This document shows, in pieces, positions 1 through 40,970 of a stretch of 40,970 nucleotides of DNA; the first letter of the stretch is position 1; each line of letters begins with the position of its first letter. The stretch comes from a virus. The notes beneath the pieces were generated by a model, which saw nothing but the letters and a program-made list of their open reading frames with translations, was not told the DNA's origin and did no database searches. The stretch lies in the IMG/VR virus record IMGVR_UViG_3300032046_000074, positions 1 to 40,970 of that record; one strand, 5' to 3'. The position numbers and the translations under genes are program-made.

Positions 1-110
1 CGCTATGCGAACGCGATCAACTAATTAAATTATGTATCCTCGAAGCGCGTAAAATTTGCGCTGAAGTTTGTAAGCCAGTAGTAACAATGGCGATCCATAA
101 AAATGAGTAA
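1..110 (+). CDS. 3' part of a small unknown protein (continues from 40904-40970)
   Basis: The frame is open from base 3 to a TAA at 108-110 and encodes 35 residues ending VTMAIHKNE. The frame at the right edge of the window leaves one base (g at 40970); adding bases 1-2 (cg) makes a GCG codon and the frame continues, so this is most simply the 3' part of the gene that starts at 40904. The joined protein would have 58 residues, mostly helical in character, with four cysteines. The last 8 nt overlap the start of the next gene. The function is not recognised. Confidence 0.6.
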   Translation, partial: LCERDQLIKLCILEARKICAEVCKPVVTMAIHKNE

Positions 111-438
111 ATTATCCCGTACCAAAGGTCATAGCTTCGAGCGGTGGACGGCGATCGCGCTACGCGTGGTGTTCCCTTCAGCGCGTCGCCATTTAGAATT
201 TCAAGTCGACGAAGCGGCGTTAGGTATAGACCTCGTGAATACTGGACCGTACAAAATCCAGTGTAAGCGAATGAAGAAATATGCTAGCGTCGCCGCGATT
301 AAAGAAGTCGCCTGCGACGAAGCTTTTGGCGATGTACCGATTTTGATTACAAAGGCGGATAAGGACCGTGTGCTAGTCGTGATGCCATTTGAAGAGTTTT
401 TAGATTTACTGCGTATAAAATATACACCTCCGGTTTGA
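103..438 (+). CDS. Putative PD-(D/E)XK nuclease / resolvase-like protein
   Basis: This 111-residue protein begins KGHSFERW, and at residues 41-57 has GIDLV followed after a short loop by IQCKR. The pattern of an Asp, then a strand with Q-C-K, resembles the D...(E/Q)xK core of small Holliday-junction-resolvase or VRR-NUC-like nucleases. Such proteins resolve recombination or packaging intermediates. The fold assignment is inferred from motif shape only. The gene overlaps the preceding short ORF by 8 nt, is followed closely by a small regulator gene, and lies upstream of the terminase genes. An alternative is a non-catalytic DNA-binding protein. Confidence 0.5.
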   Translation: MSKLSRTKGHSFERWTAIALRVVFPSARRHLEFQVDEAALGIDLVNTGPYKIQCKRMKKYASVAAIKEVACDEAFGDVPILITKADKDRVLVVMPFEEFLDLLRIKYTPPV

Positions 439-448
439 AAGCTGCAAA

Positions 449-616
449 ATGAACGTGAAGCCGAAAGAAAAGTTCGAAGCGATTAACATTAGGGTCTCTG
501 CGCGTGAGAAACGACGCCTAGAAGCCGCTGCGAAGAAATGGGCGGGGGGAAACCTATCGCTTTGGCTTCGGACCGCTGGCGTCGCGTTTAGACCCCTTAG
601 AAAGCTGAGTAAATAG
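449..616 (+). CDS. Small ribbon-helix-helix (MobC/Arc-like) DNA-binding protein
   Basis: This 55-residue basic protein has a short strand (residues 11-16, AINIRV), then a helix rich in Arg, Lys and Ala (SAREKRRLEAAAKKW), then a second helix beginning NLSLWLR. That strand-helix-helix layout with an S-x-W-L-R second helix is typical of ribbon-helix-helix repressors and of the N-terminal part of MobC relaxosome proteins. It starts 11 nt after the previous stop. Its place just before the noncoding leader of the terminase genes suggests it may repress that transcription unit or act at the packaging region; this is inference. Confidence 0.55.
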   Translation: MNVKPKEKFEAINIRVSAREKRRLEAAAKKWAGGNLSLWLRTAGVAFRPLRKLSK

Positions 617-745
617 TATACAGAAAATCCTACCTGCGTTTCTTGCCGGTAATTCTTGCAACTCCGAAGCCTTTCGGCTACGCTTTATTTAATTGACAAT
701 CGCTAAAGCGTTCGGGTCGGATACCCATTTAAAGTGGAAAAGCTA

Positions 746-791
746 GGCTTAGTAATATTCTGGCTTTGGTTTTGGCTCACACTAAGCCAGA
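746..791 (+). promoter_or_regulatory. Two overlapping, mutually exclusive inverted repeats
   Basis: One stem pairs GGCTTAGT (746-753) with ACTAAGCC (781-788). A second pairs TCTGGCTT (759-766) with AAGCCAGA (784-791). Both are perfect 8-bp stems, and their right arms share bases 784-788, so only one can form at a time. They lie just upstream of a TATAAA hexamer and of the small terminase gene. They could be an RNA switch in a leader transcript or two half-site arrangements for a dimeric regulator; the function is unknown. Confidence 0.4.
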
Positions 792-797
792 TCGCCG

Positions 798-803
798 TAT
801 AAA
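798..803 (+). promoter_or_regulatory. Possible -10 element of a terminase promoter
   Basis: TATAAA stands 25 nt before the TTG start of the small terminase gene. No good TTGACA-like hexamer is found 16-18 nt upstream, so if this is a sigma-70 promoter it would need an activator or phage factor. The nearby inverted repeats could be that factor's site. This is a weak call. Confidence 0.22.
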
Positions 804-827
804 ACTCAATTCAGTAGGGTAATTAGT

Positions 828-1256
828 TTGCAAAAATTAGCGCCGCAATTAAAGCCATATCATTTCAAGAAAGGCCAAAGCGGTAACGAAGGCGGTCGGC
901 CTAAAGACAGCCCGGAAATCAAAGCAATTAAGAATCTTACCAAGTCTGAATTAGTGTCGATTAGTAACCTCATTATCCGTCAAGACTTTGGTGCATTGGT
1001 AGCGTTATCAAAACGTGAAGACGCTACGACGCTTCAGCGAATGCTGGCAGCGGTCGCGATTCGAATTGTGAGAAAAGGCGATATGGGCGCGTTAGATATT
1101 CTGCTTAATCGGCTCGTCGGTAAGGTGAAAGACGAATTTGTACATGAAGGATTAAACGCGCCGCAAATTATCGTTACACTGCCCGATAACGGTTTTATGG
1201 CTCGGGCTATTGATGTAACGCCGCCTGTACAAATTGACGACGGGTACGGGTTTTAA
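828..1256 (+). CDS. terS: Terminase small subunit (DUF5681-like N-terminus)
   Basis: The 142-residue protein carries the DUF5681 signature near its N-terminus: FKKGQSGNEGGRPKDSPE at residues 13-30. This motif heads many phage small terminase-like DNA-recognition proteins. The rest is mostly helical. The TTG start was chosen because a TAGGGT ribosome-binding site lies about 6 nt upstream and the conserved motif follows directly. The position directly before the large terminase supports the role: recognising phage DNA and feeding it to TerL. Its stop codon overlaps tail-to-tail with the antisense HNH gene that separates it from terL. Confidence 0.65.
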   Translation: MQKLAPQLKPYHFKKGQSGNEGGRPKDSPEIKAIKNLTKSELVSISNLIIRQDFGALVALSKREDATTLQRMLAAVAIRIVRKGDMGALDILLNRLVGKVKDEFVHEGLNAPQIIVTLPDNGFMARAIDVTPPVQIDDGYGF

Positions 1257-1834
1257 AAACCATAGTCTACAGGATATAAATGCTCATAAGCTTTCTTAAC
1301 CCATTTCTTAAACTCGTCTGGCGTGAAGGTCCATTTCGCGCGATTGCAGTGTTTGCAGCAAGGCGCGACGTTACCCTTTTCATAACCAAGCTTAGTATTA
1401 ATCCGGTCGAGCCCGTTCATATGCCCTATCCGCAGTTTTCTTTTCCCCGAGTTTTTTGGCGGTTTCCAGACAAAGCGCAGCGGCTCGGTACCGCAGTACG
1501 CACAGTTCTGCATTATGAGTTTGTGGAATTCAGGGATGGTTATATCAAACGTATGGTTTTTCTGTTTTGCGGTAGTTCGGTAGTTAGCCCATTGCTCTTT
1601 AAGAAGGGCTTTGCGTGAACGGTCGGCGAAATAGCAGCCACAGCTTGGGTTCGATTGGCTCACTATTCGAGCGCAGCGCAACTCGACCTCGTTACCGCAG
1701 TCGCATCGGCAAAGCCATACGACCTGCGAGTTTATTCGCCGCTTTGTGTCGCGCAGTAGCGTTAGCCGCCCGACCCGGGTACCGGTTTTATATTTCTGGT
1801 GAGGCTTGTAATCCTTGCGGGGTATGGGCTTCAT
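1253..1834 (-). CDS. HNH endonuclease inserted antisense between terS and terL
   Basis: From ATG at 1834 the protein has 193 residues. It opens with the TRVGRLTLL segment and a CxCDCGN...SCGC zinc-like module common in phage HNH proteins, followed by an HNH core: CAYCGTEP, HMNGLDRINTKLGY and NVAPCCKHCNRAKW. Such enzymes cut DNA at or near the empty insertion site and spread by gene conversion. It runs opposite to both neighbours and fills the gap exactly: its TAA overlaps the terS TAA, and its ATG shares the CATG at 1832-1835 with the terL ATG. No good ribosome-binding site is seen, so expression may be weak. A longer version starting at 1906 is open but would lie within terL and adds no conserved residues. 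Confidence 0.8.
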   Translation of the reverse strand: MKPIPRKDYKPHQKYKTGTRVGRLTLLRDTKRRINSQVVWLCRCDCGNEVELRCARIVSQSNPSCGCYFADRSRKALLKEQWANYRTTAKQKNHTFDITIPEFHKLIMQNCAYCGTEPLRFVWKPPKNSGKRKLRIGHMNGLDRINTKLGYEKGNVAPCCKHCNRAKWTFTPDEFKKWVKKAYEHLYPVDYGF

Positions 1835-3182
1835 GAGCGATGAATATATATCACCGCAGCCAGGACCGCAAACAGAATTCCTATCTTCTAGGGCTTCAAT
1901 ATGCATATTCGGCGGCGGCGCGGGCGGCGGAAAAACCTACGCGCTTTTATTAGAAGCGCTAAGGCATTATAATAACTCAAAATTCAACGCGATTATATTC
2001 CGGCGAAACTCGACACATATCCGTAACCCAGGCGGGTTATGGGATACATCTATGGAATTGTTCTACCCGCTAGGCGGGCAGCCTAGGCAAGCGTTTTTAG
2101 AATGGATTTTCCCGTCGGGCGCGTCGCTAAAGATGGCTCACCTAGAGAATATTGATACCGTGTACAGCTACCAAGGCGCTCAGATTCCGCTGATTATGTT
2201 TGACGAGCTAACGCACTTTGAAGAGGCTTCATTTTGGTACCTACTAAGCCGCTTACGCTCAACGTCGGGCGTCCCCGGGTATATCCGCGCAACGTGTAAC
2301 CCGGACCCCGATAGTTTTGTATGTAAGCTTATCGATTGGTGGTTAGACGAGAAGGGCTTTCCGATTAAAGAGCGTTCGGGCGTCTTACGGTGGTTTATCC
2401 GCGTCGACGATAGACTGGTATGGGCGGATTCAAAAGAAGAACTAATTGAGAAGCATGGACCCGAGCAGATTCCGAAGTCGCTAACATTCATACCGTCCCT
2501 TGTTTACGACAATACTATTTTGATGGATAAGGACCCCGATTATTTATCTAACCTCATGGCCTTATCCCGAATCGACCGTATGCGATTGCTCGAAGGCAAT
2601 TGGCGCGTTAGAGCAAGCGCCGGTACGATGTTTCAGCGCGAATGGTTTAGGGTCGTCGACGCGATACCCGGCGGCTGGATATCGTCCGTACGCTTTTGGG
2701 ATAGGGCGGCGACGAAACCAAACGAATCAAATAAAGATCCAGACTGGACGCGTGGTTTAAAGCTGCTACGATACCCAGATAACACTTTTCTAGTCGCCGA
2801 TATAAAGTCTTTACGGGATACGCCTGGTCAAGTAGAAAGTTTAGTTAAGAACGTAGCTAGTCACGACACGCAAAGCGTACAGATTATGAGCCAGCAGGAC
2901 CCAGGGTCGGCGGGTAAATCTGAAGCTGAGCATTTTATCCGTATGCTAATCGGCTACGACGTACACGTCGAAACTATGAGCCAGGATAAGTTAACGCGGG
3001 CGAAGCCGGTATCGGCACAATGCGAAGTCGGGAATGTTAGCGTATTGCGAGCGCCTTGGAATGATGAATTCTTTGCTGAGTTAGAGAATTTCCCCGAAGG
3101 CAAGCACGACGATATCGTCGACGTACTATCAGGCGCGTTTAACCGGCTTTGCGGCGGCTTCTCAATTATGGACGCATTATAA
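1833..3182 (+). CDS. terL: Terminase large subunit (ATPase and nuclease)
   Basis: This is the packaging motor, 449 residues from ATG 1833. Walker A is GGGAGGGKT (residues 27-35), Walker B is LIMFDEL (D124, E125), and TCNPDP near 154-159 fits motif III. The C-terminal RNase-H-like nuclease shows FWDRAAT (D290), QDPGSAGK and a final HDDIVDVLSGAF with paired acidic residues. It hydrolyses ATP to push DNA into the prohead and cuts the concatemer. The start was put at 1833 because TTG 1815 and ATG 1824 add only a few unconserved residues; a GCGGGG stretch lies about 10 nt upstream. The start codon overlaps that of the divergent HNH gene. The portal gene follows after 15 nt. Confidence 0.93.
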   Translation: MSDEYISPQPGPQTEFLSSRASICIFGGGAGGGKTYALLLEALRHYNNSKFNAIIFRRNSTHIRNPGGLWDTSMELFYPLGGQPRQAFLEWIFPSGASLKMAHLENIDTVYSYQGAQIPLIMFDELTHFEEASFWYLLSRLRSTSGVPGYIRATCNPDPDSFVCKLIDWWLDEKGFPIKERSGVLRWFIRVDDRLVWADSKEELIEKHGPEQIPKSLTFIPSLVYDNTILMDKDPDYLSNLMALSRIDRMRLLEGNWRVRASAGTMFQREWFRVVDAIPGGWISSVRFWDRAATKPNESNKDPDWTRGLKLLRYPDNTFLVADIKSLRDTPGQVESLVKNVASHDTQSVQIMSQQDPGSAGKSEAEHFIRMLIGYDVHVETMSQDKLTRAKPVSAQCEVGNVSVLRAPWNDEFFAELENFPEGKHDDIVDVLSGAFNRLCGGFSIMDAL

Positions 3183-3197
3183 ACCCAAGGGGACCAT

Positions 3198-5036
3198 ATG
3201 CAAGACGAGTTTAGTATTGAAAGCATCGAAGCCACTATCCAGAATTCATTGCCAGCGGCTACGAAGAACGGGTTAGCCGACGCGATTGGCTTTAATACCG
3301 GTTTCCCCGGTAATCAGGCGAGCCCTTGGACTGAGCAGGTATCAAACGTAACGACCAGCTTTAAGAATTTGCGCTGGTATCTCGTATCAAACTTTCGGCA
3401 ATTCCTTTCTGAAGCCTACGTCGAATTAGGCTTGGTGCAAACTATCGTCGACGTACCAGTAGACGACGGTCTACGCGGCGGCGTCGAAATTAAATCTAAA
3501 CAGCTAGACGAGCCGCAAATCGCTGAGCTACTTGTAAGCTTAGACCGCGACGACGATATCAATACGCTCGGGCAAGCCGCAAAATGGAATCGCCTGTTTG
3601 GCGGCGCGGGCGTTATGGTTATCACCGACCAGGACCCGTCGACGCCGATCGATATCGAAGCGATTACCGCCGATTCTAAACTAGAGTTTCGCGCGGTTGA
3701 TATGTGGGAGCTATTTTGGGACAAGCAAAACACTGAAGGCTATGACCCAGCAATCCAGTCTGAAAACTTTGAGCACTACAGCTATTACGGCGAGCAGGTC
3801 CATAAGTCGCGCGTAATGCGTATGAAGGGTTTAACCGCGCCGTCGTTTATTCGCCCGAAACTTCGCGGCTGGGGGTTCTCAGTCGTCGAGGCTTTAATCC
3901 GTTCGATTAATCAATACCTAAAAGCGACCGATCTAGGCTTTGAGGTCCTCGACGAGTTCAAGCTTGATATTTATAAAATCAAAAACCTAGTCAATACGCT
4001 CATGAGCCCTAACGGCGATCAAAAGATTAAAGAGCGTATCGCGCTTGCGAACTATCAGAAGAATTACCAAAACGCAATCGTAATGGATTCCGAAGACGAC
4101 TTCGATCATAAGCAATTATCGTTTGCCGGTCTTGCTGAAGCTATGACAGGCATCCGTATGCAGGTCGCAAGCGATATGCGTATGCCACTTACAAAACTAT
4201 TCGGCATTAGCGCCGCCGGATTTAGCTCAGGCGAGGACGATATTGAAAACTATAATGCGATGGTGGAAAGCCAAGTTCGTAACAAGCTTAAGTATAATAT
4301 TCTGCGGGTTTGCGAAATCAAGTGTCAAAAGCTTTTCGGATTTATCCCAGACGACCTATCGGTCTCGTTTAAGCCCTTACGCATACTGTCTGCTGTCGAC
4401 GAAGAAACCGTTAAAACGCAAAAGTTCGCTCGCCTTGCACAAGCTAAGCAAGCGGGCGAAATAACGACGGTCGAATTCCGCGACGCGATTAACAAAGGTA
4501 ATCTCTTCGATATTACGCTCGACACGACGGGCGACGTCTTAGACGAAGTCGGCGGCTACATGGACGACGAAGCCGGGCAATCGACTAACGACCCGCTTGA
4601 TTCTAAAGACGTCGATAATCCCGGAGCCGATCGCCTAGATACGCAGAAGTCGTTAGCTGGTGAGAAGGGCGGCGCGGGTAAAGATCCGCCAAAAGCCGCT
4701 GATACACCAAAGCCTAAGTTAGCGGCGACGAAAGAAGCGAAGCCCGCGCCTGAAGCAAAAGCAAACGCGGTAGTACCGTTTACTAAAGCCGAAAGAATCG
4801 ACCGCGTCTTAAAGAACTCAGCCGAATTCGACCGCGCAAGCTACGAAGCCGACGGCGGCGATAGCTGGATCGACCCGCGCCGTCACGTTCTATTTGAAAA
4901 CCCGGGTAACGTCGACGAAGCGTTATGGGCTCGCGCTAAAGACGCGTCGGAAAAAGCGCTAGGCGAGGTACGTTGGCAGTTTGTCGTTTCTTGGTATAAG
5001 AAAATGGGGGGAAAATTTGAGGAGCAAGACGAATGA
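3198..5036 (+). CDS. Portal protein (DUF1073 / PF06381-like)
   Basis: The 612-residue protein has the DUF1073-type portal pattern: VQTIVDVPVDDGLRGG near residue 80, WNRLFGGAGVMVI near 130, KSRVMRM near 205, and GISAAGFSSGEDDIENYNAMVES near 335-357. Portals form the dodecameric ring at the head vertex that DNA enters and to which the neck attaches. After about residue 430 come an acidic stretch and a Lys/Ala/Pro-rich linker (about 475-530), then a compact C-terminal segment of about 80 residues (IDRVLKNSAEFDRASY...WQFVVSWYKKMGG). Pfam has related this family to Acb1 anti-CBASS proteins (from memory); the catalytic His-x-Thr pairs of Acb1 are not evident here. The stop overlaps the next start as ATGA. 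Confidence 0.82.
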   Translation: MQDEFSIESIEATIQNSLPAATKNGLADAIGFNTGFPGNQASPWTEQVSNVTTSFKNLRWYLVSNFRQFLSEAYVELGLVQTIVDVPVDDGLRGGVEIKSKQLDEPQIAELLVSLDRDDDINTLGQAAKWNRLFGGAGVMVITDQDPSTPIDIEAITADSKLEFRAVDMWELFWDKQNTEGYDPAIQSENFEHYSYYGEQVHKSRVMRMKGLTAPSFIRPKLRGWGFSVVEALIRSINQYLKATDLGFEVLDEFKLDIYKIKNLVNTLMSPNGDQKIKERIALANYQKNYQNAIVMDSEDDFDHKQLSFAGLAEAMTGIRMQVASDMRMPLTKLFGISAAGFSSGEDDIENYNAMVESQVRNKLKYNILRVCEIKCQKLFGFIPDDLSVSFKPLRILSAVDEETVKTQKFARLAQAKQAGEITTVEFRDAINKGNLFDITLDTTGDVLDEVGGYMDDEAGQSTNDPLDSKDVDNPGADRLDTQKSLAGEKGGAGKDPPKAADTPKPKLAATKEAKPAPEAKANAVVPFTKAERIDRVLKNSAEFDRASYEADGGDSWIDPRRHVLFENPGNVDEALWARAKDASEKALGEVRWQFVVSWYKKMGGKFEEQDE

Positions 5037-5491
5037 AGCGTAAAACGCGATACCTCGGATTCGGAAATACTGCGGCGTTAAAGCATGGCGGGTGTAGTAA
5101 CGGCAGCCGGACCCGCGCCTACGCTGTTTGGTGCTCCATGCGGGCACGATGCAGTAACCCAAAAGACCGGTGGTATAGGGACGTCAACGTTTGCAGACGG
5201 TGGGACATGTTTGAGAATTTTTTAGCAGATATGGGTGATCCGCCGACGCCTAAGCACCAAATTGATCGGATAAAGAATTACCGGGGATACTCCCCCGGTA
5301 ATTGCCGGTGGGTAACACCGAGCGAGAACGCGCTGAATAGAAGAACTACTCGCTGGATCACTTTTCGGGGGGAAACTAAGGCTATGTCTCAATGGGCTAT
5401 CGATATGGGTATCAATCTGCGTACGCTTAAATCGCGTATTGATAATTTAGGCTGGCACTTGGACGACGCGCTAGGCGGTAAATTCGAATGA
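5033..5491 (+). CDS. Mobile endonuclease-like protein (DRI-x-N...NCRW family)
   Basis: This 152-residue protein has the pattern RAYAVWCSMRARCSNP, then QIDRIKNYRGYSPGNCRWVT, shared with a family of phage proteins usually annotated as HNH-like or AP2-linked homing endonucleases. The C-terminal part (MSQWAIDMGINLRTLKSRID) looks like a helix-turn-helix that would read the target DNA. It is paralogous to the two ORFs at 33938-34725 but lacks their YGGRGIGIC segment, having WYRDVNVC instead. It is joined to the portal gene by an ATGA overlap and lies between portal and head-morphogenesis genes, so it is probably a mobile insertion. Catalytic activity is not certain. Confidence 0.65.
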   Translation: MKRKTRYLGFGNTAALKHGGCSNGSRTRAYAVWCSMRARCSNPKDRWYRDVNVCRRWDMFENFLADMGDPPTPKHQIDRIKNYRGYSPGNCRWVTPSENALNRRTTRWITFRGETKAMSQWAIDMGINLRTLKSRIDNLGWHLDDALGGKFE

Positions 5492-5519
5492 GTATTTCTA
5501 ACCTAGAAGGGAATTTAAA

Positions 5520-5900
5520 ATGATTAACTCGGTAACCTGGTCGCCCGGTATGCGGCTCGACGCACTAGAACAAGAATGCATTATCGTCGCCTACCGTTTC
5601 TATGCTGGTAACAAAACCGCGACAGCGAATTCGTTAGGGCTTTCGATTCGTACGCTCGACAGCCGCCTAGAGAAATACGAAATGGATTTAATCGAAAGGG
5701 AGTTAGCCGATGCAGAGCGAAAAACCGCAAGAGATAACCAGCTTGCCCGCGCCCGAGGTTTGCCCACCATTGGTCAACTTGATACCGCCGGTACTATCGC
5801 ACAAAACAGCAAGAGAACCGATTCCGGGATTCGCGCGGAATCCTTTGCTAACGCTACCGCGCAACCAAGCGTGTCCCTGTCGAAGCGGAAAGAAGTTTAA
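5520..5900 (+). CDS. Fis-type helix-turn-helix protein
   Basis: Residues 15-55 (LEQECIIVAYRFYAGNKTAT, then ANSLGLSIRTLDSRLEKYE) match the Fis-type helix-turn-helix seen in DNA-binding regulators. A good ribosome-binding site (AGAAGGG, 8 nt upstream) supports the ATG. The tail from residue 64 on is polar and shows no motif; its last 190 nt overlap the SEC-C gene in another frame. It could be a DNA-binding accessory of packaging or head assembly, or a regulator. The tail may not be functional, and the useful part could be the first 60 residues. Confidence 0.55.
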   Translation: MINSVTWSPGMRLDALEQECIIVAYRFYAGNKTATANSLGLSIRTLDSRLEKYEMDLIERELADAERKTARDNQLARARGLPTIGQLDTAGTIAQNSKRTDSGIRAESFANATAQPSVSLSKRKEV

Positions 5901-6060
5901 ACGCTGCTGTCTAAAGGTAATCCCCGGCGTCGTCACGGAATTGATGGCGAAAGACTTCGCCGCGCAAATGAAAAAGCCCGACCTAGTCTTCGTAACAAAT
6001 GATAATGAAGCTAAGGTCGTCGCCGAAGCTAAACAAACGGTTGAGCCAGAGGTCCCGTGA
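5710..6060 (+). CDS. SEC-C motif zinc-binding protein
   Basis: The 116-residue protein contains RNQACPCRSGKKFKRCCL at about residues 51-68, the C-x-C...CC signature of the SEC-C zinc motif known from the SecA C-terminus and many small proteins. The ATG at 5710 has a clear ribosome-binding site (AAGGGAG, 7 nt upstream). The first 190 nt of the gene lie inside the preceding helix-turn-helix gene. Its stop overlaps the next start as GTGA. The zinc knuckle suggests protein or nucleic-acid binding; its role in this phage is unknown. Confidence 0.65.
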   Translation: MQSEKPQEITSLPAPEVCPPLVNLIPPVLSHKTAREPIPGFARNPLLTLPRNQACPCRSGKKFKRCCLKVIPGVVTELMAKDFAAQMKKPDLVFVTNDNEAKVVAEAKQTVEPEVP

Positions 6061-7025
6061 AAACCATCGAGCTAAAGCCGGTCGTCGTATCAAGTAGCGA
6101 CTTCGAGGAAATGGAAAAACGCATTAAGGCGGCGTTTAAGAAATACTTCTACGACCCGCTGCTAGCCGAGCTAGACCTACCGCGTAATACGATTAAGAAC
6201 GCAAAGGACGGCTTAATCAAAGCGCTATCGTCGGGAAAGCTTACCTTCGCGCGGGGGAAATTCTCAGGGCAGCTAGACGCGACGACGACGAAAGAACTCC
6301 GAAAGCTTGGTGCTAAGTGGGACCCAAAAACCAGCACGTTCAAACTGCCAGCGACTGAGCTACCGCCCGAGTACCGCGAAGCGATCGCGGTCGCCGACGT
6401 CCGGTATCAAGAGCGGATCAACCGTATAGACAAAAAACTTTCGACGTTCGATTCGGCAGAATTTGCCGGTAAGATTCGTACCGACGATTTGTTCGGCTCA
6501 AGTTTAGAAGACGCCGACCGACAAGTGCAAGCGTCTGTCAAAGGCATGATAGTGACCCCAAAGCTTACGCCTGAAGAGCAGAAAAGAATCGCCGGGGAAT
6601 GGTCTAATAACATGGATTTATGGATCAACAATTTCACAAAAGACGAGATCGTCCGATTGCGTAAAGACGTTCGGCAGTCTTTAGTTGCGGGGAATCGGCG
6701 CGAAGCAATCGTCGGCTACCTTCAGGCGTCGTACGGCGTCACGGCGAACAAAGCAAAGTTTCTAGCGCGTCAAGAAACTAACCTGCTCATGGCCAAATTT
6801 AAAGAAACGCGTTATGCTAGTGCAGGTATCACCAAATACAAATGGCGGACAGTCGCCGGATCAAAAATGCATCCGGTAAGACCGTCGCATAAAATACTTG
6901 ATGGAAAAACATTTTCATGGGACGATCCTCCACTAACTACCGAGCCAGGACAGCCCGCGCGATATAACAATCCAGGACAGGACTACAACTGTCGTTGCGC
7001 GGCGATTCCGATTATAAGGTTTTAA
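6057..7025 (+). CDS. Head morphogenesis protein (Mu gpF / SPP1 gp7-like)
   Basis: The 322-residue protein ends in the MuF signature: ARQETNLLMAKFKETRY, then MHPVRPSHKILDGKTFSWDD, and NPGQDYNCRCAAIPI. MuF proteins sit inside the head near the portal and act in assembly or DNA ejection. Residues about 62-100 (FARGKFSGQLDATTTKEL followed by GAKWDPKTSTFKLP) form a small beta-rich module reminiscent of DUF5710 and of the start of the SNF2 gene at 40.7 kb. The GTG start overlaps the SEC-C stop (GTGA). A later ATG (MEKRIKAAF) is possible. The normal partner order portal-MuF-protease is interrupted here by endonuclease genes on both sides. Confidence 0.85.
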   Translation: MKTIELKPVVVSSSDFEEMEKRIKAAFKKYFYDPLLAELDLPRNTIKNAKDGLIKALSSGKLTFARGKFSGQLDATTTKELRKLGAKWDPKTSTFKLPATELPPEYREAIAVADVRYQERINRIDKKLSTFDSAEFAGKIRTDDLFGSSLEDADRQVQASVKGMIVTPKLTPEEQKRIAGEWSNNMDLWINNFTKDEIVRLRKDVRQSLVAGNRREAIVGYLQASYGVTANKAKFLARQETNLLMAKFKETRYASAGITKYKWRTVAGSKMHPVRPSHKILDGKTFSWDDPPLTTEPGQPARYNNPGQDYNCRCAAIPIIRF

Positions 7026-7027
7026 AA

Positions 7028-7558
7028 ATGAGCGTAGCATTAGTAAAACCTGAAAAACATTGCCGTGATAAGTCTTGTCAGCAAGAGAATCCGCAGCCTA
7101 TTTCAAATTTTAATAGAAATGCTAAGCAGAAAGACGGGCTGCAATACTACTGTCGAGTGTGCACGGCTACCCGAACTAAAGCACACCAAAAGAGATTCCC
7201 GGATAAGTGGGCGGGATACAGCCGAAAGTACCGCGTAAGTAATTATGATAAGCATCGGGCGAATGCTAAAGCTTTCCAGTTAAAAAACCCCGACAGTGTC
7301 AAAAATACGGTGCTGAAGAGAAATTTTGGGATTACCATCGAGCAGTACAACAGTATGTTTGCTTCTCAGCAAGGACGCTGCGCTATCTGCGACACTCATT
7401 CTTCAGAATTCAAAAGATCATTAGCCGTCGACCATTGCCATGAGACAGGTAGGGTTAGGCAGCTTCTCTGTCACCATTGCAATACTGCCCTTGGGTTACT
7501 GGACGATTCTATAGCTCGCGTAGCATCGGTCCTAGATTATTTGGAGCGGCATTCGTGA
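7028..7558 (+). CDS. Recombination endonuclease VII-type nuclease
   Basis: From ATG 7028 the protein has 176 residues. The N-terminus has a CxxC-type zinc ribbon (HCRDKSCQQ...PISNF...YYCRVCTATR) and the C-terminal half the endonuclease VII fold: FGITIEQYNSMFASQQGRCA, then VDHCHETGRVRQLLCHHCN and ALGLLDD. T4 gp49 of this family cuts branched DNA; free-standing relatives behave as mobile endonucleases. An AAGG site 8 nt upstream supports the start. The gene is wedged between MuF and the protease, and its stop overlaps the protease start as GTGA, so it may be a mobile insertion or a packaging-linked resolvase. Confidence 0.88.
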   Translation: MSVALVKPEKHCRDKSCQQENPQPISNFNRNAKQKDGLQYYCRVCTATRTKAHQKRFPDKWAGYSRKYRVSNYDKHRANAKAFQLKNPDSVKNTVLKRNFGITIEQYNSMFASQQGRCAICDTHSSEFKRSLAVDHCHETGRVRQLLCHHCNTALGLLDDSIARVASVLDYLERHS

Positions 7559-8637
7559 TAGAGAATTCAAAAGGCCAGAGATTTTTTGGGATGCACTTTT
7601 ATCCCGGTGTGGCTCAGTATTCCGAAGACGGAAAAGAGCCGTACCGCGTGTTTCTAAACGAAGACACAATCACGGCAATGGATGCGTCGTTTGAAGGGAA
7701 GCCCGTCTTTGTTATGCACGTCGACGAAGTCGAGCAGAGCCTAGATAAGCTGCGCGGCGAAGCGGATGGCTGGGTAGTCCGCAGCTTCTACAATGCGCCC
7801 GATGGTAAACATTGGTGCGAGTTTATGGTGGTTAGCGAGCGCGGTCTTCGCGCGATTAAGCAGGGCATGAAGCTATCAAACTGCTACATGCCTAAAAGCT
7901 TTGGCAGTAACGGCTTATGGAATGGTGTTAGCTACTCGAAAGAAATCAAAGGCGGCGAATACGAGCATTTAGCAATCGTCCCTAATCCCCGCTACGAAGA
8001 ATCCGTTATTATGGCTCCAGACGAATTTAAAAAATACAACGACGACCGGCTAATTGAGCTCAAACGGCTCGCAAACGATAAATCTAACGGAAAGGGTTTA
8101 AGCATGAAGCTTCAGTTATTCAAAAAAGCTAAAGTCGAAAACGACCTTAGCGAACTTTCGGTAATCCTACCGAAGTCTGGTCGCGAAGTAACCATTACCC
8201 AAATGGTTAACGAAGCCGACGAAAAAGAAGTGTCTAAGGACATGAACGCCGGTATGGCCGACCTCAGCCACAAAGTTAAATTAGCCGACGGCTCGCATTG
8301 CAACGTTGGCGAACTCGTCGAAAAACATAAGCTTATGTGCGACGAGCTCGAAGCTATGAAAAAAGACGCCTTAGGCGAAGCTGAAGAAAAAGAAGAGCCA
8401 AAGGCTAACGAAGAGGGAAAAGAAGAGCCAAAAGAAAACGACGAGGACGAAGACGCTAAGAAAAAAGCGTTAGAACTCGCCGCCCATGAAGACAAGGAAA
8501 TTAAAGAAGCCAAAGCGAAAAACGCTAAAGAAAAAGCAGACCGCTTAGCTAATGCCCATTTAGCGCCTGAAGAAACGGCCACGGTCGATTTGTCAGAGGA
8601 TAAAGTCGCTCGCGGTAGAACTCGTTATGGTAGCTAA
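7555..8637 (+). CDS. Prohead protease-scaffold fusion (DUF2213-like)
   Basis: From GTG 7555 (GGAG 8 nt upstream) the protein has 360 residues. The first about 165 residues match DUF2213: FFGMHFYPGVAQYSEDG, GKPVFVMHVDEV, KLSNCYMPKSFG, and YEHLAIVPNPRY. Invariant His and Ser/Cys positions fit a capsid maturation protease. Residues from about 184 to the end are charged and helical (runs of E/K around 285-340), as in a scaffold. An internal ATG at 8104 with its own ribosome-binding site would yield the scaffold alone. The C-terminus ends VARGRTRYGS; a second copy of this motif lies just after the stop in another frame. Confidence 0.8.
   Translation: MIENSKGQRFFGMHFYPGVAQYSEDGKEPYRVFLNEDTITAMDASFEGKPVFVMHVDEVEQSLDKLRGEADGWVVRSFYNAPDGKHWCEFMVVSERGLRAIKQGMKLSNCYMPKSFGSNGLWNGVSYSKEIKGGEYEHLAIVPNPRYEESVIMAPDEFKKYNDDRLIELKRLANDKSNGKGLSMKLQLFKKAKVENDLSELSVILPKSGREVTITQMVNEADEKEVSKDMNAGMADLSHKVKLADGSHCNVGELVEKHKLMCDELEAMKKDALGEAEEKEEPKANEEGKEEPKENDEDEDAKKKALELAAHEDKEIKEAKAKNAKEKADRLANAHLAPEETATVDLSEDKVARGRTRYGS
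8104..8637 (+). CDS. Nested scaffold protein from an internal start of the protease gene
   Basis: Inside the protease-scaffold gene, an in-frame ATG at 8104 follows GGAAAGGG with a 7-nt spacer, one of the better ribosome-binding sites in the window. It starts exactly where the protease domain ends, and would give 177 residues beginning MKLQLFKKAKVEND, rich in Glu and Lys. Lambda C/Nu3 is the classic example of such nesting. The call rests on the site and domain boundary, not on expression data. Confidence 0.55.
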   Translation: MKLQLFKKAKVENDLSELSVILPKSGREVTITQMVNEADEKEVSKDMNAGMADLSHKVKLADGSHCNVGELVEKHKLMCDELEAMKKDALGEAEEKEEPKANEEGKEEPKENDEDEDAKKKALELAAHEDKEIKEAKAKNAKEKADRLANAHLAPEETATVDLSEDKVARGRTRYGS

Positions 8638-8746
8638 CGCTAGAAAATCGAACGCTTCGACGTTAGACGTTTTGCATGAAGCGGCGTTAGCTCGCGGCAG
8701 CTCGCGATACGGGTCGATTCAAAACGGGGTTAGTATTTTTCTTTAA
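8627..8746 (+). pseudogene. Out-of-frame C-terminal remnant of the scaffold (39-codon ORF)
   Basis: An ORF in the +1 frame begins at 8627, overlapping the protease-scaffold stop. It contains ALARGSSRYGS, a near copy of VARGRTRYGS that ends the upstream protein. Removing one base at the TAA (8635-8637) would fuse the two into one protein carrying two copies of the motif about 25 residues apart. No ribosome-binding site is seen for it alone. It is best read as a C-terminal extension cut off by a single-base change, unless it is reached by frameshifting or is a sequencing error. Confidence 0.5.
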
Positions 8747-8789
8747 CGCGAATTAATTTAATCAGAAACACTCGAAAGGAATTTAAGTT

Positions 8790-9548
8790 ATGTCAACTAC
8801 AGCAGGTGCTCTTAGTCAAGTATCGGTCGGCTCTAACGCGGCGGTCGTTTCGTCCGCAGTCGCTACCGGCGGCGCGGCTCCATACACCTACCAATGGTAC
8901 CGCTCGACGACGACCGGCTTTTCACCAGGCGGCGGAAATATCGTAAGCGGCGCGACGGCGCTTACGCTGAGCGATAGCGGTTTGATTCCTAACACGGTTT
9001 ACTACTACAAAGTTATTGCGACCGATTCCGGCGCGGTCGCTAGTACGTCGAGCCAGTTAGTGGTTACGACTTCGGCTTCGAGCCTGAGCCCTAACCAGTT
9101 TGCGCAAACGTCGGTAGTCGGTATGGTCGACCTTCGTTTCCCTTACAACAGCGTTTCGGTACTTATCGACGCGAGCCAAGCGACGGCGCTCTACCAAGGG
9201 TCCGCAGTGAAAATGGTCGATTCTGCCGACGGTGTACCTAAGGTCGTTGGCTGCTCAGCAGCGGCGGACGAAGTTTTAGGCTTCATTAACTTCGATATCA
9301 AGAATGTTAGCTACGTCGCAGGCGACGCCGCTGAGATTTCGATGGCTGGTAACGTTATGTATCTGTACGCAGCAAACGCGATCGCTCGCGGCGCTCAAGT
9401 ACAGCTTGATGTAGTTTCGCCTGGTAGCGTCGCCGCTGTCGTCGGCTCAAGCGGCGCGGATATTGTCGGCTGGGCTTACGATAAAGCAGCGTCGGCTGGT
9501 AGCTTGATTCGCGTATTCTTGAAGACTCCAAGTTTCTTGAAGGCATAA
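8790..9548 (+). CDS. Head decoration/cement protein with Ig-like N-terminus
   Basis: Residues about 15-95 (GGAAPYTYQWYRST..., VYYYKVIATDSGAV) resemble an immunoglobulin-like or FN3-like beta sandwich. Residues about 105-252 (ALYQGSAVKMVDSADGVPKV..., VLGFINFDIKN) resemble the small beta proteins that cement capsids (DUF2190-like). The place directly before the major capsid gene fits a decoration protein. AAAGGAA lies upstream of the ATG. Ig-like domains on capsids can bind cell surfaces or mucus glycans; for this protein that is inference. It shares its Ig-like architecture with proteins at 15535 and 23287. Confidence 0.65.
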   Translation: MSTTAGALSQVSVGSNAAVVSSAVATGGAAPYTYQWYRSTTTGFSPGGGNIVSGATALTLSDSGLIPNTVYYYKVIATDSGAVASTSSQLVVTTSASSLSPNQFAQTSVVGMVDLRFPYNSVSVLIDASQATALYQGSAVKMVDSADGVPKVVGCSAAADEVLGFINFDIKNVSYVAGDAAEISMAGNVMYLYAANAIARGAQVQLDVVSPGSVAAVVGSSGADIVGWAYDKAASAGSLIRVFLKTPSFLKA

Positions 9549-9588
9549 CTAAAACGTTCTTAATTAAAAAATTAAAGGGAGTAAACAT

Positions 9589-10671
9589 ATGATCGCAGTA
9601 AAACAGCCGAAAATCTTGAACTCGCGAGGCGAGCCGATTCTTTTGACGCCGCGTGAAAAATTCGCTTGCGAAGTAATGCAACGTAAGTTCAACGAAGCGC
9701 AAAAGATGTACTCGAATTCGTTAGGCTACGAAGTTTCGATTACGACTTTGACGACGATTATGAAGAAAATCACCGAGCAAAAGTTTTTCGAAGTTGCTCC
9801 GGCTGATTACTTGCCGGTCCGCGTTGGTGAGGGAGCATGGTCTTCTAATCTTACGACCTACCGTTCGTTTGATATCGCCGACGAATTCGAAACGGGCGTA
9901 ATCAATACCGGCGGGCAAAACAGCCGCCAAGCCGCTGCTGATAGCGGCGTCGACGCGTTAAACATCAAGGTGTTTAACTGGTCGAAGTCGATTGGCTGGT
10001 CCATTTTTGACCTCGAACTCGCAGCACGTTCGGGTAACTGGGACCTTGTCTCCAGTAAAGAGAAAGCGCGTAAGCGTAACTGGGACCTTGGTATCCAGCG
10101 GATTGCCTTCTTAGGCGCTCGCGGACAAAACGGCTCGGGCGGCGCTTGCCTTGGTTATCTTAACCAGCCTGGTGTAACGGTTAACACGACCGTAATCACC
10201 AAACCGATTAGCTCAATGACTACGGCTGAACTTAAAGTGTTCACTACCGCAATCGTCGAATCGTATCGGTCTAACTGCCAGCGTACCGCTTGGCCGACCC
10301 ATCTTACGGTACCGGAATCTGATTTCAACGGTATGGCTGCGACCGTATCGCCTGATTTTCCGATCAAGTCGATTCTGCAATTACTTGAAGAAATGTTTAA
10401 AGTTACCTGCGGCGCGGGCTTCAAGATTATGCCACTCGCTTACGGCGACGCTGCGTACCACGCAGACGTGTCTTCGATCGCTGGCAAGCAAGTCTACGTC
10501 TTGTCTCGCTACGACGAAGAATCGCTGCGTATGGACGTACCGGTCGATTACACCAATACGCTCGCAAACAGCCTGGATAACTTCTCATTCCAGAATGCGG
10601 GCTACGGTCAATTTACTGGTGTGCTAGCGTACCGTCCTTTGGAAATGATGTATTTCGTTTACAACGCGTAA
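9589..10671 (+). CDS. Major capsid protein (DUF2184-like)
   Basis: The 360-residue protein matches the DUF2184 group of HK97-fold capsid proteins: ADYLPVRVGEGAWSSNLTTY, then FNWSKSIGWSIFDLELAA, AFLGARG with GYLNQPGV, and a C-terminal VLAYRPLEMMYFVY. It forms the icosahedral shell. A strong ribosome-binding site (AAAGGGAG, 8 nt before ATG) suits a highly expressed gene. It is followed by a strong terminator, so capsid transcripts may be more abundant than those of the neck genes beyond. Confidence 0.85.
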   Translation: MIAVKQPKILNSRGEPILLTPREKFACEVMQRKFNEAQKMYSNSLGYEVSITTLTTIMKKITEQKFFEVAPADYLPVRVGEGAWSSNLTTYRSFDIADEFETGVINTGGQNSRQAAADSGVDALNIKVFNWSKSIGWSIFDLELAARSGNWDLVSSKEKARKRNWDLGIQRIAFLGARGQNGSGGACLGYLNQPGVTVNTTVITKPISSMTTAELKVFTTAIVESYRSNCQRTAWPTHLTVPESDFNGMAATVSPDFPIKSILQLLEEMFKVTCGAGFKIMPLAYGDAAYHADVSSIAGKQVYVLSRYDEESLRMDVPVDYTNTLANSLDNFSFQNAGYGQFTGVLAYRPLEMMYFVYNA

Positions 10672-10693
10672 CCGTAAATACTTAAAGTTACGC
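10666..10693 (+). promoter_or_regulatory. Hairpin that competes with the terminator (possible antiterminator)
   Basis: GCGTAAC (10666-10672, holding the capsid stop codon) is perfectly complementary to GTTACGC (10687-10693). The right arm uses bases 10690-10693, which are also the outer bases of the terminator stem. The two structures could not form completely together. This could tune readthrough into the neck genes. Confidence 0.35.
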
Positions 10694-10729
10694 CCGGTGA
10701 GAATTCATAACCCTCGCCGGGCGTTTCTT
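10690..10729 (+). terminator. Rho-independent terminator after the major capsid gene
   Basis: A 12-bp stem pairs ACGCCCGGTGAG (10690-10701) with CTCGCCGGGCGT (10713-10724), with one G-U pair, an 11-nt loop and a following TTCTT. This is the clearest terminator in the window. It stands 18 nt after the capsid stop and before the GTG of the DUF4054 gene. Confidence 0.8.
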
Positions 10730-10746
10730 CAGAAGGGATAACGATA

Positions 10747-11181
10747 GTGGCGTTTGCGAATCCATCGGTACAAGACTTTAAAGATTTCTTCGTCCGCGAT
10801 TTTCCGTACGGTACCGATACTAATACGTCGGTACTTGATTCGGATATTGCGAAGTCGTTTACGTTTTCCAACGTAAACTTCAGCCAAAGCCTATGGGCGG
10901 ATCAAGGCTCGTACAACGTCGGCTATTTTCTGCTGTCGGCTCACTACCTCGTTATGAATCTGCGGGCGAGCTCGCAAGGCATTAACGGACAATTTGCATT
11001 CTTAGAACAAAGCAAATCGGTCGGATCGGTGAGCCAGGGCTTTGCCATACCTCAGCGGGTCCTGGACAATCCCGACTGGGCAGTACTCATGAAGACAAAT
11101 TACGGCGCTCAGTATTTGCAATTAATTTTACCGCAGTTAGCCGGACAGGTTTACTCGGTAGAAGGGTCGACAAGACCATGA
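10747..11181 (+). CDS. DUF4054-like head-tail adaptor
   Basis: The 144-residue protein starts at GTG with AAGGGA upstream. Its features are PSVQDFKDFFVRDFPYG at the N-terminus, SDIAKSF, YNVGYFLLSAHYLVMNL, and a C-terminal half with NYGAQYLQLILP. This is the layout of DUF4054 proteins, helical adaptors at the head-tail connector of myoviruses. It stands first after the capsid terminator, and its stop overlaps the next start as ATGA. Confidence 0.75.
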   Translation: MAFANPSVQDFKDFFVRDFPYGTDTNTSVLDSDIAKSFTFSNVNFSQSLWADQGSYNVGYFLLSAHYLVMNLRASSQGINGQFAFLEQSKSVGSVSQGFAIPQRVLDNPDWAVLMKTNYGAQYLQLILPQLAGQVYSVEGSTRP

Positions 11182-11645
11182 GCGACGAGCCAGTTATAGA
11201 AAAACTGGACACTAAGAAGCTTGATAAAATTATCAAGGCGCTCAAAAAGGGGAAGCTTACTAACGTTAAGATCGGAATTTTTGGCGCGAATACGCGCCCG
11301 GACGGGACTAGCAACGCTTCGATTGGCGCTATTCACGAGTTTGGTACCGATTCGATTCCGCAGCGGTCTTTTCTGCGAACGCCGATCCAGGACAATTTAG
11401 AAAAAGAGTTAGAAGCATCGGGCGCGTTTGATAAAGACACTTTGAATCGGGTCGTAACCGAAGGCGATATGCTCGCCTGGTTTAAGAAAATCGCGGCTAC
11501 AGCCGAAAAGATTGTGGCCGAAGGTTTTGCGACAAATGGTTTTGGAAAGTGGGCGGGCTGGTCGAAAGGGTACACCAGTAAATCGGGGAATATTCTAAAC
11601 GATACTGGTCAATTAAGAGATTCGATTACGACGGTTATAAAGTAA
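11178..11645 (+). CDS. Virion morphogenesis / neck protein (HK97 gp10- or Mu gpG-like)
   Basis: The 155-residue protein has VKIGIFG, then SIGAIHEFGTDSIPQRSFLR and a C-terminal LNDTGQLRDSIT. The N-A-x-I-G-x-I-H-E-F-G...P-x-R-S-F-L-R pattern marks phage virion morphogenesis or gp10-like tail-completion proteins. They act at the head-tail interface. It starts with an ATGA overlap after DUF4054 and is followed within 7 nt by the next neck gene. Confidence 0.8.
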   Translation: MSDEPVIEKLDTKKLDKIIKALKKGKLTNVKIGIFGANTRPDGTSNASIGAIHEFGTDSIPQRSFLRTPIQDNLEKELEASGAFDKDTLNRVVTEGDMLAWFKKIAATAEKIVAEGFATNGFGKWAGWSKGYTSKSGNILNDTGQLRDSITTVIK

Positions 11646-11651
11646 GGACGC

Positions 11652-12134
11652 ATGGCAAATACAATCGGAAATGGTCGCAATACGCCGCTCAACGTTAAGA
11701 CCGGGACAATCCCGGACGTCGGCGGCGCTATGCACGACTGGTATCAGCCGATGGTGTTTTCACAGGTCGTCAAAACGACCGAAGCTTTCCAGGTCGTCGA
11801 AGTTAAAACCGTAATCAACTTTCGCGGCGTGATTCAGCCGCTATCTGGTCGTAAGCTAATGCTTAAGCCCGAAGGCCAACGCGCTTGGACCTGGCTTTGG
11901 CTTCACGCCGACCCATCGCTAACGCTCGACGTCGACGACGTCGTCGCTTACCTTGGTGTACAGACCAGGGTTATGAGCCAGAAAGATTATAGAAATTATG
12001 GTTACGTCGAATACGAATTAGTCCAGGACTGGACCGGCGCGGGACCATCAAACCTTGCCGATTTTATTACTACCGAAAACGGCGACCAGTTACTAACCGA
12101 AGGCGGCGACCATTTAGTCGCTGAAGGATTGTAA
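11652..12134 (+). CDS. Neck / head-closure-type structural protein
   Basis: The 160-residue protein contains VVKTTEAFQVVEVKTVINFRGVIQPL with LMLKPEGQRAWTWLWLHADP and a later TRVMSQKDYRNYGYVEYELVQDW. The beta-rich middle and place between the gp10-like and fibre/terminator genes fit a stopper or head-closure protein. The C-terminus ends in the repeated ENGDQLLTEGGDHLVAEGL, typical of short structural tails. The family name is not certain. Confidence 0.55.
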   Translation: MANTIGNGRNTPLNVKTGTIPDVGGAMHDWYQPMVFSQVVKTTEAFQVVEVKTVINFRGVIQPLSGRKLMLKPEGQRAWTWLWLHADPSLTLDVDDVVAYLGVQTRVMSQKDYRNYGYVEYELVQDWTGAGPSNLADFITTENGDQLLTEGGDHLVAEGL

Positions 12135-12137
12135 AAA

Positions 12138-14957
12138 ATGGCTGATATCAAAATATCCGAACTTACAGCCGCCGGACCGCTTACCGGTACTGAAGACGTA
12201 CCAGTCGTCCAGGCGGGCGTTACCGTAAAAGCGACGGCTCAGGCTATCGCCGACCTCGCGAGCGTTAGCGGTACGTTGGCGGGCGATGTAACCGGACCGA
12301 TCGGCGCGAACGTCGTCGCTCTAGTCGGCGGCGCGACGGCAGCGAACGTCGCCGCAGCGACAGCGTTAGCTAACGCGGCGACCGCGTCAAATACCGCAGG
12401 TACTATCGCCAAACGTGACGGCTCCGGCGATATCGCCGCAACGACGTTTACCGGCGCTTTGGCTGGTAACGCAGCAACCGCGACGACTGCGGGTAGCGCG
12501 ACGACCGCCGGTAGCGCGACAACCGCCGGGACTGCTGCAAACTTCTCAGGGTCGCTAGTCGGCGACGTAACCGGGACGCAAGGCGCGACAGTCGTCGCGA
12601 CCTTTGACGCCACTACTAAGGGCTTAGTACCGCCTTCGGGCGGCGGTACGACTAACTTCTTACGCGCCGATGGTACTTGGACGACCGGCGCGGGCGGCGT
12701 TTCTTCGGTAAACAGCCAGACCGGCGTGGTCGTCCTCGATTCGGACGACGTCGCCGAAGGTGTGACAAATCTCTACTTTACTAACCCGAGGGTCCTAGCC
12801 GCTGCGACGCCTTTAGCAAATTCTAACTCGGTAGTCGCTCGCGACGGATCGGCAAATTCGGCTTTTGGTACGGTAACGGCTATCGCCTTTCAAGGCGACC
12901 TAAACAGCGCGAGCACTATCGGCGCGGTCGCGGTTTCGACGGTCCTAGCGGGCGTAGCGGCGGCTAACGCCGCGACAGCTAGCGCGACGTCCAACACCAT
13001 AGCAAAACGCGACGGCTTCGGCGCGTTAGCCGCGACCGGATTTAGCGGCGGCGACCTCGCGGGAAACGCCGCTAACGTAACTGGTGTAGTCGCAATCGCA
13101 AACGGCGGCTCCGGGCAGAGTAACCAGACAGCGGCGATAAATAACCTGACAAACGCGGGCGCGGCGACAGCGGGCGACGTATTCCAATACATCGGGGGAA
13201 ACGCTCAGTTTGCGCCTTTAGCTATATCCTATGCAGCGGTTAACGCTGCAATCGGAGCGCCTGCAAACTCGTTCATTTTCTCAGATCCAACATCTCAAGT
13301 CGTCGGCTACAGCCAATGGGCGATTGATCCGACGACGAAATTTTCTAGCGCGAATCCGACGTATCAGCCGAATAACTTAAGCGCCTATCCCGCAGCGTTT
13401 TCTTACAACGTCAACATCGACCCGCTGCAAGCATCGCCGAACGACGGGGTTAATATCCTGTCGGTTAACGCTAACCTAGATTCGGCTGCTACTGGCTTCA
13501 ACATGGGCACGGCTGGCCAAGCTGTTGCCTTGGTGCAAGGAAATTTTAACTACGTCGGTAACGGCTCGGCGTATGGCTCACTTTCCTACGCTACTTTCAA
13601 TTCGACAATCGGCAACGGCACCGATCCGGTATCCATCAAGGGTTTAGGCTACTTCTTCGGCTACGCCAACATCAACGCCAATGCGACAATCGACGGACAG
13701 ATTCAAGGTTACGGCTTTCAGCCAAACGTTAATGCAGCCGCGATTAGCACGAGTAACTTCAACGTTAACGTCTTTTATGACTTTGCAAATATCTCTAGGC
13801 CAGTACACGGATACACTGCTTTTGCATCAAGCCCGAACCTTTCCGAAGTTTCGAACAACTCGAATTATTCTGGTTTAGCACTTAACGGTAACTTTACGTT
13901 GATGGACGGGAATTCTAATTATGCCGGTATTGGAATGTCCCCAACGATAACCACGCTGGGCACTGGGGGATTTATCGGGCTCAATATGAACCCGACGCTC
14001 GGCACTTTTCCAGCGGCGTCTGGATTTAGCGGCATTTACGTCGGCGGTCAAATCACCACGATGGGTGTCGGCGGCAACTACCAGGGCGTTAACGTCAACC
14101 CCAACATTGCTACCGGGCACGGCTCCTTTACTGGTTACAACGCTAACCCGAAGATCGACGCTGGCAATGCTGACGTAACCCTTTATTCGGGAAGCATGAG
14201 CCAGGTCGTTACCTCCAGCACCAATAACTACGTCATGAATCTAAATGGCCTAACGGTAGGCGGCGCTCAGTCTGGTTTTGACGTGGGCAATATCAGGACA
14301 AATTTTAGCGGAGTACTCAACGCGTATAGCAGCGGCGGCGTAATCGGGCAGCATGTTCTGTTTACCGAGTACCACACACCAGCAGCAACAACGATCACGG
14401 GCAGCGATGTCATTATGAATATCCTGTCCCCTGACGTTGATATGGGCAGCCTAACATCGGCTGTAAATATGGGACCATCCGGCATAGGCGTTAACATGGT
14501 GGGATTCGCTGGCCAGGTTCACGGCCACGGGCAAATGGATCAGCTTAGCGCTTTGGTCGCTGGCGCGATCTTCCTAGACGACTTCACCTTACCTGAGTGG
14601 CGCGGTGTCAACTCGCTACTAATCAATGCTGGTTACACAGGAGCATGTACCAACGCGACGGGCTTCTACCATGAAGTAAGTGGCGCTGGGTTATTCGCTA
14701 CCAACCATAGAGGTATCTGGATTAATTCCGATATTGATAACTCGATGTACAAGCTAGCGATCAATACCGCGACAGGCAAAGTTACCAACGCAAGTGTGGG
14801 CGTAGAGATTGGCGGCACTGATAGAGTGTTGCTGCTATCTCGCCTTACCACTACAGAAAAGAACGCGCTGACAGCCGTAGACGGCATGTTGGTTTACGAT
14901 ACGACGTTAGGCAAATTTCAAGGCTATGAAGCAGGAAGCTGGGTATCGCTAATATGA
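12138..14957 (+). CDS. Large fibre protein in the neck region
   Basis: The 939-residue protein opens with DIKISELTAAGPLTGTEDVPVVQ, a module common at the start of phage fibres. Residues about 50-350 are Ala/Thr/Gly-rich with short repeats (TAGSAT, IAKRDGSG, YFTNPRV), as in shaft regions. Residues about 400-850 are Asn/Gly-rich and likely beta-helical. The end (RVLLLSRLTTTEKNALTA, then GMLVYDTTLGKFQGYEAGSW) is a tip motif seen in many fibres. It likely binds a surface receptor. It lies among neck genes, not with the tail fibres, so it could be a neck or head fibre. Codon use appears to change near 13490, from GCG/ACG-rich to more mixed, suggesting an exchanged distal part. Confidence 0.7.
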   Translation: MADIKISELTAAGPLTGTEDVPVVQAGVTVKATAQAIADLASVSGTLAGDVTGPIGANVVALVGGATAANVAAATALANAATASNTAGTIAKRDGSGDIAATTFTGALAGNAATATTAGSATTAGSATTAGTAANFSGSLVGDVTGTQGATVVATFDATTKGLVPPSGGGTTNFLRADGTWTTGAGGVSSVNSQTGVVVLDSDDVAEGVTNLYFTNPRVLAAATPLANSNSVVARDGSANSAFGTVTAIAFQGDLNSASTIGAVAVSTVLAGVAAANAATASATSNTIAKRDGFGALAATGFSGGDLAGNAANVTGVVAIANGGSGQSNQTAAINNLTNAGAATAGDVFQYIGGNAQFAPLAISYAAVNAAIGAPANSFIFSDPTSQVVGYSQWAIDPTTKFSSANPTYQPNNLSAYPAAFSYNVNIDPLQASPNDGVNILSVNANLDSAATGFNMGTAGQAVALVQGNFNYVGNGSAYGSLSYATFNSTIGNGTDPVSIKGLGYFFGYANINANATIDGQIQGYGFQPNVNAAAISTSNFNVNVFYDFANISRPVHGYTAFASSPNLSEVSNNSNYSGLALNGNFTLMDGNSNYAGIGMSPTITTLGTGGFIGLNMNPTLGTFPAASGFSGIYVGGQITTMGVGGNYQGVNVNPNIATGHGSFTGYNANPKIDAGNADVTLYSGSMSQVVTSSTNNYVMNLNGLTVGGAQSGFDVGNIRTNFSGVLNAYSSGGVIGQHVLFTEYHTPAATTITGSDVIMNILSPDVDMGSLTSAVNMGPSGIGVNMVGFAGQVHGHGQMDQLSALVAGAIFLDDFTLPEWRGVNSLLINAGYTGACTNATGFYHEVSGAGLFATNHRGIWINSDIDNSMYKLAINTATGKVTNASVGVEIGGTDRVLLLSRLTTTEKNALTAVDGMLVYDTTLGKFQGYEAGSWVSLI
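12481..12537 (+). repeat. Tandem 18-nt repeat in the fibre shaft
   Basis: About three imperfect 18-nt units (each encoding TAGSAT, the last TAGTAA) follow one another inside the fibre gene. They keep the reading frame. Such repeats can change in number and so alter fibre length. Confidence 0.6.
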
Positions 14958-15097
14958 CAAAATCACAAGCACAGGCATTAATGGCATTGTGGGGAATTAG
15001 GGCTGCGAACACCAAGAAAACGGTGCATGCTGTCGCTATCGAAGCTGGCAAGACCGAGGCTGAGTACGCCGCCGTCTTAGCGGCGGCTGAAGGCTAA
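14954..15097 (+). CDS. 47-residue protein after the fibre
   Basis: ATG at 14954 overlaps the fibre stop (ATGA). The product is an Ala/Lys/Glu-rich, probably helical protein beginning MTKSQAQALMALWGIRAANT. Its stop overlaps tail-to-tail with the antisense gene at 15094. The location after a fibre would fit a fibre assembly chaperone, but no family is recognised. Confidence 0.5.
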   Translation: MTKSQAQALMALWGIRAANTKKTVHAVAIEAGKTEAEYAAVLAAAEG

Positions 15098-15462
15098 AGC
15101 GATACGAGGATGCCAAGCGCCGTAAGGTCGGTCGCGCTAGGCTTTGCGGGTAGCAGGTCGTTAAACTTAAACGGGTCGCCTTCTACTTCTAGCTCGGTTT
15201 TCATTAGCTGCTCAAAGGCGGCGTTGTACTCGTCGACGTTAATGATTTTGTAGGTATTGTTTTCTTGTCTCGCGCCGTACTGGTCCAAAAGCTTTTGGTG
15301 TATCTCGGTACACTCTTTAACGGTAGCGAGTAAGGTTTTGTTAACTTTGACTAGCCGCAGTAGCGTACTAACGTTTTTGATTTCCGAGCAGTCAGCTAGT
15401 TTCTTGAGCGCAGCGGAAAAGCCCGGGTCGTATATTTCGCGGTAGGTAAGGGTTAGAGACAT
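15094..15462 (-). CDS. DUF1617-like protein, antisense within the structural region
   Basis: From ATG 15462 (GGGAG 8 nt upstream) the protein has 122 residues: SLTLTYREIYDPGF, ALKKLAD, VKVNKTLLATVKECTEIHQKLL, then DQYGAR and a C-terminal ELEVEGDPFKFNDL. This helical pattern resembles DUF1617 proteins, of unknown function. It is the only minus-strand gene in the plus-strand block apart from the terS-terL HNH gene. It lies between the fibre cassette and the tail terminator gene and could have come with the fibre. Longer starts (15477, 15555) lack a good ribosome-binding site. Confidence 0.5.
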   Translation of the reverse strand: MSLTLTYREIYDPGFSAALKKLADCSEIKNVSTLLRLVKVNKTLLATVKECTEIHQKLLDQYGARQENNTYKIINVDEYNAAFEQLMKTELEVEGDPFKFNDLLPAKPSATDLTALGILVSL

Positions 15463-15534
15463 TTTGACGGCTCCCATAATTGAAGGTACATTAACCCTGA
15501 AACCATACCGTAAATACTTTAAGAGGTCTATACT

Positions 15535-16269
15535 TTGGCGATTGCCATAACACAAACTGCGACCGCCGTCGGGACTAACGCTCCGGCGTCGTTTCTTGCT
15601 TTAGGCGGTACGCCGCCGTACGTCTACTCGGTTTTACCGGGCGGCGCGGGCGGCACGATAAACTCCGGTACTGGTGAATATACCGCTCCGGCTATTGCAA
15701 GTTCGGACCCTAAGCTGTCGTCGGCGACCATTCAAGCAAAGGACGCGCTAAACGCGACCGCGACGGCTAAAATCCTAGTCGGTACGCCGCTAATCCTTTT
15801 CTGCGATATAATCCAAAAGGAATTAGGGTTAGCTAACGGTCGCGTGTACCTTTGGGACCAGAAAATTATGCAGCCGACCGACGACGCTCTTTACGTCGCG
15901 GTTACCATGCAGTCGTGCAAGCCCTTTGGGAACTCTAACCGCCCGAGCGCCGACGGCGTCGAAGCTGAGCAGTACGTTAGCATGGCTGCGGTCGTCGATA
16001 TCGATATCATTTCGCGCGGACCGGCGGCTAGAGACCGAAAAGAAGAGGTAATCCTCGCGCTTGAAAGTAACTACTCAAGACAGCAGCAAGTAGCAAATAG
16101 CTTTTACGTCGGAAAGCTATCGAGCAATTTTGTAAACTTATCCGAAGTCGACGGCGCGGCTATCCCATACCGGTACCGGATATCGGTCGCGATGCAGTAT
16201 GCCGTTACTAAGAATAAACCGACCCAGTATTTCGACGATTTCACCGTAACAGAATATGTAAATCCATAA
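15535..16269 (+). CDS. Tail terminator-like protein with Ig-like N-terminus
   Basis: The protein of 244 residues starts at TTG 15535. Residues about 10-82 (LALGGTPPYVYSVLPGG..., TGEYTAPA, ATIQAKDALNATATAKI) form a bacterial Ig-like domain. Residues about 85-235 (YLWDQKIMQPTDDALYVAV, YVSMAAVVDIDIISRGPAA, YRYRISVAMQYAV) resemble the neck/tail-terminator family next to sheath genes. It would cap the tail tube and join it to the head. A TATACT hexamer lies just before the start, but without a good -35. AAGAGGT about 10 nt upstream may bind ribosomes. Confidence 0.62.
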   Translation: MAIAITQTATAVGTNAPASFLALGGTPPYVYSVLPGGAGGTINSGTGEYTAPAIASSDPKLSSATIQAKDALNATATAKILVGTPLILFCDIIQKELGLANGRVYLWDQKIMQPTDDALYVAVTMQSCKPFGNSNRPSADGVEAEQYVSMAAVVDIDIISRGPAARDRKEEVILALESNYSRQQQVANSFYVGKLSSNFVNLSEVDGAAIPYRYRISVAMQYAVTKNKPTQYFDDFTVTEYVNP

Positions 16270-16287
16270 GAAAAGGAGTTCTAAGGT

Positions 16288-17415
16288 ATGCAACTACAAC
16301 TTTCAAACGTGATTAATATTTCGGTCTCGCAAGCGCAAGCCGGTATTAGCGCGTATAACACCAGTAACCTCGCGTTGTTTTCGAGCGAAACGCCTAACCT
16401 TTCTTTCGGCGTCGACGGCTACAAAATCTACCTAGAGCCGACCGAAGTCGGCGTCGATTTTGGTACATCTAGCGTTACGTTTGAAATGGCGAACGCGGTA
16501 TTTTCTCAGCAGCCTAACGTCCTAGCGGGCGATGGTTACCTGGTCGTTATCACCTTGCTACCTAGCGAAACGCTCGACGCCGCAGTCGTTAGAACGCAAG
16601 ACCTGGTGCAATACTTCGGGCTTATGAGTACGGTTATCGAATCCCAAGTCGATATGCTCGCAGCGGCGGCGGTAGTTCAGCCGCTTAATAAAATCGCGTT
16701 CTTCGCGCAACGCGCGTCGGCTTCGATTAACGTCGGCGGCTCGTTAGACCTTCTTACTACCGGCGGCTTCTCGCATTCGCGCGGTCTATACTACGGCGCG
16801 TCTACCGATACTGAAGCCCTGGTTATGCAAGCGGCGTACGCTGGTCGCGCTTTGTCGGTTAACTTTTCTGGTTCTAACACGACGTCGACGATGCACCTTA
16901 AAGACTTAATCGGCGTACAGCCAGACCCGACCATGACCCAGACGCTCTTAAATAAGGCGATTGCTGCGGGCGCGGATACTTACCCGAGCCTAGAAGGTGT
17001 ACCGAAAGTATTCTGCTCGGGCGCTAACAGCTTTTTCGACCAGGTCTATAACCTTCAAGCATTCGTCGGCGGGCTCAAAGTTGCTGGGTTTAACTACCTC
17101 GCACAATCCTCGACGAAAGTACCGCAGACCGAAAACGGTATGGACGGGCTCAAAGGCGCTTATCGCGGCGTCTGCGTCCAGTTTGTAACAAATCAGTACA
17201 TCGCGCCGGGACAATGGAATAGCCCAACGACGTTTGGCAGCCAAAAGGACCTGCTCGCTAACGTCGCGCAGCAAGGCTATTACATCTACTCGCTACCCGT
17301 AGCGCAGCAACTTCAGGTCGACCGGGCGGCTCGTAAAGCGCCATTGATTCAAATCGCGCTTAAAGAAGCCGGAGCGATTCAAAGTTCGTCGGTAATTATC
17401 AACGTTAACGCTTAA
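16288..17415 (+). CDS. Contractile tail sheath protein (DUF3383)
   Basis: The 375-residue protein shows the DUF3383 pattern: ISVSQAQAGISAYNTSNLALFSS, then TTGGFSHSRGLYYG, ALVMQAAYAGRALSVNFSGSN and HLKDLIGVQPDPTMTQTLL, with a C-terminal INVNA. DUF3383 proteins form the contractile sheath in this type of myovirus. AAAGGAG lies 10-13 nt before the ATG. The tube gene follows, as expected. Confidence 0.85.
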   Translation: MQLQLSNVINISVSQAQAGISAYNTSNLALFSSETPNLSFGVDGYKIYLEPTEVGVDFGTSSVTFEMANAVFSQQPNVLAGDGYLVVITLLPSETLDAAVVRTQDLVQYFGLMSTVIESQVDMLAAAAVVQPLNKIAFFAQRASASINVGGSLDLLTTGGFSHSRGLYYGASTDTEALVMQAAYAGRALSVNFSGSNTTSTMHLKDLIGVQPDPTMTQTLLNKAIAAGADTYPSLEGVPKVFCSGANSFFDQVYNLQAFVGGLKVAGFNYLAQSSTKVPQTENGMDGLKGAYRGVCVQFVTNQYIAPGQWNSPTTFGSQKDLLANVAQQGYYIYSLPVAQQLQVDRAARKAPLIQIALKEAGAIQSSSVIINVNA

Positions 17416-17445
17416 CTAAACTTCTAACGAAGGGGGATTAATAAA

Positions 17446-17901
17446 ATGGGCTCAGTAGCATTATCCGGGTCGGATACGCTGACAATTCAGAATCATATTT
17501 TCGCAGACTTCGCCGATGCAAATTGCGCGGAATTAACTTTTCCAAATGATATTGCAAACGTTAAGACCGGAAAAAATGGTAACTCCATTTACGGTTTAAA
17601 CGAAAGCGGTCGCCAATGCGAATTGAAATTGCGCGTCCTTCGCGCTTCAGACGACGATAAATTCTTGAATGGTCTGCTCGCGGCTCAGCAATTAAACTTT
17701 GCTGGTACGGTCCTTTTGAGCGGTCAATTTATCAAGAAAATCGGTTACGGCGACGGCAAAATCGCAAGTGATACCTACGTCCTAGGCGGCGGCGTTTTTG
17801 TAAAGCAAGTCGAAGGTAAAACAAATACCGAAGGCGACGTCGAGCAGTCGATCGCGATGTACACGATTCGCTTTAGCAATGCACCTCGCGCCATTACTTA
17901 A
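17446..17901 (+). CDS. Tail tube protein
   Basis: The 151-residue protein follows the sheath and begins GSVALSGSDTLTIQNHIFADFADANCAELTFPNDIANVKTG (the middle part being the conserved region), ending with AMYTIRFSNAPRAIT. The size and strand pattern fit the inner tube of contractile tails. A ribosome-binding site (AGGGGG) precedes the ATG. The tube polymerises around the tape measure and is surrounded by the sheath. Confidence 0.75.
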   Translation: MGSVALSGSDTLTIQNHIFADFADANCAELTFPNDIANVKTGKNGNSIYGLNESGRQCELKLRVLRASDDDKFLNGLLAAQQLNFAGTVLLSGQFIKKIGYGDGKIASDTYVLGGGVFVKQVEGKTNTEGDVEQSIAMYTIRFSNAPRAIT

Positions 17902-17911
17902 AGGTTAGATT

Positions 17912-18316
17912 ATGCGTTCAGTCGATTTACCAAGCGGCGCGGTTTTAAAAGTCACCTGCGCTCCATTCGCAACGTCCAAGGCGCTTTACCAAGCGATCTT
18001 AAAGGAATTGCGAATGGCGCGAGGCGACACAATTACCGATATCGGTAAGGAAATATTCTGTCTCGGGTTTTCGTCGTTAGAAGTCGAAGCCTGTTTATGG
18101 GAGTGTTTCAAACGCTGCTCGTACAATGCGAGCGCGGGACCCGGAGCCGGAGCCGATTTAAAAATAGATAAGGATACGTTTGAATTAGTCGAAAGACGCG
18201 AGGACTATTTTAAAGTTTGCGCCGAGGTAGTTAAAGAGAACGTCCTCCCTTTCGCGAAAAACCTTTATGCCGAGTTTCAGAATTACCTTTCGATGTTCGG
18301 CACTACCCAGGCATAA
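17912..18316 (+). CDS. Tail assembly chaperone, zero-frame product (gpG-like)
   Basis: The 134-residue protein lies between the tube and tape-measure genes. It starts RSVDLPSGAVLKVTCAPFATSKALYQAI (first part of the conserved region) and is helical after that. Its place and the slippery heptamer at 18247-18253 identify it as the short product of a lambda G/GT-type gene pair. It binds the tape measure during tail assembly and is absent from the virion in known systems. AAAGG lies 7 nt before the ATG. Confidence 0.8.
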   Translation: MRSVDLPSGAVLKVTCAPFATSKALYQAILKELRMARGDTITDIGKEIFCLGFSSLEVEACLWECFKRCSYNASAGPGAGADLKIDKDTFELVERREDYFKVCAEVVKENVLPFAKNLYAEFQNYLSMFGTTQA

Positions 18317-18483
18317 AGGCTGAAGACGACGTATTGATAGTCTATTTCCGGCTTTGTAAATCCGGGTACGCGAGTTCAATTACTGAAGCGGCTGAACTCG
18401 ACGCGCGTACAGTTTTACAGGCGTTAGCGTACGATGCATTTTGTAATGATTACGAACTCGCGTACGTTGAGCTAAACAAATAG
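17912..18483 (+). CDS. Tail assembly chaperone, -1 frameshift product (gpGT-like)
   Basis: Reading shifts -1 at 18247-18253, giving 114 zero-frame residues and then 76 residues from 18253 to the TAG at 18481-18483. The added part reads REKPLCRVSELPFDVRHYPG and continues with IKAEDDVLIVYFRLCKSGYA and a tail LAYVELNK; this frame opens only after a TAA near 18228, so the shift has to occur after that. The stretch between 18317 and 18499 is otherwise empty, which supports its use. CDS: join(17912..18253,18253..18483). Confidence 0.75.
18247..18253 (+). promoter_or_regulatory. -1 programmed frameshift site CCCTTTC
   Basis: The heptamer fits X-XXY-YYZ in the zero frame as C CCT TTC (codons 113-114 of the chaperone). 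After slipping, the tRNAs would pair with CCC and TTT, with only third-position changes. It lies about 60 nt before the zero-frame stop. No strong downstream pseudoknot was recognised by eye. Confidence 0.72.
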
Positions 18484-18499
18484 CGGGAATAAGCACACC

Positions 18500-19870
18500 A
18501 TGAATATAGCCGATTTATTTATTAACCTTGGTGTTAAAGGCTCCGAGAAAACCGCGGCCGCGCTTGATACCATGAAAAAAGGGCTTAAGGACACGTCGTC
18601 CATGGCTCTTGAAACGAAGGTCGCGCTAGCGGGCGCTATGTACGCGCTAGAGCGCCTTTTCGCCGCGTCGGGACAACGCGGGACCGACCTCACCAACTTC
18701 AACGCGCTTACGGGCGTGTCTACTCAAACGCTTCAGCAGTACCAGTACGCCGCAAGACAAGCGGGCGTCGCCAACGAAGAAACCGCCGCGACGTTTAAGA
18801 GCCTGCAATCGGCCATGACAAAAACGCTCATGGGCGAAGGCGCTCCAAAGGGTATGGCTCACGTCGCCGACGTTTTGGGTATCGATATTACCGAAGCCGA
18901 TATCGAAGAGTTTTCAAGAAAGCCTGAAAAGCTAATCCAGATTCTCCAGAAATACGCGCAAGCCGAAAAGAACGTCGGCCTAAAGCGCGAAACGCTGTCT
19001 AGTTTTGGCGTCGGCGAGAATGTTCAGTCGGCGATGGACCGTAACGTCTTTACCGATAAGAATCTAAAAGCCGCGCCGACGTACAGCAAGGGCGAAGTCG
19101 GCGAGCTCGACAAGGCTAATATCGCCTGGTCGAATCTTAAGAACAAAATCGAAATGTCTATCGGGCATTTTAACGCCGAGCACGGCGTCGAACTCGTTAC
19201 CGGGATATCGAAAATCACCGACCAGGTGATTAAGCTTGCCGAAGCATTTGCCGGTTTTGCCGATAAGATTCACCTATTCGAATGGTTTGGTAAAGCCATA
19301 GAAGGCTGGACAAAACTGCTCGGGCTGTTTAGCGGCGCGGTCGTCGACGCTGGAGCCGCTATAGAAAAGAAAGGCGTCAAAGGCGCGGTACTAGATGCCG
19401 CTAAAGGCGTCGGCTCTTATCTAAAAGATTCGGTTATGGGCGATGAAAACGAGCAAGCTGGTGTAAAGGCTGAAGCCGACCTTGCTAAGAAAATCCGCGA
19501 ACGCGCTAAGCAGGGGATTCCGATACCAGCGGGCTTTAACGCCGAAGGCTACCGCGAGCAGTCGCCGGTAGCCGCTGCGACGCCGCCGTCGCCGGTAGCC
19601 GCCGCGACCGCAGTATCACCGGTAGCGGGTAGGGCGGGCGCGATGAAAGCCGCTAGACCGCTGGCTCCGGTACTACCGATCGACCGAGTAGCTAGACCGC
19701 AGAATTTGCCCGCCGTCGGAAACAAAACGGTAAACGGGAATACGGTAAACGTAAATCAAACGAACAATTTTAATCACGACGGTAAAGATATCCAAAAGAC
19801 CGGCGCGGATTTAAAGAAGGCGACGCAAGACGCTGCTAGGCAAAGCGGCGCGTTAGGACGGGTTAACTAA
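18500..19870 (+). CDS. Tape measure protein
   Basis: The 456-residue protein follows the chaperone. It begins NIADLFINLGVKGSEKTAAALD, has long helical segments, a small hydrophobic patch (about 265-285, FEWFGKAIEGWTKLLGLF), an Ala/Pro-rich linker (about 350-395) and a typical end NTVNVNQTNNFNHDGKDIQ followed by a helix. Tape measures set the tail length at about 0.15 nm per residue, which would give a short tail of about 70 nm (inference). The stop overlaps the next start as TAATG. Confidence 0.82.
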   Translation: MNIADLFINLGVKGSEKTAAALDTMKKGLKDTSSMALETKVALAGAMYALERLFAASGQRGTDLTNFNALTGVSTQTLQQYQYAARQAGVANEETAATFKSLQSAMTKTLMGEGAPKGMAHVADVLGIDITEADIEEFSRKPEKLIQILQKYAQAEKNVGLKRETLSSFGVGENVQSAMDRNVFTDKNLKAAPTYSKGEVGELDKANIAWSNLKNKIEMSIGHFNAEHGVELVTGISKITDQVIKLAEAFAGFADKIHLFEWFGKAIEGWTKLLGLFSGAVVDAGAAIEKKGVKGAVLDAAKGVGSYLKDSVMGDENEQAGVKAEADLAKKIRERAKQGIPIPAGFNAEGYREQSPVAAATPPSPVAAATAVSPVAGRAGAMKAARPLAPVLPIDRVARPQNLPAVGNKTVNGNTVNVNQTNNFNHDGKDIQKTGADLKKATQDAARQSGALGRVN

Positions 19871-20751
19871 TGGCAATTAACCTTTCGCAGATTTCAGCAG
19901 CGACGACCGCTGTAACGGCGCTATCTGGTCTAGTAATGGTAACGCCGCAATCGGTCGTCGGCTACGCGCCGCAAAACCCGGCAGACGCTGAAGGCAGCGT
20001 ATCGGTAAACCAGTCGGCTCCGGCGCTTCTTTTTCACTACGAAGGCGAGCAGACGGTTACGCTCGAAAGCGATATTACCGACCATTACGTCGAAGACAAT
20101 ACTGCCGTGCAAGATCAGATCGCGCTAAAGCCGGTTACCGTTACAACGCATGGCTTCATTGGTGAATTAAACGATATCGCGCCGTATGGGCTTCAGACGC
20201 TAAAGACCGCCGCGAACAAACTAACGGCGTTAACGGCGTACTCGCCTGAAGCGACGATTACAGCACAAATCGCCTATAACCAAGCCCTTATCGCATACCA
20301 GACAATCGCAAACGCTGCTAACGCTGGTGTATCAGCAATTACGTCTATCGGTAACGCTATCTCAGGGTCGGACGGGCAATCGCTAATTGACAGCGAAGGC
20401 GACCTCGTACCTGGCTCGATGCAAAACGACCAGCAAAAAGCGTTTCAGCAGTTCTATGGGTACTGGAATAACCGCACACTTTTTACCGTCCAGACGCCGT
20501 GGGCGGTTTTTCAAAACATGGCGATTAAATCGCTACGCGCGATTCAAGACGCCGAGACAAATCAGATAACCGATTTTGAGGTCTCGTTTAAGCAGATACG
20601 AAACGCCTTCTCAGCGTTTAGCTTATCACCAAAATCTCTAGCAGGTCGCGCTGGGACGCAAGCGGCGTCGCTTACTAATCAAGGCGCGTCGGCAGGTACG
20701 CCGACCAGCGTTACACCAGCAACCGCTACAGCTTCGACGGCGGCTCCATAA
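19870..20751 (+). CDS. Baseplate/tail hub protein (Dit-like)
   Basis: The 293-residue protein has a beta-rich part, ALLFHYEGEQTVTLESDI..., VTVTTHGFIGELND, and after a helical middle the segment LFTVQTPWAVFQNMAIKSL with TDFEVSFKQIR. This order (strand GExxxV..., helical insert, then F-x-V-x-T-P-W...M-x-I) resembles the distal tail hub/baseplate proteins next to the tape measure in myoviruses. The tail is a Thr/Ala/Ser-rich stretch. It is linked to both neighbours by TAATG overlaps. Confidence 0.6.
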   Translation: MAINLSQISAATTAVTALSGLVMVTPQSVVGYAPQNPADAEGSVSVNQSAPALLFHYEGEQTVTLESDITDHYVEDNTAVQDQIALKPVTVTTHGFIGELNDIAPYGLQTLKTAANKLTALTAYSPEATITAQIAYNQALIAYQTIANAANAGVSAITSIGNAISGSDGQSLIDSEGDLVPGSMQNDQQKAFQQFYGYWNNRTLFTVQTPWAVFQNMAIKSLRAIQDAETNQITDFEVSFKQIRNAFSAFSLSPKSLAGRAGTQAASLTNQGASAGTPTSVTPATATASTAAP

Positions 20752-21092
20752 TGAATCAAATAACTCAAATCTCAGATAACGCCTTACAAAAGCAAACGAT
20801 TATTCTAGACGACGGGACGACGTTTACCTTTACGCTCTACTTCGTACCGCTCCAGCAAGGCTGGTTTATTACCGAGCTAACCTACGGTACGTTTACGCTG
20901 CGCGGGCTGCGCGTTACTAATAGCGTTAACATGCTAAACCAATGGCGGAATATTATACCCTTTGGGTTAGCTTGCCTTTCGACGGCAAACCGCGAGCCAG
21001 GACTACAGCAGGATTTTTCGTCGGGCGCGTCAAAGCTTTACATTCTAAATCAAGTCGATATCGCCGAATACGCGAGGATTCTCGAAGCGTGA
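20751..21092 (+). CDS. Small baseplate protein (DUF6983-like)
   Basis: The 113-residue protein reads QTIILDDGTTFTFTLYFVPLQ, GWFITELTYGTFTLRGLR, then NIIPFGLACLSTANREPGLQ and FSSGASKLYILN. This beta-rich pattern matches the DUF6983 baseplate protein encoded between the hub genes of related phages. Its stop overlaps the next GTG start. Confidence 0.65.
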   Translation: MNQITQISDNALQKQTIILDDGTTFTFTLYFVPLQQGWFITELTYGTFTLRGLRVTNSVNMLNQWRNIIPFGLACLSTANREPGLQQDFSSGASKLYILNQVDIAEYARILEA

Positions 21093-21955
21093 TTAAGTTC
21101 AACCGAAACTACCGCTTGCGAATTCAGACCGATACCATCGGTAGTTATCTTACTATTGAGCTACCGTTTACTATCGAGTTTGATATCACGCGCAACGTAC
21201 TAACGTCGGCGAACGTCTGCCAAATCAGAATCTATAACCTGGCTGCGATAAACCGGGACCAGATTCGCCACAATGCTTTCGACTACGGAAACTATAAGCG
21301 AATCATTTTTGAAGCCGGATACGGCGATAACCTAGCCGTTCTCTTCAAGGGGAATATTACCGCCGCCTGGTCGGTCCGCGAGGGGACGAACTTCATAACT
21401 CAAATTGAATGCTACGACGGCGGCTTTGCGTTTGTTAATGGTGTAGTAAACCTTCAGGTACCATCAGGGACGACGCGGACGACTGAAGTAAAAGCGATCG
21501 CCGCCGCTGGACTACCTAAGACCGCCGTCGGCGCGATTGGCGATATCCCTGGTGTACTATCGCGCGGTAACAGCCATAGCGGTAACACTATGGGCGTCCT
21601 CGGGCAGCTAACGGGCGGCGGCGCTTTCATAGACGGCGAGAAGTTCAACTCGCTTGGTACTAACGAGTATATTGCTAGCCTTACCGGCGTCGCGGTAATC
21701 AATTCGCAATCCGGGCTTTTAGGTACACCAATACTAGAGCAGAATTTAGTAACGTTCGATATGCTACTAGAGCCAGGGCTAAATCCAGGCCATAAGGTTT
21801 TTCTCGATAGCTCGACTGGAGCAGGGTTTAACGGCGACCATATCGTCAAAGGCGTAAAGCATCGCGGTATGATATCGGCGGCGGTCTGCGGTAACGCGGT
21901 AACGACCGGGACGTTCTTTTACTCTAAACTACCAAAAGCAGTTATAGCACCATGA
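21089..21955 (+). CDS. Baseplate hub protein (gp27/gpD-like)
   Basis: From GTG 21089 the product has 288 residues. It has LTIELPFTIEFDITRNVLTS, CQIRIYNLAAINRDQIRHNA, GNYKRIIFEAGYGDNLAVLF and FITQIECYDGG: the usual start of phage hub proteins that form a trimeric ring above the spike. The GTG overlaps the previous stop (GTGA); the open frame runs back to 20942, but that lies inside the preceding gene and lacks conserved residues. The stop overlaps the spike start as ATGA. Confidence 0.75.
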   Translation: MIKFNRNYRLRIQTDTIGSYLTIELPFTIEFDITRNVLTSANVCQIRIYNLAAINRDQIRHNAFDYGNYKRIIFEAGYGDNLAVLFKGNITAAWSVREGTNFITQIECYDGGFAFVNGVVNLQVPSGTTRTTEVKAIAAAGLPKTAVGAIGDIPGVLSRGNSHSGNTMGVLGQLTGGGAFIDGEKFNSLGTNEYIASLTGVAVINSQSGLLGTPILEQNLVTFDMLLEPGLNPGHKVFLDSSTGAGFNGDHIVKGVKHRGMISAAVCGNAVTTGTFFYSKLPKAVIAP

Positions 21956-22677
21956 GTAACCCGCAGCAAAATTTGTTACCAAATACCCTTAATCTGAAGG
22001 ACCTATTAGACCTTCATAAAAAGGATATTCTGCTTAATCTCAACTCGCAGCATTTAGCAAAGGTACAGACGTTTAACCCGGTTAATCAGACCGCGACCGC
22101 GACGATAAACTACAAACAAACGTACTCGCTACCGAACCCCGTTACTGGTGTATACGCTGATAAGCTGGTCGATTACCCATTGCTGGCAGATTGCCCGGTC
22201 GTCTTCTTAGGCGGCGGAAACGGCGCTTTAACTTTCCCGGTAAAGACCGGCGACGACTGCATCGTGCTATTTAACGACCGCGATATTGATAATTGGTTTT
22301 CAGGTAACTCGTCGACGTCGCCTGCGACGCCTAGGCTCCACTCATTTTCAGACGGCGTTATCCTGGTCGGGCTTAGATCGCTCAACGGCTTAATCCCGGC
22401 GTTCGATACCGACGGTATCGCGCTTCGTACTAAAGACGGTTTGACGAAAATCAAAATAGCTGAAGACGGCTCTAAGGTTACTATCGAAGTCGGACCGGCT
22501 TTATCCTTTGAGCTCGACGCGACCGGGCAGGTAAAGATTACTAACCCGGCGGGCGAATTGATCCAGACGCTTTTTACGCTGCTGTCGGCTTTGCCGGTTA
22601 GTACGGTATTAGGTCTACCGGTAGTACCGCCGCCGACGTATGCGACCGATCTAGCTATATTAGGAACTTTTGTATGA
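21952..22677 (+). CDS. Baseplate spike (Gp138/gpV-like)
   Basis: The 241-residue protein begins with a segment matching the Gp138 N-terminal domain: HLAKVQTFNPVNQTATATIN, DYPLLADCPVVFLGGGNGAL and VKTGDDCIVLFNDRDIDNWF. The middle (TKIKIAEDGSKVTIEV, LSFELDATGQVKIT) has the short repeats of a triple-stranded beta spike. The spike pierces the outer membrane during contraction. It has ATGA overlaps at both ends. Confidence 0.82.
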   Translation: MSNPQQNLLPNTLNLKDLLDLHKKDILLNLNSQHLAKVQTFNPVNQTATATINYKQTYSLPNPVTGVYADKLVDYPLLADCPVVFLGGGNGALTFPVKTGDDCIVLFNDRDIDNWFSGNSSTSPATPRLHSFSDGVILVGLRSLNGLIPAFDTDGIALRTKDGLTKIKIAEDGSKVTIEVGPALSFELDATGQVKITNPAGELIQTLFTLLSALPVSTVLGLPVVPPPTYATDLAILGTFV

Positions 22678-22901
22678 GCCTAAACAATACGACCGCCGAC
22701 GCACTTGGACAGGCGATAGCGTCCGCCCTTGGTGTAGTAGACGCGCCCGCAATCGCGCAATGGAAAACCATTTGTCGCGAAATCTATTCGCACTTAAAGA
22801 CCGACGTAACTACCACCATACTACCGGGGACGATTGTTACCGCAGGGGGACCGACGACGCAGACCGGACCCGCCGTACCGATACCAATTAACCCAGACTG
22901 A
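22674..22901 (+). CDS. Small protein next to the spike
   Basis: The 75-residue protein has an N-terminal helix (NTTADALGQAIASALGVVDAPAIAQWKT, first part), then a Thr/Pro/Gly-rich end with IPGTIVTAG-like repeats (ILPGTIVTAGGPTTQTGPAVPIPI). Proteins of this size and place occur after gpV in many myoviruses and may cap or assist the spike. It is ATGA-coupled to the spike gene. Function is not established. Confidence 0.5.
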   Translation: MSLNNTTADALGQAIASALGVVDAPAIAQWKTICREIYSHLKTDVTTTILPGTIVTAGGPTTQTGPAVPIPINPD

Positions 22902-22911
22902 AGGTGAATAA

Positions 22912-23280
22912 ATGGCGACGATAGTTAGACAGGTAGACGACAGCAACGACTGGACGTTTGGCAAGGGTCGAAACGACTACGCTAAAAATAACAACGCCGT
23001 CGCGCAAAACATTAGCACACGGTTAGCGTCGTTTATCGCCGATTGTTTCTTCGACCAGGCGGCGGGTATAGACTGGTTTAACGCGCTAGGCGCTAAGGAC
23101 CAGCTACCCTTGAACCTTTTGATTTCTTCGGTTATCTTAAATACGCCCGACGTTACCGGTATTTTGCAGCTTCTAGTACGGCTCGACGCCGCGCGGAATC
23201 TTACCGTGAGGTATAGAGCGCAAACGATTTATTCCGTGCTGTCGGGTACTTTCCAATATAGCGCCAATGGAATCGGATAA
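22912..23280 (+). CDS. Baseplate wedge protein (T4 gp25 / gpW-like)
   Basis: The 122-residue protein has DWTFGKGRNDYAKNNNAVAQ, ISTRLASFIADCFFDQAAGIDW, then SVILNTPDVTGILQLLVRLDA and LTVRYRAQTIYSVL. This is the gp25/gp46 (Mu) baseplate pattern, which links the wedge to the sheath. It stands directly before gpJ, as in most contractile systems. Confidence 0.8.
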   Translation: MATIVRQVDDSNDWTFGKGRNDYAKNNNAVAQNISTRLASFIADCFFDQAAGIDWFNALGAKDQLPLNLLISSVILNTPDVTGILQLLVRLDAARNLTVRYRAQTIYSVLSGTFQYSANGIG

Positions 23281-23286
23281 CAAAAA

Positions 23287-24972
23287 ATGCCAAATTTAAT
23301 TAATGCTAGCGGCTTACAAGTAAATACTCGCGCCGAGCTCGTCGCATTCTATACGGCGGCGTATCAGCGTATTTACGGCGCGGATATTAACCTAGCGTCG
23401 GATACGCCCGACGGCCAAATGATGAATATCAATATTCAGGCGGTCTTAGACCTTCAAGACTTGCTGGTCCAAATCTATAACATGTTTGACCCCGACAATG
23501 CGGTCGGCGTAATCCTGGACCAGCGCGTCGCGATTAACGGAATCGAACGGCAAGCCGGGACGTACACCGTAACCGACGTAACCGTCGTAACTTCGCAGTC
23601 GGTTAATCTCTATGGTCTGGACCAGACCGCGCAGCCAGTGTTTACCGTTAGCGATAACGCCGGTACACTTTGGGAGCTACTAACGACCGCCCTTGGTGTT
23701 ACCATCGGTACAAACGTTTTCTCGTTTCGGGCGGCGATTCCCGGCGCTCAACTAACGACCCCCAACACCATTAACGTACCCGTAACCATCGTCCTAGGCG
23801 TCGATTCGGTAAACAATCCGACGACGTACACGACGTTAGGCGTTAACGAAGAGACCGACGCCGCGTTAAAGCTTCGTAGGCAGCGGTCGGTCTCGCTGTC
23901 GTCGCAAGGCTACCTAGCAGGTCTGCTCGCGGCGCTCCAGGACACACCAGGGGTTACGTCGGCTTTCGTATACGAGAACGTCACGAGCATAACCAACGTC
24001 GACGGCGTCCCCGGCCATTCAATTTGGGTTATCGTCGCGGGGACGGCAAACGACGCCGATATCGCGCAAGCGATTTACACCAAGCGAAACGCGGGCTGCG
24101 GTATGTACGGTACGACGTCGTACACGGTTATTCAAGTTGATGGCAGCCCGTTTACCCTGCTTTGGGATACGGTCCTAGTCCGCAATCTCTTCATATCTTT
24201 CACCGTAACGTCGCTTAATGGCACGACCGCGCCGGATATCGCGGCGATTAGAAGCGGGCTACCTTTGAGCTACGTCCCTGGTGTAAACGAAGAAGTAAAC
24301 ATTAACCAGCTTGCGACGCTGGTCCAGGCGATCGACCCTAATAGCCTAGTAACTAACTCCGGTTTCGCGCTCGGGACGCCACAGATTCTAACGCTATCGG
24401 GCGTCGCCGCAAGCGGTACATTCGCGATTACATATAACGGTAACACGTCGGCGGCGATTAACTGGAATGATGCCATTGGCACCATACAGACGAAGGTCCA
24501 GGCGGTAGCGGGCTTAGCGGCGGCGCTCGTAACGGGCAGTATCGCGAGCCAAACACTTACCTTTAACTTGTCTAGCGTCGGTAACGTTCTCGGGCTTATC
24601 GCAGTCGTTAGTAACTCACTTTTAACCGGCGGCGCGGTCGCCATTACGTTTTCGTACAACGAAGGCTACGCGATTACGCTGCTACCGCCCACCAAGCGGA
24701 ATCAATTAGTGGTTAGCTCGCCTAACATTATCATATTGCCTATGCAGCTTAACCCGCTAGCGAGCTCGGTACCGGCTGGTAACTCGCAAGCATACGTCGC
24801 AATCGGCGGCTACGGCGCGTTTACCTACTCGATTTCGGTGAATAACTCCGGCGGCTCCATTAACCCGACGTCTGGTTTGTATACCGCCGGAGCGACGGCG
24901 CTCGTATCCGATACGGTAAAGGCGGTCGACGCTTTTGGAAACTTCGCAACGGCAACGGTAGCGGTAACCTAA
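23287..24972 (+). CDS. Baseplate J-like wedge protein with two extra beta modules
   Basis: Residues about 1-360 match baseplate J: NTRAELVAFYTAAYQRIYGA, LASDTPDGQMMNINIQAV, NEETDAALKLRRQRSVSL, YLAGLLAALQDTPGVTSAFVYEN. Residues about 365-460 are a beta module (FAITYNGNTSAAINWND, IQTKVQAVAGL) also found in the DUF2612 gene. Residues about 490-561 are a bacterial Ig-like domain (AYVAIGGYGAFTYSIS..., TSGLYTAGA, VDAFGNFATATVAV) like that at 15535. The wedge protein holds the baseplate together; the extra modules probably face outward. The stop overlaps the next start as TAATG. Confidence 0.82.
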   Translation: MPNLINASGLQVNTRAELVAFYTAAYQRIYGADINLASDTPDGQMMNINIQAVLDLQDLLVQIYNMFDPDNAVGVILDQRVAINGIERQAGTYTVTDVTVVTSQSVNLYGLDQTAQPVFTVSDNAGTLWELLTTALGVTIGTNVFSFRAAIPGAQLTTPNTINVPVTIVLGVDSVNNPTTYTTLGVNEETDAALKLRRQRSVSLSSQGYLAGLLAALQDTPGVTSAFVYENVTSITNVDGVPGHSIWVIVAGTANDADIAQAIYTKRNAGCGMYGTTSYTVIQVDGSPFTLLWDTVLVRNLFISFTVTSLNGTTAPDIAAIRSGLPLSYVPGVNEEVNINQLATLVQAIDPNSLVTNSGFALGTPQILTLSGVAASGTFAITYNGNTSAAINWNDAIGTIQTKVQAVAGLAAALVTGSIASQTLTFNLSSVGNVLGLIAVVSNSLLTGGAVAITFSYNEGYAITLLPPTKRNQLVVSSPNIIILPMQLNPLASSVPAGNSQAYVAIGGYGAFTYSISVNNSGGSINPTSGLYTAGATALVSDTVKAVDAFGNFATATVAVT

Positions 24973-25727
24973 TGATAGGAATCTCGGTAAATCCGAAAAT
25001 AGGAATAGGCGACGGGATACAGTTTAGTTCCGTACCTGAGAACTATTTTCATGCGACCGGGAAAAAGCTTTACGACGTTTCGCGTCCCTGGTTTTTTGAC
25101 CATAACCCCTACGTCGTAAGGACGCTTACCGAGCCGTTAGAGAAAACTATTGAGCTATGGAATTTTGGACCGCAGAAATGGGAGTGGCCTAAAGTTCGCG
25201 CTCACGGCGTCTATCTAAGCAACGCTGAGATATACGCGGCGGTACTTGGTGTAAAGACGACGGTACTAAATCGACCGCGTCTTTACCAATTTGAAAGCGT
25301 CGAGTTTAGCCGCCGGGAAACGATTTTGCTTCAGACAAAAGGCGCGAGCCATGGCAAAATGCCTGAAGCTATAATCGCTCACGTCGTTAAAAAGTATGGA
25401 CCAACAGGCCAGCTATTCCAAATCGGTCCCGAAAAAGCGGGGATCGGTGTACCGCATATAGAAACTAAAACGCTATGGGACCTGGCCGAAACAATCTCAA
25501 AAGCGCGAATGCTGATAGGCTTAGATTCGGGACCGGCTTGGGTCGCGGCGGCGTATCCGGACGTAGTTATAAAGAAGCTTCGTACTAAGCCATCGGTCGA
25601 CGTTTTACGAACTTGGGTACCGCTTGCGGCTGACAATATCCATTCGCATTGGGACGACCGCTGTCACCAGATTTTTAATGTATCAGAATACGACGTAGGC
25701 TTTACGTCGAGCTATAGGCGGATATAG
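24972..25727 (+). CDS. GT9-like glycosyltransferase inside the baseplate operon
   Basis: The 251-residue protein has ISVNPKIGIGDGIQFSSVPEN near the start and, at about residues 174-200, TISKARMLIGLDSGPAWVAAAYPDV. The latter resembles the sugar-nucleotide-binding end of GT9 (ADP-heptose:LPS heptosyltransferase) enzymes, where an acidic residue, a Gly-Pro and a following A-A-A are conserved. It could glycosylate a virion protein or the host's LPS. It is tightly coupled between gpJ and DUF2612 (TAATG and TAGTG overlaps), an unusual place for an enzyme. The donor and acceptor are unknown. Confidence 0.6.
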   Translation: MIGISVNPKIGIGDGIQFSSVPENYFHATGKKLYDVSRPWFFDHNPYVVRTLTEPLEKTIELWNFGPQKWEWPKVRAHGVYLSNAEIYAAVLGVKTTVLNRPRLYQFESVEFSRRETILLQTKGASHGKMPEAIIAHVVKKYGPTGQLFQIGPEKAGIGVPHIETKTLWDLAETISKARMLIGLDSGPAWVAAAYPDVVIKKLRTKPSVDVLRTWVPLAADNIHSHWDDRCHQIFNVSEYDVGFTSSYRRI

Positions 25728-26659
25728 TGAATACTAACGAGCTAGTAAATTACTACGCTAACCTTTTGGTGCTCCAATACCTCGGAAAGCCGAAAGCCTA
25801 CGCGACGATACAGACGCTCGTAACCCCGGTAGTTATGCCACAAGTGACGACGCAAGAGATTGCGTTTTTGCCGGTACCAGACGCGGGCGCGTTTACGCTC
25901 GTGTACGGCTTACTGTCGACAGCGTCGATTGCCTGGAATGCTTCAACGCCCACCATACAGTCGGCGCTTCAGGCGGTAACGGGCTTGGGCGCGGTAACGG
26001 TCGCTGGGTCGATCGCGTCGGGTACGCTCGTCGTCACTTTTACCGGCGTCGCGCCGGTCGCGGCTATCTTAACCGTCGGCGTGAATACCCTGACTAACAC
26101 CAGTAACCCGGTTGTACCCGTCGTAACAGAGACCGACGAAACGCTACCGATCGCGGTACAAAATGCGTTTAACGTCATAGCGCCCGATTTAGCCGTCGGC
26201 GTTCAGCTAGACGTAATCGGTAAATACGTCGGCGCTAGCCGGACTAACCAGGGTTTTACGCAGCAAATAACCCTAAGCGATGGCGACTATACGACGCTTA
26301 TTCAGATATCCATAATCGAAAATAACGCCGGGTCGTCGACTGCGGAAATCGTCGGGCTATTAAATCAGTTTTTCCCGGCTGAGATTTTCCTGTTTGATCG
26401 AAAAGATATGACGTTCGACTACTACATTACGACGGCGATCGGCTCGCAAGACTTGCTGCAAGTGTTTATTACCGAGGGAAAGCTACCTAGGCCAATGGGC
26501 GTTAGGATTCGGCTGATTATTTACGCGCCGATTGTAAGCACGTTTTTTGGTTTTAGAACGTATCAGGCTCCGGGCTATAATGTGACGCCGTTTAATAGTT
26601 ATGCGGCGTATGTACTAACCTGGCCTTTCTTATCTTATGTAAATGCTATAATAATATAG
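25727..26659 (+). CDS. DUF2612 baseplate protein (gpI-like) with inserted beta module
   Basis: The N-terminal NTNELVNYYANLLVLQYLGKPKA and the part after residue about 140 (LPIAVQNAFNVIAPDLAVGVQLDVIGKYVG, first part; ITLSDGDYTTLIQISIIEN; ITEGKLPRPMGVRIRLII) match DUF2612, a gpI-type wedge-to-fibre adaptor. Between them, residues about 42-140 hold a beta module (FLPVPDAGAFTLVYG, STASIAWNASTPTIQSALQA) related to the one in gpJ. The GTG start overlaps the glycosyltransferase stop. Confidence 0.75.
   Translation: MNTNELVNYYANLLVLQYLGKPKAYATIQTLVTPVVMPQVTTQEIAFLPVPDAGAFTLVYGLLSTASIAWNASTPTIQSALQAVTGLGAVTVAGSIASGTLVVTFTGVAPVAAILTVGVNTLTNTSNPVVPVVTETDETLPIAVQNAFNVIAPDLAVGVQLDVIGKYVGASRTNQGFTQQITLSDGDYTTLIQISIIENNAGSSTAEIVGLLNQFFPAEIFLFDRKDMTFDYYITTAIGSQDLLQVFITEGKLPRPMGVRIRLIIYAPIVSTFFGFRTYQAPGYNVTPFNSYAAYVLTWPFLSYVNAIII
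26644..26652 (+). promoter_or_regulatory. Extended -10 promoter candidate before the tail fibre genes
   Basis: TGCTATAAT (26644-26652) is a perfect extended -10 (TGnTATAAT). It lies at the end of the DUF2612 gene, 27 nt before the ATG of the next gene, so a start of transcription near 26659 would give a short leader with AAAGGAAA as ribosome-binding site. The -35 region is poor, as is usual for extended -10 promoters. Confidence 0.42.
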
Positions 26660-26678
26660 GCATCAAAAGGAAACATTC

Positions 26679-27269
26679 ATGGCAAAAATCACACGCGCAG
26701 CGCAAAAGATATTCGGCGTCAACTCGGGCTTTCAAGAGGTAGCGCAATTTGGCTCGCTCGCGAATACGACGCCAAACTATTCGATGGACCCGGTCGTTAT
26801 CCAGGCGCTCGCGCAATTCACCAATGGGTGGTTCGACGCGGTAATTGGCGGGAATAGTCCGGCGATTCAGGATATGAACGCGCTTTGCTACCTGTACGCC
26901 TATCAGCTAGCATATGTCTTGCAGCAAGGTGTACCTGAGTGGGACGCCGCGACGACGTATTTTATCGGTAGCGTCGTCCAGGACGGTACCGGCGCGACTT
27001 TCTTGTCGACGCTTGATAACAATTTAAATAACGCCTTAAACGTCGCTGGCTGGTTTCCGATCGGTACGGTCGGCGCTCTAACCCAGATAGTCGGCAATGT
27101 GACAATGCCAGCTAGCCGACGGGTAACCTCACCTTCGCCGGTTACTTTGGCGGCGTCCTCGACGGTCAACGTCCCAAGTACGTCTATTACGTCTATACCC
27201 GACTTGGTAATTGTACCGGCTGGGTCCTCTTTAATAATCGCCTCAGGCGGTACAGTAAGGATTATATAA
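26679..27269 (+). CDS. Tail fibre proximal protein / receptor-binding adaptor
   Basis: The 196-residue protein has an N-terminal baseplate-attachment segment, KITRAAQKIFGVNSGFQEVA, FTNGWFDAVIGGNSPAIQDMN, typical of fibre proteins after gpI, then a short carbohydrate-binding-like strand pattern (WDAATTYFIGSVVQDG...TFLS) and a beta-rich end. It probably joins the fibre below to the baseplate. AAAAGGAAA is upstream of the ATG. Confidence 0.65.
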   Translation: MAKITRAAQKIFGVNSGFQEVAQFGSLANTTPNYSMDPVVIQALAQFTNGWFDAVIGGNSPAIQDMNALCYLYAYQLAYVLQQGVPEWDAATTYFIGSVVQDGTGATFLSTLDNNLNNALNVAGWFPIGTVGALTQIVGNVTMPASRRVTSPSPVTLAASSTVNVPSTSITSIPDLVIVPAGSSLIIASGGTVRII

Positions 27270-27270
27270 A

Positions 27271-28044
27271 ATGCCAGGATTACAAGTAGACACAATCACA
27301 AACTCAGCGGGTACAGGCTCACCGACTTTCCCTTTTGGCGTCGCTGGCCTTGGTGCTAACGTTCGCGCGTCTGAAGGCGCGGGGACGACGACGCTCGTCG
27401 TCGGCGATAACCACCAACAGATTTTTGCATTGAGCGCAGACCGTACCGTAAAACTGCCAAGCACGGGCGTTAACGCTGGCGACGTTTGGATTATGAATGA
27501 GCGGGCTGAAGCCTTTTACTTAGGCGTCCAGTCGAGCGATGCAACGCCGGTTGGTTTTGTTTCCGGTGGTTCAATTACTTTCGTCGCGTTAGTGAATACG
27601 CCTACAGGCGGCGGTGATTGGATTATTACCAGCAGCACCTGGATTCAGAAAAACCTAGAAACAAATGTTGCGGCGGTTTCCCTTGCAAGCGGTAGCTATA
27701 CAGATACGGGGACGCTAACCACGGCTACCCCGGGACTGTACGAGCTAGAATTTTGCGGTTTCTTCGAATCACCAGACCGCCTAATGGTCGCGTCAATAGC
27801 GCCAATGTCTACCGCAGGATCAAACCAAGCGGGCGTTGTTTATGGCCAAAAAGGCGCTTACTCGGATATTGATATGAACGACGCGGGCGGCGGCTCGCGT
27901 AATCAAAAAATAACGCTCTTTTGCACACGTCTTCACGTCGTTTCAGCGTCCCAGATCTGGTATGCAAATGCCTATGGAGTCGATAGTAGCGCCACAAACT
28001 TTACATTTACCGGCAAACTGTCGGCGCGTAAGGTCGGCAATTAA
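27271..28044 (+). CDS. Tail fibre / receptor-binding protein
   Basis: The 257-residue protein starts one base after the adaptor's stop. The first half (TTTLVVGDNHQQIFALSADRTVKLPSTG, first part; VWIMNERAEAFYLGVQSSD) has the N-terminal fold common in short fibre tips. The second half (AVSLASGSYTDTGTLTTAT, LYELEFCGFF, TGKLSARKVG) looks like a TNF-like beta tip. It probably binds the host surface receptor. Confidence 0.6.
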   Translation: MPGLQVDTITNSAGTGSPTFPFGVAGLGANVRASEGAGTTTLVVGDNHQQIFALSADRTVKLPSTGVNAGDVWIMNERAEAFYLGVQSSDATPVGFVSGGSITFVALVNTPTGGGDWIITSSTWIQKNLETNVAAVSLASGSYTDTGTLTTATPGLYELEFCGFFESPDRLMVASIAPMSTAGSNQAGVVYGQKGAYSDIDMNDAGGGSRNQKITLFCTRLHVVSASQIWYANAYGVDSSATNFTFTGKLSARKVGN

Positions 28045-28410
28045 TTGGACCAGGAATTGTTATCTAAAGTGGCTTCGATCGCCGCCGGTATATCCGTCGG
28101 CGGCGGTCTTCTGCTTTGGTTTACGAAGTTGCTTGCGGCTCGCTTAATCCGCCAATACGACGACAGACATTCAAAGCACGAGAACGCATTAGAGAAAATC
28201 GCCGACCGTTTCACCGTCCAGATTCACGACCTAGAACTAAAGCTTGCCAAGCTAGAGCCGCTGATTGCTTCGGCGATTTCGCTAAGGGACGACCTCAAAT
28301 CTGCCGAAGGGGATATTGCCGTCCTGGAGCACAAGGCGGACGAAGCGAAAAAAGATCTAAATCACGCTCACAACCAAATACGGGTAATCTGCAAAAAACT
28401 CGAACATTAA
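28045..28410 (+). CDS. Single-pass membrane protein with coiled coil (lysis region)
   Basis: The 121-residue protein starts at TTG directly after the fibre stop. Residues about 8-30 (VASIAAGISVGGGLLLWFTK) form one membrane segment; residues about 45-121 are a charged coiled coil (LEKIADRFTVQIHDLELKLAKL, in part). The topology resembles an inner-membrane spanin or the DUF2730-type phage proteins. As it starts the lysis cassette, an i-spanin or holin-associated role is possible, but not shown. Confidence 0.5.
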   Translation: MDQELLSKVASIAAGISVGGGLLLWFTKLLAARLIRQYDDRHSKHENALEKIADRFTVQIHDLELKLAKLEPLIASAISLRDDLKSAEGDIAVLEHKADEAKKDLNHAHNQIRVICKKLEH

Positions 28411-28423
28411 AGGACTAATGCTC

Positions 28424-28771
28424 ATGAGTTTAGAAAACGTAAAGAAGGTCGTAAGTTTCGGGCTGTCGGTCGGCGAAGCCGTTTTATCCGCGAAGTCTAT
28501 GCCCACCGTACTAGCTAAGGTCGTAGCCATGCTACACTTACTCGAAGACGTCCCTGTCTTGTTCGGGCTCGACTACGCCGCGTTAACGGCTGAAGTCGAG
28601 CAGCTAACGCCCGAGCAGCTAGACGAGCTAAAAGACTTTATCGACAATGATTTCAACGTCCCGGACGCCGATAAAGAGCATGCAATCGAAGCCGCGATCG
28701 GCGTCGTAGTCGACCTAGCAAAAGTCGCCGAAAAAGCCGCAGCTATGTGGAAATCTAAACCCGCAGCCTAG
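28424..28771 (+). CDS. Acidic helical protein of the lysis region
   Basis: ATG 28424 (MSLENVKKVV) is preferred over ATG 28418 because AAAGGAC then lies 8 nt upstream. The 115-residue protein has two amphipathic helical stretches and a predicted acidic middle (EVEQLTPEQLDELKDFIDND). No membrane segment is evident. Its place between two membrane-type proteins suggests a lysis-related role; the family is not recognised. Confidence 0.5.
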   Translation: MSLENVKKVVSFGLSVGEAVLSAKSMPTVLAKVVAMLHLLEDVPVLFGLDYAALTAEVEQLTPEQLDELKDFIDNDFNVPDADKEHAIEAAIGVVVDLAKVAEKAAAMWKSKPAA

Positions 28772-28780
28772 AGGGGATTT

Positions 28781-29044
28781 ATGGGAGCGTTAGCGCAATT
28801 CGTAATCCTATTGGTGCAGGTATTCCCGTCGGCGCTCAAAGCCATTCAAGCTTGGCAAGACTATAACGGGCAAAAGCTAAACCGCGAACGCCGCGCTAGA
28901 CTTGCGAGCGATATCAAAACCGTCGTCCAGGCGGCGGTTACGTCTAAAGATACTTCGGGATTAGAAGACGCGATAAAAAATCTGGGTAGACCGCCGGTAA
29001 TTGCCAAGCCGTCGGATACCCAGACTGTACAAAACCCGTCCTAG
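28781..29044 (+). CDS. Small protein with hydrophobic N-terminus (holin-like candidate)
   Basis: The 87-residue protein begins GALAQFVILLVQVFPSALKAIQAWQDYNG, of which residues 4-20 could span the membrane, followed by a basic helix (KLNRERRARLASDI). A single short N-terminal membrane segment and a charged tail would fit a class III holin or a membrane-anchored lysis protein. GAGGGG lies 7 nt before the ATG. Confidence 0.45.
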   Translation: MGALAQFVILLVQVFPSALKAIQAWQDYNGQKLNRERRARLASDIKTVVQAAVTSKDTSGLEDAIKNLGRPPVIAKPSDTQTVQNPS

Positions 29045-29084
29045 CTTTGTGAGGCAAGCGATAAACCTAGCGGTGAGGCTCTAC

Positions 29085-29363
29085 ATGAAAGTTTTAGATT
29101 GGTGTTTATACCTTCAGCTTATCGCTAACCTTCTAGCCTGTCAAACGCTCCAGCCCGCTACACCAAAACAGACGCCGCTGTCTGCGGTATGGGATGGTCG
29201 GATTTACCTAGGCGATTCTCACCGGTTAGGCGTCGCGCAATCGCTCGTTAGCCCGGTCGTCGGCTGCGCGGACCCAAGCTTCGACCGCATGGTCTGCATG
29301 AGCGTCGAGGACTATACCGCGTTAATGCAGTACTTTTTGCAAGCGGCTTGCGTTAACCAATGA
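29085..29363 (+). CDS. Small lipoprotein (possible outer-membrane spanin)
   Basis: ATG 29085 has GAGG 8 nt upstream. The 92-residue product begins MKVLDWCLYLQLIANLLAC: a short charged start, a hydrophobic core and the lipobox LLAC, so Cys19 would be lipidated. The mature part has VWDGRIYLGDS and CADPSFDRMVCMSVEDY, with a Cys pair. Placement directly before the endolysin suits an o-spanin-like or lysis-accessory lipoprotein. It overlaps the previous gene's end region only if a longer start is used. Confidence 0.58.
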   Translation: MKVLDWCLYLQLIANLLACQTLQPATPKQTPLSAVWDGRIYLGDSHRLGVAQSLVSPVVGCADPSFDRMVCMSVEDYTALMQYFLQAACVNQ

Positions 29364-29794
29364 TCCGGGTACTACACCAAAACAGCGGCGACTGTAAAAA
29401 ATGCGATATGGTCTTAGACCGCTATCCGGGTTTTCACATTATGCTGCGGGCTTGGTTTAAAGCGTTTCAGGGATTACATCCTGAAGCACATATTAGTTGC
29501 GCGGGTCGCGGCGAGCTCGACCAAGAAGCGGCGTTTACGAACAAGACGTCCAGGGCGCACTACGGCGAATCGGCGCACAATTATAACGCGGCTATTGATC
29601 TTTTTGAAATGCGAGGGGATTCCCGGAATATATACGAGCGCGACTGGTTTGTCAATATCCTAAAACCCGCGTTAGAGCCTTGGCAGAAGTGGTACGGGCG
29701 CGAAGGGTCGCCCTACCCTGAGCTCCCTCACGTCGAAGTATCCGACTGGAAATTTCTAGCAAAAACCGGAGCATTAAGCCTGGTCGAAGCCTAG
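29360..29794 (+). CDS. Endolysin: M15-type L-alanyl-D-glutamate peptidase
   Basis: The 144-residue protein holds the M15 zinc pattern: CAGRGELDQ, then SAHNYNAAIDLF (H73, D80 as ligands) and PELPHVEV (H124, with E126 as acid). It cleaves the peptide stem of peptidoglycan. No cell-wall-binding domain or signal peptide is seen, as usual for Gram-negative phages that rely on a holin. ATGA overlap joins it to the lipoprotein gene. It is the last plus-strand gene before the convergent block. Confidence 0.85.
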   Translation: MIRVLHQNSGDCKKCDMVLDRYPGFHIMLRAWFKAFQGLHPEAHISCAGRGELDQEAAFTNKTSRAHYGESAHNYNAAIDLFEMRGDSRNIYERDWFVNILKPALEPWQKWYGREGSPYPELPHVEVSDWKFLAKTGALSLVEA

Positions 29795-29798
29795 CCTT

Positions 29799-30341
29799 TT
29801 ACTTATCAACGTAAACGGTCGATAGTGCGTTAGACTTCAGGCTCGACGCTTGCGAGCCGTCGAACGTGCTTAAGCACCAAACGTCGAGCGTATCTTTTTC
29901 GCTCGACGTCCAGACGGCTCCGGTCGAAAACTGGGTCGACTTGAAAGCCCCACCGTCCCATAGCGCAAATAATTCGTCGCGGGTCGCTACCCGTTTGCCA
30001 GCCGGAGCCTTGTTAACGGCGTCCGCCCATGAAACGACCGCCGCAACGTAAAGGGTACCTTTCACGGTAGCGGTCGGTGTAGCCGCAGCCGCCGGAGCTA
30101 CGACGGGTACCTGTTCAGCGACAGGCTGCGCAGCGGTTTCGACCGGCGCGGTTTGGCCTTCGACCGCGTCGGCGGCGGGCGACGGCGTAACTTTTTCCGG
30201 GCGAAAGTATTTATCGGTAGCGCGGCTTTTCTGGTCCGCCCATTTCTTGAGCGCGGCGTTATGCTCTTTTTGGTGCTCAGCGGATCCGCAAGCCGCGATC
30301 GCCGCTTGAGCTAAAATCAGCAGTAAAAATAGGTAGTTCAT
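29799..30341 (-). CDS. Secreted or lipoprotein with DUF1566/Lcl-like C-terminus
   Basis: From ATG 30341 (GGAGGT just upstream) the protein has 180 residues. It starts with MNYLFLLLILAQAAIAACGS, a signal peptide with a possible lipobox (IAAC). A Pro/Ala/Val-rich linker follows, then WADAVNKAPAGKRVATRDELFALW, TGAVWTSSEKDTLDVWCLST: the DUF1566 pattern seen in Legionella Lcl-type surface proteins. It would be displayed at the envelope. It ends 4 nt from the endolysin stop, on the opposite strand. A role in superinfection exclusion or in host surface change is possible. Confidence 0.65.
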   Translation of the reverse strand: MNYLFLLLILAQAAIAACGSAEHQKEHNAALKKWADQKSRATDKYFRPEKVTPSPAADAVEGQTAPVETAAQPVAEQVPVVAPAAAATPTATVKGTLYVAAVVSWADAVNKAPAGKRVATRDELFALWDGGAFKSTQFSTGAVWTSSEKDTLDVWCLSTFDGSQASSLKSNALSTVYVDK

Positions 30342-30529
30342 AAGACCTCCGGTTTGTTTTTGCTTACATAGACTATTCGGCACAATTTGCCGTTTCGTTT
30401 GCAAAGCTTGCAACTTGGTGTAATTATTAGGCTAAGGGCGGGTAATTAATTTTAGATTGGTGAGCCTAAATAGCGGTAGGGAATCCAGGCGGTTAGCCGA
30501 GATTTAGCAAATTCAATGAATTCGCGGGC
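30342..30529 (-). promoter_or_regulatory. Noncoding region upstream of the lipoprotein gene
   Basis: No ORF of note is present on the minus strand. The region holds a perfect palindrome (AATTCA-A-TGAATT, 30510-30522), a weak 7-bp inverted repeat (TTAGGCT 30427-30433 with AGCCTAA 30463-30469) and two TTGCAA palindromes near 30399-30413. These could be operator-like sites for separate control of the lipoprotein gene. No convincing -35/-10 pair was found. Confidence 0.35.
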
Positions 30530-30733
30530 TTACAGCCCAAGTACCCGTACAAACTTGCCCAAAACGCCGATAAAACCTATGATTAGACCTAACCCAATTA
30601 AGATAAGAATTAGGCTTAGTACGTCGCGGTAGCGCCTAGCGCGGCGGCTTACGCTAACGATTTCTTGAATCTGGCTTATCGTACCGCGCGGCTCTAAAGT
30701 TTCGTCGTCGTCGTCCGATGAATAATTTACCAT
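30530..30733 (-). CDS. Small tail-anchored membrane protein
   Basis: From ATG 30733 the protein has 67 residues: an acidic start (VNYSSDDDDETL), a basic middle (VSRRARRYRD) and a C-terminal membrane segment (VLSLILILIGLGLIIGFIGV). A GGAGG stretch lies 11 nt upstream. It is downstream of the polymerase C-terminal gene. It could be a holin-like or an envelope-active early protein. Confidence 0.55.
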   Translation of the reverse strand: MVNYSSDDDDETLEPRGTISQIQEIVSVSRRARRYRDVLSLILILIGLGLIIGFIGVLGKFVRVLGL

Positions 30734-30788
30734 GTGATGCAGGACCTCCAAGTCTTAAGCCTTCGGCGAAAATGCTCGTCGAAGGTTT

Positions 30789-31709
30789 TTACTTTCGATA
30801 CCTCACGCTTGAGAAGCCTTCAGCCGCGACCGGTAACCCTTCAGCCCATGAAGGTAGCGCGACCATAAGGTCGCAAAAGGCGCGAATCGAGCCGCCGCCT
30901 TTTAGGTCGCGCTCAGCAATTAATTCATCGTGTACCGATAACACAATCGACCAGGGACCAGCGGCTTCAATTCTAAGCATAGCCTCAGCCATTAGATCGC
31001 GGGCGATCGCCTGGACGACGTTTTCGACGAGCCGACCGCCGTACGTCTTCGATTCGACCCACTGCCTTGAAAGCGGATCGACGCCGTAATGGTGTAAGAT
31101 CGGCGATTTCTCGCGGCTCGTCGCAAATTTAAATCCCCATTTTACCGTCGGTCCGTAGTACGCTAAGCGGCGTCCAGACGGTAGTTCGCAGAATAAGAAG
31201 TTATTCTTAACGTACCATTTTGTGCGGTTAACGGTATAAGTTTTCCCCGGGTTATCCACAGCCGCAATAGCAGCCCGCTCGATATTACTCCAAAGGATGG
31301 TTACCGGACGGTGAGCCTCGCGGTACGAAGCGATCGCCGCTTTGGCGAGCTCTTCGCTAACTTCTCTACCCTGCGCTAGACAAGTCGCGGCGAACTTCGG
31401 CGCTCCCATCGAATAGCCCGCTCCGAGAATCACCGATTTTCCGAGCCATCGTTTGGCTGAATCGACCGACGTAAGCGGGACGTTATAGATTTTCGCCGCT
31501 TGTTCAACGTATAGGTCGCGACCTTCGCGGAAAGCCCGTAGCCCGTCCTCGTGCTTAGCGACCCAGAATAGAACGCGGGCTTCGATCGCGGCGTAATCCG
31601 CACAATCAAGAACTTTTCCGGGGGGTGCTATGATTACGCTTCGAAGTAGATCCGAGAACACGGCCATAGGATCGCCGTAAAGGGCGCGTATCCATTCTAG
31701 TTTATTCAT
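30789..31709 (-). CDS. polA: DNA polymerase family A, polymerase half (split gene, C part)
   Basis: The 306-residue protein carries the palm and fingers: motif A DYAAIEAR (D38, E43), motif B R87...K91...Y99 in KRWLGKSVILGAGYSMG, and motif C VHDE (H260-E262). All catalytic residues for nucleotide transfer are present. It lacks the exonuclease and thumb, which are in the gene at 32167-33237. It begins NKLEWIRALYGDPMAVFSDLLR, which continues directly from the end of the other half. Its ATG overlaps the stop of the intervening HNH gene (ATGA). The two halves together (662 residues) have the length of an intact phage polymerase and would have to associate. Confidence 0.9.
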   Translation of the reverse strand: MNKLEWIRALYGDPMAVFSDLLRSVIIAPPGKVLDCADYAAIEARVLFWVAKHEDGLRAFREGRDLYVEQAAKIYNVPLTSVDSAKRWLGKSVILGAGYSMGAPKFAATCLAQGREVSEELAKAAIASYREAHRPVTILWSNIERAAIAAVDNPGKTYTVNRTKWYVKNNFLFCELPSGRRLAYYGPTVKWGFKFATSREKSPILHHYGVDPLSRQWVESKTYGGRLVENVVQAIARDLMAEAMLRIEAAGPWSIVLSVHDELIAERDLKGGGSIRAFCDLMVALPSWAEGLPVAAEGFSSVRYRK

Positions 31710-32170
31710 TTCTTCGGCACCTTCTTAGCGGCGTAATACTTTCGCGAACGCGCCCGGATTTTCTCGCGGTTTCTTGCGCTACTCTCATTCGCCCTTAAGC
31801 GTTTACAGATTACGCATACCCTAGCGCCTCGCGATATACGAGTATTCTCGGGCGTTAACTCATGCCCGTAGCTACAGGTACCGCGCCTCGCGTAATTACC
31901 AGCTACGCCAAAGCCGCGGAGGACATTTACTTTATGCGGTACAGGCTCTAAATGCTCTGGGTTAACGCAGTTTCGAATACGGCATAAATGGTCTATTGTA
32001 AATCCTTCGGGTATTTTACCGATACATATTTCGTAAGATACACGGTGAGCTTTACAGTTCGAATTGATCCAGCGTAGGTTTCCGTAGCCATCCGAGTTTA
32101 TACTACCTGTCCATACCCAGCGGGTACTCGTTTTCTCTACGTAGGACCAAAACTTCTTGGTAGTTCTCAT
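31706..32170 (-). CDS. HNH homing endonuclease splitting the DNA polymerase
   Basis: The 154-residue protein has the HNH_3 core TIDHLCRIRNCVNPEHLEPV, followed by a Cys-rich zinc segment (GTCSYGHEL...CVICKRLRA) and a basic tail (ARNREKIRARSRKYY). It is coupled by ATGA overlaps to both polymerase halves, so the inserted unit consists of the ORF alone, without intron or intein sequence. It is clearly paralogous to the HNH gene at 33227 on the other side of the exonuclease half. Confidence 0.88.
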   Translation of the reverse strand: MRTTKKFWSYVEKTSTRWVWTGSINSDGYGNLRWINSNCKAHRVSYEICIGKIPEGFTIDHLCRIRNCVNPEHLEPVPHKVNVLRGFGVAGNYARRGTCSYGHELTPENTRISRGARVCVICKRLRANESSARNREKIRARSRKYYAAKKVPKK

Positions 32171-33237
32171 TCGCCGCCTTCTGATAACACTTCGAGTATA
32201 TAATCAATATCTTCCTGCTTTAGCTTTGGGCGTTTTAAATTCTGCGGCTGCACACCAAGGCCGCCCCAACGACCCGTCGACGCAGCATGGTACAGCAGAA
32301 TATCGCGGACGCGGGAATCGTGACGTGAGCGCCGCTCAAACGCCTGGTACTTCGCGGTTGAGGTTTTCGATATCGCTTGCCGATATTCGAGCATTTGCCT
32401 AGCGGGACCGGGCGGGACCAGGTCGCCCGCGAGCGCGTCCTCGACAGTCTTCTTGCGAAGGTCGGGCAGGTAGACGCCTTCGCTTTCGATAAACCCTAGG
32501 ACGCCGTCGCGCTGCGTCGCCGACGTTAACGCTCCGAAAGTTAGTTCTTGCGTTTTAAAATTAATTGCTGTCGTTTCTTCGTCGATTAACCTTAGCGCCG
32601 TATTGATTAACGGGCGGTCGACCGCAAAACCGCGTAGGTTTATTTTCTGGTCTAACTCCCAGACGCGCCGCTCGCTTGGTGTTAATAGTGGGACGTTCAT
32701 AAATAGCTCGACGGTCGTATCAACGTCTTGCTTACAGTACTCGACTAGCCGCGCTAACTCGCCCGGGTCGTCGTGACGGGTTTTAGGATTATTTTTGGAC
32801 GGCTTTCTAGGTTTACACCATTTTAGAATTAGACGCCGCCCGTCCATATCTTTCTGTACCGCTAGCTTTAACGCTTTCGCCGCGCCTTCAAGGTTACGCG
32901 GTAGGGCTAACGCCGCAGCGAGCGACGCCGTGCAAAGCCAACGCTCAGGCGGTATCGTTACGCCGAGTACGCCGCTAGTTATTACATTCTCAAAATAAGC
33001 GTTATGGGCGACGACGATATCAGCCAGCCGCATTGCGTTTGCTAATTGGTGTATTTGACTAGGTAGACAGCTTTGCGTTTTAGCCGTCCGCAGCGTTTCG
33101 CGTGTACCGATCCGCCAAGCCGCGCAAATGATTTCGGTCGACGGATGTATCGAATACTCGTACGCGCCGCAGCGTTTTAGGTCTACTTCAGAGTAAGTTT
33201 CGTAATCAATAATCATGTACACTTGGCTATCGGCCAT
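32167..33237 (-). CDS. polA: DNA polymerase family A, exonuclease half (split gene, N part)
   Basis: The 356-residue protein has the three 3'-5' exonuclease motifs: D11-x-E13 in IIDYETYSEVDL, N79...E83 in VVAHNAYFEN, and Y167...D171 in EYCKQDVDTT. After the exonuclease comes a thumb-like region ending in STGRWGGLGVQPQNLKRP, a segment that in intact enzymes stands shortly before motif A. The protein stops at SEGGE, where the polymerase half resumes. It overlaps the HNH genes at both ends (11 nt and ATGA). It alone could only proofread or degrade DNA. Confidence 0.9.
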   Translation of the reverse strand: MADSQVYMIIDYETYSEVDLKRCGAYEYSIHPSTEIICAAWRIGTRETLRTAKTQSCLPSQIHQLANAMRLADIVVAHNAYFENVITSGVLGVTIPPERWLCTASLAAALALPRNLEGAAKALKLAVQKDMDGRRLILKWCKPRKPSKNNPKTRHDDPGELARLVEYCKQDVDTTVELFMNVPLLTPSERRVWELDQKINLRGFAVDRPLINTALRLIDEETTAINFKTQELTFGALTSATQRDGVLGFIESEGVYLPDLRKKTVEDALAGDLVPPGPARQMLEYRQAISKTSTAKYQAFERRSRHDSRVRDILLYHAASTGRWGGLGVQPQNLKRPKLKQEDIDYILEVLSEGGE

Positions 33238-33697
33238 AGTAAGCCCGTAGATATTCGCGTTGACAGGTACGACAAACTCTCTGCGATTTATTATTCTTAC
33301 GCTTAAGAATTTTTAAATTATCGCCGCTAAACTCGTGTCCGCGAATACAGTGAGTCTTACGCGAATGGACCGCGCTAGGGCTCTCGCCTCGTAAAACATT
33401 TTCTTTATGGGTTACCGGTTCTAGGTGGTCCGGGTTAACACAGTCGCGCGTCTTACATAAGTGGTCTAACTCTAAACCTTCGACAATTTGCCCGCGTAGT
33501 AGCGTGTACGCGAGTACGTGTGCCGTTAACGCTTTACCGTACCAGCTAACTGTTCCGTACCCGGTATTATTTTTACTACGCTGCCAAAGCCAACAGGTTT
33601 TAGTCTTCTTAACGCCGAGCCAAAACCATTCGCTCTCGGGTATATCCGAAGACCTAAAACGCTTCTTAAGTTGTTCGGGCTTTAACCTCTCGCTCAC
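33227..33697 (-). CDS. HNH endonuclease upstream of the polymerase exonuclease half
   Basis: The 156-residue protein (GTG start, overlapping the previous stop) has GTVSWYGKALTAHVLAYTL, then the HNH_3 core LELDHLCKTRDCVNPDHLEPV and a zinc segment (HCIRGHEF...CRTCQREY). It shares the core and the following HKxNVLRG with the HNH protein at 31706. Its last 11 nt overlap the polymerase start. It may be the source or the copy of the insertion that split the polymerase. Confidence 0.86.
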   Translation of the reverse strand: MSERLKPEQLKKRFRSSDIPESEWFWLGVKKTKTCWLWQRSKNNTGYGTVSWYGKALTAHVLAYTLLRGQIVEGLELDHLCKTRDCVNPDHLEPVTHKENVLRGESPSAVHSRKTHCIRGHEFSGDNLKILKRKNNKSQRVCRTCQREYLRAYYGR

Positions 33698-33867
33698 TCT
33701 TCACACTCGTCAGAGATATAATTGTCCCGGCAATACTGGTTACCATTGCCGTCTTGCTTACAAGCTTCATAGGCTTCGTTTTGACGTGTGCAACTTACCT
33801 GCTGTTTGATGGCCTTGAACGCACCAACCGATACCATGATCGCCACTAGAATATAAAATCCGATCAT
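33694..33867 (-). CDS. Small membrane-anchored Cys-containing protein
   Basis: From ATG 33867 the protein has 57 residues: a membrane segment (IGFYILVAIMVSVGAFKAI) and a polar tail with four cysteines (SCTRQNEAYEACKQDG, YCRDNYISDECEE) that could form disulfides in the periplasm. It overlaps the preceding 25-residue ORF (ATGA) and the following HNH gene (GTGA). The function is unknown. Confidence 0.5.
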   Translation of the reverse strand: MIGFYILVAIMVSVGAFKAIKQQVSCTRQNEAYEACKQDGNGNQYCRDNYISDECEE

Positions 33868-33941
33868 TTCCCCACCGCCATAAATCCAACGATGGAAAGC
33901 CCGAGGAAGGCTAGGTATAGGGCGGCTTGGTAGTCGGTCAT
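33864..33941 (-). CDS. 25-residue hydrophobic peptide
   Basis: ATG at 33941 to TGA at 33864-33866 encodes a very small protein with one membrane segment (AALYLAFLGLSIVGFMAVG). It overlaps both the upstream endonuclease frame (ATGA at 33938-33941) and the next gene (ATGA at 33864-33867), which supports translation by coupling. Tiny membrane peptides in phages often affect the host envelope; here that is only a possibility. Confidence 0.4.
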   Translation of the reverse strand: MTDYQAALYLAFLGLSIVGFMAVGK

Positions 33942-34324
33942 TTGGGTTCACCATACCAAAAGAATGAAGGCCGATAGTTTTTAAAAACAAACAGGTGCCG
34001 CATTATCTTTACGTCATCTTCTGTGAGCCGGGCGCTACGCCTATTGCGGCATTGCTCTTTTGCTGTTGACCAGCGGCAGTTCTCGGGTGATTAGTTCCCG
34101 TCATTGTCAATGCGATCTAGCGATAAACCTTCGACATAGCCGCTGCCTAACGCCCAAGACTTAAATGCAGGATATGTTTCCCAATCGGCGCATATCCCAA
34201 TGCCCCTACCGCCGTAATCTTTATAAGCCTTGTTCTTAACGCTCAAGCACCGCATCCTCATACCGTTCCATACGTAATATAGCTTTTCGGTATTGCCATG
34301 CTTGGCTCCGCCGTGCCTGATCAC
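33938..34324 (-). pseudogene. Mobile endonuclease with an in-frame stop (DRIDNDGN family)
   Basis: The frame starts at GTG 34324 and encodes LYYVWNGMRMRCLS, YGGRGIGICADW and SLDRIDNDGN, then a TAA at 34091-34093 where relatives have a tyrosine. Beyond it the same frame continues with SPENCRWSTAKEQCRNRRSA and a helical end (LTEDDVKIMRHL) to the TGA at 33938-33940, which overlaps the next ATG. One base change (TAA to TAT or TAC) would restore a protein of 128 residues. The N-terminal fragment (77 residues) lacks the NCRW part and is probably inactive. Confidence 0.78.
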
Positions 34325-34725
34325 TTGAGCGCCTCCAACTTAGCTATGGCTTCAGATAAATTCCCAAACCTACCGGGATGCAGTAACGCTAATTGTTGCG
34401 CAGCCTCAATTACGTCTAGCATCGCATCAACCCACCGGCAGTTATTGGGACAATAACCTTTGTTATTGTCGATTCTGTCGAGATACAATCCCTCGCGAAA
34501 ACCGCTTTGAGCAGCCCATTTAGCAAAGGCAGAATATGAGTTGAGCCATTCCTTGCAGATGCCTATCCCCCGCCCCCCATATAAATGGTATCCCTTATGA
34601 TTAGCATTGAGGCACCTCGCTTTCATAGATCTATAGCAAGTGTAGGTTAACGGCCTGACTCTAATCCCATTGACGTGTTTAGATGTTTGGTATTCGCCAC
34701 TAGCTTTCTTAAACCAACGGATCAC
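34321..34725 (-). CDS. Mobile endonuclease-like protein with unrelated C-terminus
   Basis: The 134-residue protein has TCYRSMKARCLN, YGGRGIGICKEW and YLDRIDNNKGYCPNNCRWVDA, as in its neighbour at 33938 and the gene at 5033. After NCRW, however, it lacks the usual T-x-x-E-Q-x-x-N segment and has MLDVIEAAQQLALLHPGRFG and a helical end (LSEAIAKLEALK) instead. It may have captured the 3' end of another gene. It is joined to both neighbours by GTGA overlaps. Confidence 0.65.
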   Translation of the reverse strand: MIRWFKKASGEYQTSKHVNGIRVRPLTYTCYRSMKARCLNANHKGYHLYGGRGIGICKEWLNSYSAFAKWAAQSGFREGLYLDRIDNNKGYCPNNCRWVDAMLDVIEAAQQLALLHPGRFGNLSEAIAKLEALK

Positions 34726-34928
34726 TTGTCCACCTCTTTCCTCGGACCAAACAGCTTATCAAGCCCTTGGATTACGCAGCGCGGGCATACATCACGTTTT
34801 TGCTCGGGGCCGACCATAATATCTGCTGTGTATTCTAATCGAAGAGCTGTGTAAGTAGATGGTTGCGTCAGGCCAAATGGGAGGTTATCCTCATACCCAC
34901 CACAATAGCTGCATTCAAACTTAGTCAT
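34722..34928 (-). CDS. Small zinc-ribbon protein
   Basis: From ATG 34928 the protein has 68 residues with two Cys pairs: FECSYCGG near the start and DVCPRCVIQGL near the end, spaced for one zinc site. The pattern occurs in small phage DNA- or RNA-binding proteins. The ATG overlaps the stop of the preceding ORF (TAATG), and its stop the next GTG. Confidence 0.55.
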   Translation of the reverse strand: MTKFECSYCGGYEDNLPFGLTQPSTYTALRLEYTADIMVGPEQKRDVCPRCVIQGLDKLFGPRKEVDK

Positions 34929-35035
34929 TACCCACCACACAAACTAAGGTGAAACGCTAGCCGCATCGCGGCACTGGCTAGGATAAGACCGACGCCAAAA
35001 CAAAAACCGTTGACGATCGTAATTGCAAAGTTCAT
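34928..35035 (-). CDS. 35-residue hydrophobic protein
   Basis: ATG at 35035 to TAA at 34928-34930 encodes a small protein with one membrane segment (VNGFCFGVGLILASAAM). It fits exactly between the methyltransferase gene (stop 35037) and the zinc-ribbon gene (TAATG overlap). Its tight spacing on both sides supports it being a gene. Confidence 0.42.
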   Translation of the reverse strand: MNFAITIVNGFCFGVGLILASAAMRLAFHLSLCGG

Positions 35036-35036
35036 T

Positions 35037-35711
35037 TTAGTAAGCCCTAGAGAAATAGTTACGGTGAATAAAAAATAGGTTTTCGCCCATACGACAATAC
35101 AAATGAAATTCCTTTTCGCGCAGCATAGCCGCCATGCTATTAGTTTCCGTCCGGCGTGTTTCGACGACGATTACAATCGGCTTGCTTTTACTGAAGTCGG
35201 CGGCGGCTAGTACCGCGTAGTCGTAGCCTTCAATATCCATTGTTAATAGCTCAGGGAATACTCCCGCGCAATGCTGCTCGACGATTTGGTTCAGCGTAAC
35301 AATCGGTAGCTTAATAATGCTTCGTACCTGCATAACGCCTTCAAGCGTCTTTACCTCGTCGGCGCTAAAGGTATTGCGACCCGACGTATCGCTGTACATA
35401 TAGAATTCGGCGACGCCTGGACTAACGCCGACGCCGACGCCAACGTTGGTGTTAATATCGCCGGGTCGTAGCTCGTTAAACCGCTTAATCAAGTTTGGAT
35501 TCGCTTCGACGTTAACGCCGCGCGAGCCGCGATCATAGAGCAGCTTGGTATTACTGATAGCTTCGGGATCATGAGCACCAATATCTAAGTAGCTCGGGCG
35601 GTCAATGCCTAAGAGCTTAAAGATATTTAAGATCATATAATCATCTCCATGCTGACTATACGAAATATGCCCGAACGCCTGATCTTTATGCCCGCTGTAA
35701 TACGTACTCAT
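35037..35711 (-). CDS. FkbM-family methyltransferase
   Basis: From ATG 35711 the protein has 224 residues. The SAM-binding motif is SYLDIGAHDPEAISNT, followed by GVNVEANPNLIKRF and, later, LLTMDIEGYDYAVLAA, the FkbM signature. These enzymes usually O-methylate sugars or small molecules. Possible targets are host surface glycans or a phage product; with the GT9-like gene at 24972 it hints at surface glycan change. It has a tandem Val-Gly run (NVGVGVGVSPG) from a short DNA repeat. ATGA joins it to the HNH gene upstream. Confidence 0.82.
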   Translation of the reverse strand: MSTYYSGHKDQAFGHISYSQHGDDYMILNIFKLLGIDRPSYLDIGAHDPEAISNTKLLYDRGSRGVNVEANPNLIKRFNELRPGDINTNVGVGVGVSPGVAEFYMYSDTSGRNTFSADEVKTLEGVMQVRSIIKLPIVTLNQIVEQHCAGVFPELLTMDIEGYDYAVLAAADFSKSKPIVIVVETRRTETNSMAAMLREKEFHLYCRMGENLFFIHRNYFSRAY

Positions 35712-36181
35712 TTCCAATTAACCCCTCTCGCGATCCGGCTACACTGAACCGGACTAATATTAAATTGTTTCGCGGTCTCGGCCATACCCCACCATCGGTG
35801 GGTTCGATTAAGGTATCGATTCCGGATTTCGTTAGCTACGTCTTCTGAGACTTTAGCGCGAGGATTTTTAGAGCGTTTATGCGCGTGATTATTACCTACG
35901 TCCATAGCCATATTCTCGCTACGGCTTCCCCAGCGTAAGTTCGAAGGCGCGTTATTTTGCGGGTTATCGTCTAAATGCATACATTCAGGTTTATTCGAAG
36001 GCGGAAGCCCGTGGAACGCGAAAGCTACTAGCCTCGATACGAGTCGCATTTTACCACCTATACGTAGACCGAGATAATTTCGAACTCGTTTATAGGGCTT
36101 ACGTACGACGCCGTTAACTCGGATACGGCCTAGACTAGACGCTTCGCAATTAAATCCGGGTACGGGCTTCCAGACTTCCAT
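35708..36181 (-). CDS. NUMOD4-HNH endonuclease with helix-turn-helix
   Basis: From ATG 36181 (AAGGGGGAT 8 nt upstream) the protein has 157 residues. It starts with NUMOD4 (EVWKPVPGFNCEASSLGRIR), has an HNH core (LVAFAFHGLPPSNKPECMHL, then DDNPQNNAPSNLRWGS), and ends with a DNA-binding helix-turn-helix (VANEIRNRYLN..., TAKQFNISPVQCSRIARG). This is the standard layout of phage free-standing homing endonucleases. TAATG and ATGA overlaps tie it to both neighbours. Confidence 0.87.
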   Translation of the reverse strand: MEVWKPVPGFNCEASSLGRIRVNGVVRKPYKRVRNYLGLRIGGKMRLVSRLVAFAFHGLPPSNKPECMHLDDNPQNNAPSNLRWGSRSENMAMDVGNNHAHKRSKNPRAKVSEDVANEIRNRYLNRTHRWWGMAETAKQFNISPVQCSRIARGVNWK

Positions 36182-36315
36182 TATTTTATCCCCCTTACTA
36201 AACGCTCGCAAATCGGGCAGACCATGAATACATTACGCCCGCGATCTTTTACCGGAATCTGGTGAAAGCCAAGCCCGCAGAAGAATTTTCTAACGCAGTA
36301 AATAATGTACTTCAT
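36181..36315 (-). CDS. 44-residue protein with its start codon in an inverted repeat
   Basis: ATG at 36315 has AAAGGG 6 nt upstream. The product (KYIIYCVRKFFCGLGFHQIP, then VFMVCPICERLVRG) has a CPIC knuckle and may bind zinc. The start codon lies in the 5' arm of a long inverted repeat whose other arm is inside the gene. Its stop overlaps the NUMOD4-HNH start (TAATG). Confidence 0.5.
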   Translation of the reverse strand: MKYIIYCVRKFFCGLGFHQIPVKDRGRNVFMVCPICERLVRGIK

Positions 36316-36324
36316 GGTCTGCCC
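36215..36324 (-). repeat. Inverted repeat sequestering a start codon
   Basis: GGGCAGACCATGAA at 36215-36228 on the plus strand is perfectly repeated in inverted form at 36311-36324 (14 bp). With a one-base bulge the pairing extends to about 20 bp (36215-36234 with 36304-36324). In the minus-strand RNA the outer arm contains part of the ribosome-binding site and the ATG of the 44-residue gene; the loop is about 70-80 nt. Confidence 0.7.
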
Positions 36325-36336
36325 TTTCTAACTTAA

Positions 36337-36987
36337 TCAAAAATCGTATTCGTCGCCCGCGCTAGAATCCTTCGCGTCGTCGTAGCTAGAAGCGTCTTCG
36401 CTAGTGTCTTCGACCGCGTCGAATACACTTGCGGCGTCGCGGCGTCCGCTGAATGCTTCGCCGTCGCGGGTCTTCTGAATATTCTGCAACGAAAAGCTAA
36501 CGCCTTTGTTACCGGCTTTGTCGTAAGCGAAAGCGATAACTTCAGCGCGAGCGTAACAGCCAGCATAGAAATCCTTAGGGTTTAGAATCGGCTGGTTTGA
36601 CGGTCCTACCAGACCAGGCTGAAGCTTAGAACTAGTACTGACAAATATAGTACCTTCATAACCTTGCTTGTCTGCTTTTTCGTCGCCGTCGCGAAACGGC
36701 ATACGAAGGTTTTTAGGCCATTTCTCACGCGGACCCCATTTTTCTTCGGCTGCATTTTTAACCGCCTGTTTTAGTGAATTACGTTGTTTGTTTGCTGGTG
36801 TACCTAAATCCGTTTTCTTGTCGAAGAGCATAACCAAACTATACTTTGGCTCTTGACCTTCAAACGCCTTCGGCTCAAAAATCGCTGGAAAGCTAACTCT
36901 AAATTCATGCGTGACGCATTTAACGCTTTCGATTTTACTGTTACCTTTTGACGCGGACGCGCCCGCTTTTGCCTGGACTACTGCCAT
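36337..36987 (-). CDS. Single-stranded DNA-binding protein (DUF2815)
   Basis: From ATG 36987 (AAGGGGAA upstream) the protein has 216 residues. It has VKCVTHEFRVSFPAIFEPKA, PKYSLVMLFDKKTD, MPFRDGDEKADKQGY and FYAGCYARAEVIAFAYD, NKGVSFSLQNIQKTRDGEAF (in part): the DUF2815 OB-fold pattern, related to T7 gp2.5-type proteins. The acidic tail ends DEYDF, as in SSBs that contact polymerase through a C-terminal aromatic residue. It protects ssDNA during replication and stands next to the DUF2800 nuclease, as in many phages. Confidence 0.87.
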   Translation of the reverse strand: MAVVQAKAGASASKGNSKIESVKCVTHEFRVSFPAIFEPKAFEGQEPKYSLVMLFDKKTDLGTPANKQRNSLKQAVKNAAEEKWGPREKWPKNLRMPFRDGDEKADKQGYEGTIFVSTSSKLQPGLVGPSNQPILNPKDFYAGCYARAEVIAFAYDKAGNKGVSFSLQNIQKTRDGEAFSGRRDAASVFDAVEDTSEDASSYDDAKDSSAGDEYDF

Positions 36988-37033
36988 ACTCAATTCCCCT
37001 TAATTAATGTTTCGAGACTATTCTCGTTAGGAC

Positions 37034-38245
37034 CTATGCTTCAATTTCAAAAACTTTACTCAAAGGCTTTACCGCTGGGCGCTTGTCGCTATCCGGTACT
37101 AACGTCGTACCGCTGCTAGCGTTTGTAACGTGCTTCTCGATAAAGCCATTCGTCGCTTCGCCGTAAATGCCTTTCTTGCAAATCACTTTTTCTAGTTGCG
37201 CGGGCGACAGCAGCTTCGGCTTGGTGAAAGCGTCGGCGCTCCAATGCCTAGTAGCCGCTTCAGCCGCCGCCGCGTCTTCATCTATCCAGCGACGCGGCGA
37301 CTTCTTATCGACTAGTTTCCATCCGGCAATTTCGCCGCCGCATTTTAGAACGTGCTCAGCGTGTTTACGCAGTGCGTCGATAAAAGCCTCCAGCCGGTCG
37401 GCGACGTCTAACGCCCGACCTAGGTCGGGTACGCTCATTAGCTTTACTTCAGGTACGGATTCTACCCCCGCTTCGTCGCTGAAAACGATTTGCGCTTGTC
37501 GCATGGCATTTTCCTTTAACTCCGGGCAGGCCAAAGCAGCCGGACAAAACTTACACCAAGAACCGGCGGCTAATGGCGCGAGCGGGTCCTTAGTTCGTTT
37601 AACGCCTTCGCGAAATTTCTCGTCCCAGGTTAGCAGCCACTCCATGGTAAAAACTTCTGAACGCGTCGTCTCGCCTGAATGGTGGAACGCTCTAGGCTGA
37701 ATGATTACGAGCTCGACTTCGCTAAAATTGTGGTGGTACTGGTGCGATATCCCGAGCGCGTAGAAGGCTAGCTGCGGGTTACAGTCGCCTTCAAAGGTCG
37801 GCTCAACGGCTAAGCCAGCACCATATTTATAATCGATAACAGTAAGGCGGTCAAACTCACGCACAATAGCAGCGTCAAGAGTACCAAACTGGTCGTCGCA
37901 GGTAAACGGCGTAGCATCGACCTTTGTTTCGCAAAGTATTTCATCGTGTCTAGCCTGTTCAGTAATCCAGCTAACAGCGTCGAGCGCGTACTCGACCATA
38001 TCAAGCGGATAGGTTTTTAATGCAAGCCGCTTCGCAGCGGTTAAGTTCGTCCGATTCTTTAGCAGTAACTCTAGGCATGAATGCGCACGAGTACCTTCAG
38101 CGGCGTATTCGCTTTCCGGCGGCTCAGGCGCGGTAGCGCAAAGCGCAATCGAGCCCGGACAATTCAGCCATCTTAGGCTCCCCGACGCCGAATAGGTCGC
38201 ATGGGCTTTTTCTTCGCTAATTTTCTTTACGGCTTTCGTAACCAT
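37034..38245 (-). CDS. DUF2800 Cas4/RecB-like nuclease
   Basis: The 403-residue protein has a PD-(D/E)XK core, FGTLDAAIV followed by LTVIDYKYGAG (catalytic D...D-x-K), and QLAFYALG as the following helix. A Cys at LNCPGS (residue 29) and three in GSWCKFCPAALACPEL (about 247-256) match the four-Cys iron-sulfur pattern of Cas4/AddB proteins. It likely processes DNA ends in recombination. ATG 38245 lies inside the preceding gene (29-nt overlap), implying coupled translation. Confidence 0.85.
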   Translation of the reverse strand: MVTKAVKKISEEKAHATYSASGSLRWLNCPGSIALCATAPEPPESEYAAEGTRAHSCLELLLKNRTNLTAAKRLALKTYPLDMVEYALDAVSWITEQARHDEILCETKVDATPFTCDDQFGTLDAAIVREFDRLTVIDYKYGAGLAVEPTFEGDCNPQLAFYALGISHQYHHNFSEVELVIIQPRAFHHSGETTRSEVFTMEWLLTWDEKFREGVKRTKDPLAPLAAGSWCKFCPAALACPELKENAMRQAQIVFSDEAGVESVPEVKLMSVPDLGRALDVADRLEAFIDALRKHAEHVLKCGGEIAGWKLVDKKSPRRWIDEDAAAAEAATRHWSADAFTKPKLLSPAQLEKVICKKGIYGEATNGFIEKHVTNASSGTTLVPDSDKRPAVKPLSKVFEIEA

Positions 38246-38423
38246 CTAACAGATACTCCAATAGTTCATTCGTAATCGCGCCGCTTCGGTAGTCGTGTAT
38301 CACTTCGGCCAGGACGTCGATTAACGGTGTCTCGAACTTCGTCCCGGCTCGATGCATGTAAAGATACGCCGCGAGCTCTTCAAGCCGCTTAACCGCCGAC
38401 GGCGTTATCGACTGCATTAGCAT
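38217..38423 (-). CDS. Small helical protein before the DUF2800 gene
   Basis: The 68-residue protein (ITPSAVKRLEELAAYLYMHR, LIDVLAEVIHDYRSG, LLEYLLDGYESR) is all helical. GGGGA lies 5 nt before the ATG; the ATG overlaps the previous stop (TAATG). Its end overlaps the DUF2800 start by 29 nt. No family is recognised; a partner or regulator of the nuclease is possible. Confidence 0.5.
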   Translation of the reverse strand: MLMQSITPSAVKRLEELAAYLYMHRAGTKFETPLIDVLAEVIHDYRSGAITNELLEYLLDGYESRKEN

Positions 38424-38626
38424 TAGCGTCCCCTAGAGTTACTAACGAAGTTCTCGCGGCGCTCTTTCCCCTCGACGCTGCTACACTTTCGGCAGCGGTA
38501 ATGCAGCCCGTCTTTAGCGCGTATATTCTTAACGAAGCTAAAAAGCGGTAGCTCGCATTTACAGCGGGTACACGTTTTCAAAGCAGTAACGTCGCGAGGT
38601 CGTCTAATTACGGGCTGCGTTTGCAT
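38423..38626 (-). CDS. Small zinc-ribbon protein (HNH/EndoVII N-terminus-like)
   Basis: The 67-residue protein has KTCTRCKCELPLFSF and HYRCRKCSSVEG: two CxxC pairs in the arrangement found at the start of EndoVII- and HNH-type phage proteins, including the gene at 7028. No nuclease domain follows. It could be an independent zinc protein or what is left of an endonuclease. It lies between replication genes and is coupled to the next gene (TAATG). Confidence 0.55.
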   Translation of the reverse strand: MQTQPVIRRPRDVTALKTCTRCKCELPLFSFVKNIRAKDGLHYRCRKCSSVEGKERRENFVSNSRGR

Positions 38627-38627
38627 G

Positions 38628-39149
38628 TTAGAGCCTCAACGTCGCTAAGACAGCCGGGTAAGCTTCGACTGGAATTTCGCGGACGGCTCTTACACCAAGC
38701 TTTGACAGGACGGCTCCGGCTTTCTCGCGGCTATACTTCTTAGCGTACGCCTGAAACGCTGGGATAATATCGCCTTCAAGCGTTAGCTTTGATTTTGCGG
38801 CGACGGGCTCGTCGTCTAAGTCGGCGTCATACTCAACGTCGGCGGTTTCGTCGGCGGCTTCGGTTTCTTCGTCGTCCTCTTCAACGACCGGCGCGGCTTT
38901 CTTCTTAGCGGGCTTAGGCGCGGGCGCTCTTGCGGCTTCCATTTCCGCCTTGGTGCGACGATGGCGCTTTTGTTTTTCTTCGACGGCTTCGTCGGCGTCG
39001 ACTTCTTTAGAGATACCGGCGCGGGTTAGCATCGGCGTCGGCGTCGCCGACGCCGTCGCCGTCGCTTCGCTGGCTTCGTCGCCGTTTACTTTTCGGACTA
39101 CTTCGTTAATCTGCTCTTGCGTACCGGTAAACGTAACTGACACTTGCAT
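38628..39149 (-). CDS. Charged-linker protein of the replication module
   Basis: The 173-residue protein begins QVSVTFTGTQEQINEVVRKV, has an Ala/Thr stretch, a basic segment (KQKRHRRTKAEMEAA) and a strongly acidic segment (about 85-115), and ends with a helical domain: GDIIPAFQAYAKKYSREKAG, LSKLGVRAVREIPVEAYPAV. The end resembles small domains found at the C-terminus of phage replication accessory proteins. It lies next to the SNF2 helicase. A protein-protein or DNA-binding role is inferred. Confidence 0.5.
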   Translation of the reverse strand: MQVSVTFTGTQEQINEVVRKVNGDEASEATATASATPTPMLTRAGISKEVDADEAVEEKQKRHRRTKAEMEAARAPAPKPAKKKAAPVVEEDDEETEAADETADVEYDADLDDEPVAAKSKLTLEGDIIPAFQAYAKKYSREKAGAVLSKLGVRAVREIPVEAYPAVLATLRL

Positions 39150-39161
39150 GAATCAAACTCC

Positions 39162-40727
39162 CTAAATATGGTTTATAGAACGTTGTTTCCTAAGTAGCGT
39201 TTCGATTACCGCCTTGTCTATCGAATCCTTAAAGGCGACGTACTGGACTAGCACACTTGATCGCTGGCCGATTCGGTGAGCGCGGTCCGCCGCTTGCTGG
39301 TTAACACCAGGGACCCAGTCGAACTCGCAAAAGATTACGCGCGTCGCCTTGGTGAGTGTAAAGCCAATCCCCATGGCGACGTAGTTACCGATAATAATCC
39401 GGCGGTCTTTTGATGCCTGAAATTCTTTTACAATGTCTTGACGCTTATCGACAGCGACGTCGCCGGTAATTACGAAGGGCTTAAAGCTTGCGAGCTCGTC
39501 GCTTAGCTTTTTGATTACGTCCTTATGGTAGCCGAATATAATCAGGCTTTCATCGGTTTCGGCAATGAGCGCCTTTATATAGTCTATGATCGCTCCGGCT
39601 TTTTCGACGCCGAGTAGACGCCGGTACGTCGCTATGTGAAGGTCCTCGCCTAGCAGACCATTTTCAACCGTTAGCCGCTTCTTAATTAAGTCTTCAATAT
39701 TCGCGTAGGCGTCGCCTAGCTTAGAATCAAGCGAAGCAAGTCGCGGCGGCATATCGTCTGAAACGACGAATACTTCTTCAAGTTTTGGCGGTAAGTTAAG
39801 CAGGTGTTTTTTCTGTCGCAGCATGAATGGACCATTCGGAGCGATTACCCTAACCGCTAATTCTTTCACGTTCGACGCGCCGGTAAAATCCCAACCGTAT
39901 TCGTTACGGTGTCCGCCGCAGTAGCGACGACCGTAATCGAAGTAGCTCATGAAGTCTATACATTCAGGCGCGACCTTTGACAGCAGCGGGTAGAGCTCAA
40001 CGGGTCTATTTGGCATTGGCGTACCGCTCAAGTACACTTGACGCTCAAACAGGTCGACAATCCCTAGTACTTTCTTCGCGCCTAGTAGCGACTGCGTTCG
40101 CTGCGCTTCAGGGTTTTTAAATCGGTGAGCCTCGTCGATAAACAAAAGCCCGCGCTCTTTAATAAACGCCTTGATACGCGCAAGCGTTACCTCGCGGTTT
40201 AGTACGGAATCGGGGACAATCAAAACATCGTAAGCGTCGTAGGTACGGATGTTACCGGCGCTTGCTTTAAAGATCGCGACCTTAAGGCTAGGCGACCAGC
40301 GTTTAAATTCTTCGACGACGTTTTGCACCAAGAAAGGCGGGCTAATGTAAACCGTTTGACGCGCTAACACCTGCGCGATTATCGCCGCGCAAATGGTTTT
40401 CCCTAATCCTGGATCAAGCCCGAGGTAGCTGCGGTTACGCGACAGGGCGAAATTAATCGCTTCGATTTGGTGCGGTAGATATTCGTAGCCTTCAGGCGGT
40501 AACGGTAGCGGCTTAGTCCAGGGCGAAATTTCGATAATGGTTTGGTTTAATTTAGTTTTAGCAAATCCTATAGCGTACTCGCGCAGCCTAGCCGCTACCG
40601 CTAGATCGGTAGTATACCAAATCTTACGCTCACTGTCCCAACGAAAGCCCGCATCTTTAGCAAGACCGCGATCGGCAAACGCGCAGGAAAATATAAACGT
40701 TTCTTTATCGTAGGCTAACGCGGGCAA
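39162..40727 (-). CDS. SNF2-family DNA helicase/translocase
   Basis: The 521-residue protein (TTG start, GAGGAAAA about 6 nt upstream) has the SNF2 motifs: LDPGLGKT (I), LLFIDEAHRFKN (II), YLSGTPMPNRP (III), VAMGIGFTLTKATRVIFCEF (V) and QQAADRAHRIGQ (VI). Residues 1-45 hold a small beta module (FIFSCAFADRGLAKDAGFRWD, ERKIWYTTD) found at the start of phage SNF2 proteins and similar to DUF5710. It uses ATP to move along duplex DNA, for example for fork reversal or removal of bound proteins. It is the first gene of the minus-strand block. Confidence 0.9.
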   Translation of the reverse strand: MPALAYDKETFIFSCAFADRGLAKDAGFRWDSERKIWYTTDLAVAARLREYAIGFAKTKLNQTIIEISPWTKPLPLPPEGYEYLPHQIEAINFALSRNRSYLGLDPGLGKTICAAIIAQVLARQTVYISPPFLVQNVVEEFKRWSPSLKVAIFKASAGNIRTYDAYDVLIVPDSVLNREVTLARIKAFIKERGLLFIDEAHRFKNPEAQRTQSLLGAKKVLGIVDLFERQVYLSGTPMPNRPVELYPLLSKVAPECIDFMSYFDYGRRYCGGHRNEYGWDFTGASNVKELAVRVIAPNGPFMLRQKKHLLNLPPKLEEVFVVSDDMPPRLASLDSKLGDAYANIEDLIKKRLTVENGLLGEDLHIATYRRLLGVEKAGAIIDYIKALIAETDESLIIFGYHKDVIKKLSDELASFKPFVITGDVAVDKRQDIVKEFQASKDRRIIIGNYVAMGIGFTLTKATRVIFCEFDWVPGVNQQAADRAHRIGQRSSVLVQYVAFKDSIDKAVIETLLRKQRSINHI

Positions 40728-40903
40728 GACTGATTTTCCTCAAGACTAACGAGATATTTTTAGAACGTGAAACAAAACCTAAAGCATCTTTTTTATTCTG
40801 TCTAGCAGAAAATAATTTTTCTTCGGGTATAGACAGCCGCGAATTGAAGCGTTATGGTTTTCTACTCTTCAAAACTAGATTCTATTGGGAAGGCTTCGTA
40901 CCT
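40728..40903. promoter_or_regulatory. Divergent intergenic region, AT-rich
   Basis: This stretch of 176 nt separates the SNF2 gene (minus) from the small gene at 40904 (plus). It is rich in A and T and has an inverted repeat (TTGAAG 40844-40849 with CTTCAA 40867-40872). A plus-strand frame is open through it but has no ATG, GTG with a site, or TTG with a site. It is the natural place for divergent early promoters, yet no good -35/-10 pair was found. Confidence 0.45.
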
Positions 40904-40970
40904 ATGGACCGATTTAACGGCTTTGACGCCGCGTACCAGCGAATTGAAAAGACCGCAATCCAGACTTGGG
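40904..40970 (+). CDS. 5' part of a small unknown protein (continues at 1-110)
   Basis: ATG 40904 has GGGAAGG about 9 nt upstream. The frame (DRFNGFDAAYQRIEKTAIQTW) is open to the window's end and joins in frame to bases 1-110, giving 58 residues. The open frame reaches further upstream, but without a usual start codon. The product is helical and of unknown function, and would be the first gene of the plus-strand block. Confidence 0.58.
   Translation, partial: MDRFNGFDAAYQRIEKTAIQTW

Follow-up and report, generated by a model that had tools for sequence, protein, structure and literature searches.

Two genes for a family-A DNA polymerase separated by a free-standing HNH endonuclease gene in a metagenomic phage

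Split essential genes in phages and the locus described here

It is already known that homing genes can split essential phage genes without splicing. In phage Aeh1, nrdA is split by the free-standing HNH gene mobE, with neither an intron nor an intein, and its halves assemble into an active enzyme (PMC2988022). The mobE gene of T4 shares a start/stop overlap (UAAUGA) with its upstream gene, for which translational coupling has been proposed, and the topoisomerase genes 60/39 with mobA represent another homing-gene split of an essential gene without splicing (PMC2988022).

DNA polymerases have also been found in two parts. In the T4-related Aeromonas phages 25 and 44RR, PolB is encoded as 43A and 43B; the two proteins of phage 25 co-purify and polymerise. 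At the split site, phage 25 has a seg homing gene and 44RR an untranslated stretch, and the order of events is in doubt (PMC2988022). The OM43 phages MEP401 and MEP402 encode a family-A polymerase in two ORFs with one small ORF between them (PMC10580990). Finally, in MIJ3 a split intein accompanied by an HNH gene interrupts PolB, an arrangement described under the term "fractured genes" (PMC6892783).

The locus examined here (30789-33237) lies in a single 40,970-bp metagenomic phage record, IMGVR_UViG_3300032046_000074, the whole of which is called the window below. It consists of three ORFs on the minus strand: a gene for the exonuclease, thumb and first palm segment of a family-A DNA polymerase (33237-32167; 356 aa, with C-terminal ...YILEVLSEGGE; the exo half); a free-standing HNH endonuclease gene, HNH2 (32170-31706; 154 aa, GC 48%); and a gene for the palm and fingers with motifs A, B and C (31709-30789; 306 aa; the pol half). 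Two 4-nt ATGA stop-start overlaps on the same strand join them, one between the exo half and HNH2 (32170-32167), where AGAAGG precedes the start codon of HNH2 by about 9 nt, and one between HNH2 and the pol half (31709-31706), where AAGG precedes that of the pol half by about 10 nt. All three ORFs and both overlaps were found exactly where an initial annotation had placed them.

That annotation had likened the locus to mobE, and the likeness holds: a free-standing endonuclease ORF lies precisely between the halves of an otherwise complete, essential enzyme, with no self-splicing element. The Aeh1 case differs in concerning a ribonucleotide reductase of demonstrated activity, whereas the window encodes a DNA polymerase known from its sequence. 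The 43A/43B pair resembles the window as a split replicative polymerase, with a homing gene at the break in phage 25 and the same doubt as to which came first, but is a family B enzyme with a GIY-YIG seg gene. MEP401 and MEP402 share the gene layout (exonuclease plus N-terminal part, intervening ORF, C-terminal part), although their intervening ORF is of unknown function and is not an HNH gene. MIJ3 likewise has a homing gene between polymerase halves; unlike the window, it concerns family B, and its halves carry intein segments, so that protein splicing would rejoin them. The novelty that had been suggested for a DNA polymerase was therefore overstated, as published splits exist (PMC2988022, PMC6892783, PMC10580990), and the window is a striking but not a unique example. 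In the openly licensed literature searched, we found no family-A polymerase gene that harbours a free-standing HNH gene but lacks a splicing element.

We propose, with a probability of about 0.74, that this phage makes its replicative family-A polymerase as two associating chains, with a tolerated break in which the HNH gene rides. The chain carrying the exonuclease, thumb and first palm segment and the chain carrying the palm core and fingers would each fold and then associate into one proofreading polymerase. The HNH gene, of a homing type, would be transcribed with the halves as one operon, in which translation of the exo half, HNH2 and the pol half would be coupled through the two ATGA overlaps.

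Completeness of the two polymerase halves

In searches against the PHROG 17 DNA polymerase profile, the exo half matched positions 671-989 and the pol half matched positions 991-1231; the halves are therefore consecutive pieces of one polymerase. The pol half also matched the Pfam family DNA_pol_A (PF00476; 7e-20). The catalytic residues of all six motifs of a family-A polymerase with 3'-5' exonuclease are present, as the initial annotation had reported: Exo I (D11/E13), Exo II (N79-F82-E83) and Exo III (Y167/D171) in the exo half, and motifs A (D38), B (R87/K91) and C (H260-D261-E262) in the pol half. The enzyme departs from the family in not being a single polypeptide, since it is encoded by two ORFs with the HNH gene between them.

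The halves were also aligned with 52 intact phage relatives. Among residues considered near-invariant (conserved in at least 95% of these relatives), 53 out of 55 are kept in the window, within the range of the intact genes, and one of the two that are missed looks like an end-of-alignment artefact. The end of the exo half, ...PKLKQEDIDYILEVLSEGGE, and the start of the pol half, MNKLEWIRALYGDPMAVFSDLL..., join without loss of residues, so the continuity between the halves that had been read from the sequence is borne out. For the linker from the QPQN motif to motif A, the window has 59-60 aa (23 + 37 with the start Met) and the intact relatives have 46-63 aa, with a median of 54. By sequence, the two halves together have nothing missing and nothing added relative to an intact phage family-A polymerase.

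A group I intron, an intein or a split intein containing the HNH gene would instead give one full-length polymerase. Such arrangements exist in phage polymerases, and one relative (L200, described below) appears to combine a split intein and a GIY-YIG gene. In the window, however, the 461 nt between the junctions consist entirely of the HNH ORF, leaving no room for such an element, as the initial annotation had pointed out; the insert is closed in both the exo frame and the pol frame, the linker residues are all accounted for, and intein blocks are absent. No Rfam family matched the polymerase-HNH stretch; the single weak match, at 34096-34169, lies outside it and far below the gathering score. 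We thus ruled out a group I intron by the lack of an Rfam match and of space, and an intein or split intein by the absence of intein segments from the halves and by a linker as long as in intact genes. This explanation is the least probable of those considered, with hardly any chance of being correct.

A degenerate, non-functional polymerase or an assembly artefact also appears very unlikely, if slightly less so. The assembly rests on one record, no close copy of the phage having been found in the collections searched, and scans with the pol protein or the HNH2 protein of the window returned no close relatives of it. Against this, both junctions are clean and have start codons, all catalytic residues are kept, the near-invariant residues are within the range of intact genes, and relatives share the same break. 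Moreover, both halves are closer to the genome in codon usage than the HNH genes are. The phage could also use the host polymerase instead of a two-chain enzyme; no further phage polymerase was detected in the window.

Position of the break and state of the gene in relatives

As a structural reference, we used a model of the intact relative L010 (pLDDT 95.1), which matches Klenow-type structures. In this model, the break maps to residues 342-343, in a turn predicted between helix 332-341 and helix 344-351, with the QPQN motif (N323) before it and motif A (D378) after it. Among intact relatives, identity in the linker around the break is 0.18-0.25, versus 0.47-0.50 in the flanking conserved regions. 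The linker is absent from the cellular Pol I structure 8jrb, where the match to the exo profile is followed directly, at residues 360/361, by that to the pol profile; in E. coli Pol I, the QPQN-motif A linker presumably comprises 26 residues. Because the turn is short and lies away from the active-site motifs, in a linker that is variable and specific to phages, a break at this point would be tolerated. The pol half on its own gave an AlphaFold2 model with a pLDDT of 94.1. Judging from family-A structures, both chains would contribute to the palm, so the halves would have to meet for activity, in agreement with the assembly that had been postulated.

The polymerase was found in one ORF containing both parts at 189 of the 211 loci scored, the remaining loci being split, cut by contig ends or represented by one part only, and some loci repeating the same contig. 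All 18 loci from bacterial genomes were intact. Several phages with unusual labels (PspYZU01, YMC16/01/N133, RHph_N65, Scuro, YB23, AAT-1 and Donnerlittchen) each proved to have one intact gene. The "end2|exo" of CMP1 was rejected as a parallel, its exo being a separate exonuclease gene beside an annealing-protein gene.

The same turn is broken in several other lineages. In L001 and L009, which come from two different metagenomes, the halves overlap by 17 nt with nothing between them (exo end ...VIHAIQA, pol start MPSKLEWIR). In L201, a 59-aa ORF (5046-5225) that overlaps the exo stop lies in between, and matched no known family in profile searches. In L169, both halves are on the same strand, separated by about 8 kb. 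Finally, in the clade of L151, L159, L162, L188 and L195, the halves are unlinked: the pol half either lies about 10 kb away on the opposite strand, as in L159 and in L190, a near-copy of L188, or was not found on the contig. In the tree, the lineages split at this turn were placed apart, and the joint placing of L169 and L201 was weak (0.199). The window was sister to a group of L001/L009, L003 and L004-L006 (support 100/99), within which the split L001 grouped with the intact L003 and L004-L006 (support 100/100).

A two-chain enzyme would be viable, because same-turn two-gene versions recur in relatives, some of them with halves about 10 kb apart. Support for its assembly also comes from a break that has survived repeatedly, from the unlinked halves of one clade and from the activity of the split Aeh1 and phage 25 enzymes. 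The two-chain enzyme of the window is probably functional.

Other arrangements were observed as well. The break in L023 lies slightly further along than the turn broken in the window. In L231 (1400-2446, plus-strand partner at 12501-13478, the former on the minus strand), L232 and L233, the exo and pol halves are unlinked and about 8-10 kb apart, on opposite strands in L231 and L232, in what is apparently a natural two-subunit PolA. L200 (4001-7340) has its break earlier, at TGRW; its halves bear intein-like N and C segments, as judged by eye, and enclose a GIY-YIG endonuclease gene. It reads as a split intein and a "fractured" polymerase gene. In L033 (6001-7900), L032, L035-L041 and L046, the split in the polymerase gene falls within the exonuclease domain, near residue 146: the reading frame changes there, the two ORFs overlap by 11 nt, and all contigs of the clade share this arrangement.

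The pol half of L001 itself contains an intein-like insert (7739-8704; Cys1 ... VVAHN/Cys), for which Pfam Hint support was weak. In the middle of this insert, another frame encodes a 259-aa HNH endonuclease (7855-8634, plus strand; PHROG 374, 4.8e-28). When the HNH ORF was permuted synonymously 20,000 times, only 4 of the resulting sequences left the intein frame open. A comparable case is the "ShiLan" element, which also has an HNH gene out of frame (PMC11855218), but in L001 the HNH ORF is located within an intein-like element.

The HNH genes and the order of events

HNH2 matched Pfam HNH_3 (6.8e-12) and PHROG 826 (2.6e-44), which identifies it as an HNH-domain protein; its homing activity is presumed from its family. 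It is one of five minus-strand HNH genes within 31706-36211, a region bounded by the pol half and a gene for a ssDNA-binding protein (36337-36993). The GC content of the HNH genes of the window is 46-49%, versus 53-54% for the two polymerase halves. HNH1 (33697-33227) overlaps the exo start by 11 nt and is 45% identical to HNH2 over 128 aa. HNH4 (34725-34321) is of the PHROG 3377/374 type and starts with a 4-nt overlap; HNH3 (34324-34091), its truncated relative (54% identity over 61 aa), is joined to it by another. HNH5 (36211-35708) matched HNH_3 and, weakly, NUMOD4. A gene for a FkbM-type methyltransferase (35037-35717; Pfam 2.5e-18) also lies among the HNH genes of this replication region.

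The starts of HNH1 to HNH4 each overlap the upstream gene by 4 nt, and overlaps of this length occur at 11 of the 50 gene junctions in the window. Because they are so common in this genome, an ATGA overlap is unremarkable by itself and carries little evidential weight. Genes related to HNH2 often run into the start of the gene that follows: by 14 nt in GageAP, upstream of DNA polymerase I, by 4 nt, twice, in CN1A, and by 17 nt in CMP1. Among the loci fetched, no relative carried an HNH gene at the same junction; HNH homologues near polA but outside the exo-pol span were found in L049 (upstream), L067, L160 and L189.

Whether insertion of the HNH gene caused the split, or the gene entered a polymerase that was already split, stands at roughly even odds. 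An insertion into an uninterrupted gene, bringing stop, start and ribosome-binding site and thereby making the split, falls a little short of an even chance in our estimate. HNH2 sits exactly between the halves with coupled junctions, most relatives are intact, as are most deeper neighbours in the tree, and Aeh1 nrdA/mobE provides a precedent (PMC2988022). However, at least four other lineages show a break at this turn but no HNH gene in it, and the other HNH genes of the cluster are likewise located at gene boundaries with 4-nt overlaps. Moreover, removal of one ATGA-to-ATGA unit would leave an ordinary split pair with an ATGA overlap. The claim in the initial annotation that the insertion "had to supply" a stop for one half and a start for the other is thus not established, L001/L009 and at least three further lineages being split and HNH-free.

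Equal weight is given to a split that came first, as in L001, with the HNH gene later entering the junction of two genes, as it may have done. The nearest relatives, L001/L009, show exactly such an HNH-free state, related HNH genes occur at gene starts elsewhere (GageAP, CN1A; near polA in L160 and L189), and the same ambiguity was raised for 43A/43B (PMC2988022). On the other side, L001 groups with the intact L003 and L004-L006, so that one ancestral split needs a re-fusion. By parsimony, two separate splits in the window and L001 cost the same as one split plus a re-fusion; the L001 split would be either independent of that of the window or ancestral with later re-fusion. An HNH-free split in close relatives, which the initial annotation had held would count against its reading, is present in L001/L009 but not in L003 and L004-L006, which have the uninterrupted gene for which it had proposed to look.

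The recurrent use of one turn as a break point is the most interesting part of these observations. We somewhat favour the view that phage family-A polymerases have a general fission point in the linker, meaning the helix-turn-helix that connects the QN motif to motif A, that two-subunit PolA arose there about five times by various routes (the window, L001, L201, L169 and the L151-type clade with unlinked genes), and that the promoter-less HNH cassette of the window, with its built-in start/stop overlaps, made or exploited such a break.

The window offers a clean case of a selfish gene inside a phage replicative polymerase gene without any splicing element. Together with its relatives, it forms a comparative set of polymerase genes that are intact, split bare, split with a small ORF, an HNH gene or an intein, or present as unlinked halves, which makes the question of whether gene fission or homing-gene invasion came first testable. 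The tolerated break site in family-A polymerases could, moreover, serve to build two-part polymerases.
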